Source: Chitinophaga pinensis (lineage in GTDB: Bacteria; Bacteroidota; Bacteroidia; B-17B0; Aurantibacillaceae). Taken from it: a stretch of DNA of 64,000 nt. Below, in pieces: positions 1 through 64,000 of this stretch. The notes below the pieces were generated by a model, which worked only from the letters and a program-made list of their open reading frames with translations, was not told where the DNA came from and did no database searches. Numbering within the stretch: position 1 is the stretch's first letter; every line of letters starts with the position of its first letter. The translations under genes were made by a program, and so were the position numbers. The stretch is taken from NCBI GenBank assembly GCA_945860225.1, contig CAMAPT010000006.1:62001-126000 (forward strand), given 5' to 3'.

Positions 1-738
1 TTATTAATTACTAATTCAGTAATTGCTCAAATACCTAGTCGACCTAATCCGGAACACTTATACAATAATTTATCTAAGACTTTTCCTGATTTTTTATCGC
101 GAAAAGAAGCAAATCAGCTTGAAAAACAACTGCAGCGTTTCAGTAATGAAACTTCAAATCAAATCTGTATTGTTATAACCGATGATCTAAATGGGTTGGA
201 TGCCTCTTCTTTTGCTGTCGGTATTTTAAATCAATGGGGTATTGGACAAAAAGATAAAAACAATGGTGTGGTTATCTTAGTTAAACCAACCGGAAAACCA
301 AACGAACGAAAATTATTAATTTCTGTAGGCTATGGTTTAGAAGGGGCTATTACTGACATAGAAACCAAACACATTCGAGAAGAACAAATTGTACCCAATT
401 TTAAAAAAGGATTATACTTTGATGGGCTAGAAGCAGGATGTGAGGCGCTTATGCTAGCTGCCAAAGGTGAGTATAACGAAAAAACTCATTCTAAACAAAA
501 TGATAATGGCGTTTCATTTATCAGAAATCATCCAGTTTTGTTTCTCATCTTAGTTATCTTAATAGTCTTTATTTTATTTAAAACGCCTGGCGGAGGTGGC
601 AGAGGTGGAACTACCTATTTTGGCGGTGGCTCTTCTTTTGGAGGTTTTGGGGGCGGTTACCATGGGGGCGGTGACTCTTCTTTTGGTGGATTTGGCGGCG
701 GTTCAGGTGGTGGTGGTGGTTCAGGAGGAAATTGGTAA
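1..738 (+). CDS. TPM-domain (YgcG-type) membrane protein, 5' end cut by window
   Basis: The reading frame is open from base 1, so the N-terminus lies outside the window. The visible part starts with the end of a probable signal peptide, then a TPM domain (Pfam TPM_phosphatase) with the typical runs NQICIVITDDLNG, WGIGQKDKNNGVVILV and RKLLISVGYGLEGAI. One membrane helix follows (HPVLFLILVILIVFILF) and then a tail made almost entirely of Gly, Ser and Phe. This order (exported TPM domain, one helix, Gly-rich tail) is the usual architecture of YgcG-like proteins, which sit in the cytoplasmic membrane with the TPM domain outside. Related TPM proteins act in photosystem II repair in plants, but the function in Bacteroidota is not settled. 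A TTG at 196 is internal and should not be used as the start. Confidence 0.85.
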   Translation, partial: LLITNSVIAQIPSRPNPEHLYNNLSKTFPDFLSRKEANQLEKQLQRFSNETSNQICIVITDDLNGLDASSFAVGILNQWGIGQKDKNNGVVILVKPTGKPNERKLLISVGYGLEGAITDIETKHIREEQIVPNFKKGLYFDGLEAGCEALMLAAKGEYNEKTHSKQNDNGVSFIRNHPVLFLILVILIVFILFKTPGGGGRGGTTYFGGGSSFGGFGGGYHGGGDSSFGGFGGGSGGGGGSGGNW

Positions 739-838
739 ATATTTTACAAAACAATATTTAAGTGTCATTTTTTTAGCTCAATAGTTTTGTTTCACCAATA
801 AATAATTTATTTTTACCCAAAAATAAACTATTACTATT

Positions 839-1183
839 ATGAGTTCTCATCACGATCACGACCAACATTCTCAAGAACCAAAAAAAGTTGCTTTTCGCAC
901 ACCATTGATTTTAGGTTTAGTTACCATTTTTATTATTTTATTGGCAGTAAGTACATGCGATAATAAACATCATGATTCTTGCCAAGAAGATTGCTCTGAA
1001 GAATGTATGAAAAAATGTGAAGCAGGCGATAAGTCAGACTGCGGTTCTAAACACGAAGAAGCACATGAAGCTACTACCCACGGAGCCTCTCACTCTGAAG
1101 AACATGTTGTTGCTAAAGACACCTTATTAAAAGTTGATTCTACCGCTACAAAAAAGGCAGAAACTCACACAAATCACCACTAA
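839..1183 (+). CDS. small His/Cys-rich single-pass membrane protein, unknown function
   Basis: This 114-residue protein starts with a His-rich stretch (SSHHDHDQH), has one membrane helix at about residues 22-40 (TPLILGLVTIFIILLAVST), then a segment with seven Cys (CDNKHHDSCQEDCSEECMKK and on), and ends in a His/Glu-rich tail closing with THTNHH. I do not recognise a family. The density of His and Cys on both sides of one helix would suit metal binding, but this is inference from composition only. The gene stands alone, 100 bases after the TPM gene, and a clear hairpin terminator follows it. The ATG at 839 is preceded by an AT-rich leader without a Shine-Dalgarno sequence, as is usual in this phylum. 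Confidence 0.7.
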   Translation: MSSHHDHDQHSQEPKKVAFRTPLILGLVTIFIILLAVSTCDNKHHDSCQEDCSEECMKKCEAGDKSDCGSKHEEAHEATTHGASHSEEHVVAKDTLLKVDSTATKKAETHTNHH

Positions 1184-1204
1184 TTTTTAAATAATCAATT
1201 CTTT

Positions 1205-1240
1205 AAGCCTTACATAATAAACTTTGTAAGGCTTTTTTTG
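1205..1240 (+). terminator. rho-independent terminator of the His/Cys-rich gene
   Basis: A perfect 10-bp stem (AAGCCTTACA at 1205-1214 with TGTAAGGCTT at 1225-1234) has a 10-base loop and is followed by a T run, 22 bases after the stop codon. Confidence 0.85.
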
Positions 1241-1325
1241 TTTCATAATTGAAACCTATAATACACCTTTATTTTGTCGGTTAAATAGGTTTTTTGTAAT
1301 ATTACACACCTTAAAAAAACATAAA

Positions 1326-2504
1326 ATGGCTACAGATAACTTTCAAGCGCACGATTATTATTTAATGGACGAATTATTAAGTGATGAACATAAATTAATT
1401 CGTGATACTGCCCGTGCATGGGTAAAAAAAGAAGTAACTCCAATTGTAGAAGAGGCTTGTCAAACAACCACTTTCCCAAAACAATGGATTAAAGGATTAG
1501 CCGAAATTGGCGCATTTGGACCTTACATTCCGGCAGAATATGGCGGACCCGGACTAGATCAAATTTCATACGGTTTAATTATGCAAGAATTAGAACGCGG
1601 AGATAGCGGATTACGTTCTACCGCTTCTGTACAAAGTTCTTTGGTAATGTACCCCATTTATGCTTATGGTAGCGAAGAACAAAAGAAAAAATATTTACCA
1701 AAACTAGCTGCCGGAGAATTAATGGGTTGTTTTGGATTAACTGAACCTGACCATGGAAGTAATCCTAATGGAATGATTACAAACTTTAAAGATAAAGGAG
1801 ATCATTACTTATTAAACGGTGCTAAGATGTGGATTAGTAATTCCCCGTTTGCCGATATAGCCGTTGTATGGGCCAAAGATGAAGAAGGAGTCGTAAGAGG
1901 ATTAATCGTTGAAAGAGGTTATGAAGGATTTACAACTCCTGAAACGCATGGAAAATGGAGCTTACGTGCTAGTGCTACAGGCGAATTAGTATTTGATAAT
2001 GTAAAAGTTCCTAAAGAAAATTTATTGCCAAATGTTAAAGGATTAAAAGGGCCTTTGGGTTGTTTAAATTCAGCTCGTTTTGGTATTGCATGGGGTGTAA
2101 TAGGTGCTGCCATGGATTGTTATGACAGTGCTTTACGTTACAGTAAAGAACGTATTCAATTTGGTAAACCAATTGGAGCATTTCAGTTAACTCAAAAAAA
2201 ATTGGCAGAAATGATCACTGAAATTACAAAAGCTCAGTTGTTAACTTTCCGTTTAGGGCAATTAAAAAATGAAAATCGTGCTACACCTGCTCAAATTAGT
2301 ATGGCTAAGCGTAATAACGTAAACATGGCTTTACAAATTGCTCGTGAGGCTCGTCAAATTCATGGTGGCATGGGCATAACAGGTGAATATCCTATTATGC
2401 GTCACATGATGAACTTAGAATCTGTTATTACGTATGAAGGAACCCATGATATTCATTTATTAATTACCGGAATGGATGTTACAGGCTTTAATGCATTTTC
2501 TTAA
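1326..2504 (+). CDS. gcdH: acyl-CoA dehydrogenase, probably glutaryl-CoA dehydrogenase
   Basis: This flavoprotein of 392 residues would oxidise and decarboxylate glutaryl-CoA to crotonyl-CoA in lysine and tryptophan breakdown, passing electrons to ETF. Acyl-CoA dehydrogenase signatures are complete: the mid-domain motif FGLTEPDHGSNP, the FAD and substrate region GAKMWISNSPFADIAVVWAK, and the C-terminal run RQIHGGMGITGEYPIMRH. The catalytic base is Glu371 in TYEGTHDIH, the position and context used by glutaryl-CoA dehydrogenases (human Glu370) and not by short- or medium-chain enzymes. The family call rests on that motif and on the TEPDHGSNP variant. The gene is monocistronic, with a bidirectional terminator shared with nadC. 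No other glutarate pathway gene is in the window. Another acyl-CoA dehydrogenase subfamily is the main alternative. Confidence 0.85.
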   Translation: MATDNFQAHDYYLMDELLSDEHKLIRDTARAWVKKEVTPIVEEACQTTTFPKQWIKGLAEIGAFGPYIPAEYGGPGLDQISYGLIMQELERGDSGLRSTASVQSSLVMYPIYAYGSEEQKKKYLPKLAAGELMGCFGLTEPDHGSNPNGMITNFKDKGDHYLLNGAKMWISNSPFADIAVVWAKDEEGVVRGLIVERGYEGFTTPETHGKWSLRASATGELVFDNVKVPKENLLPNVKGLKGPLGCLNSARFGIAWGVIGAAMDCYDSALRYSKERIQFGKPIGAFQLTQKKLAEMITEITKAQLLTFRLGQLKNENRATPAQISMAKRNNVNMALQIAREARQIHGGMGITGEYPIMRHMMNLESVITYEGTHDIHLLITGMDVTGFNAFS

Positions 2505-2524
2505 TCATTTTTAAGTAACAAAAG

Positions 2525-2553
2525 AAAAAACCCTGATAATCTCAGGGTTTTTT
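2525..2553. terminator. bidirectional terminator between gcdH and nadC
   Basis: The sequence AAAAAACCCTGA (2525-2536), loop TAATC, TCAGGGTTTTTT (2542-2553) forms a 6-bp GC-containing core flanked by A and T runs. It lies between two convergent genes and can stop transcription from both sides. Confidence 0.85.
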
Positions 2554-2591
2554 CTTTTTAATGACATTTTTACGCGTATTAACGATCAAAA

Positions 2592-3461
2592 TCAATTAAA
2601 TGCTTTCAAGCTTAAATCCATGCTTTTAACATGATGTGTTAAAGCTCCTACTGAAATAAAATCAACACCACACTTAGCATAAGAAGCAATATTTTTTTCG
2701 GTAATACCTCCCGAACTTTCAATTTCAAAACGATGATTAATTAAAGCCACGGCTTTTTTAGTCTCTGAAATTGAATAATTATCCAACATAATGCGTTGAA
2801 ACCCTCCTTTATCCAATATCAGCTTCACATCATTTAAAGTACGTGTTTCAACTTCTATAGGTAATTTTTTCCTTGTTTTCTTTAAATAAGCATGGGTGGC
2901 ATCAAGGGCCTCTATAATTCCACCGGAAAAATCAATATGATTGTCTTTTAGCATAATCATATCATATAATCCAAATCGATGATTCGCGCCTCCACCAATT
3001 ACAACGGCCCATTTTTCAAAAAACCGAAAATTAGGTGTGGTTTTTCGTGTATCAATAACTTTTGTTCTGGTACCTACACAAAGGCTTTGTAAATAATTGG
3101 TTTTAGTTGCAATGGCACTCATACGTTGCATCACGTTCAAAACCAATCGTTCTGTAGTCAATAATTTACGCGAACTCCCTTCTACAATAAATGCGATATC
3201 TCCAACATTAACCCTATCTCCATCATTTAACATGGCAGTGAATTTGATTTTAGGATCTACCAACCTAAAAATCTCTTTAGCAGCCTCAATACCTGCAATA
3301 ATGCCATTTTCTTTTACTAGTAAACGGCATTTTCCTTTTTTTGATGCGGAAATCGTAGCCATTGCCGAATGATCACCATCACCCACATCTTCCTGTAAAG
3401 CATTTTTAACAAACGCCTTAAAATTAAAATGTTTCTTATGTTGTTGTATGTATTTATCCAT
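2592..3461 (-). CDS. nadC: nicotinate-nucleotide pyrophosphorylase (quinolinate phosphoribosyltransferase)
   Basis: NadC makes nicotinate mononucleotide from quinolinate and PRPP in de novo NAD synthesis. The 289 residues match family length. Diagnostic motifs are TRKTTPNFRFFEKWAV (substrate-binding Arg/Lys), GGGANHRFGLYDMIMLKDNH (core active-site segment), EVETRTL, IMLDNY and the phosphate-binding end ESSGGI...VDFISVGALTHH. The ATG at 3461 overlaps the end of the upstream DUF4783 gene by 8 bases (ATGGATAA), which indicates translational coupling in a two-gene operon. nadA and nadB are not in the window. Confidence 0.95.
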   Translation of the reverse strand: MDKYIQQHKKHFNFKAFVKNALQEDVGDGDHSAMATISASKKGKCRLLVKENGIIAGIEAAKEIFRLVDPKIKFTAMLNDGDRVNVGDIAFIVEGSSRKLLTTERLVLNVMQRMSAIATKTNYLQSLCVGTRTKVIDTRKTTPNFRFFEKWAVVIGGGANHRFGLYDMIMLKDNHIDFSGGIIEALDATHAYLKKTRKKLPIEVETRTLNDVKLILDKGGFQRIMLDNYSISETKKAVALINHRFEIESSGGITEKNIASYAKCGVDFISVGALTHHVKSMDLSLKAFN

Positions 3462-3828
3462 TATCGTTCTCTATTCTAAATTGTGAAATGATGCTTCCTC
3501 TAACCAATATAGAAATCCTAAATTTACCATTATGAGTGTCTAGAAGACCTGTAATAAATTGTTGTTCACCGTTTAGAACACTTTTATGTAAAGCCTGATA
3601 ACTTTTGAATTTATGTTTGCTTAAAAAATCTTCAATCATAGCCTGTGCCTGAGATTTACTTAATAAATCTTCTTCCTCCAATATCTTAATAGATAGCTTT
3701 TCGGAAAACACTTTCACTAATTCTGAAAAATTCCCTTTTTTAAGTGAATTCGTTACATCATCCGTCACATCTTTAGATGTAAAAGAAAATAACAAGAAAC
3801 CAAATAAAATAATGAAGAGGGATTTCAT
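3454..3828 (-). CDS. DUF4783-type exported protein
   Basis: The protein is about 124 residues from the ATG at 3828. That start places a clear signal peptide first (MKSLFIILFGFLLFSFTS). A longer open frame to 3906 would put 26 hydrophilic residues before it and is less likely. The mature part (LKKGNFSELVKVFSEKLSIKI, ... QAQAMIEDFLSKHKFKSYQALHKS ... EQQFITGLL) matches DUF4783, a small NTF2-like fold common in Bacteroidota and often found beside nadC. Function is unknown. It overlaps nadC by 8 bases, so the two are almost certainly co-transcribed. Confidence 0.8.
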   Translation of the reverse strand: MKSLFIILFGFLLFSFTSKDVTDDVTNSLKKGNFSELVKVFSEKLSIKILEEEDLLSKSQAQAMIEDFLSKHKFKSYQALHKSVLNGEQQFITGLLDTHNGKFRISILVRGSIISQFRIENDNG

Positions 3829-4076
3829 TAATGTAAATTTTTTATGCTTAGTGGCAATTTTTATGCCTGAATTCGAATTAGTTGACATCAATAAATATAT
3901 TAACAAAATTAATTCAATTAATGTTGATTTAATTCTAAATAGACGACAATTTATAAACTAATTCATGGTTATATCTCTATTTAAAAACATGTAATTATAC
4001 ATTGCCGCATATATAAATGATATGCAATATTTTACCAAATTAGATAAGAGACTGTTAATAAATAAGGTAGCCTTTT

Positions 4077-4107
4077 CTGACATTTTAAAACCCATTATCT
4101 ATTTTTG
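4077..4107 (+). promoter_or_regulatory. candidate promoter of the 4125 gene
   Basis: TATTTTTG at 4100-4107 fits the Bacteroidota -7 element TAnnTTTG and ends 17 bases before the ATG. An imperfect -33 element (CTG, 4077-4079) lies 20 bases upstream. The match on one side only keeps confidence low. Confidence 0.35.
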
Positions 4108-4124
4108 GATAAAAAATAAACATT

Positions 4125-4502
4125 ATGTATAAATTCATTCTAATTCTTTCTTTTTGTTTTTTAAATGTGTCTCTATCGTTAGGACAGGCCAAACATATTG
4201 GTAAATCAGGTATCGAAATCCTAAAAACATATAGTCAAAACGTACTTGGTAAAAACATCGGATACTATGTTGAATTTAAGAACAATAGCCCTGAAACGGT
4301 TGATGGTTTAAAATGGATTGCAAGTTTTTATGATAATTTTGGGGAACTGAAAGGAAAAAGAGAGGGAAGCTGGGAATCAGGAAACATTATTTCTGCGATG
4401 AAACCTGGAGATTCAACTAAAGACCTCGAGGCATCTTATGTAGATGGAGGAACAAAAGTTTTTATTCGAATTACACAAGTTCATACTGTTGCGAAAGAAT
4501 AA
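4125..4502 (+). CDS. small exported protein of unknown function
   Basis: The 125-residue product has a Sec signal peptide (MYKFILILSFCFLNVSLSLGQA) and a mature part rich in beta-strand patterns: IGYYVEFKNNSPETVDGLKWIASFYDNFGELKG, then a GDSTKDLEASYVDGGTKVFIRITQVHTVAKE end. The pattern of a comparison of tissue-like strands around WIASFYDNFGE resembles FxLYD-type or other small Ig-like secreted domains, but I cannot assign a family with certainty. It is transcribed alone, with paaZ starting 106 bases later on the same strand. It probably resides in the periplasm or on the cell surface. Confidence 0.7.
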   Translation: MYKFILILSFCFLNVSLSLGQAKHIGKSGIEILKTYSQNVLGKNIGYYVEFKNNSPETVDGLKWIASFYDNFGELKGKREGSWESGNIISAMKPGDSTKDLEASYVDGGTKVFIRITQVHTVAKE

Positions 4503-4608
4503 TCAAATCAGTAAAGCAAAAATTTCTCCTTGAGTAATGCTTAAACTAATACTTTTCTAATTACCAATTAATTCGCTAAATTTCAATTCTAAAATAGATT
4601 TTACTAAG

Positions 4609-6657
4609 ATGAGCACATTACATAACTATGCCTGCGGACAATGGGTTGCAGGAGCCGATAACGGACAACAATTATTTAATGCCATTACCGGTGATGTAGT
4701 AGCTACTGCGAGCAGTAAGGGTTTGGATTTTGCCAAAATGTTGGATTATGCCAGAACAGTTGGCGGACCAAAATTGCGAAAAATGACCTTTCAAGAGCGT
4801 GGTTTGATGCTGAAAGCACTTGCTATACATTTATTGAGTAAAAAAGAAGAATTTTATAAAATATCTTGGGCAACTGGTGCTACCCGCATTGATAGTTGGG
4901 TTGATATTGAAGGTGGTATTGGGAACTTATTTACCTACGCCTCATTGCGCCGTCAGTTTCCAAATGAAACATTTTGTTATGAAGGCGATGTAGCTAGATT
5001 AAGCAAGAACAATACTTTCATCGGACATCACATTTGTGTTCCGAAAGAAGGAGTTGCCATTCATATCAATGCATTTAATTTCCCGGTTTGGGGTATGCTA
5101 GAAAAAATTGCAGTCAACTGGTTTGCTGGCGTTCCTGCCATTGTAAAACCAGCAACAGTTACTTCTTTTTTAACCGAAGCAGTGGTTAAAGAAATCATTG
5201 CAAGTGGCATTGTTCCCGAAGGTGCATTGCAATTAATTTGCGGAAGTGCCAATGGAATTTTAGATCATGTCATCAATCAGGATGTGGTTACATTCACTGG
5301 CTCTGCATCAACAGGAAAAATGCTGAAATCTCATCCGCGATTAATTGAAGAATCGGTTCATTTTAACATGGAGGCTGATTCGCTGAATTGTTGTGTCTTA
5401 GGTAATGATGTGACTCCTGCTATGCCTGAATTTGATATTTTTATTAAAGAAATAGCCCGTGAAATCACCACCAAAGCCGGACAAAAATGTACGGCTGTGA
5501 GAAGAATTATTGTTCCTGAAAACCTTGTAGAAGATGTGCAGATAGCCTTAGGTAAACGCTTGGCGCAAACAGTAATCGGCGACCCAAATGTAGAAGGTGT
5601 ACGCATGGGTTCTTTGGCTGGGCAAACTCAATTACTGGAAGTAAAAGAAAAAGTAGAACAGCTTTCTAAAACTCAAAAAATCATCATCGGTGATTTCGAA
5701 AAATTTGAGGTGAAAGGTGCTGATAAACAAAAAGGTGCATTTATGCCGCCAATCATTTTTTTAAACGAAAAACCATTCACCAATACAGATTGTCATAACA
5801 TTGAAGCCTTTGGCCCTGTAAGCACCATTATGCCTTACAAAACAATTGACGAAGCTATTGAACTCAGTAAAATGGGGAAAGGTAGTTTAGTAAGTTCTAT
5901 TGTTACTGCTGATGACCGCATTGCGCGCATGTACACCATTGGTGCAGCGTGTATGCATGGAAGAATTTTAGTATTGAATAATGAATGTGCCAAAGAAAGT
6001 ACCGGACATGGTTCACCAATGCCAATGCTCGTTCACGGTGGTCCTGGAAGAGCAGGCGGTGGAGAGGAAATGGGTGGCAAACGAGGCGTGTTTCATTATT
6101 TACAACGTACTGCCATTCAAGGTTCGCCAACAACCATTACTGCAATTACCGGACAGTACCAACAAGGTGCCAAACAAATTGAAAAAGATATTCATCCTTT
6201 CCGTCAACATTTTGAAGACTTGGAAATTGGTGAAACATTAATTACTGCCAAACATACCATAACAGATGCCGATGTGGTAAACTTTGCGAACGTAAGCGGT
6301 GACCATTTTTATGCCCATACGGATGTAACGAGTTTAGATGGAACTATTTTCACTGGACGCGTTGCCCATGGTTACTACATTTTAAGTAAAGCGGCCGGTT
6401 TGTTTGTAAATGCTAAAAAAGGGCCTGTACTATTAAATTACGGCATTGATGAGTGTCGTTTTACCAAACCGGTTTATATGGGTAGCACGATTGGTGTTCG
6501 TTTTACCTGCAAGGAAAAAATTGATCAAGAGAAAAAAAATCCGGAAGATATTGCCAAAGGAATTGTGAAATGGTTAGTGGATGTATATGATGAAACAGGA
6601 GAAACCGTTGCCATAGCGACCATTTTAACCATGGTAAAAAAACGAAATCAAGATTAG
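4609..6657 (+). CDS. paaZ: PaaZ-type bifunctional aldehyde dehydrogenase / enoyl-CoA hydratase
   Basis: PaaZ opens the oxepin-CoA ring of the aerobic phenylacetate pathway with its MaoC-like domain and oxidises the resulting semialdehyde with its ALDH domain. The 682 residues match the bifunctional family. The ALDH domain spans roughly residues 1-510, with catalytic Cys294 in GQKCTAVRR and the EAFGPV motif. The hydratase domain covers about 540-675, with Asp565 and His570 in SGDHFYAHTD and the hot-dog motif RVAHGYYILS. These positions match the E. coli enzyme (Cys295; Asp561/His566) closely. No other paa gene (paaABCDE, paaK, paaJ) is in the window, so the enzyme may serve a distant paa cluster or another ring or chain CoA substrate. 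A hairpin terminator follows. Confidence 0.92.
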   Translation: MSTLHNYACGQWVAGADNGQQLFNAITGDVVATASSKGLDFAKMLDYARTVGGPKLRKMTFQERGLMLKALAIHLLSKKEEFYKISWATGATRIDSWVDIEGGIGNLFTYASLRRQFPNETFCYEGDVARLSKNNTFIGHHICVPKEGVAIHINAFNFPVWGMLEKIAVNWFAGVPAIVKPATVTSFLTEAVVKEIIASGIVPEGALQLICGSANGILDHVINQDVVTFTGSASTGKMLKSHPRLIEESVHFNMEADSLNCCVLGNDVTPAMPEFDIFIKEIAREITTKAGQKCTAVRRIIVPENLVEDVQIALGKRLAQTVIGDPNVEGVRMGSLAGQTQLLEVKEKVEQLSKTQKIIIGDFEKFEVKGADKQKGAFMPPIIFLNEKPFTNTDCHNIEAFGPVSTIMPYKTIDEAIELSKMGKGSLVSSIVTADDRIARMYTIGAACMHGRILVLNNECAKESTGHGSPMPMLVHGGPGRAGGGEEMGGKRGVFHYLQRTAIQGSPTTITAITGQYQQGAKQIEKDIHPFRQHFEDLEIGETLITAKHTITDADVVNFANVSGDHFYAHTDVTSLDGTIFTGRVAHGYYILSKAAGLFVNAKKGPVLLNYGIDECRFTKPVYMGSTIGVRFTCKEKIDQEKKNPEDIAKGIVKWLVDVYDETGETVAIATILTMVKKRNQD

Positions 6658-6674
6658 TTTTTAAAACAATCATC

Positions 6675-6729
6675 AAAAAATCGCATCATGCTTAAGGCTA
6701 AACAGCTACAAGAAATGATGCGATTTTTT
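6675..6729. terminator. bidirectional terminator between paaZ and comF
   Basis: AAAAAATCGCATCAT (6675-6689) pairs with ATGATGCGATTTTTT (6715-6729) around a 25-base loop. The arms end in A and T runs, so it can act for the two convergent genes. Confidence 0.75.
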
Positions 6730-6783
6730 GTTTTTCCAATCACCTATCTCCACAATTTATACCTTAGAATAAGTAAAAACGGA

Positions 6784-7464
6784 TTAACGTTCAGCAAACG
6801 CAATACTTAGTACACTAATTTTAATTCCGTCGATTGTATTTAGTACACGACAGCAAGCTTCGATGGTAGCTCCGGTTGTAATCACATCATCTACCAAAAT
6901 AATGTGCTTTTCGCTTAATTCATGGGTCTGAGATAATTCAAAAACATCCTCTACATTTTCCCAGCGTTCATATTTACTTTTTTTAGTTTGGGTTGTCGTA
7001 AATTCTCGTCTTAGTAAAAAAGTATTCGCACACGGAACATCAAGTACTTGCGCTATACCTTTTGCAAATTCTTCACTTTGATTATATCCCCGCATTTTCT
7101 TTTTTTTATCATGTAGCGGAACCGGGATGATGTAATCCGCATTTTTAATTAATTCGTGTTGTAATAAATCGTTGGCAAACCATTTACCAAGTAAAACGGC
7201 TAATTCTTTATTTCCTTTATATTTTATAGCATGTAATAATTTTTGTACTCTTCCTTTCTTTTGAAATATGTAAAAACTATAAGCGCAGACTAATTGAACT
7301 CTGCCATAAAAAATTTGCTCTACTGGATTTTTCGCACTTAAAAGAGGAAGTTTGGGCATATTCAAATAACAATCGTTACACACTTCATCTTCATGCTTGT
7401 AGAGTGAATTGCCACATGCTATGCAATTTCGCGGATAAAAAAGAGCTAAAAAATCGTTTAACAT
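6784..7464 (-). CDS. comF: ComF family phosphoribosyltransferase-like protein
   Basis: The 226-residue protein has a four-Cys zinc-finger region at the N-terminus (CIACGNSLYKHEDEVCNDC) and a type I PRTase fold at the C-terminus with the PRPP-binding motif HIILVDDVITTGATIE. The pattern IIPVPLHDKKKKMRGYNQSEEFAKGIA is typical of ComF/GntX. In naturally competent bacteria ComF is needed for uptake or handling of transforming DNA. Many Bacteroidota carry it without a proven competence system, so the role here is inferred. It starts one base after the stop of the lamin-tail gene, which suggests co-transcription. Confidence 0.9.
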   Translation of the reverse strand: MLNDFLALFYPRNCIACGNSLYKHEDEVCNDCYLNMPKLPLLSAKNPVEQIFYGRVQLVCAYSFYIFQKKGRVQKLLHAIKYKGNKELAVLLGKWFANDLLQHELIKNADYIIPVPLHDKKKKMRGYNQSEEFAKGIAQVLDVPCANTFLLRREFTTTQTKKSKYERWENVEDVFELSQTHELSEKHIILVDDVITTGATIEACCRVLNTIDGIKISVLSIAFAER

Positions 7465-7465
7465 A

Positions 7466-10400
7466 TTATAATTTGCTGGCGAGCGTACAGCCTAATTTAT
7501 GAGTTCTTACTTTTCCTGAGAAATCAAATACTTCTATGTAAATTACATAGATTCCTATCGATGCTTTTTCAAGTCCATCGGTAATTCCATCCCAACTAAA
7601 AGTTCCTTGTTGAGTTAATGGTTGATTTTTAATGAGATGTCTGACCAATCTTCCATCGCTATCATAAACATATACATTAGCAATATTGGTTGTTTCTGTT
7701 AATTCATAACTGATATTCAATACATCATAATAACCATCATTATCGGGCGAAAATAAAGGGTTTGAAATATAAAACCCACTTCCCATTTCTACTTTTAAAT
7801 ATTGAGAATTTTGATAAGACGGCGTTGCAAACCTCGCCGTTTCAGAGGCACTATTCCAATTTGTACGGTCGTTTGTTCTTCTATTAAAATCGATTCGTTC
7901 TAAAGAAACTCCTTTTTTACTCACTAGTAAAGGAAAATGAAATGCCTCGTCATAAATAAAATTATCTATAATTTTCGAGTGTTTATCACTAATCGTTACT
8001 ACATCCCTATCGGTGTTCATCGCTGGCAAGTCTATCATATCCACAAATTCGTTTGGATTAAGCGAAAAATAGTGTTGTTTAATACTATGCTGATTTTCGC
8101 TTAAAACCACATAATGCCCGGGGAATAATAAATATCCATCATGAGTAATAATTTGAGTATCAAATAGTGCTCCTGAAATCGTATCCATAGAACCGATTCG
8201 TAAATCTTTTAAATCAATGGTCTTATTGCTTTTATTATATAACTCTACAAAATCAACACAGCCCGAGTTTGGGTCAAAAAGAATTTCATTAATAACGATG
8301 TCGTTTTCTATTGGCGCTTGTGGTACAGCAAACGGTAAGCTCGAATTTATTAATGGATTACCCGAACAATCACATACATCACTTAATACAGAACAATGAT
8401 AAACCACATTGGCTAATAAGCCTAATCGAAATTTTAATTTTACCTTTTTGAATTGTGGCGAAACTGGTTGAACGTAAATTGGTTCTCCAAAACCATTATC
8501 TAATAAATAATTTTTTGGATTCGATAACCTTACACTATTTAATGATTCTGTAAAAGTCAATAAAATAGTGTCATTTAATAGGATATCTATTTTTTGTAAT
8601 TGAGGGAATACTCTATCAAGATTTGAAGCCGATACGGAATTTATTTTTCCGGGAGTACCTCCTAGTTTATCCTCACTAGCCCGCCAATTTCTAATTTCGC
8701 CACACGGATTACCAGCATCTATTTGCTCTAAACTAAATCCGCCTTCTTCTTTATCTGAGCTTTGATACCAATCTTTAGAATAAGTAAGCGAATGTATCAT
8801 TACCCCATTCGTATCTCTTAAAGTCAATGTTGTGCCATCATTGATAAGGGATGGAAACCCGGTAATTTCATACACTTTAATACCACAAGTTTTTAAAAAT
8901 TTTTCTGCATTTCCAGCATTGGTAAATACCATCAGGCTATCTGCTTTTATAATAACATCCGGCAATTTTTTGGATGAAGAAAGCGTCGATAAAGTCCAAT
9001 TTTTCAAATGAATATCAAAAGATGTTCTGTTTTTCAATTCTACAAATTCAACATCGGGCAAACCAATCGATGGATCCGGATCTGCCATCAATTCATTAAA
9101 CACCACATCATAAGGTTTATGATGGTAATAAGAAAACCGACTTTGATTCAAATGAGGCAAATTACCATAACAATCTGTTATCCCCGAAATCATCAACGTA
9201 TAATTTGTTCCACTTTTCAAAGGTGTTGGTAATACTAAAGTAACATCCGTTGAAGAAGTTAAAAAAACGGAAACAGGCGCGCCAATAAATGGAAAAATTG
9301 AATAATTTGTAAGATTGGTTAACTGCTGTTTTGAAAAAACATCTTCTATTTGAACTAAAATATGTAAAGAATCTATCACTGATACTTTTGTTATTCTTGG
9401 TCCAATGGTATCTGCCACTAGTGAATAAACAGAGTTTATAAATCCTGGTGTCCCACCATCTGCATCATTAGAGGCAATCCAATTATCGGATAGTAAACAT
9501 GTAACAACCTGATTCGGATTAATCTGTTCTAAACTATAACCTCCCTCTTTTTTGATTGAATTTTTATACCATGTATCGAAGTAACTTAAGCTATCGATGA
9601 TAGCATTGGACGACGTTTTTAAAAATAAATGGTCGCTTGTATTATTGAGGGAAGGAAAAGAACTAACGCCTATTCGGTTCAAATATCCTAATTCAGTGAA
9701 TTGCGCTGTATCAGCCATCGGACAAATGATGACATACTGATTGGGGAGTAAAGTATAATGACCAATAGTTGCTGTAGAATACCCATCGCTTAATTTTAGT
9801 CCTTTCAAATTATACATCGTTAAACTATTATTGTATAACTCTAGATATTCAGTGTTGGTTAGATTAACTATCGGAGAAGGGTCGGCATATATTTCATTAA
9901 AAACGATGTCTTTATAATTCGGAATTGGTTCAACAAAATAAATAAAACTCACGGCAGAAGAAGGCATCGTATTTCCAACAATGTCATTCATCTGACTCAC
10001 TTGCAGTGTATAGGTTCCATTTACTAAAGGTGTTGACACAACTAAATGAACTAATTTCAAATTGATTCCGTCGCGGGTTGCCGATAAAGGATTTCCAATG
10101 CCCGAAATATTATAATTAGTTACATTTTGTGAGCTGTTTAAATCAATGGGTTCATCGAATAAAACATCCACAGAATCTGAGGAAATAGAAAAAGCACTTA
10201 TCAGTTTTGGTGGCTGACTATCGATGATAATCGGAGTGACCAAAATATTATCAAACTGGTGTTTCTGAAAAAAAGAGGCCGTGCTTTGTTTGATTAAAAA
10301 CCCAAAATAGTTGGAGCTTACATGAGAGCCATCTGTGGCCGAACCCTCCATTATATAGCTATTTCCTGTTCCTGTTAAATCTCGTTGCAATGTCCAAACA

Positions 10401-10885
10401 TTGGAAACATCATGAGTTACTTTAATTTTAAGGGTATGATTTGACGCATTTAGTATACCGGAAGTTCCAATTACCAGACTGTTTGTAGCAATGCCTGTTC
10501 GCTTATACAAACTAATATTATCCTGAGTGCTTCCAATTCGAACAAAATAACCATTGATTACAGTGGATTTTAAATTAAACGTATCACTTGCTAAATATAC
10601 ATCCACATAATTAGCACTCGACGGATTGAATTGCAAATTCACGTCAAACTCCCACTCACAATTACTAACCAACGTATTTGTAGTAGAACCATAAAACGAT
10701 GAATTAGTGGCAGTATTAGTCGATTTTAATTGATTATTAACGATTTGAAAATCGTTGGGGCTACTAATAATCCAAGTAGGATTTGACGTCAAGTCTCCAT
10801 CATCAAACTTTTCATTAATTTGTGCCGAAGCAAAAATCACCCACATATTAAAAAGAAGAAACAAAAAGGAACGAGAATTTTTCAT
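7466..10885 (-). CDS. large exported protein with three lamin-tail domains and Ig-like linkers
   Basis: The product is about 1139 residues. The chosen ATG at 10885 gives MKNSRSFLFLLFNMWVIFASAQ, a clean signal peptide; a GTG three codons upstream is less likely. An N-terminal jelly-roll-like region is followed by repeated pairs of an Ig-like domain of the Big_5 type (PPKLISAFSISSDSVDVLFD) and a lamin-tail domain. The lamin-tail domains begin near residues 328 (DIVFNEIYADPSP), 597 (DVVFNELMADPDPS) and 863 (DIVINEILFDPNS). The last 90 residues (FSPDNDGYYDVLNISYEL ... GIYVIYIEVFD) form a FlgD/CHU_C-like C-terminal module often seen on type IX secretion cargo. It is therefore probably a surface or secreted adhesive or scaffold protein; no catalytic domain is visible. 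Confidence 0.85.
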   Translation of the reverse strand: MKNSRSFLFLLFNMWVIFASAQINEKFDDGDLTSNPTWIISSPNDFQIVNNQLKSTNTATNSSFYGSTTNTLVSNCEWEFDVNLQFNPSSANYVDVYLASDTFNLKSTVINGYFVRIGSTQDNISLYKRTGIATNSLVIGTSGILNASNHTLKIKVTHDVSNVWTLQRDLTGTGNSYIMEGSATDGSHVSSNYFGFLIKQSTASFFQKHQFDNILVTPIIIDSQPPKLISAFSISSDSVDVLFDEPIDLNSSQNVTNYNISGIGNPLSATRDGINLKLVHLVVSTPLVNGTYTLQVSQMNDIVGNTMPSSAVSFIYFVEPIPNYKDIVFNEIYADPSPIVNLTNTEYLELYNNSLTMYNLKGLKLSDGYSTATIGHYTLLPNQYVIICPMADTAQFTELGYLNRIGVSSFPSLNNTSDHLFLKTSSNAIIDSLSYFDTWYKNSIKKEGGYSLEQINPNQVVTCLLSDNWIASNDADGGTPGFINSVYSLVADTIGPRITKVSVIDSLHILVQIEDVFSKQQLTNLTNYSIFPFIGAPVSVFLTSSTDVTLVLPTPLKSGTNYTLMISGITDCYGNLPHLNQSRFSYYHHKPYDVVFNELMADPDPSIGLPDVEFVELKNRTSFDIHLKNWTLSTLSSSKKLPDVIIKADSLMVFTNAGNAEKFLKTCGIKVYEITGFPSLINDGTTLTLRDTNGVMIHSLTYSKDWYQSSDKEEGGFSLEQIDAGNPCGEIRNWRASEDKLGGTPGKINSVSASNLDRVFPQLQKIDILLNDTILLTFTESLNSVRLSNPKNYLLDNGFGEPIYVQPVSPQFKKVKLKFRLGLLANVVYHCSVLSDVCDCSGNPLINSSLPFAVPQAPIENDIVINEILFDPNSGCVDFVELYNKSNKTIDLKDLRIGSMDTISGALFDTQIITHDGYLLFPGHYVVLSENQHSIKQHYFSLNPNEFVDMIDLPAMNTDRDVVTISDKHSKIIDNFIYDEAFHFPLLVSKKGVSLERIDFNRRTNDRTNWNSASETARFATPSYQNSQYLKVEMGSGFYISNPLFSPDNDGYYDVLNISYELTETTNIANVYVYDSDGRLVRHLIKNQPLTQQGTFSWDGITDGLEKASIGIYVIYIEVFDFSGKVRTHKLGCTLASKL

Positions 10886-11136
10886 ACTTAGCACAACAAA
10901 CTCAATGTCATATTACTCTATTATATCTATAGATGATATATATTTATTTTATACTTAAAATAGTTCTATTCAAAAGAATACATCTATCAAATAGATGCAA
11001 AAAACTAAAATAAGAATTTTTTTCATAGCAAATTAATTGGCAATTTTACGTCGATTAAATTATCCATGTTTAATATCTGTCATCGAAAAAATTCATGGAG
11101 ACTCCAAATGACAAATAAATAATAATAGAGCTACGT

Positions 11137-12129
11137 ATGAAAATTGCAGTTGTAGGTGCCACAGGTTTAGTAGGAACAAAAATGTTGGAAGTTTTAGCAG
11201 AAAGAAATTTTCCAATAACCGATTTAATTCCAGTTGCTTCAGAAAAATCAGTAGGAAAGGAAATTGTATTTAAAGGTAAAAGCTACAAAGTACATTCTAT
11301 GCTTGATGCCATAGCTTCTAAACCACACATCGCATTATTTTCAGCGGGTGGGGGCACTTCGCTTGAATGGGCTCCTAAATTTGCCGAAGCAGGCATCACT
11401 GTGATTGATAATTCGAGCGCTTGGCGAATGGACCAATCTAAAAAATTAGTTGTTCCTGAAATCAATGCACACCAACTCACTGCGGAAGATCGGATTATTG
11501 CTAATCCAAATTGTTCTACTATTCAAATGGTCGTAGCATTAAACCCTCTACATCAAAAATACAAAATCAAACGTGTCATTGTTTCTACCTATCAATCGGT
11601 TACCGGAACTGGGGTCAAAGCTGTTGCCCAACTATTAAATGAACGCTCGGGGATTGAAGGAGAAATGGCCTATAAATATAAAATAGACTTAAATGTCATT
11701 CCTCAAATTGATGTGTTTACAGATAATGGTTACACAAAAGAGGAAATGAAGATGGTCAATGAAACAAAAAAAATAATTGGAGATGATTCTATTCGGGTGA
11801 CAGCCACTACGGTACGTATCCCTGTAATGGGTGGACACAGTGAGAGTGTGAATGTTGAATTTGAAAATGAATTTGATATCAAAGATATTTTCAAAATTTT
11901 GAGCGAAACTAAAGGTGTTGTTTTACAAGACGATATCAGTAATCAAATTTATCCAATGCCCATCAATGCGCACAACAAAGATGAAGTTTTTGTAGGAAGA
12001 ATCCGAAGAGATGAATCTCAGGCTAATGCCTTAAATATGTGGATTGTATCTGACAACTTACGCAAAGGAGCTGCAACCAACGCCGTTCAAATTGCAGAAT
12101 ATTTAGTTGCAGCTAAATTGGTGAAATAA
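11137..12129 (+). CDS. asd: aspartate-semialdehyde dehydrogenase
   Basis: Asd reduces aspartyl phosphate to the semialdehyde that feeds diaminopimelate, lysine, methionine and threonine synthesis. The 330 residues include the NADP-binding N-terminus (MKIAVVGATGLVGTKML), the catalytic Cys126 in IANPNCSTIQMV, and GGHSESVNVEFE near the substrate-binding end. It is a single gene about 240 bases from the divergent lamin-tail gene; I see no T-box or lysine riboswitch in that gap. It converges on the patatin gene. Confidence 0.95.
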   Translation: MKIAVVGATGLVGTKMLEVLAERNFPITDLIPVASEKSVGKEIVFKGKSYKVHSMLDAIASKPHIALFSAGGGTSLEWAPKFAEAGITVIDNSSAWRMDQSKKLVVPEINAHQLTAEDRIIANPNCSTIQMVVALNPLHQKYKIKRVIVSTYQSVTGTGVKAVAQLLNERSGIEGEMAYKYKIDLNVIPQIDVFTDNGYTKEEMKMVNETKKIIGDDSIRVTATTVRIPVMGGHSESVNVEFENEFDIKDIFKILSETKGVVLQDDISNQIYPMPINAHNKDEVFVGRIRRDESQANALNMWIVSDNLRKGAATNAVQIAEYLVAAKLVK

Positions 12130-12171
12130 ATAGTACCTATTTATTAAATAGTTGTTGTAACCGTTATTGTT

Positions 12172-13179
12172 TTAAGGCAATTTCATGGTATTTTTTTTGC
12201 CGATGTGTTCAAAGTTTGCTTCTATCCAATTTGCGCAGGCTTTGTAACCTAATTCTTTGAGGTACATCATAAAATCCCAACTGGTATTTAATTTTGATGA
12301 TAAATTTAACTCACTTAACTCTTCGTCGGCACTGATGTTATGCAAATATACAGGCCTTAAAGCGCCATCAAGTGTAATTCCCTTTTCTATCAACTGTTGT
12401 TTAAACTGAATTAATCTGAGCTCCAACAATAAGGAGGAGTTAAAACTTAATTCATTAATTCGATCTCTGATACCTTCAATATTATCGGGTACATTTTTTA
12501 TATTTTTAGGATTAATCTGAACCAATAAAATATCATTAGCCTCTTCCGTATGATCGATTAAAGGCTCAATTAATGGATTTCCGCTATATCCACCGTCCCA
12601 ATAATATTCTCCATCAATTTCCACCGCATCATACATATATGGCAAACATGCCGAAGCAAGAATAGATTTAGCCGTAATTTCTTCGCGACCAAAAATACGA
12701 GCTTCGCATGTTTTCACATTGGTAGTACATACAAATAATTTTGGGGGATTTATCTGATGTAATTCATTAAAGTCAATCACCTGATTTAAAATTCTTTCAA
12801 GAGGATTGTATTGCAATGGGTTTAATTGTTTGGGTGTAAAATTCTCTGTAACAGCACTAAACCATTTATAGGTTGGAGAAAAATCCATATTACCTGGGCT
12901 CATCATTTTATCTAACCAACTCGGCTGAATTGGTGACAATTTTCCGGCTTCAGAAATTTTATGCCAAAATTTTACTAAAGTGTGTTTAGCCAAATTTCGA
13001 CCTCCTTTTTTTAATCCATAAATGGTACAAACTCCGTTCATGGCTCCGGCGCTAGTGCCGCTAATTCCTTCAATTTCTATGCGTTCATCATCTAGTATTC
13101 TGTCAATAACTCCCCAGGTATATGCCCCATGTGCACCCCCACCCTGAAGTGCTAAATCTATTTTTTTTACATCTGCCAT
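12172..13179 (-). CDS. patatin-like phospholipase
   Basis: The protein is a predicted cytoplasmic serine lipid acyl hydrolase of 335 residues. The oxyanion loop is LALQGGGAHGAYTWG (residues 9-23), the nucleophile is Ser43 in GISGTSAGAMNG, and the dyad Asp lies in YYWDGGYSGNP. The central part carries the conserved LASACLPYM. No signal peptide or surface-anchoring barrel is visible, so it is probably not a type V secreted patatin. The natural substrate is unknown; membrane phospholipid turnover is the usual suggestion. It runs in the same direction as dnaX and starts 58 bases after the end of that gene. Confidence 0.9.
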   Translation of the reverse strand: MADVKKIDLALQGGGAHGAYTWGVIDRILDDERIEIEGISGTSAGAMNGVCTIYGLKKGGRNLAKHTLVKFWHKISEAGKLSPIQPSWLDKMMSPGNMDFSPTYKWFSAVTENFTPKQLNPLQYNPLERILNQVIDFNELHQINPPKLFVCTTNVKTCEARIFGREEITAKSILASACLPYMYDAVEIDGEYYWDGGYSGNPLIEPLIDHTEEANDILLVQINPKNIKNVPDNIEGIRDRINELSFNSSLLLELRLIQFKQQLIEKGITLDGALRPVYLHNISADEELSELNLSSKLNTSWDFMMYLKELGYKACANWIEANFEHIGKKNTMKLP

Positions 13180-13237
13180 AATTTTTTGTTAAGTCTTTTT
13201 AAAATTTAGATTTCATTAAAAATCATTCATATTTTAA

Positions 13238-14946
13238 TTAATATTCTATGTCCAAATCAAATCGTTTTTTTAGTTCCAAAAGAGCAGGATTTTTTTCAGC
13301 CATTAATTTAAACTTATCAGTTGGCTTATACGCTTTTATTTCGCCTGCTATTTCAGATACTTTAATTTCTAACTGCGTTTTTTTGTTGCTTAAAAGTCTT
13401 CTTAATTCATCGAGCATGTCCTGCTTAATATTAGTAAGCATTTCTCGTTGCACTTCATTATTTAATTCCACCGAAACAGTCTCTCCCTTAAGTTGTATGT
13501 GGCTTGAGGTTAATGTGGCATAAAGTTGTTTATTGCCATTTTTATTTTTTTCCTCTGCAAAATATTTAATGGCTTCCAAAACACGCTCAGAAGTCAGTTC
13601 TATATCAAGCGTTTCTGTCTCATTTACTTGCGCTACGGGTTTTTCAGCCGACGCTTCAGGCGGGGCGGTATCTTTTAATAAAAATTGAGACTTTATTTTT
13701 AGTTCATTAAAGCCAACTACTGGTTTATTACTTATCTGAACGATGGGCTGAGCCGAAAATTTTGTAGGAGGAGCTGCCGCTATAGCTTGAGGTGAAGTCT
13801 GAGTTTCGAAATTGGTTCCTAACTCATCTTTTTTTTTTCCGCATCTTGCGATGCGGTATTTAAATAACTGATTTGCATAAGTGCCATTTCCACTTGCAAA
13901 CGCTGGTTTTTAGCAGACTTATAATGAATATCACACTTATTAATAACAGCCAGTGATTTCAATAAAAATGTGGTTGGGCACAATTGAGCTTGTTGAGCAA
14001 ATCGCTGTTTCAAATTTTCGCTAGCTTCTAAAAGCTGAACCGTATATTGATCTTTACTTACTAATAAATTTCTTAAATGTTCGCCAAAGCCAATGATGAA
14101 ATTATGCCCATCAAATCCCTTTTTTAATATTTCATCAAAGGTTACCATCACTTCAGGCAGTCTGCCATTTAATGCGGCATCCGTTAGTTTAAAATAATAC
14201 TCATAATCTAATACATGCAGATTTTCAACCACTGCCTTATACGTTAAATGATTTCCGGTAAAGGTTACCATTTGATCGAAAATAGAACAAGCATCGCGTA
14301 ACCCTCCATCTGCTTTTTGAGCAATTATTTGAAGAGCTTCGGGCTCAAAGGTGATGTGTTCTGTTTGAGCAATGTAAACCAACTGTTCAGTTATGTCTTC
14401 TGTTTTTATTCTATTAAAACTAAATACCTGACAACGTGATAAAATTGTTGGAATGATTTTGTGTTTTTCGGTAGTTGCTAAAATAAACTTAGCATGTTTT
14501 GGTGGCTCCTCTAATGTTTTTAAAAAAGCGTTAAATGCGGCATTAGACAACATGTGTACCTCATCAATCACATACACCTTGTAATCTCCTAATTGTGGGG
14601 CAAATCTAACCTGATCCACTAGGTTCCGAATGTCCTCTACCGAGTTATTAGAAGCTGCATCTAATTCATAAACATTGAGCGATGCTCCCGAATTAAATGA
14701 CAGGCAAGATTCGCAAGCATCACAAGCTTCCCCGTCAGGAGTTAAATTGGTACAATTAATGGTTTTTGCAAAAATACGTGCACAGGTTGTTTTCCCAACG
14801 CCACGCGGTCCGCAAAACAAATAAGCCTGGGCAATTTTACCATTTTTGATGGCTTGTTTTAAGGTATTAGTGATATGACTTTGACCAACTACTGTATTAA
14901 AGTGTTGGGGGCGATACTTACGAGCCGATACAATAAAATTGTCCAT
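13238..14946 (-). CDS. dnaX: DNA polymerase III tau subunit (long DnaX form, needs -1 frameshift or slippage)
   Basis: The frame that ends at 13819 is continued in the -1 frame without a stop down to 13238. Reading through with a one-base backward shift at the A10 tract (13829-13838) gives about 569 residues, a normal DnaX length for the phylum. After the junction come KKKDELGTNFETQTSPQ, a proline/alanine-rich linker, and a compact C-terminal domain (LTSERVLEAIKYFAEEKNK ... KNPALLELKKRFDLDIEY) of the kind that ties tau to the polymerase core. There is no good start codon for that region as a separate gene. So it is either the tau product of programmed recoding or transcriptional slippage, or the result of a sequencing error in the A run. 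The adjacent hairpin favours a programmed event. Confidence 0.75.
13819..14946 (-). CDS. dnaX: DNA polymerase III gamma-like subunit (short DnaX form, unshifted frame)
   Basis: This is the clamp-loader ATPase of 375 residues. It shows Walker A (GPRGVGKTTCARIFA), the four-Cys zinc module (CTNLTPDGEACDACESC), Walker B (VYVIDEVHML), the SRC motif (TILSRCQVF) and the domain III collar region. In the unshifted frame the ribosome stops at TAG (13819-13821) two codons after the A10 run, so this is the analogue of E. coli gamma. The clamp-loader partner delta' (holB) is at 22691-23815. The gene is divergent from the 15048 gene. Confidence 0.9.
   Translation of the reverse strand: MDNFIVSARKYRPQHFNTVVGQSHITNTLKQAIKNGKIAQAYLFCGPRGVGKTTCARIFAKTINCTNLTPDGEACDACESCLSFNSGASLNVYELDAASNNSVEDIRNLVDQVRFAPQLGDYKVYVIDEVHMLSNAAFNAFLKTLEEPPKHAKFILATTEKHKIIPTILSRCQVFSFNRIKTEDITEQLVYIAQTEHITFEPEALQIIAQKADGGLRDACSIFDQMVTFTGNHLTYKAVVENLHVLDYEYYFKLTDAALNGRLPEVMVTFDEILKKGFDGHNFIIGFGEHLRNLLVSKDQYTVQLLEASENLKQRFAQQAQLCPTTFLLKSLAVINKCDIHYKSAKNQRLQVEMALMQISYLNTASQDAEKKKMS
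13828..13856 (-). promoter_or_regulatory. dnaX recoding/slippage element: GNRA hairpin directly followed by A10
   Basis: In the mRNA sense the order is CCGCATC, loop GCAA, GATGCGG (a perfect 7-bp stem with a GNRA tetraloop, 13856 to 13839), then ten A residues (13838 to 13829) and G. The codons read GCG GAA AAA AAA AAG ATG AGT TAG. The hairpin abuts the A run with no spacer, as in hairpins that promote RNA polymerase slippage. Ribosomal -1 frameshifting on A AAA AAG is also possible. Confidence 0.75.
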
Positions 14947-15000
14947 AATTGAAACTTAAAAATACTGTTTATATCGCCATAAAAAAGGTTAAATTATTAA

Positions 15001-15029
15001 CTGTATGTGAATAAGTGTATCTATATTTG
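15001..15029 (+). promoter_or_regulatory. candidate promoter of the 15048 gene
   Basis: TATATTTG (15022-15029) is a full match to TAnnTTTG, with CTG (15001-15003) 18 bases upstream in place of TTG. It ends 18 bases before the TTG start codon. Confidence 0.4.
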
Positions 15030-15047
15030 GTCATATTTTAACAAGTA

Positions 15048-15752
15048 TTGGCTCTGATAAAAGATAAATTCATATTTTTTTGCTTTTTTAGTTTTCTAGC
15101 ACTTTTTGGGCAGTCTCAAAATAGTATTAAAGGAATTGTGACAGAACCCGATAGCCTAACTCCCATGCCCTTTGTGTATGTTATAAATGCACAATCGGGT
15201 CAAGGACAAATGAGTGATGGCAATGGCTATTTTTCTATTATAGCTAATGATAAGGACTCTATCATCTTTTCATTTGTTGGATATGTGAGATTAAAAATAC
15301 CGGCTAGCCAACTACACAAAGAGATTTATAAACCTTGTAAAGTCGTTATGCAAGAAACCGTATATAAACTAAACCAGGTAATTGTGAGTGATTTTAAGCT
15401 AAAGCCCTATGAAAAAGATTACATGAGACGTGTTATTCAAGGTTCAAAAATTAAACCTATGAATGTGATAGAAAGTCCAATATCTGCCCTTTACTCACAA
15501 TTTAGCAACAAAGGAAAAGAACAGCGCAAATTGGCTCAAATTTTTGAAGAAATTTTCATACAAGAAGAAATCGCCAAAAAATTTAATCCTGAAATATTAA
15601 GAAAGTTAACAGGAGATGGCCGTATTGATTTTGAAAAATTTCGAAAATACTGCTATAACCTAAGTAATGATTTTATCATTAACCATGATGGTTACGAATT
15701 ATATGCACGTATTATGGATTGTTATTATCGTTGGAAAGACGAAAAACGCTAG
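15048..15752 (+). CDS. exported protein with carboxypeptidase-regulatory-like domain
   Basis: The 234-residue protein starts at a TTG because no ATG exists before the hydrophobic signal sequence (KFIFFCFFSFLALFGQSQ) and a stop lies upstream in frame. Residues about 25-105 form a CarboxypepD_reg-like (peptidase-associated) beta domain: IKGIVTEPDSLTPMPFVYVINAQSGQGQMSDGNGYFSI ... IIFSFVGYV. This is the same module that begins TonB-dependent receptors. Here it is followed not by a barrel but by a charged, mostly helical C-terminal part (RKLAQIFEEIFIQEEIAKKF). Such proteins are common in Bacteroidota and have no known role. It is monocistronic between dnaX and the heme genes. Confidence 0.8.
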   Translation: MALIKDKFIFFCFFSFLALFGQSQNSIKGIVTEPDSLTPMPFVYVINAQSGQGQMSDGNGYFSIIANDKDSIIFSFVGYVRLKIPASQLHKEIYKPCKVVMQETVYKLNQVIVSDFKLKPYEKDYMRRVIQGSKIKPMNVIESPISALYSQFSNKGKEQRKLAQIFEEIFIQEEIAKKFNPEILRKLTGDGRIDFEKFRKYCYNLSNDFIINHDGYELYARIMDCYYRWKDEKR

Positions 15753-15890
15753 TTAATCATTCCTAAAATTTACTGCCATTAAAGCCGTTTTCTTGACCAT
15801 CAATAAGTTAAGTAACTTCAAAAAATTTAGGTATTTCGGTCTTATTTGAGCGAAATATACATTATCTTGTAGCCCTTAATTTATTATACT

Positions 15891-17468
15891 ATGATTATCA
15901 TTGGGACACGCGGTAGCGAATTGGCACTTTGGCAAGCTAATTTCACAAAAGATTTACTTGAAAAACAAGGGCATGAAGTTGAAATAAAAATTATTGAAAC
16001 GAAAGGAGATACCTCACAACAATGGAATACAAGTTTTGATAAATTAGAAGGCAAAGGCTTTTTCACAAAAGAATTGGAAGAAGCTTTATTAGCTAAAACC
16101 ATCGATGTAGCCGTTCATTCTCACAAAGATTTACCTACCGAAAATCCGGAGGGATTAATTATTGCTGGTGTTTCTTCTCGCGAAAATCCGGCAGACTGGT
16201 TAATTATTAGAGAGGATTGCGTAGATGACCAACAAAAATTTTCTTTAAAAAAAGGGGCTAAAGTTGGTACATCTTCTGCCAGACGGAAATCTCAATTCTT
16301 ATCATTTAGACCGGATGTTGAAATTTCTGATTTAAGAGGTAATGTACCAACCCGAATTAAAAAATTAAGAGAAGGCCAATATGATGCTATATTATTAGCC
16401 GCTGCCGGTTTAGAACGATTGGAATTGGATTTATTTGACTTTCATGTTGAGCAACTAGAGCCCAATGAATTTATTCCGGCGCCGGCACAAGGTGTTTTAG
16501 CATGGCAAATACGAGAAGATGACTACAAATTAAGTGATGTGTTTGATGCTATTTGTGATTATGATGTGATGATTAACATCAACATCGAACGTAGGGTATT
16601 AAATTTATTAGATGGAGGTTGTCAACTACCATTGGGTGTTTTTTGTGATGTGGAAATGAACGACCAAGATCGCAAATTATTTAAAGTATCGGTTTCTGTT
16701 GCTGATGCCTGGAATACACAAGCCAAGCATTTGTATTATGAAACCACTAATACAGAAGATTTACCCGAAAAAATAGTAGAACACATACAACGCATCAGCC
16801 CAAAATCAATATTCATCTCAAGAGAAGCTCATGAAAGTTCTTACCTCAACAGATGGTTAACTAATTTAGACTTTAAGGTAGAGTGCAAAAGTTTAATTGA
16901 TTTAAAAAAATTAACCATTAAAGAATTGCCCAAAAGTGATTGGTTATTTTTTAGCAGTAAACATGCTGTTGAATTTTTCTTTATGCAAAAACCTAATATC
17001 GGAAATACCAAAATTGGTTGTATCGGAAAATCAACTTCACAAGCTATTAGGCAATTAGGACTTCGTGCTGATTTTATAGGACAAAGCACCGATACAAAAT
17101 TAGTAGGTAAACAATTTTCTGCAAGAGTTGGCTTAGGTAAAGTTGTATTTCCGGTTGCCAGAGACAGCATGAGAACCATACAATGGCAATTCCCGAAACA
17201 ACAAAACGTGATTGATTTGCCTATTTATGCAACTTTAAAAGTACCACACGAAGTATCTGCATCAACGGATATATTAGTTTTTACAAGTCCTAGCAATGCA
17301 GAGTCGTATTTAGAAAAAAACAGTATTCAACCTCACCAAAAAATAATTGCCATGGGCGAGTCTACTGAAAAAGCATTATTAAAAGCCAAAGTAAAAGAAT
17401 CCCAAATTTCAACACCATATTCATTTGATGATTTAGGTTTGTATAGGGCGATATTGCAAGCATTGTAA
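15891..17468 (+). CDS. hemCD: HemC-HemD fusion: porphobilinogen deaminase / uroporphyrinogen-III synthase
   Basis: This 525-residue protein joins two successive heme-pathway enzymes. Residues 1 to about 300 are porphobilinogen deaminase: IIGTRGSELALWQANF, LEGKGFFTKELEEALL, AVHSHKDLPTE, KVGTSSARRKSQ, DLRGNVPTRIKKL, and Cys244 in LDGGCQLPLG, which carries the dipyrromethane cofactor. Residues from about 305 fit HemD, with weak conservation typical of that family (WLFFSSKHAVEFFF, IGCIGKSTSQAIRQLG, DILVFTSPSNAESYLE, KIIAMGESTEKAL). Fusion would hand the unstable hydroxymethylbilane directly to the cyclising enzyme. The stop codon is immediately followed by the ATG of the next gene, so it heads an operon that leads to hemB. 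Confidence 0.92.
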   Translation: MIIIGTRGSELALWQANFTKDLLEKQGHEVEIKIIETKGDTSQQWNTSFDKLEGKGFFTKELEEALLAKTIDVAVHSHKDLPTENPEGLIIAGVSSRENPADWLIIREDCVDDQQKFSLKKGAKVGTSSARRKSQFLSFRPDVEISDLRGNVPTRIKKLREGQYDAILLAAAGLERLELDLFDFHVEQLEPNEFIPAPAQGVLAWQIREDDYKLSDVFDAICDYDVMININIERRVLNLLDGGCQLPLGVFCDVEMNDQDRKLFKVSVSVADAWNTQAKHLYYETTNTEDLPEKIVEHIQRISPKSIFISREAHESSYLNRWLTNLDFKVECKSLIDLKKLTIKELPKSDWLFFSSKHAVEFFFMQKPNIGNTKIGCIGKSTSQAIRQLGLRADFIGQSTDTKLVGKQFSARVGLGKVVFPVARDSMRTIQWQFPKQQNVIDLPIYATLKVPHEVSASTDILVFTSPSNAESYLEKNSIQPHQKIIAMGESTEKALLKAKVKESQISTPYSFDDLGLYRAILQAL

Positions 17469-18167
17469 ATGACCCCTTTTCAAAACCCAACCATATACAT
17501 TGGCGGATTAAGAGTTGATGAACCTGTTACAACGCTTACAGATGTTTTGTTTTGTGCCGTTTGTTTTTTTGCATTTTTTAATACAAGACCCCACGATAAA
17601 CACAAAGCCATCTATTTGTACCGTTGGTTTTTTTTATTAACTGGCATATCCACTTTTGTTGCAGCTATTATAGGCCATGCTTTTCTATATTACTTCGGAA
17701 AAGATGCCAAAATATACGGTTGGGTTCTGGGTATATTTAGCGTATCTTTTGCCCAATTCGCCGCCTTGTATCACACGCGACAATCTATTAATCGACCATT
17801 TTTTAATCTATTGATAATTGCGTGCAGTCTAGAAATTATACTGACTTGTATTTTAATTTTTGCAGTTTGGTCGTTTGTTATTATCGAACTACATACGGCA
17901 TTCAGCTTAGTGATGATCGTCACAATTTTGGAATATATTCATTATAAAAAAACAAACTCTCAGTTAAGTTTATATATGATGTATGGGGTGGGTGTTGCTA
18001 TTATTGCGGTACTATGTCATATACTAAAAATTGCCTTTTCAATTTGGTTCAATCATATTGACTTAAGTCATCTCTTTATGGCTCTTAGTATGTACCTTAT
18101 GTATAAAGCCATAAAAAAATTCGATTCTTTCAATCCTCCTCGTTTTATTGCTCATCAAAACCCTTAA
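17469..18167 (+). CDS. multi-pass membrane protein in the heme operon, unknown function
   Basis: The 232 residues contain about seven hydrophobic helices (for example LTDVLFCAVCFFAFF, FFLLTGISTFVAAIIGHAFLYY, LLIIACSLEIILTCILIFAVW, HLFMALSMYLMYKAI). Conserved-looking His residues lie in or near helices (IIGHAF, IIELHTAF, SHLFMAL). It begins at the base after the hemCD stop and ends 40 bases before the hemB ATG, so it is translationally linked to heme synthesis. The seven-helix shape and helix-borne His residues are reminiscent of DUF6962-like or CREST-type proteins, but I cannot assign it. A role in heme or tetrapyrrole handling is inferred from position only. Confidence 0.7.
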   Translation: MTPFQNPTIYIGGLRVDEPVTTLTDVLFCAVCFFAFFNTRPHDKHKAIYLYRWFFLLTGISTFVAAIIGHAFLYYFGKDAKIYGWVLGIFSVSFAQFAALYHTRQSINRPFFNLLIIACSLEIILTCILIFAVWSFVIIELHTAFSLVMIVTILEYIHYKKTNSQLSLYMMYGVGVAIIAVLCHILKIAFSIWFNHIDLSHLFMALSMYLMYKAIKKFDSFNPPRFIAHQNP

Positions 18168-18207
18168 CTATAAAAAGGATTATCATAACCAATTTAGAAC
18201 ACAGACT

Positions 18208-19188
18208 ATGAATATACTTACACATCGTCCGCGCCGAAACAGAAAATCAAGCGCTATCAGAAATTTAGTTCAGGAAAATGAAGTGACTGTCAATGATTTT
18301 ATTTTCCCGTTGTTTTTAATTGATGGTAAAAATAAGAAAACAGAGGTCAAATCGATGCCAGGTATTTTTAGGTTGAGTACTGACTTAATGTTGAAAGAGA
18401 TTGAAAGCTGTTTGAAACTAGGAATTACCACGTTTGATATTTTCCCGAGCTTAACCGATAAGTTTAAAGATAAAACTGCTACCGAAAGCACAAATAAAAA
18501 TGGATTGTATTTAAAAACATTAACCCTCATAAAAAAGAAATTTCCAGAGGCCTGCATTATGACTGATGTGGCGATGGATCCTTATAGCAGCGACGGGCAC
18601 GATGGCTTAGTGAGAAACGGTGAAATTGTGAATGATGAAACATTAGACATTTTAGCAAAAATGGCCATTGCCCAAGCTGAATGTGGCATTGACATTATTG
18701 GGCCGAGCGATATGATGGACGGACGAGTTGGTTTTATAAGAAATGCTCTAGATGATGCCGGATTTTCGAACGTATCGATTATGAGCTACACAGCTAAATA
18801 TGCCAGTGCTTTTTATGGCCCTTTTAGAGATGCGCTAGATAGTGCGCCAAAATTTGGAGATAAAAAAACATACCAAATGAATCCGGCTAATAGTAAGGAA
18901 GCCATATTAGAAGCTCAATTAGATTTTGAAGAAGGAGCCGATTTTTTAATGGTAAAACCAGCCTTATCGTATTTAGACATCATAAAAGACCTCAACACAC
19001 ACTTTAGTTTGCCAATTGCTGCTTATAATGTAAGCGGAGAATATGCTATGGTAAAAGCCGCCGCAGCTAAAGGATGGATTGATGGAGACCGAGTACGTGA
19101 TGAAATTTTATTAAGCATGAAACGTGCGGGTGCCTCAATTATCTTGACGTATTTTGCCAAAGAATGGGCGTTAAAGCATAAGAATTAA
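18208..19188 (+). CDS. hemB: delta-aminolevulinic acid dehydratase (porphobilinogen synthase)
   Basis: HemB condenses two 5-aminolevulinates to porphobilinogen, the substrate of the HemC domain encoded just upstream. The start at 18208 gives MNILTHRPRRNRKSSAIRNLV, the normal family N-terminus; a longer frame back to 18148 would overlap the membrane-protein gene and adds no homology. Active-site lysines lie in MSYTAKYASAFYGPFRDAL and FLMVKPALSYLDI. The metal loop reads DVAMDPYSSDGHDG, with Asp residues where zinc enzymes have three Cys, so this is a zinc-independent, magnesium-type HemB. It has 326 residues. Confidence 0.95.
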   Translation: MNILTHRPRRNRKSSAIRNLVQENEVTVNDFIFPLFLIDGKNKKTEVKSMPGIFRLSTDLMLKEIESCLKLGITTFDIFPSLTDKFKDKTATESTNKNGLYLKTLTLIKKKFPEACIMTDVAMDPYSSDGHDGLVRNGEIVNDETLDILAKMAIAQAECGIDIIGPSDMMDGRVGFIRNALDDAGFSNVSIMSYTAKYASAFYGPFRDALDSAPKFGDKKTYQMNPANSKEAILEAQLDFEEGADFLMVKPALSYLDIIKDLNTHFSLPIAAYNVSGEYAMVKAAAAKGWIDGDRVRDEILLSMKRAGASIILTYFAKEWALKHKN

Positions 19189-19382
19189 TTATAAACAACT
19201 ATATAAACTAGTTTGTACGGATTTTTAGCCGCTAGAGTGGTGGATAATTTTTTATCTGGTGGCAATTCGGTTGAAAAGTGACAGGCAATAAAAGTGGAGT
19301 CCAGAAGTCACTTTAAAAAACGGAGGCGAAACCTGAAAAGCTTTTTTTATAGAGTAGGGACAATTTAAATTAATTCATAAAA

Positions 19383-20090
19383 ATGAAAAAAGTAAGTTTA
19401 TTTTTAGGTGCAGTTGCTATGACTGCAATGATTTTTACAAGCTGCGGTGGTTCTGCATCATCTGAAACTAAAAAGGAAGTTGATAATAACACGGAAAATT
19501 CCAAAGAAGTAACCATCGGCAAACAAGTTTGGATGAAGGAAAATCTCGAGGTAGATAAATTCCGAAACGGTGACCCCATTCCTGAAGTGAAAACAGTTGA
19601 GGAATGGCTAGCGGCTGGTGAAAATAAACAACCTGCTTGGTGTTATTATAACAACAACCCTGATAATGGAGAGCGTTATGGTAAATTATATAACTGGTAC
19701 GCTGTAACCGATCCTAGAGGATTATCACCTGAAGGTTGGAAAATACCATCAGACGAAGATTGGTCAAGGTTAACTGATTTTTTAGGTGGTGAATCTATTG
19801 CTGGAAAAAAAATGAAATTAACTGAATTTTTAAAAGAAGGTGACGGTAAAAGTTTAGACGGAACGAACGAAAGTGGTTTTACAGGTCTACCTGGTGGCAA
19901 ACGCCAATGGAAAGGAGAATTCGCCTATCTAGGAGAGGGTAATGGCTGGTGGAGTACTACCGAGGGCGATCCAAACCTTACAAGTGGTTCACGTGTTCTC
20001 TCTCTGGATTTCGATTACGCCGCAAGCAAGGTATACAAATACGATGACGATAAAGGGTGTGGGTTCTCTGTTCGTTGTTTAAAGAACTAA
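19383..20090 (+). CDS. FISUMP-domain lipoprotein
   Basis: The 235-residue protein has a lipobox (MIFTSCGG) that predicts lipidation at about Cys21. The body matches the Fibrobacter succinogenes major paralogous (FISUMP) domain: VTIGKQVWMKENLEVDKFRNGDPIPE, YGKLYNWYAVTDPRGLSPEGWKIPSDEDWSRL and the end GFSVRCLKN. These proteins are outer-membrane or surface lipoproteins of unknown function and occur in many copies in Bacteroidota and Fibrobacter. In the 195 bases upstream, an 8-bp inverted repeat (AAAGTGAC at 19275-19282 with GTCACTTT at 19307-19314) is visible. No partner gene is evident. Confidence 0.85.
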   Translation: MKKVSLFLGAVAMTAMIFTSCGGSASSETKKEVDNNTENSKEVTIGKQVWMKENLEVDKFRNGDPIPEVKTVEEWLAAGENKQPAWCYYNNNPDNGERYGKLYNWYAVTDPRGLSPEGWKIPSDEDWSRLTDFLGGESIAGKKMKLTEFLKEGDGKSLDGTNESGFTGLPGGKRQWKGEFAYLGEGNGWWSTTEGDPNLTSGSRVLSLDFDYAASKVYKYDDDKGCGFSVRCLKN

Positions 20091-20324
20091 TTTATTATTT
20101 CATCTAACAATTAATTATTAAACAATTTACCACAAAGCTATTAATTAAAACAATGGCACACTACAGTTAATTACACTGTATAAACTAACTTGTAATTTAT
20201 TGTTGGGTATATTCTGTTTTTAAAATAATTTAAAAAAGTATAAATATATATTGTGAAGTTTAAAGAAGAAACCAATGATGCTTTGATAGCCAGCTGTTTC
20301 TCCATGACACATTGAAAAAATTAC

Positions 20325-20373
20325 TACAACGACATAACCATAAATTCGAAACATTTATATTTATGTCGTTGTA
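20325..20373. repeat. long inverted repeat overlapping the DoxX promoter (possible operator)
   Basis: TACAACGACATAA (20325-20337) and TTATGTCGTTGTA (20361-20373) are perfect 13-bp inverted arms. An inner pair ATAAAT (20340-20345) and ATTTAT (20353-20358) extends the symmetry. The right arm contains the -33 element of the promoter at 20368, so a bound dimeric repressor could block it. No T run follows, so it is not a terminator. The gap 20091-20507 holds no other gene that I can see. Confidence 0.65.
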
Positions 20374-20398
20374 TGCTAATAAAACAATTTTATATTTG
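20368..20398 (+). promoter_or_regulatory. Bacteroidota-type promoter of the DoxX gene
   Basis: GTTG (20368-20371) and TATATTTG (20391-20398) are separated by 19 bases, which fits the TTG / TAnnTTTG promoter of this phylum exactly. The predicted leader before the ATG at 20508 is about 100 bases. Confidence 0.65.
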
Positions 20399-20507
20399 TA
20401 ATAACAAGCATAAAAAGAAGGATTTTTTCTTACAAATGAAACGGCGCAAGCTTACAATCCATTACCGCATATCACACAGAGTAAACTAACTTTTTTAAAA
20501 ATTTAAA

Positions 20508-20879
20508 ATGAAAAAAGATAAAATCATATTTTGGACAGCGACGATCATCATCGCTTTATTTGAAGGAGTTATGCCGGCATTGACTTCACAAACTGAATTG
20601 GCAAAAGAAGGTGTGAGACATTTGGGTTATCCTGAATATTTTGGAAATGCTTTGGTGATCTTTAAAATTTTAGGTGTATTAACATTAGTGATCGTGCCAA
20701 TACCAAAACGAATAAAAGAATGGGCATATGCAGGTTTTGCATTTGATTTTATTTTTGCAACAATTAGTCAAGGAGCTGTTGATGGTGTAAATGGGCAAAC
20801 ATTCTTTCCTTTAATTGTACTTGGAATTTTATCCGTCTCATACATATACTATCATAAAGTATATTCAAAGCACATGTAA
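20508..20879 (+). CDS. DoxX-like family membrane protein
   Basis: The 123-residue protein has four predicted helices (IIFWTATIIIALFEGVMPAL, FGNALVIFKILGVLTLVIVPI, WAYAGFAFDFIFATISQGAV, LIVLGILSVSYIYYH) and the HLGYPEYF-type motif of the DoxX-like family (PF13564). Members are small cytoplasmic-membrane proteins, some linked to redox or thiol stress and often under TetR or MarR control. The strong palindrome over its promoter agrees with that kind of regulation, but no regulator gene lies beside it. Confidence 0.85.
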   Translation: MKKDKIIFWTATIIIALFEGVMPALTSQTELAKEGVRHLGYPEYFGNALVIFKILGVLTLVIVPIPKRIKEWAYAGFAFDFIFATISQGAVDGVNGQTFFPLIVLGILSVSYIYYHKVYSKHM

Positions 20880-20959
20880 CATACATGTCGTTTAAGGCAT
20901 ACACACAATATAAAACTAAAAAAGAAAAAATATCTGCCGGATTTATTAATACCTTCAAA

Positions 20960-21094
20960 TTAAGGTGCCATATTAATCAGTTCATTGGTTTTCATCAGCA
21001 AATCCATAAATAAAATTTTAGGATTTGCGTTAAGCTCTAAATGATAAAAAGCAGAATTGAATTCTACGAATAAGTGTCCGTAACTATGTTGTTC
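20960..21094 (-). pseudogene. duplicated 3' remnant of holB
   Basis: This stretch repeats the last 45 or so codons of the complete holB gene at 22691-22825 with scattered changes. It reads EFNSAFYHLELNANPK and then ILFMDLLMKTNELINMAP before a stop (20960-20962), against EFNSAFYHVERNANPK and LINMIP in the intact gene. Upstream the frame meets TGA within ten codons of the similarity boundary, so this is not a gene. Many differences keep the protein sequence, so the copy was probably part of a functional gene in its history. The rest of 20880-21333 has no gene, only hairpins listed separately. Confidence 0.85.
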
Positions 21095-21157
21095 TATGAG
21101 GATAATAACTCATTAATTAGTAATTTCAACAAATATACTGTCAGCTGACAAACCTTT

Positions 21158-21197
21158 TGCGGTGAAAAAAGCGTATTTTTACCGCATAATTTGCGGT
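21158..21197. repeat. two mutually exclusive hairpins sharing one arm
   Basis: TGCGGT occurs at 21158-21163 and 21192-21197, and its complement ACCGCA occurs once between them (21181-21186). The central arm can pair with either copy; the left pairing extends through A5/T5 with one bulged base. Such an arrangement can act as a switch, but no function is known here. Confidence 0.45.
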
Positions 21198-21278
21198 GGT
21201 AATTACAATCATAGTAGGCTAACGCTGTTCCAAATTAATACTGTAACTACTTCACCAATTATAGAGTCTTAAAATGTC

Positions 21279-21318
21279 AATTTCAAAAACTGCTTGTATA
21301 AAAGCAATTTTTGAAATT
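21279..21318 (-). terminator. long hairpin after the OmpA-like gene
   Basis: The arms 21279-21295 and 21302-21318 match in 16 of 17 pairs (AATTTCAAAAACTGCTT against its near complement) with a 6-base loop, 15 bases past the stop codon. A true T run does not follow on the minus strand, so termination efficiency is uncertain. Confidence 0.5.
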
Positions 21319-21333
21319 TTGGAACGTAAATTA

Positions 21334-22530
21334 TCAAAATTCCAGTACCATAATTTCTACTCTTCTGTTTTGTTCTTGTTGCTCTGCGGTAGCTCTTGGT
21401 AATTCAAATAGCATTTCATGATCTCCTCTACCATCAATTTCTATCCTTTTTCCATCTATACCTCTATCAACCAAATATTTTTTAATTGTCGTTGCTCTTC
21501 CTTTCGTAAAATCAATAGTGGCTTTCTCACTTGGATTGTCCCTACCATTTGAATGTCCAATAATTACTATTTTAAGGCAGGGATTTTTATTTAATAATTT
21601 TACCAAATTATTCAAGGCAGGAATTGCTTGAGGTAAATACTGAACAGAACCCGGAATAAAATTGATAGAGCCAACAGAATTTTTTCTTCCTTTTTTAAGT
21701 TTCGGTAAAACTGTTTTTAATTCTTTTAATTGAAGGGTATCGGATAAAGTGATGGATTTAGTATAATTAAAATTGCTATCGTTATAAAAATTCAAATTAT
21801 AAGATTGATTTTTAATTAGTGCTGCCTTAAAATGATATGAGCCATCGTTTTTACTTTGTTCTACTGATATTGTATCCCCTTTTTGATTAGTCAGGGCTAT
21901 TTCTGCTTTTATAGGTTTATTATTTTCATCGGTAATTATACCATCAAAATTCACTCGCTGGCAAATTTCTAACTCAAGTATGTGACCATCCCCATTTTTA
22001 TAAACATTATCTAATACTAAATAATAAATCTCGCCTATTTTTACAGTAATGGCCTCACAGTATGCTTCGCCAATACCATATTTAACTAATTTTTGATTTG
22101 AACTAAAGTTTAATCCTGTTTTACCTTGAAGTTCTTTTTTACCCCTGCTGACACAAGCTCTTAAAGGGCTTATTTTGTGTTTTTGTAAACTGTCACAAAA
22201 GTTAGTTTTACCCGATTTAAATAGCATAAAATCATAATCATCGTCGGCTTTAGTTGGAATTACGTGAAATGTTAATTCCCCTGAATCATTCATTACTAAT
22301 TTGTACCAAGCAGTATTGTGTTCTTTTTCAAAGGCATAAATGGTATTTTGTTTAGTTGTACTAATTTCTTGTAACTCACCAAATCCTTTGGGAATAATGG
22401 TTTTCCCATAAATTGTTTTATTATTAACTACCAATTCTTTAGCGTGAGAACAGTCACAAAAAACAGTATCTAATTTTTTACGTTGAGAGAATAAAGGAAC
22501 GGATATGAGTAAAAATAAAACTAATCGCAT
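21334..22530 (-). CDS. OmpA-like C-terminal domain protein
   Basis: The 398-residue protein has a signal peptide (MRLVLFLLISVPLFSQ), a beta-rich middle with a carboxypeptidase-regulatory-like segment (FDGIITDENNKPIKAEIALTN ... DGSYHFKA), and a C-terminal OmpA domain. The last shows IVIIGHSNGRDNP, KGRATTIKKYLVDRGIDGKRIEIDGRG and QNRRVEIMVLEF, the peptidoglycan-binding signature. It is predicted to be periplasmic or anchored to the outer membrane and to bind the cell wall. It lies between holB and the holB 3' remnant, so the whole segment 21095-22690 looks inserted or duplicated. Confidence 0.9.
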   Translation of the reverse strand: MRLVLFLLISVPLFSQRKKLDTVFCDCSHAKELVVNNKTIYGKTIIPKGFGELQEISTTKQNTIYAFEKEHNTAWYKLVMNDSGELTFHVIPTKADDDYDFMLFKSGKTNFCDSLQKHKISPLRACVSRGKKELQGKTGLNFSSNQKLVKYGIGEAYCEAITVKIGEIYYLVLDNVYKNGDGHILELEICQRVNFDGIITDENNKPIKAEIALTNQKGDTISVEQSKNDGSYHFKAALIKNQSYNLNFYNDSNFNYTKSITLSDTLQLKELKTVLPKLKKGRKNSVGSINFIPGSVQYLPQAIPALNNLVKLLNKNPCLKIVIIGHSNGRDNPSEKATIDFTKGRATTIKKYLVDRGIDGKRIEIDGRGDHEMLFELPRATAEQQEQNRRVEIMVLEF

Positions 22531-22690
22531 AATTTATATAACGTACATGAGTCTGAAAAGTAACAAAAACATCATTTTAGATGAGGGCTGATAGAAAAAT
22601 AGCGCCTTTTTTAGGGTCTTTTTATATGTAAGCTAAAAATCAGTTCAATCCTACTTAATGCTATAATAGTAAGGCTATTAGCATTAAAAA

Positions 22691-23815
22691 TTAAGGTATC
22701 ATATTAATCAATTCGTTGGTTTTCATCAGCAAATCCATAAATAAAATTTTAGGATTTGCGTTACGCTCTACATGATAAAAAGCCGAATTAAATTCTTCTA
22801 ACAAGCGCTCATAATTACGTTGATGAACAAAGCGCGAAAATTTGGTAATGAATTCTTTTTCTTCTCCCGAATGCCTTACTAAATCTACGCTTCCAAAATT
22901 AAACATCAAGCAATCTCTAAATATTTCGAGGCCATATTGCAAAAATTGTTTTTGCTGCTCTCTTCCAGTTCGGGCATTGTCATCTATCCAAGATACAGCC
23001 TTTATAGCATCAAATTTTAGAGCAATCAACATAAATGTTCTGAATTTTTGAAGATAGGCCGTTCCCCCATCTAAATGTTGCAATAATAATTGTGCATCCC
23101 TATAACTCCCATCACTCAATAAAGCCACTTGTTTTGCATGTGGCACCTGACAATCAAATTCATTGACCAAGCCTTTTACAATGTCTTCAATTTCTATACG
23201 CTGAAACGTAATTTGTTGCACACGCGAAATAATTGTACTCAGTAATTGATCCGGATGGTTACAAACTAACAGAAACAGGGTTTGTTCAGGTGGTTCTTCT
23301 AATATTTTTAGAAGTTTATTAGCCGAAGAAGCGTTCATTTTTTCCGGCTGCCATATCACCATAATTTTATACCCTCCTTCATAACTGGTATAGGATAATT
23401 TTTTCAGAATATCATTTGCCTCATCGGCGGGAATAAGTGGTTGCTTATTTTCGGCATCCAAACTCCCAAACCAATCCTGAATGGTTAAATAAGGCGTTTC
23501 TAAAAACATATTTCTAAATTCAGGCAATAAATCATTACTGGTTCGCACCGATTTGCTAATTGGAATCGGGAATACTAAATGCAAATCGGGATGGATGAGT
23601 TTGCCGGTTTTTAAGCATGAAGGACAATTGCCACAAGCATCTTCGGGTTGTTTGTTTTCGCAAAACAAATACTGAATAAATGCCATGGCGGTAGGTAAAT
23701 TGCCACTACCTTCGGGCCCGGTAAACATTAAAGCATGAGGCACACGCCCATCTTGCAGCATGTGCAAAAGTCTGTTTTTTACAGGTGTTTGTCCAACTAT
23801 GTTTTTAAAAAGCAC
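22691..23815 (-). CDS. holB: DNA polymerase III delta' subunit
   Basis: This clamp-loader subunit of 374 residues pairs with DnaX. The N-terminal AAA+ fold shows a degenerate P-loop (TGPEGSGNLPTAMAF, Lys replaced by Asn), expected for delta', which does not hydrolyse ATP. A Cys cluster (CENKQPEDACGNCPSC), an SRV sensor motif (TIISRVQQITF) and the stretch LLKILEEPPEQTLFLLVCN support the call. The start is a GTG at 23815. A 9-bp hairpin (22655-22687) follows the stop. Its 3' end is duplicated at 20960-21094. Confidence 0.92.
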   Translation of the reverse strand: MLFKNIVGQTPVKNRLLHMLQDGRVPHALMFTGPEGSGNLPTAMAFIQYLFCENKQPEDACGNCPSCLKTGKLIHPDLHLVFPIPISKSVRTSNDLLPEFRNMFLETPYLTIQDWFGSLDAENKQPLIPADEANDILKKLSYTSYEGGYKIMVIWQPEKMNASSANKLLKILEEPPEQTLFLLVCNHPDQLLSTIISRVQQITFQRIEIEDIVKGLVNEFDCQVPHAKQVALLSDGSYRDAQLLLQHLDGGTAYLQKFRTFMLIALKFDAIKAVSWIDDNARTGREQQKQFLQYGLEIFRDCLMFNFGSVDLVRHSGEEKEFITKFSRFVHQRNYERLLEEFNSAFYHVERNANPKILFMDLLMKTNELINMIP

Positions 23816-23915
23816 TCGCTAATTTACATATTTAGATGATTGTATCTCCAACAACGCATCAACAAATCAAAATCATCTGTAAAAACAAGGATTAATTATG
23901 CATTTTTAAGGGCAC

Positions 23916-24024
23916 AAAAAAAGGGTAAGCTACTTACATCGCACCGCTCAACCATCTACCCTTGCTATGTTCCCATCCTGGGGGATTTGAAAGGAGCTGG
24001 TCGTGTAAGACTTACCCGCCGCAA
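23916..24024 (-). ncRNA. ffs: signal recognition particle RNA (small bacterial type)
   Basis: On the minus strand the ends pair as GGGTAAG (24017-24011) with CTTACCC (23929-23923). The apical domain contains CCCAGGATGGGAACATAGC followed by AAGGGTAG, which fits the conserved Ffh-binding loop (CAGG..GGAA..AGCA.GG). The segment ACGACCAGCTCCTTTCAAA and the 3' half GAGCGGTGCGATGTAAG are typical of the Bacteroidota SRP RNA. Seven T residues (23922-23916) directly after the closing stem act as terminator. The RNA binds Ffh and directs membrane proteins to the translocon. Open frames across this stretch are not genes. Confidence 0.92.
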
Positions 24025-24030
24025 AACTAT

Positions 24031-24066
24031 CAAAATTATTTCAAAAACCAATGCGATTTCAAAAAA
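24031..24066 (-). promoter_or_regulatory. promoter of the SRP RNA gene
   Basis: On the minus strand TTTTTTG (24066-24060) and TAATTTTG (24038-24031) are 21 bases apart, and the RNA would start about 7 bases later near 24024. A second -7 match, TAGTTTTG (24029-24022), overlaps the predicted RNA start. Confidence 0.55.
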
Positions 24067-24094
24067 CTTTTCATGAGAAAACGCATCCCCCTTG

Positions 24095-24502
24095 CTACCA
24101 CAATTTTACCTTATATTTTTCAGCCATTTTTTGCAATTGTTCCTCACTTACAGCATGGCTGTTTGAATTTCCGTGATAATTTTCAACGGTGGCAACAAAT
24201 ACAATATAACCATAAACTGCTGCCATTTTAAAATAAGGTTCAATTTCCCAATCCATCGTAAAGGTATTATGAACAAAAATTTTTAAATGCCCTTGCTTCA
24301 TAGCGTTTTCAGTACGCTCCTGACATTGTTTATATGCCAAATGATTATCCTGAAACCTAAAATGATAGGCTCCGGTGTTTTCATCCGTAAAGTAATCATC
24401 TACTGAAAACGTAGGATAGGTCTTATTTTCTGAAAATAAAAAGGCTAATGTTGTTTTACCACTGCCCGGTAAGCCTCTTAGCAAAATTAGGGAGGGTGTC
24501 AT
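24095..24502 (-). CDS. P-loop kinase-like ATP-binding protein
   Basis: The 135-residue protein begins with a P-loop (LILLRGLPGSGKTTLA) and continues with FSVDDYFTD and YKQCQERTENAMKQGHLKIFVHNTF, the pattern of small AAA_33 / NEDD4-binding-protein-2-like nucleotide kinases. The short length fits the stand-alone members of that group. Substrate is unknown; relatives include polynucleotide-kinase-like and zeta-toxin-like folds, but nothing nearby points to a toxin pair. It lies 36 bases after asnS on the same strand and may be co-transcribed with it. Confidence 0.75.
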   Translation of the reverse strand: MTPSLILLRGLPGSGKTTLAFLFSENKTYPTFSVDDYFTDENTGAYHFRFQDNHLAYKQCQERTENAMKQGHLKIFVHNTFTMDWEIEPYFKMAAVYGYIVFVATVENYHGNSNSHAVSEEQLQKMAEKYKVKLW

Positions 24503-24538
24503 TAACCAATTGTTATTTCAGATAGAATAAGATAAAAA

Positions 24539-25996
24539 TTAAAATTCGCAATTGTTAGGTGTTCTTGGAAACGCAATCACGTCACGAATATTCGTCATAC
24601 CGGTTACGAACAATACCAAACGTTCAAATCCAAGACCAAATCCAGAGTGAGGGCAAGCGCCAAAACGACGAGTATCCAAATACCAATTCAAATCTTCAGC
24701 AGGAATGTGCATCTCTGCCATGCGCGTTTCCAGTTTTTCTAACCGCTCTTCACGTTGCGAACCACCTATAATTTCTCCAATACCCGGAAATAAAATATCC
24801 ATAGCTCTTACTGTTTTTCCATCGTCATTTTGACGCATGTAAAAGGCCTTAATGTCTTTAGGATAATCTGTTAAAATAACCGGTTTTTTGAAATGTTTTT
24901 CTACCAAATAGCGTTCGTGCTCACTTTGTAAATCGGCACCCCAACCTTCAATCAAATACTGAAATTTCTTTTTCTTGTTATGGTTAGATTCTTTTAAAAT
25001 TTCTATGGCTTCGGTATAAGTTATTTTGGCAAATTCATTACTTAAACAGAAATTTAATTTTTCCAATAAACTCAGCTCGCTTCTTTCTGTTTGTGGTTTT
25101 TGTTTTTCTTCATCTATTAAACGTTGCGATAAAAACTCAATATCTTCTTTGTTTTTTTCAAGAGCATAGTTAATCACATACTTTAGCATTTCTTCTGCCA
25201 AAGCCATGTTATCATTTAAATCAAAAAAAGCCATTTCAGGTTCTATCATCCAAAATTCGGCTAAATGACGGGTTGTATTAGAGTTCTCCGCACGAAAAGT
25301 AGGGCCAAATGTATAAACATCGCTAAATGCCATCGCTCCTAATTCACCCTCCAACTGACCTGAAACCGTCAAATTAGTCGCTTTACCAAAAAAATCTTGC
25401 TTATAATCAATGTCTCCCTGCTCATTTAATGGGGGATTTTTCAAATCCAAAGTCGATACACGAAACATCTCCCCTGCTCCTTCTGCATCACTACTGGTAA
25501 TAATAGGGGTATGCAAATACACAAAACCTTTGTCATTAAAAAATTTGTGAATGGCGTATGCTAAAGTATGTCTTACTCTAAAAACCGCACCAAACGTATT
25601 TGTACGAAAACGTAGATGAGCTATTTCTCTTAAAAATTCAAGAGAATGAGCTTTTGGTTGCAAAGGATATGAATTAGGTTTAGTAACGTCTGACTCGGCA
25701 TCTCCATAAATTTCTATTTCAGAAACAATGATTTCTACCGTTTGTCCTTTACCCTGAGAAGGAACCAATGTGCCGGTTACGCCAACACAAGCGCCGGGGG
25801 TAATGCGTTTTAAGGTTTCCGGATTTGTGGTTTCAAAATTTACAACTGCCTGAATATTATTAATACAAGACCCATCATTAATGGCGATAAAGGAATTATT
25901 ACGAAATGTACGAACCCATCCTTTTACGTTGATGGTTTGATTGATGAAAGCTCCTTTTAAAACCTCCTTTATTTTGGTGCGTGTTGTCATAGTCAT
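24539..25996 (-). CDS. asnS: asparaginyl-tRNA synthetase
   Basis: AsnRS charges tRNA-Asn. The 485 residues carry an N-terminal OB-fold anticodon-binding domain ([23 protein letters not shown]) and a class II catalytic core with motif 2 ([22 protein letters not shown]) and motif 3 ([15 protein letters not shown]). The AENSNTTRH form of motif 2 separates it from AspRS. Two ATG codons two residues apart (25996 and 25990) are both possible starts. A direct AsnRS suggests that tRNA-Asn is not made through GatCAB transamidation. Confidence 0.95.
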
Positions 25997-26097
25997 TAAT
26001 TTTTTGAAGTTGTGAAGTTAGAAAAAAAATGAATTTTTAACGTTAATATTTGCCTTCTTATTCGAAAGCATTTTAAGGATTGCAAAACCCCTTGTTT

Positions 26098-26130
26098 TTG
26101 CATAAAACCTCGCATTAAATTATATCTTTG
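26098..26130 (+). promoter_or_regulatory. candidate promoter of the Nfu gene
   Basis: TATCTTTG (26123-26130) is a full TAnnTTTG match and TTG (26098-26100, inside TTTTTG) lies 22 bases upstream. The ATG at 26146 follows after 15 bases. Confidence 0.5.
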
Positions 26131-26145
26131 ACAAAAAATATTTCG

Positions 26146-26769
26146 ATGGAAACAAGCATTCCTTATATCATCTACATTGAAGCAACTCCAAATCCTTCTT
26201 CAATGAAGTTTGTTGCTAATAAAGTATTAATTAACGAAAAAGGCGCAAGTGCCGAATATAAAAATGTTTCTGAAACCTTAACGGCCCCCATAGCCAAACA
26301 ATTGTTTCAATTTCCTTTTGTAAAGACTGTTTTTATATCAGCAAATTACATTACCATCACCAAAACAGATGCGGTAGATTGGGATGATATTACCCTTGAA
26401 TTAAGAGCGTTTTTAACAGATTACTTAAATGCCGGAAACTTAATTGTAACAGCACTTCCAAAACAAGAAGTAGCTGTAGATAATACGTTTACCGAAAAAA
26501 CAATCATCAGCACCCAACACGTGGCGGCAAAAGATGAAGTAGAAGCTAAAATTATTGAGGTTCTTGATCAGTATATTCGTCCGGCAGTAGAGCAAGATGG
26601 AGGTTTAATTACTTTCAAGGAATTAAAAGATGGCATAGTTACTGTTCAAATGCGTGGGGCTTGCAGTGGTTGTCCAAGTAGCACGATGACTTTAAAAGCT
26701 GGTATTGAAGCCTTACTAAAAAGACTGTTACCAGATGCCGTAAAAGAAGTAGTCAGCGAAGCCGTATAA
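26146..26769 (+). CDS. Nfu-type iron-sulfur scaffold/carrier protein
   Basis: The 207-residue protein has an Nfu N-terminal domain (YIIYIEATPNPSSMKFVANK ... FPFVKTVFISANYITI) and a C-terminal NifU domain with the Fe-S ligating motif GACSGCPSSTMTLK. Such proteins carry assembled [4Fe-4S] clusters to target enzymes. I use the ATG at 26146; a TTG six codons earlier overlaps the -7 promoter element and is unlikely. The gene precedes the M3 peptidase gene by 31 bases on the same strand. Confidence 0.92.
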   Translation: METSIPYIIYIEATPNPSSMKFVANKVLINEKGASAEYKNVSETLTAPIAKQLFQFPFVKTVFISANYITITKTDAVDWDDITLELRAFLTDYLNAGNLIVTALPKQEVAVDNTFTEKTIISTQHVAAKDEVEAKIIEVLDQYIRPAVEQDGGLITFKELKDGIVTVQMRGACSGCPSSTMTLKAGIEALLKRLLPDAVKEVVSEAV

Positions 26770-26800
26770 GATTAAAAAACTATTTACCATACACTGTAAC

Positions 26801-28492
26801 ATGCAACGTCATTACCTTTCTCAAGATTTTACCATTACTAATTGGGATCAACTTAGTCCTTTTTTGGAAGAATTAAAAAACAGAACCATTAACTCTGCTG
26901 AAGATTTAAAGAAATGGCTGAAAGATGTGAGTGAATTGGAAGCTGTAGTCAATGAAGATGGAGCTTGGCGCTATATCAAAATGACCTGCAATACTCAGGA
27001 TGAAGAACTTCAAAAATCATTCGATTTTTTTGTGACAGAAATTGAGCCTTTTATGGCACCTTTTTCAAATGATTTGCACAAAAAACTCATTAATTGTCCA
27101 TATATCGAGCAACTGGAAAAAGACACCTATTTTGTATATATCCGTGGGGTAAAAAAAAGCATTGAACTGTATCGCGAAGAAAATATCGCATTAAACACCG
27201 AAATGCGAAAAAAAGAGCAGGAATACGGCACCATATCAGCGACTCAAACCATTACGCACGAAGGTGAGGAAATGACATTGCAAAAAGCTGCCACTTACTT
27301 TAAATCGAACGACCGAACCTTACGAGAAACTATTTATAAAAAAATACAAGAACGAAGGGCTAAAGATGAAACAACTCTCAACGATTTGTACAGTCAATTA
27401 ATTGATTTACGTCATCAAATGGCCCTAAATACAGGTTTTAGTAATTACAGAGACTATAAACATCAAGAGTTAGGGCGTTTTGATTACAGTGTACAGGATT
27501 GTTACAGCTTTCACGATGCCATTCAGCAACATATTGTTCCGTTGGTGAAACAAAATGAACAAAAACGCAAAGATGCCCTAAAACTTGAAAGCTATAAACC
27601 ATGGGATAAAGACGTAGATACCGATGGGAAAGCACCTTTAAAACCATTTTCATCAGGAGATGATTTAACTGAAAAAACAATTAGCTGTTTTAATACCATT
27701 GATTCTTACTTTGCAGAATGCATTCAAACCATGCAAAACATGAAACGCTTGGATTTGGAATCGCGCATTGGAAAAGCACCGGGAGGATATAATTACCCGT
27801 TAATGGAAACTGACGTACCATTTATTTTTATGAATGCCGTTGGTTTACATAGAGATATGGTAACTATGGTACATGAAGGTGGGCATGCTGTGCATGCATT
27901 TTTAGCCGCCAACTTGGAGTTAACCGAATTTAAAAGCACACCAAGCGAAGTGGCTGAACTGGCTAGCATGAGCATGGAGTTAATTAGCATGGAACATTGG
28001 GAACCTTTTTTTCCAAATGCTGATGATTTAAAAAGGGCTAAAAAAGAACAATTAAATGATGTATTAAAAGGGCTTCCTTGGATTGCCAGTATTGATAAAT
28101 TTCAACATTGGATTTACACCAATCCTAAACACACTGTAGCCGAACGTTATGCCTGCTGGTTGCAAATTAGCAAAGATTTTGGAACAGGAGTGGTTGACTA
28201 TACTGGATTAAAACATCATTTACAACGCTCATGGCAAGCACAACTTCATTTATTTGAAGTGCCATTTTATTATATTGAATATGGGATGGCACAATTAGGT
28301 GCTATTGCTGTGTGGCGCAACTACAAACAAAATCCGGAACTTGCCATCAAAAATTACAAAAACGCATTGGCACTTGGATACACTAAAACGATTCCGGAAA
28401 TTTACAAAGCTGCTGGAATCAAATTTGATTTTTCACCTGCTTATGTAAAAGATTTAGCAGACTTTGTAAAAAAAGAATACGAATTGCTATAA
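26801..28492 (+). CDS. M3 family oligoendopeptidase (PepF type)
   Basis: This cytoplasmic zinc metallopeptidase of 563 residues degrades oligopeptides. The zinc motif is HEGGH (His358, Glu359, His362) in VTMVHEGGHAVHAF, with the third ligand in the following helix (STPSEVAELASMSMEL). The fold is the all-helical M3B type, and the C-terminal end has YYIEYGMAQLGAIAVWRNY. It has no signal peptide. It is followed after two bases by lnt, so the two are probably in one transcript. Confidence 0.92.
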   Translation: MQRHYLSQDFTITNWDQLSPFLEELKNRTINSAEDLKKWLKDVSELEAVVNEDGAWRYIKMTCNTQDEELQKSFDFFVTEIEPFMAPFSNDLHKKLINCPYIEQLEKDTYFVYIRGVKKSIELYREENIALNTEMRKKEQEYGTISATQTITHEGEEMTLQKAATYFKSNDRTLRETIYKKIQERRAKDETTLNDLYSQLIDLRHQMALNTGFSNYRDYKHQELGRFDYSVQDCYSFHDAIQQHIVPLVKQNEQKRKDALKLESYKPWDKDVDTDGKAPLKPFSSGDDLTEKTISCFNTIDSYFAECIQTMQNMKRLDLESRIGKAPGGYNYPLMETDVPFIFMNAVGLHRDMVTMVHEGGHAVHAFLAANLELTEFKSTPSEVAELASMSMELISMEHWEPFFPNADDLKRAKKEQLNDVLKGLPWIASIDKFQHWIYTNPKHTVAERYACWLQISKDFGTGVVDYTGLKHHLQRSWQAQLHLFEVPFYYIEYGMAQLGAIAVWRNYKQNPELAIKNYKNALALGYTKTIPEIYKAAGIKFDFSPAYVKDLADFVKKEYELL

Positions 28493-28494
28493 CC

Positions 28495-30093
28495 ATGTTA
28501 CAAAAATTGCCAAACTTTTTTTTAGCATTACTAAGCGGTTTATTATTCAGTGCTGGTTGGTTTTCTCCTTTCACCTTTCTGATTTTTTTTGCATGGATTC
28601 CTTTACTGACCATTGAACATAAAATTTCTATCGACGTTCGTGCTAAAAATCAGAAATTACAATTAATTCTACTTAGCTACCTCAGCTTTTTTATTTGGAA
28701 TATTTGCGTTACCTGGTGGGTAAGTTTTGCCTCGGTAGGCGGTGCGTGTTTAGCCTTTATTGGGAATTCAGCATTTATGTGCACTACGTTTATGATATGG
28801 CATAACCTAAAAAAACGCCTTCAAAAACCATGGGCTATTTGGTTGTTAATTCCTATTTGGTTGGGATATGAATACGGACATACGTTATGGGATTTAACTT
28901 GGAGTTGGTTGATTATGGGTAATGCCTTCGCTTTCCAACATCAATGGATACAGTGGTATGAATACACCGGTGCATCCGGCGGAAGTTTATGGGTATTGAT
29001 AGTCAACATTCTTTGTTTTCAAACCATTCAATCAGGCCATTATTCTTTACAAAAAATAGTTAAACCAATTTTGGCGATTTTAGCTCCCCTATTTTTCTCT
29101 CTCATTCTGTATTGGTTTACATCCCAAAAAACAGCAGCTCAAAAAAATGAATCATATAAAACAGTCATTATTCAACCAAATATTGACCCGAAAAACGATA
29201 AATTTTATTTTGAACCTGAAGTCCATTTACAAAATCTATTAAAACAAATTAAAGGGCAACTAGATTCAACAGTTGATTTTTTGGTATTACCTGAAACCTA
29301 CTTAACAGAAAACATTTTTGAAGGAAAAGAACAACATGCTTATTCTCTGAATTTGCTTCATGATAGTTTACTAAAACCATATCCAAATCTTACGATTATT
29401 TCAGGGGCTTGCACAATACACAGATACGCCCCATCAGAAGAAAAATCTTCCACCGCACAACAACATGAACCATCCGGAGATTATTTTGATTCTTTTAACA
29501 CCGGCATGCAATTGAACCAAGAAGGCATTAGCTATTACCACAAATCCAAATTAGTACCAGGGGTAGAACGAATGCCTTTTCCGGCATTATTAAAACCACT
29601 CGAACGTTTTGCTATTGATTTGGGTGGAACAATGGGTAGTCTGGGAACTCAGCCCGAACGTACTGTTTTCTTCAGTCATCAGCACAAGGTAGGCATTGCG
29701 CCAGTTATTTGTTATGAAAGCGTTTACTCTGACTATGTGAGTGATTATATTGACAATGGAGCAAATTTAATTTTCATTCTTACCAACGATGGTTGGTGGG
29801 AAAACACACCGGGGCACCAACAACACCTTGCTTATGCCAAATTAAGAGCCATTGAATCCCGAAGAGAAATTGCCCGATGCGCCAATACGGGTATTTCTTG
29901 TTTTATAACTCCCTACGGCGACATTGAACAAGCTACACCTTATTGGGAACAAGCCGTTATTGCTAAAAACATGACTCCAACCAACACGAAAACCTTTTTT
30001 ACAAAATTTGGCGATTTAATTTCGTACAGCTCTTCTGCCATTGCCATTTTACTACTTATTTGGAGCCAATTTTTACGTTTTAAAAAGTCTTAA
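28495..30093 (+). CDS. lnt: apolipoprotein N-acyltransferase
   Basis: Lnt adds the third acyl chain to outer-membrane lipoproteins. The 532 residues show an N-terminal set of about seven membrane helices and a periplasmic CN-hydrolase domain. The catalytic triad is visible as Glu267 (LPETYL), Lys350 (YHKSKLVPGVE) and Cys406 (PVICYESVY), matching E. coli Glu267, Lys335 and Cys387. LTNDGWW is the conserved loop. The ATG is two bases after the peptidase stop. Its substrates in the window would include gldH, FISUMP, DUF4190 and collagen-like lipoproteins. Confidence 0.95.
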   Translation: MLQKLPNFFLALLSGLLFSAGWFSPFTFLIFFAWIPLLTIEHKISIDVRAKNQKLQLILLSYLSFFIWNICVTWWVSFASVGGACLAFIGNSAFMCTTFMIWHNLKKRLQKPWAIWLLIPIWLGYEYGHTLWDLTWSWLIMGNAFAFQHQWIQWYEYTGASGGSLWVLIVNILCFQTIQSGHYSLQKIVKPILAILAPLFFSLILYWFTSQKTAAQKNESYKTVIIQPNIDPKNDKFYFEPEVHLQNLLKQIKGQLDSTVDFLVLPETYLTENIFEGKEQHAYSLNLLHDSLLKPYPNLTIISGACTIHRYAPSEEKSSTAQQHEPSGDYFDSFNTGMQLNQEGISYYHKSKLVPGVERMPFPALLKPLERFAIDLGGTMGSLGTQPERTVFFSHQHKVGIAPVICYESVYSDYVSDYIDNGANLIFILTNDGWWENTPGHQQHLAYAKLRAIESRREIARCANTGISCFITPYGDIEQATPYWEQAVIAKNMTPTNTKTFFTKFGDLISYSSSAIAILLLIWSQFLRFKKS

Positions 30094-30100
30094 TTATTAG

Positions 30101-30108
30101 TAAATTTG
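30101..30108 (+). promoter_or_regulatory. candidate -7 promoter element of lpdA
   Basis: TAAATTTG is a full match to TAnnTTTG, 36 bases before the ATG. No good TTG is present at the expected -33 distance (only TTT), so support is partial. Confidence 0.35.
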
Positions 30109-30143
30109 GACTCTATTTTAAAAAACTCATTTAACAAACATAT

Positions 30144-31550
30144 ATGGAAAAATTTGATGTAACCGTTATTGGTTCAGGTCCGGGAGGATACGTAGCTGCG
30201 ATTCGTTGTGCTCAACTTGGAATGAAAACAGCTTTAATTGAAAAATACCCGACATTGGGAGGCACTTGCCTTAATGTGGGTTGTATTCCTTCGAAGGCTT
30301 TATTAGATTCATCTGAACATTATTTTAACGCTGTTCATCATTTTGAAGAACATGGTATTGATATTGACAGCCCGAAAGTGAACTTGAAACAAATGATAGA
30401 GCGCAAACGCGGTGTCGTAAAAATGACTTGTGATGGTATTAATTTTTTGATGAAAAAAAATAAAATCACAGTTTATCAAGGTCACGGTAGTTTTGATTCT
30501 AAAACGGTCATTAATATTGAAAAAACTGACGGTACCAAAGAGCAAATAGAATCAGTTAAAACAATCATTGCAACAGGTTCTAAACCATCTTCGCTTCCTG
30601 GAATTACTATTGATAAAAAGCGAATCATTACCTCAACAGAGGCTTTAGAAATGACCGAAATACCAAAACACTTAATCATTATTGGTGGCGGTGTTATAGG
30701 TTTAGAATTAGGAAGTGTATATGCCCGTATTGGTTCAAAAGTATCTGTAGTTGAATTTATGGATAGATTGATTCCGGGAATGGATGCAGCCTTGGGGAAA
30801 GAATTGCAACGTGTTATGAAAAAAGACTTGAAAGTAGACTTCCTTATGAAACACAAAGTTGAAAGTGTAGTGTCTAATGGTGATGAGGTAACTGTAACGG
30901 CCGATAATGGTAAAGGAGAAAAAATAGAAATAAAAGGAGATTATGTGCTTATGGCAGTTGGCCGTAAACCATATACAGAAGGGTTAAACTTAGAAAAAGC
31001 CGGTATTAAATTAGATGCTAGAGGGCGAGTAGAAGTGGATGCGCACTTAAAAACCAGTGCCGAAAATATTTATGCAATTGGCGATGTTGTAGTTGGTGCC
31101 ATGTTAGCTCATAAAGCCGAAGAAGAAGGTGTATTTGTAGCTGAACAATTAGCCGGACAAAAACCACATATTGATTATAATTTAATTCCGGGCGTCGTTT
31201 ATACATGGCCTGAAGTAGCAGCTGTTGGTCAAACCGAAGAACAATTAAAAGAAAAAGGTATTAAATACAAAGTGGGTTCTTTTCCATTTAAAGCAAGCGG
31301 AAGAGCGCGTGCGAGTATGGATACCGATGGTTTTGTAAAAGTATTGGCTCACGAAACAACCGACGAAATATTAGGCGTTCACATGATTGGCCCTCGTACA
31401 GCCGATATGATTGCAGAGGCTGTTGTAGCTATGGAATACAAAGCAAGTGCTGAAGATATTTCCCGTATGAGTCACGCCCACCCTACTTTTACGGAATCAT
31501 TAAAAGAAGCGGCCTTAGACGCAACCGGAAAAAGAGCATTACATATTTAA
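30144..31550 (+). CDS. lpdA: dihydrolipoyl dehydrogenase (E3)
   Basis: E3 reoxidises lipoamide in pyruvate, 2-oxoglutarate or branched-chain dehydrogenase complexes and the glycine cleavage system. The 468 residues contain the FAD motif VIGSGPGGYVAAI, the redox disulfide Cys42/Cys47 in GGTCLNVGCIPSK, the NAD motif IIGGGVIGLELGSVYARIG, and the catalytic His-Glu pair in HAHPTFTESLKEA. The partner E1 and E2 genes are not in the window. The 36-base gap to clpX contains a short hairpin (GCCGT 31562-31566 with ACGGC 31572-31576). Confidence 0.95.
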   Translation: MEKFDVTVIGSGPGGYVAAIRCAQLGMKTALIEKYPTLGGTCLNVGCIPSKALLDSSEHYFNAVHHFEEHGIDIDSPKVNLKQMIERKRGVVKMTCDGINFLMKKNKITVYQGHGSFDSKTVINIEKTDGTKEQIESVKTIIATGSKPSSLPGITIDKKRIITSTEALEMTEIPKHLIIIGGGVIGLELGSVYARIGSKVSVVEFMDRLIPGMDAALGKELQRVMKKDLKVDFLMKHKVESVVSNGDEVTVTADNGKGEKIEIKGDYVLMAVGRKPYTEGLNLEKAGIKLDARGRVEVDAHLKTSAENIYAIGDVVVGAMLAHKAEEEGVFVAEQLAGQKPHIDYNLIPGVVYTWPEVAAVGQTEEQLKEKGIKYKVGSFPFKASGRARASMDTDGFVKVLAHETTDEILGVHMIGPRTADMIAEAVVAMEYKASAEDISRMSHAHPTFTESLKEAALDATGKRALHI

Positions 31551-31586
31551 TTTATAAACATGCCGTGCTAAACGGCCACTACTATT

Positions 31587-32828
31587 ATGGCAAAATCAGG
31601 TCCTATCATTTGTTCGTTTTGCGGACGAGATAAAAAAGACGTTAAAATTTTAATTGCAGGAGTTACAGGTCATATTTGTGATGTGTGTATTTCGCAAGCT
31701 TTTAAAATCGTGAATGAAGAAGCCGGCGCACAAACTAACCAACAAGTGCAGCATGCCCTTAATATACTAAAACCTCATGCTATCAAAAAACACCTGGATG
31801 AGTATATTATTGGGCAAGATGAAGCCAAAAAAATACTTAGTGTAGCTGTTTACAACCACTTTAAACGTATTTCACATGTTTCTAATTCAAAAGAAGAAAT
31901 AGAAATTGACAAATCAAATGTGATTTTAGTTGGGGAAACCGGTACTGGTAAAACATTAATGGCACGTACCATTGCTAAACTACTGAATGTACCTTTTTGC
32001 ATAGCAGATGCCACAGTTCTTACTGAGGCGGGTTATGTAGGTGAAGACGTAGAAAATGTTTTAACCCGTTTATTACAAGCTGCTGATTATGATGTGGCCA
32101 GTGCTGAACGTGGTATTGTATTTATTGATGAAATTGATAAAATTGCCCGAAAAAGCGATAACCCTTCCATTACGCGCGATGTGAGTGGAGAAGGTGTGCA
32201 ACAAGCCATGCTAAAATTATTGGAAGGCTCTATGGTAAATGTTCCGCCCCAAGGTGGCCGAAAACATCCTGACGCTAAAATGATTCAAGTAAATACCAGA
32301 AATATTTTATTTATCTGCGGTGGTGCTTTTGATGGTATTGAAAAGAAAATTGCACAGCGACTCAATACTCAAGCCGTAGGTTATTCGGCCTCGGTAGCAA
32401 AAGATGAAATAGATAAAAGTAATTTATTGCAGTATGTATCTCCTCAAGATTTAAAAGCATTTGGATTAATTCCGGAACTTATCGGTCGTTTGCCGGTGTT
32501 AACCTATTTAAAACCACTCGATAAAAATACCCTTCGTTCTATTCTTACAGAACCAAAAAATGCCTTGATTAAACAATACAAACATTTATTCAAAATGGAA
32601 GGTATTAAGTTGGAATTTGAAGAAGCCGTTTTAAATCTCATTGTGGATAAAGCTCTTGAATTTAAATTGGGTGCCCGTGGACTAAGAGGAATATGTGAAT
32701 CGATTATGATTGACTTTATGTTTGATGCACCGAGTGATGAAAAAGGACCAAAAAACCTAACCATTACACTTGACTATGCGATGGGGAAATTAAAAAATGC
32801 CAAATTAAACCAAATGCAGGTTGCGTAA
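31587..32828 (+). CDS. clpX: ClpX ATPase subunit of the ClpXP protease
   Basis: ClpX unfolds tagged proteins and feeds them to ClpP. The 413 residues have the N-terminal zinc-binding domain (Cys9, Cys12, Cys31, Cys34) and an AAA+ core with Walker A (GETGTGKT), Walker B ([11 protein letters not shown]), the [22 protein letters not shown] segment split around the pore loops, and a C-terminal domain ([14 protein letters not shown]). clpP is not adjacent, unlike in many bacteria. A hairpin follows the stop. Confidence 0.96.
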
Positions 32829-32838
32829 CCCTGTTTTT

Positions 32839-32879
32839 ATGACAGAATGCTTTTTTAACTGAAAATGGCATTCTGTCAT
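32839..32879 (+). terminator. hairpin terminator after clpX
   Basis: ATGACAGAATGC (32839-32850) pairs perfectly with GCATTCTGTCAT (32868-32879). Only a short T tract (TTTA) follows, so it may be a weak terminator or an mRNA-protecting hairpin. Confidence 0.6.
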
Positions 32880-32905
32880 TTATCCATCTATTTTCATACT
32901 TTTAT

Positions 32906-33313
32906 ATGGTGAAAAATATTTTGACTCTAATTCTTGTATTGATATGCGGCATCCGGTTGCTTGCACAAGAAAGTTCGACCGGAAATTCCATTCAAACCTT
33001 ATTGAAAGTTCGTGCTTTACAAGAAAAAAAAGTAGCGTTTCATAAACTGACAAATGGAGAAAGTGATGGTTATCGCGTAAAAATTTATTTTGGCACAGAT
33101 AAAGCTAAAGCTAAAAACGTTCAAGCAAAATTTGTAAACGACTATAAAGGTATTCCGGCCTACGAGGAATACCAACAACCCAACTTTGTGATTAATGTAG
33201 GCGATTTTAAAACAAAAATAGAAGCGCACGAATTACTCAAAAAAATTAAGGAGGAGTATCCTTATGCCTTTATCGTAAAAAGTAAAGTAAGACCTATTCT
33301 GTTAAATCAGTAA
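32906..33313 (+). CDS. exported SPOR-domain-like protein
   Basis: The 135-residue product has a signal peptide (MVKNILTLILVLICGIRLLAQ) and a C-terminal SPOR-like fold with the beta-alpha-beta pattern GYRVKIYFGTDKAKAKNVQ and FVINVGDFKTKIEAHELLKKIKEEY (split here at family landmarks). SPOR domains bind septal peptidoglycan that lacks stem peptides. The protein is exported and may help in cell-wall or outer-membrane organisation. It is monocistronic, and a decayed recombinase lies directly downstream. Confidence 0.85.
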   Translation: MVKNILTLILVLICGIRLLAQESSTGNSIQTLLKVRALQEKKVAFHKLTNGESDGYRVKIYFGTDKAKAKNVQAKFVNDYKGIPAYEEYQQPNFVINVGDFKTKIEAHELLKKIKEEYPYAFIVKSKVRPILLNQ

Positions 33314-33334
33314 AGTATTAAACCCCCTAATTTA

Positions 33335-33533
33335 TTGGAACAAGCCGTGTTTAAGGTTGTCAAAAAAGTCGGTTACCTTACTTTGTTTTCGCAATAACTA
33401 AGCCACACAGCTGTTAGAGATTGGTACAGATTTACGTTACAATCAAGAATCACATAGGTATTCAAGCTCCGATATGATAAAAAGCTACACCTTTCAAGCA
33501 TCAATAACATATACAAATACGTTCTCTGTTTGA
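33335..33533 (+). pseudogene. decayed 3' end of a tyrosine recombinase gene
   Basis: Fragments of the conserved C-terminal catalytic part are readable in two frames. First EQAVFKVVKKVG, then after a one-base shift KKSVTLLCFRNN, an in-frame TAA where a recombinase has HSY, then ATQLLEIGTDLRYNQES, then HRYSSSDMIKSYTF and a TGA at 33531. Intact relatives read like KKSVTLHTLRHSYATHLLE, GTDLRYIQELLGHSSSKT. The stop, the frameshift, the lost LLG and loss of the catalytic RHxxR Arg/His context show it is dead. Only about 200 bases remain; the N-terminal half has been replaced by the SPOR gene side. The remainder of 33534-33676 holds repeats but no gene. Confidence 0.8.
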
Positions 33534-33570
33534 TGATTTGTAAAAATTGTTTGTATTTTGGCTTTATGCA

Positions 33571-33631
33571 ATAAACCTGCGCTTATACAACCATTTTAAT
33601 TGTTTTTAGGAAGGTTTATAGCGTGTATAAG
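33571..33631. repeat. interleaved inverted repeats upstream of the orphan gene
   Basis: ATAAACCT (33571-33578) is complementary to AGGTTTAT (33612-33619), and CTTATACA (33582-33589) is complementary to TGTATAAG (33624-33631). The order A, B, A', B' would form a pseudoknot instead of nested stems. It lies between the dead recombinase and the orphan gene, where a recombination site could be expected. Confidence 0.5.
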
Positions 33632-33676
33632 TAAGCTATAGGCTAGCGTAAAAAAACAAACATTGACAGCATTTGT

Positions 33677-34063
33677 ATGAAACCATTTGAAATTAAGTTC
33701 AAGCACATTGGTGAAATTAGACATGGTTCACCGTATAATCTCGTTGAGTTATCACATAATGCTAATATAAAAATTAATTTAAAGGCTAATGATGACTGGC
33801 AAGACAAACAATCTTGGACACGAAGCGGTGACTTTGTTGCATTAGTAAAATGGAATTTTATTAAAGGAGAACCTGGATTTATAATAATTCTATTAGACAC
33901 AAATACAGGCGAAATTACTAAATCAATTAGAATTCTAGGTTGTTGCCATAAGATTAGACTTTCGAATGACTTATGTCTCAAATATCAAACTTACACACTT
34001 ATTTCTGAAAAAAATGAAGAAAAAAAATATGGATTAAAAGACGGAAGTATGAAATTAAATTAA
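33677..34063 (+). CDS. orphan protein of unknown function in an accessory pocket
   Basis: The 128 residues have no signal peptide or membrane helix and no motif that I recognise. The sequence is beta-rich in the first two thirds (FKHIGEIRHGSPYNLVELS, WTRSGDFVALVKWNF, GFIIILLDTNTGEITKSIRILGC) with a Lys/Glu-rich end. The opening reads MKPFEIKFKHIGEIRHG. Inverted copies of GCTAGCGT (33642-33649) and ACGCTAGC (34116-34123) flank it, and a dead tyrosine recombinase lies upstream. It therefore looks like a cassette-type passenger gene. The normal codon use and single uninterrupted frame make it a real gene rather than noise, but the function is unknown. Confidence 0.6.
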   Translation: MKPFEIKFKHIGEIRHGSPYNLVELSHNANIKINLKANDDWQDKQSWTRSGDFVALVKWNFIKGEPGFIIILLDTNTGEITKSIRILGCCHKIRLSNDLCLKYQTYTLISEKNEEKKYGLKDGSMKLN

Positions 34064-34096
34064 AAAAATGCAATCTTCATTTTATCAAAAGTAACT

Positions 34097-34220
34097 ATAA
34101 CCTATTCTAAACAGAACGCTAGCGAATAACAGCGCCTTAGCACTAGGCTATTATGTCACACTTCGAATAAATATTTACTACTTTTGAAATAAATCTCGCT
34201 TCGAGTTTTGGGTGTTTTGC
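34097..34220. other. attC-like segment A downstream of the orphan gene
   Basis: The segment runs from ATAACCTAT (34097-34105) to GGGTGTTTTGC (34210-34220) and includes ACGCTAGCG and AACAGCGCCTTAGC. A second segment in the window (45697-45776) begins and ends with almost the same words. This is suggestive of a shared recombination site, but I have not proved a foldable attC. The gap 34064-34313 has no gene. Confidence 0.35.
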
Positions 34221-34313
34221 CTCGGTATCGCCCATCGCTAAAGGCACGAAAACGTTTTGTATCAATTCTTCAAAGCCTAGTGTATTTATTTTTCGTTTTG
34301 TCAAAAAAACAGA

Positions 34314-34619
34314 TTACATACCGGGTAACATGCCGCTAGCAGCCTGTTTCATTTCGTGCTCATTCACTTCGTTAGCCTTAAACAAAGCCTTATTGAGCGT
34401 CACGGTTAATTGCTCTTCCAACTCTTCCTTGTCGCCATGCTGCAAAGCGGGTGCAATCGTTAATGATTTAATTTCTCTGTTACCCGTAATGGCAATTTTA
34501 ATGTCGCCACCCGCTCCTTCCACATTAATAATTGTATCGTCTAACTTTAATTTTATTTCCTCTGCTTTTTGCTTCATTTCTTGAAGCTTGCTCATCATAT
34601 CGCCAAATTTTCCTAACAT
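34314..34619 (-). CDS. ybaB: YbaB/EbfC family nucleoid-associated protein
   Basis: The 101-residue protein starts MLGKFGDMMSKLQEMKQKAEEIKLKLDD and continues with VEGAGGDIKIAITGNREIKSLTI, the standard YbaB pattern of a helix-strand tweezer dimer that binds DNA. In many bacteria ybaB lies in a dnaX-ybaB-recR operon, but here it is about 19 kb away from dnaX. It is followed on the same strand by no gene within the accessory pocket, and an RsmF-like gene lies upstream with a 59-base gap. Confidence 0.92.
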   Translation of the reverse strand: MLGKFGDMMSKLQEMKQKAEEIKLKLDDTIINVEGAGGDIKIAITGNREIKSLTIAPALQHGDKEELEEQLTVTLNKALFKANEVNEHEMKQAASGMLPGM

Positions 34620-34678
34620 GGTTTTATCGTTTAAAGAGTTGTTTTTATTGTAGTTAACAGGTATTTCAAATGTATGAT

Positions 34679-36037
34679 TTATTTCAATATTCTAAATTCG
34701 TTGGGCAAATAGTTGTTTATTCGGTTACCCAAATGTTTAATCCAGCCTAAACCATACCCTTTATAAGACATTAAATTCCACCCTTTTTTACCTTCAATCT
34801 GCTGTAAATCTTTTTTCAAAAAATGTAAGCCTTGCTCTTCCGAACAATCAATCTGTTGAACCGAATCAGAACGATGGATACTCCAAGCCAAATCTTGATG
34901 AGGCAATACATCCTGTTTAATCAAACTACCGATATTAGTGCCTACTTTTTTAAGATACAAATGCGTGTGCTTATTGATGAAATCTAAGGCTAATGAATTA
35001 GTTAGTAAATAATCATCCTTAAATTTTAGAATTGAATGCTCTTGTAGATTGCCGACAAACTGATTAAAAACCTCTTTTTCTTTTGGTTTTAGCGCTGAAA
35101 ATGTTTCATGTTTACTTTTTCGGCCACTATGAGAAATGTCTCCACTTTCTGGTTTTTTAAACACACTGCAAAAAAAACCTTCTGAAAGGGTTTTATCAGG
35201 ATAAAAGCGATAACCTACGGCATGCTTATGAGGACTTGTTGTTTCAACAATGCCCCATGAAGATTCAATAGGCAAAGAAACCGACTCCAATCCGAATTCT
35301 GTTACGAGCCAATCGGCTATATCTTCGTTTTCTTGCTGAGAATAAGAACAGGTAGAATATACCAATAGGCCTCCTTGTTTTAAACTGCCAATCACATCCG
35401 ACAAAATACGTTTTTGCCTTTGGCTGCATAAATTAACATTATCCAAACTCCATTCATCCACGGCATCATGCTGTTTTCGAAACAAACCAGAGCCACTGCA
35501 AGGAGCGTCAACCAACATCACATCAAACACCGGATACATCTCAGAAAATGCGCTAGGGTCATTGTTTGTCACTATCACATTACTTGTGCCCCATTTAGCC
35601 AAATTTTGAGCTAACACATCCGCTCGCTGTTTCACCACTTCGTTAGCCACAATTACACTATCGTGATTGATTAACGCATTTAATAAGGTACTTTTTCCGC
35701 CAGGAGAAGCACATACATCTAATGCTAAAACAGGTTCATTAAAATCAACGCAGCTTTTCAAAGCGTGTTCAATAAACATCGATCCGGCTTCTTGTACATA
35801 ATAGCAACCCGCCTGAAACAATATATCATGTGTAAAATTGGGTCTTTCCTTTAAATAAAATCCTTTATTATTCCAAGGCACTAAATCGTTTAACGAAAAA
35901 TTTAGATTAGCCTGCTTAAATGGATTAAGGCGAATGCTGGTTGGAGAACTCAATTGATGGGCCTCACAAAATGATTGCTCATCAAAACCGGCACAGCAAG
36001 AAATAGATTGTATAAACTCAGGAGGTAACTGTAACAT
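34679..36037 (-). CDS. RsmF/NOL1-NOP2-Sun family RNA cytosine-5-methyltransferase
   Basis: The 452-residue enzyme uses SAM to make 5-methylcytosine in RNA, probably 16S rRNA. It shows ALDVCASPGGKSTLLNAL (SAM binding), MLVDAPCSGSGLF (motif IV Cys) and LVYSTCSYSQQENEDI (motif VI catalytic Cys). The C-terminal part (GYGLGWIKHLGNRINNYLPNEF) fits the RsmF PUA-like domain, so RsmF is the closest named relative. I start at the ATG at 36037; a TTG three codons upstream is less likely. It diverges from recX. Confidence 0.88.
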   Translation of the reverse strand: MLQLPPEFIQSISCCAGFDEQSFCEAHQLSSPTSIRLNPFKQANLNFSLNDLVPWNNKGFYLKERPNFTHDILFQAGCYYVQEAGSMFIEHALKSCVDFNEPVLALDVCASPGGKSTLLNALINHDSVIVANEVVKQRADVLAQNLAKWGTSNVIVTNNDPSAFSEMYPVFDVMLVDAPCSGSGLFRKQHDAVDEWSLDNVNLCSQRQKRILSDVIGSLKQGGLLVYSTCSYSQQENEDIADWLVTEFGLESVSLPIESSWGIVETTSPHKHAVGYRFYPDKTLSEGFFCSVFKKPESGDISHSGRKSKHETFSALKPKEKEVFNQFVGNLQEHSILKFKDDYLLTNSLALDFINKHTHLYLKKVGTNIGSLIKQDVLPHQDLAWSIHRSDSVQQIDCSEEQGLHFLKKDLQQIEGKKGWNLMSYKGYGLGWIKHLGNRINNYLPNEFRILK

Positions 36038-36069
36038 ATTTATCAATCAAATATAAAGAAATATTATTT

Positions 36070-36561
36070 TTGTTTGTGTTCGAAAAAAAACAAGCTCAAA
36101 AAATAACCGATCCTCATCTGGCATTAGTTAAAATGCAGAGTTGGTGCGCTTATCAGGAAAGATGCCAACAAGAAACACGAGACAAGCTCTATGATTTAGG
36201 ACTTTGGCCGGAAGCAGTAGAATCTATCATTGCCAAACTCATTGAAGAAAATTTTTTGAACGAAGAACGATTTGCCTGCTCATTTGCAAGAGGCAAATTC
36301 AATATTAAAAAATGGGGACGAATTAAAATTAAACAAGAGTTGAAACAAAAACGAATCAGCGAATACTGTCTTAAAAAAGCGCTTCAAGAAATTAATGGCG
36401 ATGATTACCTGAATACTTTAATTAAACTTATTGATAATAAACGGCAACTTATCAAAGAAAAAAATCATATTAAATTACAATACAAACTCGTGAATTACGC
36501 CCTATCAAAAGGATATGAACGAGATTTGATTATGGATGTATTGAAATTACATGAAAAATAG
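36070..36561 (+). CDS. recX: RecX-like recombinase regulator
   Basis: The protein of up to 163 residues shows the three-helix repeats of RecX: CAYQERCQQETRDKLYDLGL, IAKLIEENFLNEERFACSFARGKF, WGRIKIKQELKQKRISEYCL. RecX binds the groove of the RecA filament and limits it. recA is not adjacent. The start is uncertain: 36070 is a TTG that overlaps a TAnnTTTG match (36065-36072), and a GTG at 36076 would give MFEKKQAQ. Both keep the conserved part. It diverges from the RsmF-like gene. Confidence 0.88.
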   Translation: MFVFEKKQAQKITDPHLALVKMQSWCAYQERCQQETRDKLYDLGLWPEAVESIIAKLIEENFLNEERFACSFARGKFNIKKWGRIKIKQELKQKRISEYCLKKALQEINGDDYLNTLIKLIDNKRQLIKEKNHIKLQYKLVNYALSKGYERDLIMDVLKLHEK

Positions 36562-36731
36562 ATTGTATCATAAGGGTTGGCCAACAAAGCGAAAAAGCTC
36601 AGTAATACATCACTTAAAAACCTAAACCAAATTGCCTCACCTTTTGATGATAAATCAAAAATTAGTACATTTAACAATATTTATAGAAAAACAACCTTTT
36701 TATTCACTTCGCATTTTAAAACAAAGTCAAC

Positions 36732-37391
36732 ATGAAATCAATCAAACAACTAGCACTTATTGCACTAGCACTTAACCTCATTTTGGCTTCTTGTACAATG
36801 CAAAAGCGAGTGTATACATCGGGTTACCACATTGGATGGAACAAATCAAATCATAATTCCAATAAACATGAATTAACCGATAATAAAAATAGAATAGGAC
36901 AAAATTTAGGTGAAACAGCTGTACAATCAGAAAATGAACCAAACACCATCGACAATTTGCCAAGTGTAACTGAAAAAAATATTACTGCAACCATCGACAA
37001 CAAACAAATTATTCTTCCGCAAGAAGAAAAAATTAATTTGCTTTCAAGTCCAAAAATAAATTCGGCTGAAGAAGAAAAACAAAACTACACCTCTTTCAAA
37101 TCTGGATTTAAAAAAGGGAAAGAAATGGTTATAGGAAGTGGTGACCAAGTTAAATTAAATTCAATGGCCTTAACTGGTTTTGTCTTAGGTTTAATTGGAG
37201 TAGTGATACCATATTTAGGGATTATTTTGGGGCCACTTGCAATCATATTTAGTGCTATCGGACTTATAAAAATTCACAAAGAAAGCACAAAATGGAAAGG
37301 AAAAGGATTTGCCATAACCGGAATTATTTTGGGTATTTTAGCCTTTTTACTATTTTTTGCTGTTTTATCAATTCTTTTTTCTCATAAATAA
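36732..37391 (+). CDS. DUF4190-domain lipoprotein
   Basis: The 219-residue protein has a lipobox (LILASCTMQKR), a hydrophilic linker of about 110 residues rich in Asn, Glu and Lys, and a C-terminal DUF4190 module with two helices (GFVLGLIGVVIPYLGIILG and AITGIILGILAFLLFF) around a Gly-rich turn. The combination of a lipid anchor with a two-helix membrane domain is unusual for a purely outer-membrane lipoprotein; a cytoplasmic-membrane location is more likely. Such proteins are common in Bacteroidota and lack known roles. It lies upstream of mfd on the same strand with an 83-base gap. Confidence 0.8.
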   Translation: MKSIKQLALIALALNLILASCTMQKRVYTSGYHIGWNKSNHNSNKHELTDNKNRIGQNLGETAVQSENEPNTIDNLPSVTEKNITATIDNKQIILPQEEKINLLSSPKINSAEEEKQNYTSFKSGFKKGKEMVIGSGDQVKLNSMALTGFVLGLIGVVIPYLGIILGPLAIIFSAIGLIKIHKESTKWKGKGFAITGIILGILAFLLFFAVLSILFSHK

Positions 37392-37474
37392 ACTCTAACA
37401 ATTTTTGATAGCATAAAGGCTTTTTGCACTCTAAAAAGTCGATTCTTTAAAAAAATAAATACCTTTACACTTTT

Positions 37475-40400
37475 ATGTGGTGGAACGGTAAATTTTGGGA
37501 AGAATTAAACCAAAAAGGAGCAAATCTTCAAACAAATATATTTTTGTCGGGTTTGCGTGGGAGTTCTTTTGCTTTTTTAATTAATGATTTATTTCAAAAT
37601 ACATCGCACAACTTGTTTATCGTGTGCAACGATAAAGAAAAAGCAGCCTATATTTTAAATGATTTACAGGCTCTGCTCCCCGAAAAACACATCCATTATT
37701 TTCCTGAAAGCTACAAAGTACCTTATAAAGAAGAAAAAACAAGCAATGCATCCGTTCAGGAACGTGCTGAAACGCTCAGTCAATTAAGCAAAGAAAACTA
37801 CTCTGGTATTGTAGTAACGTATGCCGCCGCTTTGGCCGAAAAAGTAGCCTCGAAAACGAGTTTAAGCAAAAACACCCTTGTTATTAAAAAAGGAGATAAA
37901 CTCAGCATTGATTTCATTGAAGAGTTTTTGATGAGTTACGATTTCGAATTATGCGATTTTGTTTCCGAACCTGGTCAATATGCGGTTCGTGGAGGCATTG
38001 TTGATATATACTCATTTGCTCATGAATTACCTTATCGTATAGAGTTATTTGGAAATGATGTTGATGCCATCAAAACATTCGATCCGGCCTCTCAGTTATC
38101 CAATCATCATTACGAGTTTGTAACTATCATTCCAAATATCCAGTCTAATCAGGTCATTGAGGTTCGTAAACCTATTTTTGATTATATCTCTGAAAACACC
38201 TTTTTATGTTTCGACGATGTTTTGTTTTCTAAAGACAGCATCGACCAAATGTATCAAAAAACCGAAAAAGCTTTTTCGAATTTATCGGGCACCATCGAAC
38301 ATTTACCGCCACAAGAATTATATATTACCGGCGATGAATTTTTATCCTTGGTTAAACCCTTTAGGTTAATTGAATACGGTATTAATAAACACATCGCTTC
38401 TCAAACCATTGAGTTTGAGCAAAGCCCTCAGCCACAATTCAGCAAAAATTTTGAGATGTTGATTAACGATCTCAAAGCCAATAAAGCAAAAGGCTATAAA
38501 AATTATTTAACTACCGATAATACCAAACAAGCCGAACGGTTACAATCTATTTTCAACGATTTACTATCAAAAGAACATCGTTCTGTTGATAGCCTGATTG
38601 AACACATCAACATCAATATTCACGAAGGATTTATTGATCACGTTCTTAAAATAGCTTGTTATACCGATCATCAGATTTTTGAACGATACCATCGTTTTCA
38701 CTTAAAAGAAACGCGTTATAAAACCTCTGAATCTTTAACGTTAAAAGAAATTTTATCGCTCAATCCGGGAGATTTTGTAACTCATATCGACCACGGTATT
38801 GGCCGTTTTGGAGGCTTAGTAAAAATAAATGCGAATGGTAAAGAACAAGAAGCTGTAAAACTAGTATATAAAGACAATGATTTTTTATATGTAAGTATTC
38901 ATAGCTTACATCGGATTAGCAAATACACCGGCAAAGAAGGGAATGTGCCCCGCATTGATAAAATTGGGTCAACCACCTGGAATACCTTAAAACTAAAAAC
39001 TAAAAAAAATGTCAAAGAAGTTGCCTACGATTTGATAAAATTATATGCCAAACGTAAAGCACAGCCCGGACATCGTTACCCATCAGACAACTACCTACAG
39101 TATGAACTCGAAGCGTCTTTCATTTATGAAGATACACCTGACCAAATTAAAGTCACAACCGAGGTAAAAAAAGACATGGAAAAACCGCATCCCATGGATA
39201 GATTGGTATGTGGAGATGTGGGATTTGGAAAAACAGAAATTGCTATTCGGGCAGCATTTAAAGCCGTTTGTGATAGTAAACAAGTAGCTATATTGGTTCC
39301 TACAACCATTTTAGCATATCAACACTACAAAACATTTAAAGAACGATTAAAAGATTTGCCTTGCAACATTAATTACATCAATCGTTTCAGAAGTTCAAAA
39401 GAAGTCAAAGAAATTATTAATAATACCACCGAAGGTAAAATTGATATTTTAATTGGGACACATAAAATTGTAGGCAAAGATGTTAAGTTTAAAGATTTAG
39501 GCTTATTAATCATTGACGAAGAACAAAAATTTGGTGTTGGAATCAAAGACAAATTAAAAACCTTTAAAACAACAGTTGACACACTGACACTAACTGCTAC
39601 TCCTATTCCAAGAACTTTGCAATTCAGTTTGATGGGTGCCCGCGATTTATCAGTCATTTCAACGCCACCGGCCAACCGTTATCCAGTTCAAACAGAGCTA
39701 ATTTCGTTTAGTGAAGAAGCCATTCGAGATGCTATTTCTTATGAATTAAGCCGTGGAGGCCAGGTTTACTTTGTGCACAATAAAGTACAAAACATACAAG
39801 AGGTGGCCGGTATCATTCAACGATTGATTCCGGAATCGCGCGTAGCCGTTGGACACGGACAAATGGATGGCGATAAACTGGAGGATATTATGCTGAGCTT
39901 TATTGAAGGCGAATACGACATCTTAGTAGCTACCACCATCATCGAATCAGGATTAGATATAAGTAATGCCAATACCATCATCATTAATGATGCTCAAAAT
40001 TTTGGATTAAGTGATTTACATCAAATGAGAGGCCGTGTGGGGCGTAGCAACAAAAAGGCGTTTTGCTATTTACTCACCCCACCATTTATTAATTTAACTA
40101 CAGAAGCACGCAAACGATTAAATGCCATTGTTGAGTTTAGTGATTTGGGAAGCGGTTTTCAAATCGCGATGCGTGATTTAGATATCCGTGGTGCTGGTAA
40201 TTTGTTGGGTGGCGAACAAAGTGGTTTTATTAATGATATGGGCTTTGATACTTATATGAAAATATTGAATGAAGCCATCGAAGAATTAAAACAAGAAGAT
40301 TGGTATAAAGAAGTAGTTAATGAGGGTGAAGGAGCCAGTGCTGATAAATCGGTATTCTCTCGTCAATTTGTAAAAGATACAGTTGTAGATACCGACTTAC

Positions 40401-40843
40401 AATTATTAATTCCGGATACTTATGTCAGTAATTTAACCGAGCGTTTATTGCTATACAGAGAACTGGATAATATTACAAAAACCGACGAATTAGTCATTTA
40501 TGAAACCAATTTGAGGGATCGTTTTGGGCCTTTACCTATAGAAGTAAAAGAATTAATAAACGTTGTGAAAATGCGTTGGGCTGCTATGGAATTAGGATTT
40601 GAAAAAATTACCTTAAAAAACAACAAAATGCTCTGTTATTTTTTAAGTAAACCGGATAGCGATTATTACAATTCTCCGATGTTTAAGGCTGTTTTATCGT
40701 ATGCTCAAAAAACACCTAAACAAACAGCTCTAAAAGAACAAAACAATAAACTGTGGCTAACCATCGAATACATTAAAAGTGTGGATGAAGCTATTGCAAT
40801 TTTAGAAAAAATTAGGAACCTGATGGTTACACCGGTGGTATAA
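37475..40843 (+). CDS. mfd: transcription-repair coupling factor
   Basis: Mfd removes RNA polymerase stalled at DNA lesions and recruits UvrA. The 1122 residues show the UvrB-like N-terminal region (EPGQYAVRGGIVDIYSF), the CarD-like RNA polymerase interaction domain (NPGDFVTHIDHGIGRFGGL), a RecG-type helicase with Walker A (CGDVGFGKTEIAIRA), Walker B (LLIIDEEQKFGV), TATPIPRTL and the QMRGRVGRSN motif VI, and the TRCF C-terminal domain. It converges on the SDR gene with only 10 bases between stops and no visible terminator. Confidence 0.97.
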   Translation: MWWNGKFWEELNQKGANLQTNIFLSGLRGSSFAFLINDLFQNTSHNLFIVCNDKEKAAYILNDLQALLPEKHIHYFPESYKVPYKEEKTSNASVQERAETLSQLSKENYSGIVVTYAAALAEKVASKTSLSKNTLVIKKGDKLSIDFIEEFLMSYDFELCDFVSEPGQYAVRGGIVDIYSFAHELPYRIELFGNDVDAIKTFDPASQLSNHHYEFVTIIPNIQSNQVIEVRKPIFDYISENTFLCFDDVLFSKDSIDQMYQKTEKAFSNLSGTIEHLPPQELYITGDEFLSLVKPFRLIEYGINKHIASQTIEFEQSPQPQFSKNFEMLINDLKANKAKGYKNYLTTDNTKQAERLQSIFNDLLSKEHRSVDSLIEHININIHEGFIDHVLKIACYTDHQIFERYHRFHLKETRYKTSESLTLKEILSLNPGDFVTHIDHGIGRFGGLVKINANGKEQEAVKLVYKDNDFLYVSIHSLHRISKYTGKEGNVPRIDKIGSTTWNTLKLKTKKNVKEVAYDLIKLYAKRKAQPGHRYPSDNYLQYELEASFIYEDTPDQIKVTTEVKKDMEKPHPMDRLVCGDVGFGKTEIAIRAAFKAVCDSKQVAILVPTTILAYQHYKTFKERLKDLPCNINYINRFRSSKEVKEIINNTTEGKIDILIGTHKIVGKDVKFKDLGLLIIDEEQKFGVGIKDKLKTFKTTVDTLTLTATPIPRTLQFSLMGARDLSVISTPPANRYPVQTELISFSEEAIRDAISYELSRGGQVYFVHNKVQNIQEVAGIIQRLIPESRVAVGHGQMDGDKLEDIMLSFIEGEYDILVATTIIESGLDISNANTIIINDAQNFGLSDLHQMRGRVGRSNKKAFCYLLTPPFINLTTEARKRLNAIVEFSDLGSGFQIAMRDLDIRGAGNLLGGEQSGFINDMGFDTYMKILNEAIEELKQEDWYKEVVNEGEGASADKSVFSRQFVKDTVVDTDLQLLIPDTYVSNLTERLLLYRELDNITKTDELVIYETNLRDRFGPLPIEVKELINVVKMRWAAMELGFEKITLKNNKMLCYFLSKPDSDYYNSPMFKAVLSYAQKTPKQTALKEQNNKLWLTIEYIKSVDEAIAILEKIRNLMVTPVV

Positions 40844-40853
40844 ACAAGCCTTA

Positions 40854-41609
40854 TTATCTTAATACTGTGGTAGCATTTGCCTGAATAGTAGGCATAATCA
40901 GTAAATCATTAATATTAACATGTGCCGGACGCGAAGCCATCCAATAAATGGTTTCAGCAATATCTTCAGGTTTTAAAGGCACAATATTTTCATATACTTT
41001 TTTGGCACGTTCTTCATCGCCATCAAAACGCACAATACTAAATTCTGTTTCTACCATCCCCGGATTAATAGACGATACTTTAATGCCATAGGGTAATAAA
41101 TCTATACGCATACCCTTATTTAAGGCATCTACCGCATGCTTTGTGGCGCAATAAACATTTCCGTTAGCATAAACCTCTTTTCCGGCTATTGAACCTATAT
41201 TAATGATGTGTCCTTTTTTGTTTTGTATCATCCATTGGCTTACATGCTTGGTTACGTATAGTAAACCTTTAATGTTGGTGTCAATCATTTGTTCCCAATG
41301 ATGAAGTTTTCCGTCCTGAATGCTTGACAAACCCGCTGCCAAACCGGCATTATTTACCAATACATCTATTTTCTGAAATTCTGAAGGTAAACCATAAATA
41401 GCATGACTTACCTGTTGCTCATCTCTCACATCAAAGCACAAATCAATCACTTTAACTGCATATTCTTTTATTAAATAGGCTTTTAATTCAGACAACCGCT
41501 CTGTCCTTCTTCCGGTAATAACTAAATGGTATCCATTTTTGGCAAATTCAATTGCCGTGTGCTTTCCTATTCCTGAAGTGGCTCCTGTGATTAAGGCAAT
41601 CATACTCAT
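40854..41609 (-). CDS. short-chain dehydrogenase/reductase, YdfG-like
   Basis: The 251-residue NAD(P)-dependent enzyme has the Rossmann motif ITGATSGIGKHTA, a basic residue soon after strand 2 (TGRRTERL, favouring NADP), NNAGLA, the catalytic Ser in IGSIAGKE, and Tyr-x3-Lys in VYCATKHAV. The C-terminal end PAHVNINDLLIMPT is typical of the YdfG group, whose members oxidise L-allo-threonine, serine or 3-hydroxypropionate. The true substrate cannot be told from sequence. Confidence 0.9.
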   Translation of the reverse strand: MSMIALITGATSGIGKHTAIEFAKNGYHLVITGRRTERLSELKAYLIKEYAVKVIDLCFDVRDEQQVSHAIYGLPSEFQKIDVLVNNAGLAAGLSSIQDGKLHHWEQMIDTNIKGLLYVTKHVSQWMIQNKKGHIINIGSIAGKEVYANGNVYCATKHAVDALNKGMRIDLLPYGIKVSSINPGMVETEFSIVRFDGDEERAKKVYENIVPLKPEDIAETIYWMASRPAHVNINDLLIMPTIQANATTVLR

Positions 41610-41796
41610 TTTGCAATTTTTTGGCTTAAATATAAAACATTAGTCGTTTATAAAAGTTTAATTACTGAAAATTATCATTTAAAATATTAAGTATATTTAT
41701 GCAAGTCTTTAAAAAAATAAACAATAACAGTCTCAACTTTTCGTGAAATAACATGTTAAAATGTTAACACAACAAGTTGTATAAATAGATAAATGT

Positions 41797-43251
41797 ATGG
41801 CATGTGGTAGTTGCTCAACTGGGCAAGATAATAATGGGATTCCTGCCGGATGCAACAGCAATGGCTCTTGTGGTACCGGTGGAGGATGTAATAAATTAAA
41901 CGTTTTTGATTGGCTAGGAAATATGAGTTTGCCCGAAGGGCAAGCGCCTTGTGATATTGTAGAAATCAGATTCAAAAATTCGCGAAAAGAATTTTACAGA
42001 AATGTAAATAATTTAAGTTTAAATGTTGGCGATATTGTGGCCACTGAGTCTTCGCCCGGACATGATATAGGCATTGTTTCTATTACAGGAGAATTAGTTC
42101 GCCTACAATTAAAAAAGAAAAATGTCAATTCTCGAAGCGAGGATATCAAAAAAATATATCGCAAAGCCAAACAACAAGACATTGACAAATGGCGCGAAGC
42201 CCAAGCGTTGGAAGTTGAAACGATGTTTAAGGCTAGAACTCTTGCTTTGAGATTGGGGCTACAAATGAAAATTAGTGATGTAGAATATCAGGGTGATAAA
42301 AGTAAAGCCGTGTTTTACTATACCGCCGATGGTCGTGTAGACTTTAGAGAACTCATTAAAGTAATGGCCGATGAGTTTAAAGTGAGAATTGAAATGCGTC
42401 AAATTGGTGCCAGACAAGAGGCTGCCCGATTAGGTGCTATTGGATCGTGCGGAAGAGAACTTTGTTGCTCAACTTGGTTAAATGATTTCAGAACGGTATC
42501 TACCTCAGCAGCTCGCTATCAGCAATTATCGCTCAATCCTCTTAAGTTAGCAGGTCAGTGCGGAAAACTAAAATGCTGCCTCAATTACGAGTTAGATAGT
42601 TACATGGATGCACTTAAAGAGTTTCCTGAAATTGACAACCGTCGTTTATTAACTGAAAAAGGAGCGGCTTTTCATCAAAAAACAGATATTTTCAAACGCA
42701 TCATTTGGTGGAGTTATACCAGCGAACCCGATGTGTTCATCCCATTATCTATAGCACGTACCAAAGAAATTTTTAAATTAAATGCCGAAAACATTAAACC
42801 GGCCGATTTATTAGAACCAAAACAAATTAAAGATTTAGAGGTTATGAAACAGCCCGACTACGAAAATGTAGTTGGACAAGATTCTTTAACCCGCTTTGAT
42901 GACCGCAAAAAACCCAATAATAAGTCAAAAAATCAACGTAAGCCGCAAAATAACAAACCTGGCGTTACTCCAAATACTGCCAAAACAGAAAAAACAGGTG
43001 CGCCTCAACAAAAGCAACAACATCAAAATAAACCAACGCATACACACCCAAATAAATCAAATCAAGCAACTCAACAAAAATCACCAAACCCTAATCCGAA
43101 TAAACCTAAATTTCCACATCCCGGACCTAATCCAAGTCAGGTAAAATTGCAACATCCTCCAGTTCATACAGTTAAAGGCAAAAATAATATGCCTCACAAA
43201 AAACCTGTTCACAATCATAAACCAAAAACAAATGGCACGGATAAAGCATAA
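41797..43251 (+). CDS. ricT: PSP1-domain iron-sulfur protein RicT
   Basis: The 484-residue protein has a Cys-rich leader (ACGSCSTG, NGSCGTGGGCNK), a PSP1 domain (FYRNVNNLSLNVGDIVATESSPG) and Cys clusters IGSCGRELCCSTWL and GQCGKLKCCLNYE. A disordered tail rich in Lys, Asn, Pro, Gln and His follows. In Bacillus, RicT is part of the RicAFT (YmcA-YlbF-YaaT) complex that carries Fe-S clusters and affects RNase Y. In Bacteroidota the partners are absent or different, so the role is open. The extended Cys leader and tail are Bacteroidota-type additions. Its last 20 bases overlap the start of gldH. Confidence 0.88.
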   Translation: MACGSCSTGQDNNGIPAGCNSNGSCGTGGGCNKLNVFDWLGNMSLPEGQAPCDIVEIRFKNSRKEFYRNVNNLSLNVGDIVATESSPGHDIGIVSITGELVRLQLKKKNVNSRSEDIKKIYRKAKQQDIDKWREAQALEVETMFKARTLALRLGLQMKISDVEYQGDKSKAVFYYTADGRVDFRELIKVMADEFKVRIEMRQIGARQEAARLGAIGSCGRELCCSTWLNDFRTVSTSAARYQQLSLNPLKLAGQCGKLKCCLNYELDSYMDALKEFPEIDNRRLLTEKGAAFHQKTDIFKRIIWWSYTSEPDVFIPLSIARTKEIFKLNAENIKPADLLEPKQIKDLEVMKQPDYENVVGQDSLTRFDDRKKPNNKSKNQRKPQNNKPGVTPNTAKTEKTGAPQQKQQHQNKPTHTHPNKSNQATQQKSPNPNPNKPKFPHPGPNPSQVKLQHPPVHTVKGKNNMPHKKPVHNHKPKTNGTDKA

Positions 43252-43714
43252 TTTTTTGATTTTTTTAAGTTGTCTTACTTTAGGCATTCTCATGAGTGCT
43301 TGTAATAAGAATATCATTATTAGCGAGTACACTAAATTGCCCGAAGAAGGTTGGAAAACAGCCAATAAATTAAATTTTACTGTTGATATTGAAGACAACA
43401 AGCCATATCATCACGTGTATCTTAACGTAAGGCACGCAGATTCCTATCCATACAGTAATTTATATGTGTTTTTAACCACCACCTATCCCAATGGCAAAAC
43501 AACTAGCGATACGCTAGAATGTATATTAGCCAACAAAAAGGGAGAATGGTTGGGAGATGGGGCCGGAGATATTTGGGATCATAAAATTTTACTCAAACAA
43601 AACGTTTTGTTTCCGCAAACCGGAAAATACGTTTTCAGTTTCGAACAAGGCATGAGAAGAAATCCGTTACCGTTAATTATGGATTTTGGGATGACCATTG
43701 AAAAAGCCCAATAA
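43232..43714 (+). CDS. gldH: gliding motility lipoprotein GldH
   Basis: The 160-residue lipoprotein has a lipobox (LMSACNKN) and the GldH signature (YTKLPEEGWKTANKLNFTVDIED and DGAGDIWDHKILLKQNV). GldH is required for gliding in Flavobacterium johnsoniae, where it supports the gliding motor and type IX secretion machine. The overlap with ricT and the PorG-like gene 57 bases later is the typical Bacteroidota order. Many non-gliding relatives keep gldH, so motility is not proved. Confidence 0.92.
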   Translation: MARIKHNFLIFLSCLTLGILMSACNKNIIISEYTKLPEEGWKTANKLNFTVDIEDNKPYHHVYLNVRHADSYPYSNLYVFLTTTYPNGKTTSDTLECILANKKGEWLGDGAGDIWDHKILLKQNVLFPQTGKYVFSFEQGMRRNPLPLIMDFGMTIEKAQ

Positions 43715-43770
43715 ACGAAGGATATAAAGTTTATACACACTATTTTATTGCCCAATACGTTATATAACGC

Positions 43771-44586
43771 ATGAAGAAAGCTAGTATTCAAATTCTGCTT
43801 ATTTTTTTGGCAATATCAACCACTGTGTTGTCACAAACTAGAAAACGAAATTACCGGCAAAATGAATTAGGTATTATGGTTGGCGGCTCCTACTATATAG
43901 GAGACTTAAACCCTCGTAAACAATTTTTCTTATCTCAACCCGCCGGTGGTTTATTTTACCGCTTTGCACCCAATTACCGCTATGCATTCCGATTTGGCAT
44001 TAATGCCGGCACCATAATAGGTGATGACTCTAAAAGCAAACAATCAGACCAGCAACAAAGAAACCTAAATTTTAAATCTCAAATTATTGAATATAATGCT
44101 TTAGCTGAATTTAATTTTTTGGAATACCGCCTCGGAACGGAGAATTATTATTTCACCACTTTTTTGTTTCTAGGATTGGATGTATTCACCTTTAATCCAC
44201 AAACCCGCTTAAATAATACTTGGGTTGATTTACAACCTTTAAAAACCGAAGGACAATCGAAAAGTTATGCCCTAACACAGGTAGCTGTTCCATTTGGTAT
44301 AGGATTAAAGTTGAACCTACTTGAACAGGTTGGTTTAGGTTTAGAATGGGGTCCACGCAAAACATACACTGACTATTTGGATGATGTGAGTGGAAACTAT
44401 CCCAATCCGGAAAAAAATCCCTTTCATTCTGACATAGCCGCAAAATTATCAGACCGCTCAAAAAATGCTGGAAGTAATGTAAATGAGCAACGCGGAAATC
44501 CAAGAACAAAAGACTGGTATATATTTTTTGGGGCTTCCTTAAATTTCAAATTCAATGTGAAAGCCCCTCCTTGTTATACTCACTAA
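43771..44586 (+). CDS. porG: PorG-like (DUF6089) outer-membrane beta-barrel protein
   Basis: The 271-residue protein has a signal peptide (MKKASIQILLIFLAISTTVLSQ) and a small beta-barrel pattern (NELGIMVGGSYYIGDLNP at the start, RFAPNYRYAFRFGINAG, and the closing strand DWYIFFGASLNFKFN). The IGDLNP opening is diagnostic for DUF6089, the family that includes type IX secretion protein PorG. Together with GldH it points to a functional type IX secretion system, which would export cargo such as the lamin-tail protein at 7466. It ends a short three-gene run, ricT-gldH-porG. Confidence 0.85.
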   Translation: MKKASIQILLIFLAISTTVLSQTRKRNYRQNELGIMVGGSYYIGDLNPRKQFFLSQPAGGLFYRFAPNYRYAFRFGINAGTIIGDDSKSKQSDQQQRNLNFKSQIIEYNALAEFNFLEYRLGTENYYFTTFLFLGLDVFTFNPQTRLNNTWVDLQPLKTEGQSKSYALTQVAVPFGIGLKLNLLEQVGLGLEWGPRKTYTDYLDDVSGNYPNPEKNPFHSDIAAKLSDRSKNAGSNVNEQRGNPRTKDWYIFFGASLNFKFNVKAPPCYTH

Positions 44587-44723
44587 GTTGAAATTTTCAG
44601 TTGTTGTTTTTATTTTTTTCAATTTTAAAAAAACGAAAGTTTTATAAACGATTTAAAGAGCTTGAATTTTTGTCTTAAAGAAGGGCTTTGCAACGACCAC
44701 ATATGTTTTGTGTTGGCAAAATT

Positions 44724-45649
44724 TTATGGTTTAAAAAGTTTGAAATTAATCTGGTATCTGTAAAACTCAATATTCCTTGTCACGGATAATGCGCGCTTAA
44801 TTCTTAAATCATCTTCAAGAGCAATTATTATTCCTTTAACAGTTTGATTTTCTTCGGCGAGTTCTTCTAAAACATAGCCCATATAACGTTGTATTTGCCC
44901 AACTACGTTGTCGCTAACTCTACCTTTTTTTAGTTCAACTACTAAAATAGTTTTTTTGTCTTTACTGATTGCAAGAATATCTATTGGACCAGTGTCACTT
45001 GGATATTGTTGTCCGACCAATTCGCCATCTTCTTCATAAATATCGTAGTTTAAACCAAGCTCAGTTTGCTTCCAATTTTTAATTAAGAAATCCTCTAAGT
45101 GTTTTTCAAGTGCAAATTCAGATGCATTTTCAACCGATATGTCAGTACTTATAATTGTTGTAGGTTTTATGCCACCAATTAATGTTTCAATTTCATCAGC
45201 ATATTTTGTAATATCGCTAACTGTGCCAATTGAACCAGTTGAATTTCTGAGGGCATCACTCATTGAAGTTCTCTCAATTGTATTTGCATGCCATTTTACT
45301 TGTCTACGATGAGGCAAAATATTGCTCGGCTTATATGAATAGTTATCAATAACTTCACCTATATAATAATTACCTTGTCCACTTGGGCAAAGAACGATTT
45401 CACCTTTTTGAATTCCTTTTGCTATTGTCCATAAAGCTCCGCAAGAAAGGCCTGCTGCCACTTTACTTTTACCAGGATGTTCGTTAGCCATTCAGGTATA
45501 TATTTTTGATTAAAATCCCGCCAATTGTCTGGAAGATTATTTGTCAAATCAAAGTTTATGTCAAAATCAGCACCTATGAAGTTACCTTTAAAACATTCGT
45601 CAGCATGAATGCTTTTTGCTCCTAACATTATTCTATAATAGCTTTTCAT
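44724..45649 (-). pseudogene. NucS-like (PD-D/ExK) endonuclease gene broken by a one-base deletion
   Basis: The first part starts at 45649 (MKSYYRIMLGAKSIHADEC) and reads to FNQKYIPEWL. The rest continues in the next frame from 45491 (NEHPGKSKVAAGLSCGALWT and on). Joining them gives one protein of about 308 residues, with a C-terminal NucS-like nuclease core (GPIDILAISKDKKTILVVELKKGR, the D-ExK motif). One base seems lost in the CTAACGAAC stretch near 45491-45496. The ATG at 45491 might allow a truncated product with the nuclease part. If the deletion is a sequencing error, the gene is intact. It has no partner gene and lies in an accessory pocket, so a defence or DNA-repair role is only a guess. 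Confidence 0.7.
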
Positions 45650-45696
45650 TTAATTGATATTTTTAATATGTAGAGTGCTTTCATGATTACTTACAC

Positions 45697-45776
45697 ATAA
45701 CCTATGTATAACACTCACAATCTCACTCAAGCCTTTCAACTGTTTGTTTGCTTGGCCTCATAAGTGGGCGTTTTGC
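45697..45776. other. attC-like segment B upstream of the NucS-like gene
   Basis: The segment starts with ATAACCTAT (45697-45705) and ends with GGGCGTTTTGC (45766-45776), the same end words as segment A at 34097-34220. Inside, CACT CAAGC (45724-45732) can pair with GCTTG (45750-45754) and AGTG (45763-45766). The remainder of 45650-45912 has no gene. Confidence 0.35.
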
Positions 45777-45912
45777 TAAGATAAAACAATTTTCACAACT
45801 CATCCAAGTATAGCTTATTTGTTATCATCTAATAATGATGTTAGGTGTATTTAAAAAACACGACTATTAAACCTTAAAAAGGTAATTTTTAATTCACTAT
45901 TAAAGTAAGAAT

Positions 45913-46695
45913 CTAAAAATCATCGAATACACCTAAGCCAAATAAAGCAAAATCATATTTTACCGGATCTTCCGCATCCATCGTCCTCAAATTAAAATCA
46001 AGCTCCTGAACGGCCTTAGCATCATTTTGCACCCGATTTAATAATCCAAGCTTTCGTGCAATATTTCCTGAGTGTACATCGAGCGGACAAGATAATTGTG
46101 AGGGTTGTAAAGATTGCCATAAACCAAAATCAACACCTCGCTGATCATTTCGTATCATCCATCTCAAAAACATATTAATCTTTTTAGCAGCCGATCCTTT
46201 AAATGGATCACTGACATGTTTCTCAGTTCGATGAGGATGATTGATTTCAAAAAAATGCTGTCTAAAATAATGAATCGCCGCTTGTAATGAATCTTGGGTT
46301 GCATAACGTACAAAAATAGTTTCCATGCCACCATACTTTTTATAAAGATGCCTGAGAGCCAGTATAAAATATTTTAAATCGTTTTCATTAAAAGTTCGAT
46401 AAACAAACCCGGATAATTTATCGAGCTGTCGAGACGAATGTTCCATCACAAAATCATAAGGCGATTCGCCCATTAAGTCCATGAGGCGATGACCAGTTTT
46501 TACAATTTGTTGACGATTTCCCCATGATATGGTGGCGGCTAAAAACCCGGAAATTTCAATATCTTCCTTTAATGAATAACGATGCGGCACACTAATTGGG
46601 TCAGATTCTATAAATGCCGGTGTGTTGTAATAAATGACCTTTTCATCCAAAAATGATTTGATTTCAGCATCGATTTGATAGTTTTGATAGTTCAT
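45913..46695 (-). CDS. TIGR02757 family protein
   Basis: The protein is 260 residues from the ATG at 46695 (MNYQNYQIDAEIKSFLDEK); a TTG four codons earlier is less likely. It matches TIGR02757/DUF2400 throughout: SVPHRYSLKEDIEISGFLAATISWGNRQQIV (split by family blocks), PFKGSAAKKINMFLRWMIR and CPLDVHSGNIARKLGLL. The last blocks recall helix-hairpin-helix DNA glycosylase folds, which suggests DNA or RNA binding, but function is unknown. It diverges from hemW. Confidence 0.88.
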   Translation of the reverse strand: MNYQNYQIDAEIKSFLDEKVIYYNTPAFIESDPISVPHRYSLKEDIEISGFLAATISWGNRQQIVKTGHRLMDLMGESPYDFVMEHSSRQLDKLSGFVYRTFNENDLKYFILALRHLYKKYGGMETIFVRYATQDSLQAAIHYFRQHFFEINHPHRTEKHVSDPFKGSAAKKINMFLRWMIRNDQRGVDFGLWQSLQPSQLSCPLDVHSGNIARKLGLLNRVQNDAKAVQELDFNLRTMDAEDPVKYDFALFGLGVFDDF

Positions 46696-46798
46696 ATCCC
46701 ATAACAAAGCTATGTATTGAAATTATGGTATCAAAAAGTTAATTTATGCTTACTTTTGAAATATAACTTGATGTCATATTTTTAATGCATTTTCATGA

Positions 46799-47926
46799 AT
46801 GAGTGGAATTTACGTTCATATCCCTTTTTGCAAACAAGCCTGTCATTATTGTGATTTTCACTTTTCAACTTCACTGAAAAATAAAGACGCTTTAGTTAAA
46901 AGTATTTTAACTGAAATTGATATCAGGATGAATTATCTGCCGGATAAGTCGATTGAAACCATATATTTTGGTGGAGGAACTCCCAGTTTGCTAAGCGAAA
47001 AAGATTTGTTTTTGATTTTGGAGAAAATTTACAAGCAGTATAAAGTATCCAAAGATGCCGAAATCACCCTAGAATGCAATCCGGATGACTTAAACAACGA
47101 AAAATTAAAAGAATTAAAACGCTTAGAGATAAACCGCTTAAGTATAGGCTTACAAAGTTTTAATGACGAAGAACTGATTTGGATGAACAGAGCACACACA
47201 GCTATGGAAAGCGAATCAAGTGTAAAACGAGCACAAGACAGAGGTTTTGAAAACATTACCATCGACTTGATTTATGGCTCAAAATTTTCAACACTGAATA
47301 ACTGGAAAAAAACATTGGATAAAGCCATTGCCTTAGATATCAAACATATTTCGAGCTATAATTTAACCATCGAAGATAAAACTAAGCTTGGCCATGATTT
47401 TAAAACCAAAAAAGAAACCGCAATTGACGATGAAAAAAGTTCGGAAATGTTTTTGGAAATGATTGACCGGCTTGAAAAAAGTCAATTCATTCATTACGAA
47501 ATATCTAACTTTGGGAAAGAAGGTTTTTTCAGCACACATAATTCAAATTATTGGAAAGGCGCATATTACATTGGATACGGCCCTTCAGCCCATTCATTCG
47601 ATGGTGTTTCCAGACAATGGAATATATCCAATAATCCTACCTACATTAAATATATAGATGAAAAAAACGATGCGTATTTTGAAAAAGAAATACTCACTGA
47701 AAAAGAACGTTTTAATGAGTATATTTTAACTGCCTTAAGAACTATTTGGGGTGTTAATTTAAATTACCTGAAAAAACATTTTAACGATGATTTCATCAAA
47801 TTGTTCCTAAATCAAATAATCTATTATATTGATCAAGAACAGGTTATCGTTCATAATGAAACTTATACCCTAACAGAAAAAGGTAAATTATTGGCCGATA
47901 AAATTGCGAGCGAATTATTTGTGTAA
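46799..47926 (+). CDS. hemW: HemW-like radical SAM heme chaperone
   Basis: The 375-residue protein has the radical SAM cluster motif Cys11-x3-Cys15-x2-Cys18 (PFCKQACHYCDFHF), GGGTPSLL, and YEISNFGKEGFFSTHNSNYW. HemW was long annotated as oxygen-independent coproporphyrinogen oxidase; it lacks the HemN-specific extra Cys and N-terminal trip-wire region and is thought to hand heme to respiratory proteins. It converges with the glutathione peroxidase gene, six bases apart. Confidence 0.92.
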   Translation: MSGIYVHIPFCKQACHYCDFHFSTSLKNKDALVKSILTEIDIRMNYLPDKSIETIYFGGGTPSLLSEKDLFLILEKIYKQYKVSKDAEITLECNPDDLNNEKLKELKRLEINRLSIGLQSFNDEELIWMNRAHTAMESESSVKRAQDRGFENITIDLIYGSKFSTLNNWKKTLDKAIALDIKHISSYNLTIEDKTKLGHDFKTKKETAIDDEKSSEMFLEMIDRLEKSQFIHYEISNFGKEGFFSTHNSNYWKGAYYIGYGPSAHSFDGVSRQWNISNNPTYIKYIDEKNDAYFEKEILTEKERFNEYILTALRTIWGVNLNYLKKHFNDDFIKLFLNQIIYYIDQEQVIVHNETYTLTEKGKLLADKIASELFV

Positions 47927-47931
47927 GAAAA

Positions 47932-48492
47932 TTATTTGGCTTCTATCCAATTTACAATTTTCGAACAAGTGGGGCTATTAAAAGATAATACGTAATCTAC
48001 TAAATGACCTTTTTCATCAATCAAATATTTTTGGAAATTCCACTTGACCGAACTGCTCACAACCCCATTTTTTTCCTTGTCGGTTAACCAGGTATATATA
48101 TCACATATTCCATCTCCTTTAACATTTACTTTTTCCATCATCGTAAACGAAACGCCATAATTTTTTGTACAAAAACTTTTTATATCTGAACTTGTGCCGG
48201 GCTCTTGTTCGCCAAATTGGTTGCAAGGAAACCCTATAATAACCAATTTATCCTTGTACTTATCGTGTAACTCTTCCAATTCTTTGTACTGAGAAGTAAA
48301 ACCACATTTACTAGCCGTGTTTACAATTAGAATTTTTTTGCCTTTGAACTTTGAAAAATCTAAAATGTCTCCATCAATGGTTTTAGCCTTAAACTGATGA
48401 ATAGATGAAATAGGTTGTCCTTTTTTGCTTTTAAAAGCATACAAAATAAAAACGATAGCTAATAAGCCTCCGACGATAATAAATTTGTTCAT
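47932..48492 (-). CDS. glutathione peroxidase-like thiol peroxidase
   Basis: The 186-residue protein has an N-terminal membrane anchor or signal (FIIVGGLLAIVFILYAF) and the GPx fold with peroxidatic Cys63 in VNTASKCGFTSQY, IIGFPCNQFGEQEPG with a likely resolving Cys, and VKWNFQKYLID with the catalytic Trp and Asn. The enzyme is a Cys-type GPx; most bacterial members use thioredoxin, not glutathione. The anchor suggests that it works in the periplasm, near the cytochrome c maturation genes encoded next door on the other strand. Confidence 0.9.
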   Translation of the reverse strand: MNKFIIVGGLLAIVFILYAFKSKKGQPISSIHQFKAKTIDGDILDFSKFKGKKILIVNTASKCGFTSQYKELEELHDKYKDKLVIIGFPCNQFGEQEPGTSSDIKSFCTKNYGVSFTMMEKVNVKGDGICDIYTWLTDKEKNGVVSSSVKWNFQKYLIDEKGHLVDYVLSFNSPTCSKIVNWIEAK

Positions 48493-48636
48493 GTTTAAAT
48501 TTTATTGGTTTTGTTTACTTGCTATAAACATACAAAGATTGCATGTTGTTTCATTACTTAATCAATTAGTATAACCAACAAAATAGATGATTGTTTAATT
48601 GTGTTTTAGTGGATTAGAATGTAAATTTACGCGCCG

Positions 48637-49296
48637 ATGAACAAAACCGTATTATATCATTTAATTAAAAAAGAATTTATATTGGAATTCCGGCAAAAAT
48701 CAACTCTTGCCGGAATTTTGGTTTATATAGTGGCAACTGTGTTTATTTCAGCACTTAGTTTTAAAAAAATCATTCATCCAACCATTTGGAATGCTCTTTT
48801 TTGGACCATTTTTATGTTCATTACGGTGAATGTTTCCAGCAAAAGTTTCATGCAGGAAACAAAAGGCAAAGGCTTATTTAATTACCTCCATTACCATCCT
48901 CAAACGTTTATTTTGAGTAAAATCATTTATAATATGGTATTAATGGCTGTTTTAAGCTTATTAACTTTTTTCTTTTACTCTTGGTTTGTTGGCAACATGG
49001 TTCAAGATTTCGGGATGTTTTTACTTGCCTTGCTTTTTAGTTCCTCAGCGTTTTCAGGAGTTTTGAGTTTAATGAGTGCCATTGCCTCCAAAGCCAATAA
49101 TAATATTAGTTTAATGGCTATATTAAGTTTTCCGGTATTAATGCCTTTATTATTGGTCTCGGTTAAATTAAGTAAGCATGCTATTGATGGTTTGGCGTGG
49201 AGCGTCAGCTATAAATACCTGCTCATTCTGGTTATGCTAAATTTTGTAGTGGTTGCTTTGGCAACGCTATTATTTAATTACCTTTGGAAAGAATAA
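48637..49296 (+). CDS. ccmB: heme exporter protein CcmB
   Basis: The 219-residue membrane protein has about six helices (AGILVYIVATVFISAL, FWTIFMFITVNVSS, MVLMAVLSLLTFFFYSWFVG, LLALLFSSSAFSGVLSLMSAIA, LSFPVLMPLLLVSV, YLLILVMLNFVVVALATLLF) and the CcmB motifs RQKSTLAGILVY and LSFPVLMPLLLV. CcmB is the membrane part of the CcmABCD ABC complex that releases holo-CcmE. The ATPase gene ccmA is not next to it. It heads the ccm cluster. Confidence 0.92.
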   Translation: MNKTVLYHLIKKEFILEFRQKSTLAGILVYIVATVFISALSFKKIIHPTIWNALFWTIFMFITVNVSSKSFMQETKGKGLFNYLHYHPQTFILSKIIYNMVLMAVLSLLTFFFYSWFVGNMVQDFGMFLLALLFSSSAFSGVLSLMSAIASKANNNISLMAILSFPVLMPLLLVSVKLSKHAIDGLAWSVSYKYLLILVMLNFVVVALATLLFNYLWKE

Positions 49297-49303
49297 CACG
49301 AAC

Positions 49304-49966
49304 ATGATAAAATGGTGGAAAATACTCTCGGCTCTCTTAATTCTCTATACCTTAATTTGGGGAATGTTGGGCCCGGTTCCGCAGCTCGACATCTTAAATG
49401 AAACCATTCGTAATGTGTATTATCATGTACCAATTTGGTTTGCCATGTTGTTTCAAATGGGTTATTCAGTTGTTTATGCCGTCAAACAATTATCTAAAAA
49501 TGATCTAAAAACAGATATCATCAGTCACCAAGCTGCACAAACCGGATTGTTTTTTTCATTACCAGGCTTACTAACCGGCAGTATGTGGGCCAAATTTACC
49601 TGGGGAACTTGGTGGACATTTCAAGATCCAAAATTAAATGGTGTAGCCATTGCGGTACTAATATATTTGGCGTATTTTATTTTAAGAAGTTCTATTGACG
49701 ATGAGCAAAAACGGGCACGCATAGGCGCCGTTTATAATATTTTTGCTTTTGTGATGATGTTTGTATTTATTATGATTTTACCTCGTTTAACTGATTCGCT
49801 TCATCCCGGAAACGGAGGAAATCCTGCCTTTGGTAAATATGATTTAGATAATAACATGCGAATGATATTCTACCCCGCAGTTATTGGTTGGGTTTTATTC
49901 AGTTTATGGATATTAAATGTAAAAAAACGACTAGCTTTTTTAACTTATGCAAACAATGAAATTTAA
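49304..49966 (+). CDS. ccmC: cytochrome c maturation protein CcmC
   Basis: The 220-residue protein (ATG at 49304; a longer frame to 49253 only overlaps ccmB) has six helices and the tryptophan-rich heme-handling motif WAKFTWGTWWTFQDPKLNG. Conserved His residues flank it (VYYHVPIWFAM and IISHQAAQ). CcmC loads heme onto CcmE on the periplasmic face. It starts seven bases after the ccmB stop and overlaps ccmD. Confidence 0.93.
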   Translation: MIKWWKILSALLILYTLIWGMLGPVPQLDILNETIRNVYYHVPIWFAMLFQMGYSVVYAVKQLSKNDLKTDIISHQAAQTGLFFSLPGLLTGSMWAKFTWGTWWTFQDPKLNGVAIAVLIYLAYFILRSSIDDEQKRARIGAVYNIFAFVMMFVFIMILPRLTDSLHPGNGGNPAFGKYDLDNNMRMIFYPAVIGWVLFSLWILNVKKRLAFLTYANNEI

Positions 49967-50168
49967 ACTTAGTTTTTTTCTGATGAGTCTCTTAATGCCC
50001 ATTTTAGCAAAGGCTCAAGAAGTGAACGGACCTGAAATGGCAGACACTTTCAGAAGTAATGGAAAAATTTATGTCGTTATTTCAGTTATTGCCATTGTTT
50101 TCGTGTGTTTAATTGGGTATTTAATTTACATAGATTTGAAATTAAAAAAGTTAGAAAATAAAAAATAG
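49947..50168 (+). CDS. CcmD-like small membrane protein
   Basis: The 73 residues comprise an apparent signal peptide (FKLSFFLMSLLMPILAKAQ), a short linker and one helix (VVISVIAIVFVCLIGYLIYIDLKLKKLE). The helix followed by a basic tail fits CcmD, which holds CcmC and CcmE together. Its extra N-terminal signal sequence is a feature of Bacteroidota members. It overlaps the end of ccmC by 20 bases. A second ATG three codons on could also be the start. Confidence 0.8.
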   Translation: MQTMKFKLSFFLMSLLMPILAKAQEVNGPEMADTFRSNGKIYVVISVIAIVFVCLIGYLIYIDLKLKKLENKK

Positions 50169-50252
50169 TATTAAACGAATTTATTTTCGTAAAACTATCA
50201 AATTTAGATTCTTCCAATCGTAAACAATTGGTAATGAGTAAATAGCAAGAAA

Positions 50253-50636
50253 ATGAAAAAAATACACATTTTAGGAATCATCGTCATTGCTGTAGCAATA
50301 GGTGTTATTTTTACCTCGCTTCAAAGCAGTGCTTCTTATTCTGATTTTGCAGAAGCGAAAGCTAATCCTGACACCGAATACCATGTGGTTGGAAAATTAA
50401 ATAAAACAGCACCCGTACTTTACGATCCAAAAATCAATGCCGATGAATGTTCATTTATGATGTACGATAATAAGGGCATCGAAAAAAAAGTGGTCTTACA
50501 TAAAAGCGTTCCTCAAGATTTTGAAAAATCGGAACAAATTGTACTAATCGGCAAAATGCAAGGCGAAGAATTTCATGCTGACGAAATTTTAATGAAATGC
50601 CCAAGTAAATACAATGATGGAAAGCCTCAAGTGTAG
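50253..50636 (+). CDS. ccmE: heme chaperone CcmE, CxxxY variant
   Basis: The 127-residue protein has an N-terminal anchor (IHILGIIVIAVAIGVIFTSL) and a periplasmic OB fold (EYHVVGKLNKTAPVLYDP, EQIVLIGKMQGEEFHADEILMKC). Classical CcmE binds heme covalently through His in an HxxxY motif. Here the corresponding motif is Cys116-Pro-Ser-Lys-Tyr120 (KCPSKY). A CxxxY type of CcmE is known from archaea and some bacteria as part of a variant System I. Position in the ccm cluster leaves no doubt about family. Heme attachment through Cys is inferred from that precedent. Confidence 0.9.
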   Translation: MKKIHILGIIVIAVAIGVIFTSLQSSASYSDFAEAKANPDTEYHVVGKLNKTAPVLYDPKINADECSFMMYDNKGIEKKVVLHKSVPQDFEKSEQIVLIGKMQGEEFHADEILMKCPSKYNDGKPQV

Positions 50637-50664
50637 TTTAATATAGCTCTTAACTCTAAAAAAA

Positions 50665-53259
50665 TTGGACAACTCAACCACGTATATCGGAGAGCACCTA
50701 TGGATAGGTTATATTGGTAATGCTTTTATTTACCTATCGCTTCTTTCTGCTCTATTATCAGCTGTAGGCTATTATTTTAATTCCAAAGAAGTTTTAACCT
50801 CTGAATGGAAAAACTTCGCTAGAATTAATTTTTCCATTCACTCTTTTTCAATAATAGGAATTGCAGGTACCCTGTTTTTCATGTTATTCAACCATTTTTA
50901 CGAGTATTCGTATGTATGGCAGCATAGCAATAACAGCATGCCAATGGAATATATTCTATCCTGTTTTTGGGAAGGGCAAGAAGGTAGTTTTTTATTGTGG
51001 GCTTTTTGGAATATGGTTTTAGGAAACATTCTCCGAAAAACAATAGATGAAAAATGGGAAGCTCCAACAATGGCTGTTTTTGCCTTAGTACAAGTGTTTT
51101 TGGCAAGTATGCTATTAGGCATTTTTATTGGCGATTATAAATTAGGAACAAACCCATTTATTTTATTAAGAGAAAATCCTGAATTTGCTAATTTGCCATT
51201 TATTCAAATACCTGATTACTTATCTAAATTAGACGGGCGTGGATTAAATCCGTTATTAATGAATTATTGGATGACTATTCACCCCCCTACCCTGTTTTTA
51301 GGTTTTTCATCCACATTAGTTCCGTTTGCGTTTGCCATTGCTGGTTTATGGAAAAAAGATTTTACAACATGGCAAAAGCCTGCGTTAGTTTGGACTTTTT
51401 TCAGCATTATGATTTTAGGAACAGGTATTTTAATGGGGGGCGCCTGGGCTTATGAAGCATTAAGTTTTGGAGGTTTTTGGGCTTGGGATCCGGTTGAAAA
51501 CTCTTCATTAGTTCCGTGGCTAGTGATGGTTGGTGCTGGGCATGTCATGATTATTAATAAAAACAGAGGCGGTTCATTATTTATGACACACCTCATGGCT
51601 ATTTCTTCTTTTTTACTAGTGTTATACTCCACTTTTTTAACGAGAAGTGGCATTTTAGGAAACAGTTCGGTTCACGCCTTTACGGATTTGGGAATGCAAG
51701 CACAATTAGTGATTTATGTATTAACATTCGTATTGATTTGCGTGGTCTTGTTGATTCATGATAAACTGATTCGTGTATCTTATTTAATGGCCTCTTTTCT
51801 TATGCTGTTTTGGGGAATAATGCATGGTCATAAAATCACCCTTTTGTTAATTTGGCTTGGAGCCAGCTTAGTCATTACCATTTATTCGTATGTCAAATTT
51901 TTTCCAAAGGAGGAAGAGGAAGAAAAATTGTATTCGCGTGAATTTTGGATGTTTGTAGGTTCATTGGTATTCTTATTATCAGCCATGGTTATTACCTATT
52001 TTACGTCTATTCCGGTATTAAATAAACTATTTAACTTAGAAAAAGCTCCCATTAAAATTGCAGATTATAACAGGTGGATGATTCCGTTTACAATTATTTC
52101 ACTCCTTCTGATTGCCATCACTCAATATTTTAAGTATAAAAAAACAAATCCTAAGCAATTTCTAAAACACATTAGTTTATCTGGCTTAGCTGCAATTATT
52201 TTTGGACTTTCAGCAGTTATACCTTTATATTTTATAAAAGATTACTCGACTTCCAGCAACGCCGTTAAATGGGACTTGATATCTTACGCTCTTTTATTCA
52301 TTTCTGCATTATTTGCAGTATTTTCTAATCTGGATTATTGGATGCGGATGTTAAAAGGTAACATTCGCCACGCTGGTGCCTCGATTGCGCACATTGGTTT
52401 TGCTTTAATTTTATTAGGAGCTCTTATCTCTACCTCAAAAAAACAAACCATCTCTCAAAATACATCACAAAAAAATGTATCAAGTTTAGGCGAAAATTTT
52501 AATGCCAAAAAAAGTTTGGTGCTAACCATTGGAGATACGCTTCCTATGGGTAATTATTTGGTAACCTATACCGGAAAAGAACGAAAAGGAATTGATGTAT
52601 ATTTTAATATGGAGTACTATGCCAAAAATAAAGATGGCAAATTAACCAAAGCCTTCTCTTTAAGTCCAATGGTGCAAGATAACCCGCGTATGGGCCAAGC
52701 TTCGAATCCAGATACCAAACATTTTATAGGAAGTGATATTTATACACATATAACCTATGCTGATTTATCTGATACTAAAACCTTAAAAGCCGATGCGTAT
52801 AAAGAACCTACGAATTTTATTGGGCACATGCGCGATACTATTTTTGCTGATAATGCCATTATTTTAATAGATAGTATTACCACTAATTTGACCGAAGAAC
52901 AATATTCTAAAAACGATAGCTTATTAATTGTAACCGCTGTTTTAAAAGCAACTGATATCAACGGAAAAATCTATAGGGCAACACCTCAATACATTGTAAA
53001 AAACAATATGGTTTTACCAAATGAATTTGAAATAAATGAATTAGGGTTAAAATTCATTTTCTGGAAAATAAATCCTAATGAAGGAAGTATCGAGATACAA
53101 ATGAGTGAAAAAGTAAGTAATGCTAAAGAATTTGTCGTATTAGAAGCTTATATGTTTCCGTTTATTAATGTTTTATGGCTTGGTTGTCTCGTAATGGTTA
53201 TTGGAACAATAGTGGCTATTATCGAACGGAGACGGATTAACCGATTAAAAACACATTGA
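50665..53259 (+). CDS. ccmF: cytochrome c heme lyase subunit CcmF
   Basis: The 864-residue integral membrane protein has the CcmF/CcsA tryptophan-rich motif GGFWAWDPVENSSLVPWLV, the conserved IHPPTLFLGFSS segment, TRSGILGNSSVHAF and about 13-15 helices. A C-terminal periplasmic domain (LVLTIGDTLPMGNYLVTYTGKER and on) precedes the last helix. CcmF takes heme from CcmE and attaches it to apocytochromes. The start is a TTG at 50665; no ATG precedes the first helix. Genes for CcmG and CcmH are not seen near it. Confidence 0.93.
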   Translation: MDNSTTYIGEHLWIGYIGNAFIYLSLLSALLSAVGYYFNSKEVLTSEWKNFARINFSIHSFSIIGIAGTLFFMLFNHFYEYSYVWQHSNNSMPMEYILSCFWEGQEGSFLLWAFWNMVLGNILRKTIDEKWEAPTMAVFALVQVFLASMLLGIFIGDYKLGTNPFILLRENPEFANLPFIQIPDYLSKLDGRGLNPLLMNYWMTIHPPTLFLGFSSTLVPFAFAIAGLWKKDFTTWQKPALVWTFFSIMILGTGILMGGAWAYEALSFGGFWAWDPVENSSLVPWLVMVGAGHVMIINKNRGGSLFMTHLMAISSFLLVLYSTFLTRSGILGNSSVHAFTDLGMQAQLVIYVLTFVLICVVLLIHDKLIRVSYLMASFLMLFWGIMHGHKITLLLIWLGASLVITIYSYVKFFPKEEEEEKLYSREFWMFVGSLVFLLSAMVITYFTSIPVLNKLFNLEKAPIKIADYNRWMIPFTIISLLLIAITQYFKYKKTNPKQFLKHISLSGLAAIIFGLSAVIPLYFIKDYSTSSNAVKWDLISYALLFISALFAVFSNLDYWMRMLKGNIRHAGASIAHIGFALILLGALISTSKKQTISQNTSQKNVSSLGENFNAKKSLVLTIGDTLPMGNYLVTYTGKERKGIDVYFNMEYYAKNKDGKLTKAFSLSPMVQDNPRMGQASNPDTKHFIGSDIYTHITYADLSDTKTLKADAYKEPTNFIGHMRDTIFADNAIILIDSITTNLTEEQYSKNDSLLIVTAVLKATDINGKIYRATPQYIVKNNMVLPNEFEINELGLKFIFWKINPNEGSIEIQMSEKVSNAKEFVVLEAYMFPFINVLWLGCLVMVIGTIVAIIERRRINRLKTH

Positions 53260-53262
53260 TTT

Positions 53263-54063
53263 TTGAATAATCCGCTCAACATAGTTATCATCGGCACCGG
53301 AAATGTTGCTAATCACTTCGCCAATGCTTTTCGTACTATAGAAAATTTTCATCTAACTCAGGTTTTTAATCACCAAAATTCTCGCAAAGCCCAACTGTTT
53401 GCTAAACAATTTCAGTGTGATTTAATTACGGATTATGCTGCAATTAATTCAACCGCTGATCTATATATTATTGCGGTAAAAGATGACGCCATAAACCAAG
53501 TAGTCGTTAATTTAATTCCATTACATTTAAAAGGGATAGTCGTTCATACATCCGGAAGTATGGCTATAGAAGTTTTAGAAAAAGCAGCTTCTTCTGTTGG
53601 TGTTTTGTATCCTTTACAATCATTTTATAAGGGGGCAATTATAGATTGGAAATCAACACCTATTTTGATTGAAGGCAATACGCCAAATGTTCAAAGAAAA
53701 CTGAAACAATTGGCTAGTTATATTTCAAAGAAAGTTCAAGTTATCGATTCTAAAAACAGACTTCAAATTCATTTATCAGCTGTATTTGCCTGCAATTTTA
53801 CGAATGCTATGTACGTGGCAGCCTATGAATTGATTGAAAAAAATATCTCCAAAAAAAACACCCATTTATTGCAACCTATCATGTTGCATTCTTTTGAAAA
53901 GTTACAAAACATACATCCTAAAAAAGCTCAAACTGGTCCAGCTATGCGAAAAGACCAACTAGTTATGAAAAAACACCTTCATCTGCTAAAAGAGGATCAA
54001 CAACTTACCAAAGTATATAAAACACTGTCCGAACTCATTTTAAAACAACAATATTCTGTCTGA
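53263..54063 (+). CDS. Rossmann-fold and DUF2520 domain protein
   Basis: The 266-residue protein has an NAD(P)-binding start (NIVIIGTGNVANHFANAF) and the DUF2520 C-terminal helical domain (LHLSAVFACNFTNAMYVAAYEL and HPKKAQTGPAMRKDQLVMKKHL). The architecture resembles 6-phosphogluconate or ketopantoate-type dehydrogenases, but the substrate is unknown. The start is a TTG three bases after the ccmF stop. In Bacteroidota this gene is commonly followed by kdsC, as here (2-base gap). Confidence 0.88.
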   Translation: MNNPLNIVIIGTGNVANHFANAFRTIENFHLTQVFNHQNSRKAQLFAKQFQCDLITDYAAINSTADLYIIAVKDDAINQVVVNLIPLHLKGIVVHTSGSMAIEVLEKAASSVGVLYPLQSFYKGAIIDWKSTPILIEGNTPNVQRKLKQLASYISKKVQVIDSKNRLQIHLSAVFACNFTNAMYVAAYELIEKNISKKNTHLLQPIMLHSFEKLQNIHPKKAQTGPAMRKDQLVMKKHLHLLKEDQQLTKVYKTLSELILKQQYSV

Positions 54064-54065
54064 TT

Positions 54066-54578
54066 ATGGAAAACTTCAAACAAAAATTAACCCGTATTAA
54101 AACATTACTATTTGACGTAGATGGCGTGTTGACAAATGGTCAAGTTTTATTAATGGAAAATGGTGAATTTGTTCGAAATATGAATTCAAAAGATGGTTAT
54201 GCCCTCCAATTAGCTGTTAAAAAAGGGTATCGCGTCGGAATCATTACTGGAGGTAATAGTCAAACTGTTAAAAATGCTTTGCTAAGTTTAGGCATCCAAG
54301 ATGTTTTTTTATCGCAAAGTGATAAACTTCAATGCTATAAAGATTATATCTACGAAAACGAATTAAATGAAGAAGAAATTTTGTTTATGGGCGATGATTT
54401 ACCCGACTATGAGGTGATGAAACGAGTTGGCATTGCGGCTTGTCCATTTAATGCTGCTCATGAAATAAAAGAAATTTCTATTTACATTTCTAATAGAAAT
54501 GGCGGAGAAACTTGTGTACGTGATATCATCGAACAAGTCATGAGATCTCAAGGCACATGGGAAATTAATGGTTGGTAA
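54066..54578 (+). CDS. kdsC: 3-deoxy-D-manno-octulosonate 8-phosphate phosphatase (KdsC-like HAD)
   Basis: The 170-residue HAD phosphatase has the nucleophile motif LLFDVDGVLTNG (Asp17, Asp19), IITGGNSQTV, and FMGDDLPDYEVMKRVGI. Its short cap-less C1-type form is that of KdsC, which frees KDO for the lipid A core. A YrbI-type role fits the outer membrane made by this organism. It follows the DUF2520 gene by two bases. Confidence 0.9.
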   Translation: MENFKQKLTRIKTLLFDVDGVLTNGQVLLMENGEFVRNMNSKDGYALQLAVKKGYRVGIITGGNSQTVKNALLSLGIQDVFLSQSDKLQCYKDYIYENELNEEEILFMGDDLPDYEVMKRVGIAACPFNAAHEIKEISIYISNRNGGETCVRDIIEQVMRSQGTWEINGW

Positions 54579-54711
54579 TTCCTAGTAAACTAACAAAATA
54601 AACTATTCGAAATGGATATAAATCTTTATACCCTGCCATACTTTCCACACATTTTTACTAATTTTTTAAAATCTTGCTAATAAACTACAAAAAAGCCATA
54701 AATATTTTTTT

Positions 54712-54736
54712 AAAAGTTCTCAATTAGAGAACTTTT
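54712..54736. repeat. palindrome upstream of higBA (operator or terminator)
   Basis: AAAAGTTCTC (54712-54721), loop AATTA, GAGAACTTTT (54727-54736) is a perfect 10-bp repeat followed by two more T. It may bind HigA, because a -7-like element (TATATTTA, 54742-54749) follows at once and the toxin gene starts at 54790. It may also end kdsC transcription. Confidence 0.6.
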
Positions 54737-54789
54737 TTGCTATATTTACTACAAATCATTATCGTTCATTAAATTGATGTATAAACAAA

Positions 54790-55083
54790 ATGCACATTAT
54801 TTCACGTCTAACGCTTATTAATTTTTGGAAAAAACATCCAGATGCAGAAACTCCACTCCGGGTGTGGTTTAAAAAAGTTGAACAAGCTAAATGGAAAAAC
54901 ATTAGTGAACTTAAAGCAGAATTTCCATCTGCTGATTATATTGGAAATGAAAGAATTGTGTTTGATATTAAAGGAAACAATTACCGAGTCGTTGTCCTTG
55001 TATTTTTCAAAGGACAAAAAATATTCATACGATTTGTAGGCACACATGCAGAATATGATAAAATAGATGCAAAAAAAACTTAA
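54790..55083 (+). CDS. higB: HigB-type mRNA interferase toxin
   Basis: The 97-residue protein matches the HigB toxin family (PF09907): MHIISRLTLINFWKKHPDAE, LRVWFKKVEQAKWKNISELK and FIRFVGTHAEYDKIDA. It is a RelE-fold ribonuclease that would cut mRNA on the ribosome. Toxin-first order with the antitoxin starting 13 bases after the stop is usual for higBA. The palindrome upstream suggests autoregulation. Confidence 0.92.
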   Translation: MHIISRLTLINFWKKHPDAETPLRVWFKKVEQAKWKNISELKAEFPSADYIGNERIVFDIKGNNYRVVVLVFFKGQKIFIRFVGTHAEYDKIDAKKT

Positions 55084-55096
55084 TAAAACAGAAAAA

Positions 55097-55456
55097 ATGA
55101 AAAATATTAAACCTGTACGTACTAAAGGAGATTATAAAGCCGCTCTTGAAAGAATCGAGGAGTTAATAGCCCAAAATCCTAAAAAAGGAACAGATGCTTA
55201 TGATGAGCTCGATATTATAGGCACACTTGTATCTGCGTACGAAGATATTCATTATCCAATAGAAGCTCCCGATCCTGTAGAAGCAGTAAGGTACATGATG
55301 GAAGAAGAAGGGCTAAAACCTAAGGATCTTGTAACATACTTTGGTAGTAAGGGAAATGTTTCAGAATTTTTTAGTCATAAAAGAAAATTGTCTTTACGAG
55401 TAATTAAAGCACTTCATGATAATTTTAATCTTCCTTATGAAGTTTTAATTGCATAA
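55097..55456 (+). CDS. higA: HigA-type antitoxin with HTH domain
   Basis: The 119-residue antitoxin starts at the ATG at 55097 (MKNIKPVRTKGDYKAALERIEEL); a longer frame from 55067 overlaps higB and is less likely. A helical N-terminal part is followed by an XRE-like helix-turn-helix (MMEEEGLKPKDLVTYFGSKGNVSEFFSHKRKLSLRVIK in landmark blocks). It would bind HigB and the upstream palindrome. A hairpin terminator ends the unit. Confidence 0.9.
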   Translation: MKNIKPVRTKGDYKAALERIEELIAQNPKKGTDAYDELDIIGTLVSAYEDIHYPIEAPDPVEAVRYMMEEEGLKPKDLVTYFGSKGNVSEFFSHKRKLSLRVIKALHDNFNLPYEVLIA

Positions 55457-55472
55457 ATGATTACTCACTAAA

Positions 55473-55497
55473 AAAGCCATTCGAAATGAATGGCTTT
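55473..55497. terminator. bidirectional terminator between higA and tRNA-His
   Basis: AAAGCCATTC (55473-55482), loop GAAAT, GAATGGCTTT (55488-55497) forms a perfect 10-bp stem. On the minus strand it is followed by a T6 run beginning in the stem, and on the plus strand by TCTTGTTTT, so it can serve both convergent genes. Confidence 0.75.
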
Positions 55498-55507
55498 CTT
55501 GTTTTAG

Positions 55508-55582
55508 GGTAAGTAATCGGGTTCGAACCGACGACCCCCAGAACCACAATCTGGTGCTCTAACCGACTGAGCTATACCTACC
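55508..55582 (-). tRNA. tRNA-His (anticodon GTG)
   Basis: The minus strand folds as a cloverleaf: acceptor GTAGGTA with TACTTAC, D arm AGCTCAGTCGGTTAGAGC, anticodon arm CCAGATTGTGGTTCTGG with GTG in the loop, and T arm with GGTTCGAACC. A G at position -1 (55582) faces the discriminator C (55508), the mark of tRNA-His. The CCA end is not encoded. Confidence 0.96.
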
Positions 55583-55663
55583 GTTTGAGGTGCAAATGTA
55601 ATAAAATATTTTATTACACGAAAAAAATGGGTACAATTTTCATTTAATTTAATTCTTAATTGA

Positions 55664-58021
55664 TTAATACTTGAAATTATAAGTAATAGCCGGAATAATA
55701 GACCCAACAACAGAATATCTAACGGCTTCTGTATTCATTGGATAATCCGGATTATTTCTGAAATAAATCGAAAATGCATTTCTACGGTTATATACATTAT
55801 ACACGCTAATAGCAATGGTTTGCTTATACCTACGTTTTTCGTTTTTCTTGAAATTATACGTAATACCTAAATCGGCACGATGGTATGGCGTATTACGATA
55901 ATTATTTCGTTTGTTATCAGTATTATAAGGAATAATATATCCTTGTACCTCTACTTTAGCCGTAGGAAAAGTAGCTGGTGTACCTGTTTGATAAACAAAA
56001 TTTGCCGAAAAACTCCATTGCTTATTTAAATCATATATCATAACCGTATTAATATTATGCGTTCTATCGTATTTAGATAAAAACCACTCATCGTTACTAA
56101 TTCCTCTTACTTTTCTTTCTGTTTTCGATAACGTATAACTTACCCAGCCATTTAAACGACCTTTAGCTTTTTTAACATACATTTCTAATCCATATGCTCT
56201 ACCCTTTCCCTGAACCAAATCAGCTTCCAAATATTTATTTAGTAATAAATTTGAATTATCTAAGTAGTCTAACTGATTTTTTAAGTCTTTATAATAGACT
56301 TCTGCAGAAGTCTCAAAAACATTTTCATTAAAATTTCTAAAATAACCCAAAGTCAATTGATCGGCAATCAGTGGTTTTATATTATTTGTAACTGGCGTAT
56401 AAATATCCAAAGGAGTAGAAGCTGCTGTATTTGAAACAATATGTAAATACTGCGACATTCTATTAAAACCAAGCTTAACAGAACTTTGATCGTTGATGGT
56501 ATAATTAACTGACAAACGAGGTTCTGGAGTATTATAACTCTTTATGGTTTGTGCTTCAGCTATGGATTCTACTTTGTCTAATGGCTTACTTTCATTGGGA
56601 ATCGTATCTCTATAAGTATACTTAGTTCCTTTTCCTGTATAGTTAAACAGTGACCAACGAATACCATACTGTAATGATAACCTGTTAGATAATTTCTGTT
56701 CATTATCCAAATAAAACGCATATTCAATTCCATATTGGTTATCTAAACTAATATTAGATTCATTACCCCCTTGAGATGTAATAACAGCTTTACCCGGCTT
56801 AAAAGTGTATAAAATTCCTTGTGCACCAAAACGAATGGTATTTTTACTATTCAGGTAATAAATTAAATCAGGCTTTAAACTGTAATTGATGATATTGGAT
56901 GTCCAATCAAATTTTTGGCTATTTCCTTCATCTCTGAATCCTAGTTGATAGGTATAATTGCTATAAAACGACGTGATATTCATAAATAATTTACTGTTAA
57001 AAATATGATTCCAACGAAGTGTGGCCGTACTATTTCCCCAATTAAATTTAAACCCGGCTCCAAATACATCTCTTCCCAAATAACCACTGGCAAACACGGT
57101 GTTTTTTTCGTTGATTCTCCAATTTAATTTAGACGTTAAATCATAAAAATAAAATTGAGCATCTTTTAAACTAGGTTGTCGTTGAGCTAAAAAAGGCTTT
57201 GCCAATACATCTATATAACTTCGTCTGGCCGCCACAATAAAAGAAGCTTTGTCTTTAAAAATCGGTGCCTCAATGGATAATCGACTAAAAATAGTTCCTA
57301 ATCCTCCATTTACTTCGAGTTTTTTACTGTTTCCTTCTTTCATTCGAATGTCTAAAACCGAAGACGCGCGACCGCCATATTGTGATGGAATTCCTCCTTT
57401 AATTAATTTCACATCCTTTACAGCGTCCGGATTAAAAATGGAAAAAAATCCAAATAAATGAGATGAATTATAAACAGGAGCTTCGTCCATTAACACCAAG
57501 TTCTGGTCAATATTGCCACCACGCACGTTGAATCCACTGGCACCCTCACCCACAGTTGTTACTCCAGGTAATAATTGTATGCTTTTCACAATATCTACTT
57601 CTCCTAATAAAGCTGGCATTTTTTGAATTTGTTTGATATCAAGCTTTGCCACGCTCATTTCCATACTTTTCACATTTTGATCTTCTTTTTCAGAAGAAAT
57701 AACGACCTCGTCCAATTCCGTTCCTTCTTCACCCATTTCAAGACTTAAACTTTGATTCGCATCTAAGTCAATGGATTTCATGATTGTTTTATATCCAACA
57801 AATGAAAATACCAAAGTGTCTGGCCCTTTCGGCAATGTTAAAGAGTAAAAACCATAAGCATTGGTGCTTGTACCTATTTGTGAGTTTTTTTTATAAACGG
57901 TAACTCCTATCAATGCCTCTCCATTTTTAATATCTTTAACGTAGCCAATTACTGTAAATTTTTGCTGAGCCTGAATCTGAACAAATGAGATTATGAGGAT
58001 AAAAAAAATAAATTTTTGCAT
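55664..58021 (-). CDS. TonB-dependent outer-membrane receptor with carboxypeptidase-regulatory-like domain
   Basis: The 785-residue protein starts at the ATG at 58021 (MQKFIFFILIISFVQIQAQQ), a signal peptide; nine residues of a longer frame before it are not needed. Residues about 22-100 form the CarboxypepD_reg-like domain (FTVIGYVKDIKNGEALIGVTVYKK). A plug follows (LLGEVDIVKSIQLLPGVTTVGEGASGFNVRGGNIDQNLVLMDEAP in landmark blocks) and then a 22-strand barrel ending in aromatic strands. No SusD-like partner is near, so it is not a standard SusCD pair; the ligand is unknown. Relatives include siderophore, vitamin and peptide receptors. Confidence 0.92.
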   Translation of the reverse strand: MQKFIFFILIISFVQIQAQQKFTVIGYVKDIKNGEALIGVTVYKKNSQIGTSTNAYGFYSLTLPKGPDTLVFSFVGYKTIMKSIDLDANQSLSLEMGEEGTELDEVVISSEKEDQNVKSMEMSVAKLDIKQIQKMPALLGEVDIVKSIQLLPGVTTVGEGASGFNVRGGNIDQNLVLMDEAPVYNSSHLFGFFSIFNPDAVKDVKLIKGGIPSQYGGRASSVLDIRMKEGNSKKLEVNGGLGTIFSRLSIEAPIFKDKASFIVAARRSYIDVLAKPFLAQRQPSLKDAQFYFYDLTSKLNWRINEKNTVFASGYLGRDVFGAGFKFNWGNSTATLRWNHIFNSKLFMNITSFYSNYTYQLGFRDEGNSQKFDWTSNIINYSLKPDLIYYLNSKNTIRFGAQGILYTFKPGKAVITSQGGNESNISLDNQYGIEYAFYLDNEQKLSNRLSLQYGIRWSLFNYTGKGTKYTYRDTIPNESKPLDKVESIAEAQTIKSYNTPEPRLSVNYTINDQSSVKLGFNRMSQYLHIVSNTAASTPLDIYTPVTNNIKPLIADQLTLGYFRNFNENVFETSAEVYYKDLKNQLDYLDNSNLLLNKYLEADLVQGKGRAYGLEMYVKKAKGRLNGWVSYTLSKTERKVRGISNDEWFLSKYDRTHNINTVMIYDLNKQWSFSANFVYQTGTPATFPTAKVEVQGYIIPYNTDNKRNNYRNTPYHRADLGITYNFKKNEKRRYKQTIAISVYNVYNRRNAFSIYFRNNPDYPMNTEAVRYSVVGSIIPAITYNFKY

Positions 58022-58045
58022 GAAATAATAACTATAGTATAGTAA

Positions 58046-58053
58046 CAAACTTA
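58046..58053 (-). promoter_or_regulatory. candidate -7 element of the TonB receptor gene
   Basis: TAAGTTTG on the minus strand is a full TAnnTTTG match, 24 bases before the ATG. No TTG stands at the expected -33 spacing. Confidence 0.35.
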
Positions 58054-58135
58054 GTAAAGTTTTAATAATTTTTGATTTTAATACTCAAACATAACAGCTT
58101 GTAATGTAAATAGTTTATTGTTGTTATTTAAATAC

Positions 58136-58166
58136 AAAAAGCTGCCTCCATTTAATGAGACAGCTT
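58136..58166 (-). terminator. terminator of the collagen-like lipoprotein gene
   Basis: On the minus strand AAGCTGTCTC (58166-58157) pairs with GGAGGCAGCTT (58149-58139) with one internal mismatch, followed by a T run. It lies 49 bases after the stop codon at 58215. Confidence 0.7.
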
Positions 58167-58214
58167 GATGAAAATATATATTAAGATTAAATTTTAGTTA
58201 AAGGATTAACCCTA

Positions 58215-58739
58215 TTAATCTATAATGTTAAAAGTGTTTTTAACTTCTTTATAATTAGTTAAATCAACTTCTGGATGCTTAACTAATTGAGAAGCGGCAA
58301 TTACAACAATTTTAAAAGTTTGCTCACCAGGATTATTTCCTTGAGTTAAATCTGAATCTTGCGCAAGAATTGTGACACCTCCAACATAAGTATTAACTTC
58401 TAAAGTAGTAGAATAATTTTCTGTCGGATAATACGTCAAAGGTAATTGATTATATCCAGAACCCACTTTCATATAAACTAGAACCGCGCCTTTATCAATA
58501 ATTGATTGGGTAATTGTAGCATATGTGAACGAAATTTCCCAATTTTTATCTGTGGCATTATATGTCCATGCAGAAGATTTTATAGAAGAAGATGCTACGT
58601 TAGCATTACCATCTTTTCCGTTTATACCTGGAGTACCTGCAGGACCCGTGTCTCCTTTTTTACATGAAGTTAAAGTTAAACCCATAGTTAACGCTAACCC
58701 AGCGAAAACCATTGAAATTGTTTTGATTGTTTTTTTCAT
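58215..58739 (-). CDS. lipoprotein with a short collagen-like stretch
   Basis: From the ATG at 58739 the protein has 174 residues: a lipoprotein signal (MGLTLTSCKKG, lipid on Cys), a short collagen-like Gly-x-y run (GDTGPAGTPGINGKDGN) and a beta-rich domain (WTYNATDKNWEISFTYATIT and on). An open frame from 58802 adds 21 residues before the signal and is unlikely. Such surface lipoproteins are frequent in Bacteroidota and have no known role. The following TonB receptor gene is on the same strand, separated by a terminator. Confidence 0.82.
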   Translation of the reverse strand: MKKTIKTISMVFAGLALTMGLTLTSCKKGDTGPAGTPGINGKDGNANVASSSIKSSAWTYNATDKNWEISFTYATITQSIIDKGAVLVYMKVGSGYNQLPLTYYPTENYSTTLEVNTYVGGVTILAQDSDLTQGNNPGEQTFKIVVIAASQLVKHPEVDLTNYKEVKNTFNIID

Positions 58740-59012
58740 AGTTAAGTATGTTATTAAATGATTTATTGAACTCTTGTCAACATTCATTAATTCAAAAATC
58801 AACCTACATCAACGAAATTAAACACTGTTAATCATAAAAAGAATCACTTACTTTTTTGAATTAATTAGTTAACTTGTTAGAAATAAAACTGAATTATGCC
58901 TTAAAGTTTATTACAAAAGTTCTTTTTGATAAAAATAGAAACAAATCTTTAAATGACAAAATAACACCTTTAAATGATTATTTAAAGTGATAAATGCTTA
59001 TGAAATTTGACT

Positions 59013-59375
59013 GTGAACAAAATTATAGGAGAAAGAATACGTCAATTAAGAGCCCTACGTGGGTTAAGTCAAGATAATATGGCTGACGAGATTGGTATGA
59101 GTGCCGGAAATTTTGGAAAAATAGAACGAGGAGAAATTGATGTCAGTGCGTCTAACCTTATTCAAATAGCAAAAGTGTTAGGTGTGAGTGTCAGTGATTT
59201 TTTTGATGACAAACCAATAACAACAATTTCAGAACCAAAGCCTGAATTTGGATACGCTTCTAAATTAGAATTAAACCAAGTAACTAAAGCTCTTCAATCT
59301 CTTGCAGAGCAAATTAATAATCTCCGTGAAGAATTACCGACGAAAAAACCTGCCAAAAAAACAAAAAAACAATAA
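59013..59375 (+). CDS. XRE-family transcriptional regulator
   Basis: The protein has about 120 residues. Residues 1-60 form an HTH_3 domain (IGERIRQLRALRGLSQDNMADEIGMSAGNFGKIERGEIDVS in landmark blocks), followed by a short coiled segment (LNQVTKALQSLAEQINNLREEL) likely for dimerisation and a Lys-rich tail (KKPAKKTKKQ). I use the GTG at 59013; a TTG two codons earlier (59007) is also possible. No phage or toxin partner is near. It borders the large gene-free block to its right. Confidence 0.85.
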   Translation: MNKIIGERIRQLRALRGLSQDNMADEIGMSAGNFGKIERGEIDVSASNLIQIAKVLGVSVSDFFDDKPITTISEPKPEFGYASKLELNQVTKALQSLAEQINNLREELPTKKPAKKTKKQ

Positions 59376-59577
59376 ACACAATTTCTAGTTTTTATCTCAT
59401 TAATCTTTTTTAAAAACCCTCGAAATTTGTAAAAAAATATCCTAATTATTTCGGTCAAAAATTAGAACTAAACGAAAGATCTCAATTATTACACATAGCA
59501 ACTTCATTCGTTAAAAAAGATTACGAAAGGCAATACCTTAAAATAATCTATCTATTAATCATTTTATATCCATTTAT

Positions 59578-59604
59578 TCTTTCTAGTCTTAATAACTAGA
59601 AAGA
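59578..59604. repeat. inverted repeat after the XRE gene
   Basis: TCTTTCTAGT (59578-59587) and ACTAGAAAGA (59595-59604) are perfect 10-bp arms around CTTAATA. No T run follows and the XRE stop is 200 bases away, so this is probably not its terminator. Confidence 0.6.
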
Positions 59605-60068
59605 GTATATGAAAATCCTCCACATAAAATGATAGTTTATTAGTCTTAAAATAGTATATATTTTTTTATACTTTTCTACGTTTCTTAAATTATTATTTTA
59701 TTTAATAATGCTAGTAGACTGATTAGTCAATCAAAATGGGATTTAAAAAATTTTATTTCTAATAATTTACTATATAATTGATTGTTTACCTCGAAATAAT
59801 TTTTCAAGTCTAAATTCATATAACGAGTTTACAATTTTTTGTGTAATAAATAATTTAGATTATTGAATAAAATATTATAACAATTGTAAAAACAATAGTT
59901 AGGTTAATGTTTTAAAATTGAATTTGTTTCAAAATAGTTATGAAAGAAACACTTCTCATATCAAAAATCAAAGTATAGACTCCAATATCAGAAAATAAAT
60001 AGATCCTAGAATTTTTCATTTATTAATGCATTTCAATGAACAATTCTAAATATTAAAAATCATAATAG

Positions 60069-60112
60069 GAATTAGTCAAAGTAAATTAAAACCACTTTAC
60101 TGTGACTAATTC
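60069..60112. repeat. long hairpin in the gene-free block
   Basis: GAATTAGTCA (60069-60078) pairs with TGACTAATTC (60103-60112); after one A-G mismatch AGTAAA (60080-60085) pairs with TTTACT (60096-60101). The loop is 10 bases. Confidence 0.65.
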
Positions 60113-61473
60113 AATTAAAAGATAAGTGCCTACTATTTAGGTTTTGAATAATTTAATGAACATACCGATACCGTCATAATAAAGGCAGAATTTTCTTCTT
60201 ATAGAGATATTGCCATTTACAATTTAAGAACATCATTATTTATCGGTTTTATGAATAGGAATTATTCCTCGGAGAGATAGTAAAAGTTTTCAATATTATA
60301 AGTCGAATAAAGCAAACAGAATAACACTGTGCTTATATAATAATTCTTTAGTGGTTTTTGATTTTAAATTGAACCAATTATATACAGAGAACCTCAAACA
60401 CATAACAAGTAAGTGTTTCAAATTACAGGTGCTAAGGTTTCTAGTTATATGAATTAAAAGATTTAACAGATAAGTCTGATATTATAAAAGGATGAATAAA
60501 CCAGGGGCCATTCAGTTATACATAAAATGGATTCATATCTCTATACATTTTACAACCTTTGAAACTAAATTAACATTTGATATAGCTGTGTTTAATCATT
60601 TGGCCTGTGCGGGCAGCACATGGCTATTTCATACATAGAAATTATTATTAATTTCCATTCTTTGTCTTTGGTTTATTGAGGGATAGCTTAGCTAAAGAAC
60701 TTGTACTGTAACCTACGTAGCTACATTATATGTCTAAATTGTATTTATAATTATCATATCGTACTCCCATGTTTAGATTTGTGTTAGTGTATTTAGCAAT
60801 TGACTATATCGTATAAAAAACGAATTGAAATAGCTGATTAGCTCTTAAAAATAAATAAAATTTCTTTGAGCAAAATTCAACTTAGCAATTTCAATTAATA
60901 AAGAGATTATCACAAAATAGGCGCCATTGCAATTTGTTTCGAATTAATCTTTTTCGAAATGCTCAATATAAATACGTTTAATTCTCAACCATACTACCAT
61001 TAACATTAAAAATACATTTTGATACATCCTCAAGGTATCCATTAATCTATTTTTATAAACTATTCTAAGATTACTTATTCAATAGAATATATACCATAAA
61101 GCTATGACTACATTGTATAATGTAGCATGTAGTAACAATTAATTTGGTTGAAATTCTCTCTGTATATAATATATAGAGTCAGTAAAATATACACAGAATG
61201 CATTATGTGTTGTATAACGAGCGATGAGAGATTTAAGGATAGATTTCTATATAAATCAAAAATTCTAATTACACTGGTTGTAATTAAAATAAAGAGATAG
61301 CCATTAAAAAAACACGACAGAATTTACTAGGATGAATCAACATCAATCTAAGCCTAAACAGGGCTTTCAATTATGCTTTAGGATTCTAAATACTATAAAT
61401 GTAAATAGTTATTATTATCCTCAATAGTTTATAATGATAAAGTAAAAATACTTTATGTCATACGTCGTCAATA

Positions 61474-61508
61474 CAATCTCATTCATTAAAAATTAATGAA
61501 TGAGATTG
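61474..61508. repeat. perfect 16-bp inverted repeat in the gene-free block
   Basis: CAATCTCATTCATTAA (61474-61489) and its exact complement (61493-61508) flank the loop AAA. It lies about 100 bases after the methyltransferase stop on the minus strand. It may terminate that gene, although no T run follows. Confidence 0.75.
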
Positions 61509-61607
61509 CTAATTAAACTAAATAATTAATTGGACTGGTTTTAGAAACATTATCATTCTAAACATAAAGACTATGCTGAATAATAAAAGAAATATAAATC
61601 TTGTTTC

Positions 61608-62492
61608 TTAACTGTGTTTAAACACATAAATCGTACTCGAATAAGAAGAGGAATTTTTTGCTTTTAAATTAGACATTAATCCAATCCAAAAAGCCTTTAG
61701 CAAATTTGCAGAACCTGTTTTGTATTTTTCACTTAACATCGAAACGTAAAAACTATCAAATTTCATGGGCTTTGTTTCGATAAATTTAAAGCCGTTATTA
61801 TGAAGTAATTGTTTCATGGAATTTACTTCGAAGTGATATAAGTGACGAGGAACATCATAAGCAGCCCAAAATTCTTTATAATACTGAGCGTCATAAGAAT
61901 TTGGATTAGGAACAGCAATAATCAATACACCATCTTTATGTAATAATGATTTAAAACACTGAAGGGTTTCTTTTAAATCAGTCACATGTTCTAAAACATG
62001 CCAAAGAGTAATAACGTTTAATGAACCCGAAGCTGCAATTTCATTAATTTGCTCTTTGTTAAACAATATATTTAAGCCTTGGTTTTTTGCAAGTTCTCTA
62101 GCTTGATCATCAGGCTCCATTCCTATAGTATTCCAACCATATTTTTTACAAGCCGATAAAAACATTCCCGTACCACAGCCATAATCTAAAACAGTTCCAC
62201 GTGAAACATAAGAGGAAATTAACTGTACTTTTTTAGACAAAGTATAGTTTCTAACGTAATGATACAATCTATTAACTAATCCTTTTTTTGTATTAGTGTG
62301 TGATATATAATCTTCAGCTTTATAATACGATCCTATGATATTATTTTCAGGTCTTGGATTAGTGAATTTAAAGCCACACTGTTTACAAGAATCTATATTA
62401 AATTGTTCTTTACTAAAAGTATAATCTTTACAAACTAAAAAAGACTCAATATTGCTTGAGCCACATACTGAACATGAATTTAATTTAAACAT
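61608..62492 (-). CDS. class I SAM-dependent methyltransferase with N-terminal zinc motif
   Basis: The 294-residue protein starts with two Cys pairs (CSVCGSSN and CKQCGFKF), a probable zinc ribbon, followed by a Rossmann methyltransferase (VLDYGCGTGMFLSACKKYGW, VITLWHVLEHVTDL, GVLIIAVPNPNSYDA). The layout is that of Methyltransf_23 proteins common in cell-surface polysaccharide loci, where they methylate sugars, but no glycosyltransferase is near. The substrate is unknown. It begins 58 bases after the mnmG stop on the same strand. Confidence 0.85.
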   Translation of the reverse strand: MFKLNSCSVCGSSNIESFLVCKDYTFSKEQFNIDSCKQCGFKFTNPRPENNIIGSYYKAEDYISHTNTKKGLVNRLYHYVRNYTLSKKVQLISSYVSRGTVLDYGCGTGMFLSACKKYGWNTIGMEPDDQARELAKNQGLNILFNKEQINEIAASGSLNVITLWHVLEHVTDLKETLQCFKSLLHKDGVLIIAVPNPNSYDAQYYKEFWAAYDVPRHLYHFEVNSMKQLLHNNGFKFIETKPMKFDSFYVSMLSEKYKTGSANLLKAFWIGLMSNLKAKNSSSYSSTIYVFKHS

Positions 62493-62536
62493 ACGATATG
62501 GATGTGTGAGTGATGGACATAACTATCAAAGCAAAA

Positions 62537-62552
62537 TGTTTCACGTGAAACT
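62537..62552. other. parS-like centromere site overlapping the mnmG stop codon
   Basis: TGTTTCACGTGAAACT contains the perfect 14-bp palindrome GTTTCACGTGAAAC (62538-62551) and matches the bacterial parS consensus TGTTTCACGTGAAACA at 15 of 16 positions. ParB/Spo0J binds such sites near replication origins. The site covers the last bases of the mnmG frame (stop 62551-62553). No other copy is seen in the window. Confidence 0.85.
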
Positions 62553-64000
62553 ATCTGCCAAGATGAACCAATAATACTGATATATCAGCAGGGCTAATAC
62601 CAGAGATTCTACTAGCTTGTCCGATAGTAACAGGCTTTAACTTAGTTAACTTATCCCTTGCTTCTAATGATAAACTATTAACTATTCTATAATCAAATTC
62701 AGGTTTAATTATATAATTATCTAATTTAGAAACTTTTTCAGCATTCTCTTTTTCTCTTTCTATATACCCTTCATATTTCATTAAGATTTCAGCTTGCATA
62801 ATAGTGTCGTTATCTAAAGATGAAATAGTTTGCTTTAAATCTGAACAATGAGACGCTAGACCTAGAATGGTAACATCCGGACGGGATAACACGTTATAAT
62901 ATCTTATTTTTTGATTTAAAGGGGCAGATTGGATCGTTTCCAAATAAGCATTACACTCTGTTGGCTCAGCGCTAGTGTTTCTGAAAAATTTAATTAAATT
63001 TTCATAATTTGATATTTTTGAACTAACTCTTTTCATTCTATCTTCACTGGCTAATCCAATAGAGTAGGATAGAGGTGTTAAACGAACATCTGCATTATCT
63101 TGACGTAATAATAAACGGTATTCAGATCTGGATGTAAACATTCTATAAGGTTCATCAGTGCCTTTAGTAACCAAATCATCAATTAAAACGCCTATGTAAG
63201 CTTCATGACGCTTTAATATAAAAGGATTCCTTTCATTAATTTTTAAATGCGCATTGATTCCAGCCATTTGACCTTGACAGGCAGCTTCTTCGTATCCTGT
63301 TGTTCCATTAATTTGTCCTGCAAAATACAACCCTTCAACTAACTTTGTTTCTAAAGTTAATTGTAATTGTGTAGGCGGAAAATAATCATATTCAATGGCA
63401 TAACCTGGACGAAACATTTTAGCATTTTCAAAACCTGGAATTAATTTTAATGCCTTTTGTTGAACTTCTACAGGTAAAGAGGTAGAAAAACCATTCACAT
63501 AAATTTCAACTGTATCCCAACCTTCTGGTTCTACAAATAACTGATGACGATCTCTTTCAGAAAAACGAGTGATTTTATCTTCAATACTAGGACAATATCT
63601 CGGACCTAAGCCTTGTATTCTACCAGAATACATGGGCGATTTTTCAAATCCTGTTCTTAAAATATCATGAACAGCTTGATTAGTATACGAAATATGACAA
63701 GGTATTTGTTTTTTAGGTGCATTACCATCCTTGGAAATGAAAGGAGAAGTATGGTCTAAATATGAAAATTTATCAATTGCAACATCACCTTCTTGTTCCT
63801 CCATTTTGGAATAATCAAGAGAACGCCCATCAATACGCGGAGGCGTTCCTGTTTTCATTCGTCCCGCTTCAAAACCCAATTGAACTAATTGTTCTGTAAT
63901 ACCATAAGATGCCGATTCGCCACTACGACCACCGCCAATTTGCTTTTCACCAAGATGAATGATACCATTTAAAAAAGTACCATTCGTTAAAACAACCGCT
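62551..64000 (-). CDS. mnmG: tRNA uridine-5-carboxymethylaminomethyl modification enzyme MnmG, 5' end cut by window
   Basis: The frame is open to the last base of the window, so the N-terminus, with the FAD dinucleotide motif, is missing. The visible 482 residues include [30 protein letters not shown] in landmark blocks, [43 protein letters not shown] and the C-terminal tRNA-binding helical domain ending [15 protein letters not shown]. With MnmE it adds carboxymethylaminomethyl to the wobble uridine of several tRNAs. In many bacteria mnmG (gidA) lies next to oriC, and a parS-like site overlaps its stop here. A TTG at 63879 is internal, not the start. Confidence 0.96.

Follow-up and report, generated by a model that had tools for sequence, protein, structure and literature searches.

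The window analysed here, a stretch of 64,000 nt from a genome of an uncultured member of the Bacteroidota, contains an intact holB gene encoding the delta-prime subunit of DNA polymerase III (minus strand, positions 22691–23815, 374 aa; PF13177, E 4.2e-44). In the reading direction of the minus strand, holB is followed by a complete gene for an OmpA-domain protein (21334–22530, 398 aa; PF00691, E 5.7e-11) and, downstream of the latter, by a degraded duplicate of the holB tail on the same strand (20957–21091), which is referred to here as the scrap. The scrap comprises about codons 330–374 of holB together with the stop codon and the 3 nt that follow; it has no start codon, is preceded by in-frame stops, and carries non-silent changes. 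Its counterpart is the functional tail of the intact gene (22688–22822), which forms the right-hand member of the direct repeat and also ends 3 nt past the stop codon. The locus lies well inside a contig of 134 kb (C6).

Two novel joints mark the arrangement. One is located at the left end of the 3' flank of the OmpA gene (21092–21333), where this flank meets the scrap, and the other at the right end of the stretch that separates the stop codon of holB from the OmpA gene (22531–22687); neither region has another convincing copy in the genome. The sequence to the left of the scrap (20880–20956), which adjoins a DoxX-like gene (20508–20879), does not resemble what follows the stop codon of holB. 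A near-perfect inverted repeat with 20-nt arms (90% identity) follows the stop codon of the OmpA gene (21279–21318) and is probably its terminator.

The two tails align over 135 nt with 87% identity at a spacing of 1731 nt (blastn E 1e-40), a similarity that, judged by its length and identity, is far beyond chance. The initial annotation of this region, which described a duplication of the 3' end of holB (about 135 bases, about 85% identity) repeated 1.7 kb away in the same orientation, cut off upstream by a stop and separated from the original by a complete OmpA-like gene, is borne out in all these respects. The genome contains only one full-length copy of holB, which reaches up to 85% full-length identity to its relatives in the genus, about 85% being the value for the closest holB among the 19 related genomes compared. 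The only other specific match of holB in the genome is the scrap; the remaining matches are weak and concern a paralogous clamp-loader-type gene that is present in nearly all genomes compared. Within the flanks examined, none of 79 other holB loci on genome contigs has a repeat of the tail. In the 134-kb contig and a 924-kb sample of the genome, the scrap is the sole intergenic partial copy of a single-copy housekeeping gene. The second-copy arrangement at holB is a real relic of a rearrangement, unusual at this gene but known in kind. A general habit of this genome to leave scraps of gene tails was considered and rejected, as the 924-kb sample contains no second case of this kind.

The other intergenic matches in the 924 kb lie at contig ends or belong to recombinase fragments, to a dispersed repeat about 100 nt long, or to other multi-copy sequences. 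The dispersed repeat occurs on roughly a dozen of the sampled contigs, including a site on contig C6 to the left of the window (L165:15277–15372), and is locally repeated in tandem at intervals of about 89 nt. A decayed C-terminal fragment of a tyrosine recombinase (43% identity over 42 aa, one internal stop) is located in the window at 33366–33491; an intact relative of 467 aa is encoded on contig C33 (315–1718), and another C-terminal fragment is present on contig C32 (17972–18094). Just to the right of the fragment in the window lies an intergenic repeat of about 147 nt (33515–33660) with 80% identity to C34:1004–1150, and a further intergenic repeat (34126–34276) matches C38:10111–10260 with 87.5% identity over 152 nt.

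Judged from its substitutions, the left-hand copy is a decaying pseudogene scrap that resembles unconstrained DNA. Among the 16 codons that differ between the two tails, 10 change the amino acid and six are silent. The scrap has lost the arginine of the motif ERNANP, a residue kept in every relative aligned, which indicates that it is not maintained by selection. Both results contradict the initial annotation, which had described the changes as mostly silent and had suggested that the tail may have evolved under selection for some time. The mismatches are unevenly distributed: the first 30 nt contain 11 and the remaining 105 nt eight (Fisher p 0.0003). A later conversion of the 3' part of the scrap, with holB as donor, may account for this clustering.

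The duplication probably took place within this lineage, because both tails share the derived motif DLLMK, whereas nearly all relatives in the genus have DLIMK. An origin of the tail from a related strain, as proposed in the same annotation, is difficult to reconcile with a lineage-specific motif in both tails unless that strain was very close. The sequence evidence supports an origin of the duplication in this lineage.

The evidence does not support an arrival of the OmpA gene from elsewhere. Orthologs with 66–72% identity are present at full length in 10 relatives and in weaker or broken form in three more. Protein comparisons place this genome on a long branch, and they do so alike for holB, OmpA, hemC, and hemB; the OmpA gene evolves faster across the whole genus. 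Its GC3 of 0.20 is on the low side of the window mean (0.28, sd 0.04) but within 2 sd. By its distribution and divergence, the gene is a native, vertically inherited ortholog common to the genus. A recent horizontal gain is rejected, because the ortholog occurs in most of the genus and its divergence follows the long branch of the genome; the same findings speak against the earlier idea that a segment carrying the OmpA gene arrived at the locus and restored holB.

Comparison of gene neighborhoods demonstrates that holB and the OmpA gene have both relocated. In 13 of 14 loci of the genus, nadD is the direct neighbor of holB or lies close to it, and in eight of the 14, sdhB/A/C come no more than a few genes after holB. 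Here, nadD (C15:33340) and sdhB (C15:55152) share contig C15 at a distance of 21 kb, without holB. The orthologs of the OmpA gene are situated near two genes encoding proteins of 414 aa and 915 aa in 11 relatives, and roughly 12–24 kb from hemB in several relatives. In the present genome, the 414-aa and 915-aa partners lie about 34 kb to the left of the OmpA gene, and the distance to hemB is 2 kb, with the two genes oriented differently to each other than in most relatives. Each gene has left its old neighborhood, and neither was simply inserted at the ancestral place of the other. The OmpA gene and the repeat, whose presence or absence as a unit had been suggested as a check, are absent as a unit from all relatives examined. 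Likewise, the relatives provide no clean empty site, and none can be defined because both genes are located elsewhere in them.

The surroundings of the locus are also rearranged. Two blocks of contig C6, one comprising the genes at 73137, 69466, and 68784 (window 6784–12129) and the other a nifU-like gene (88128) and asnS (86539; window 24539–26769), are contiguous in two relatives. Here, their order is exchanged without inversion, with the orientation of both blocks kept, and the locus with holB, the OmpA gene, and the scrap lies between them. Such a swap fits a duplication, because duplication followed by alternate loss predicts this pattern. In some relatives, asnS is also close to the gene for an AAA-domain protein (24095–24502), although in a different relative orientation.

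The most economical account of the order holB, OmpA gene, scrap is a tandem duplication followed by the loss of alternate copies, an explanation to which we give an even chance. We infer that an ancestor of this lineage had the two genes in the minus-strand order OmpA gene, holB. Tandem duplication of the stretch comprising both, with one end just after the stop codon of holB, would have produced the order OmpA–holB–OmpA–holB. Subsequent loss of the first OmpA gene and of all of the second holB except its tail would have left the present arrangement, in which roughly 45 terminal codons of the lost holB persist as a decaying remnant. The explanation is more economical than its competitors because a single breakpoint at the stop codon suffices, whereas insertion or repair requires either two breakpoints at this position or an attachment site. 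Some observations count against it. No remnants of an additional OmpA gene or of the other parts of the lost holB were found in the 134-kb contig and the 924-kb sample; the uneven divergence along the repeat requires gene conversion or chance; and the block swap requires a separate event, larger than the one that would have formed the scrap.

Alternatively, replication-based repair or the repair of a break may have joined the left flank, a holB tail, the OmpA gene, and a whole holB at once, so that the scrap would represent a short templated insertion instead of what is left of a complete gene. Such a course of events would agree with the relocation of both genes to adjacent positions and with edges of the scrap beyond which there is no homology on either side. 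It is nevertheless rather unlikely, as both holB-derived pieces would have to start 3 nt past the stop codon by coincidence, and no microhomology has been established outside the repeat itself.

Still less probably, the locus is what remains of an integrative element that had its attachment site in the 3' end of holB, replaced the tail, and subsequently lost its integrase and nearly everything else. The model for such an event is prophage e14, whose integration in icd of Escherichia coli leaves a 163-bp duplicate of icd (PMC6379469). The geometry is indeed that of e14 and icd: a direct repeat of the 3' end of the gene (135 nt, including the stop codon and the next 3 nt) flanks an insert, with the intact gene on one side, upstream, and cargo between the copies. 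Unlike in e14, however, the copies are only about 1.6 kb apart (about 15 kb in e14), there is no integrase or phage gene between them (the only open reading frame of 80 aa or more is the OmpA gene), the cargo is a chromosomal gene native to the genus and inherited vertically, holB itself has changed its place, and none of the 79 other holB loci serves as a site. In addition, the two tails are least similar at the edge that should contain the crossover core. Two further candidates were rejected. A recurrent attachment site at holB is incompatible with the lack of a tail repeat at the 79 other loci, and a phage or plasmid origin lacks any meaningful match: in viral contigs, neither holB nor its tail nor the OmpA gene has a relative, plasmids have no match for the tail, and phages have only a 44-nt match in a single phage. 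The earlier interpretation of arrival and restoration, whose underlying observation holds in outline, survives only in weakened form. It is very improbable that a minimal, integrase-less unit that swaps gene tails inserted the OmpA gene and replaced the end of holB, in which case the tail in use would be the newcomer and the scrap the original. An assembly artefact or chance similarity is hardly credible, even though the genome is an assembly of 47 contigs, considering that a match of 135 nt at 87% identity has an E of about 1e-40, that the copies differ at too many sites for an assembler to derive one from the other, and that the locus is far from the contig ends.

The mechanism by which gene order changes in bacteria is still debated. 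With tandem duplication and alternate loss as the preferred explanation, the locus is possibly a fossil of gene reordering as described in the SNAP hypothesis (Brandis and Hughes 2020), for which pseudogenes with matching active copies have been named as potential traces of former duplications (PMC7055797). If so, an essential replication gene would have the remains of its lost copy alongside, which is the type of relic named as a test of SNAP; as a single locus from a single genome of an uncultured member of the Bacteroidota, it would be an example, not proof. It differs from SNAP in that no intermediate is seen and the scrap stands alone in 924 kb. In other respects, the locus resembles what SNAP, or tandem duplication with random loss (TDRL), would leave behind (PMC7055797): a pseudogene remnant, apparently formed in the same lineage, is located beside the matching active copy of an essential gene, and the gene order near the locus has changed without inversion.
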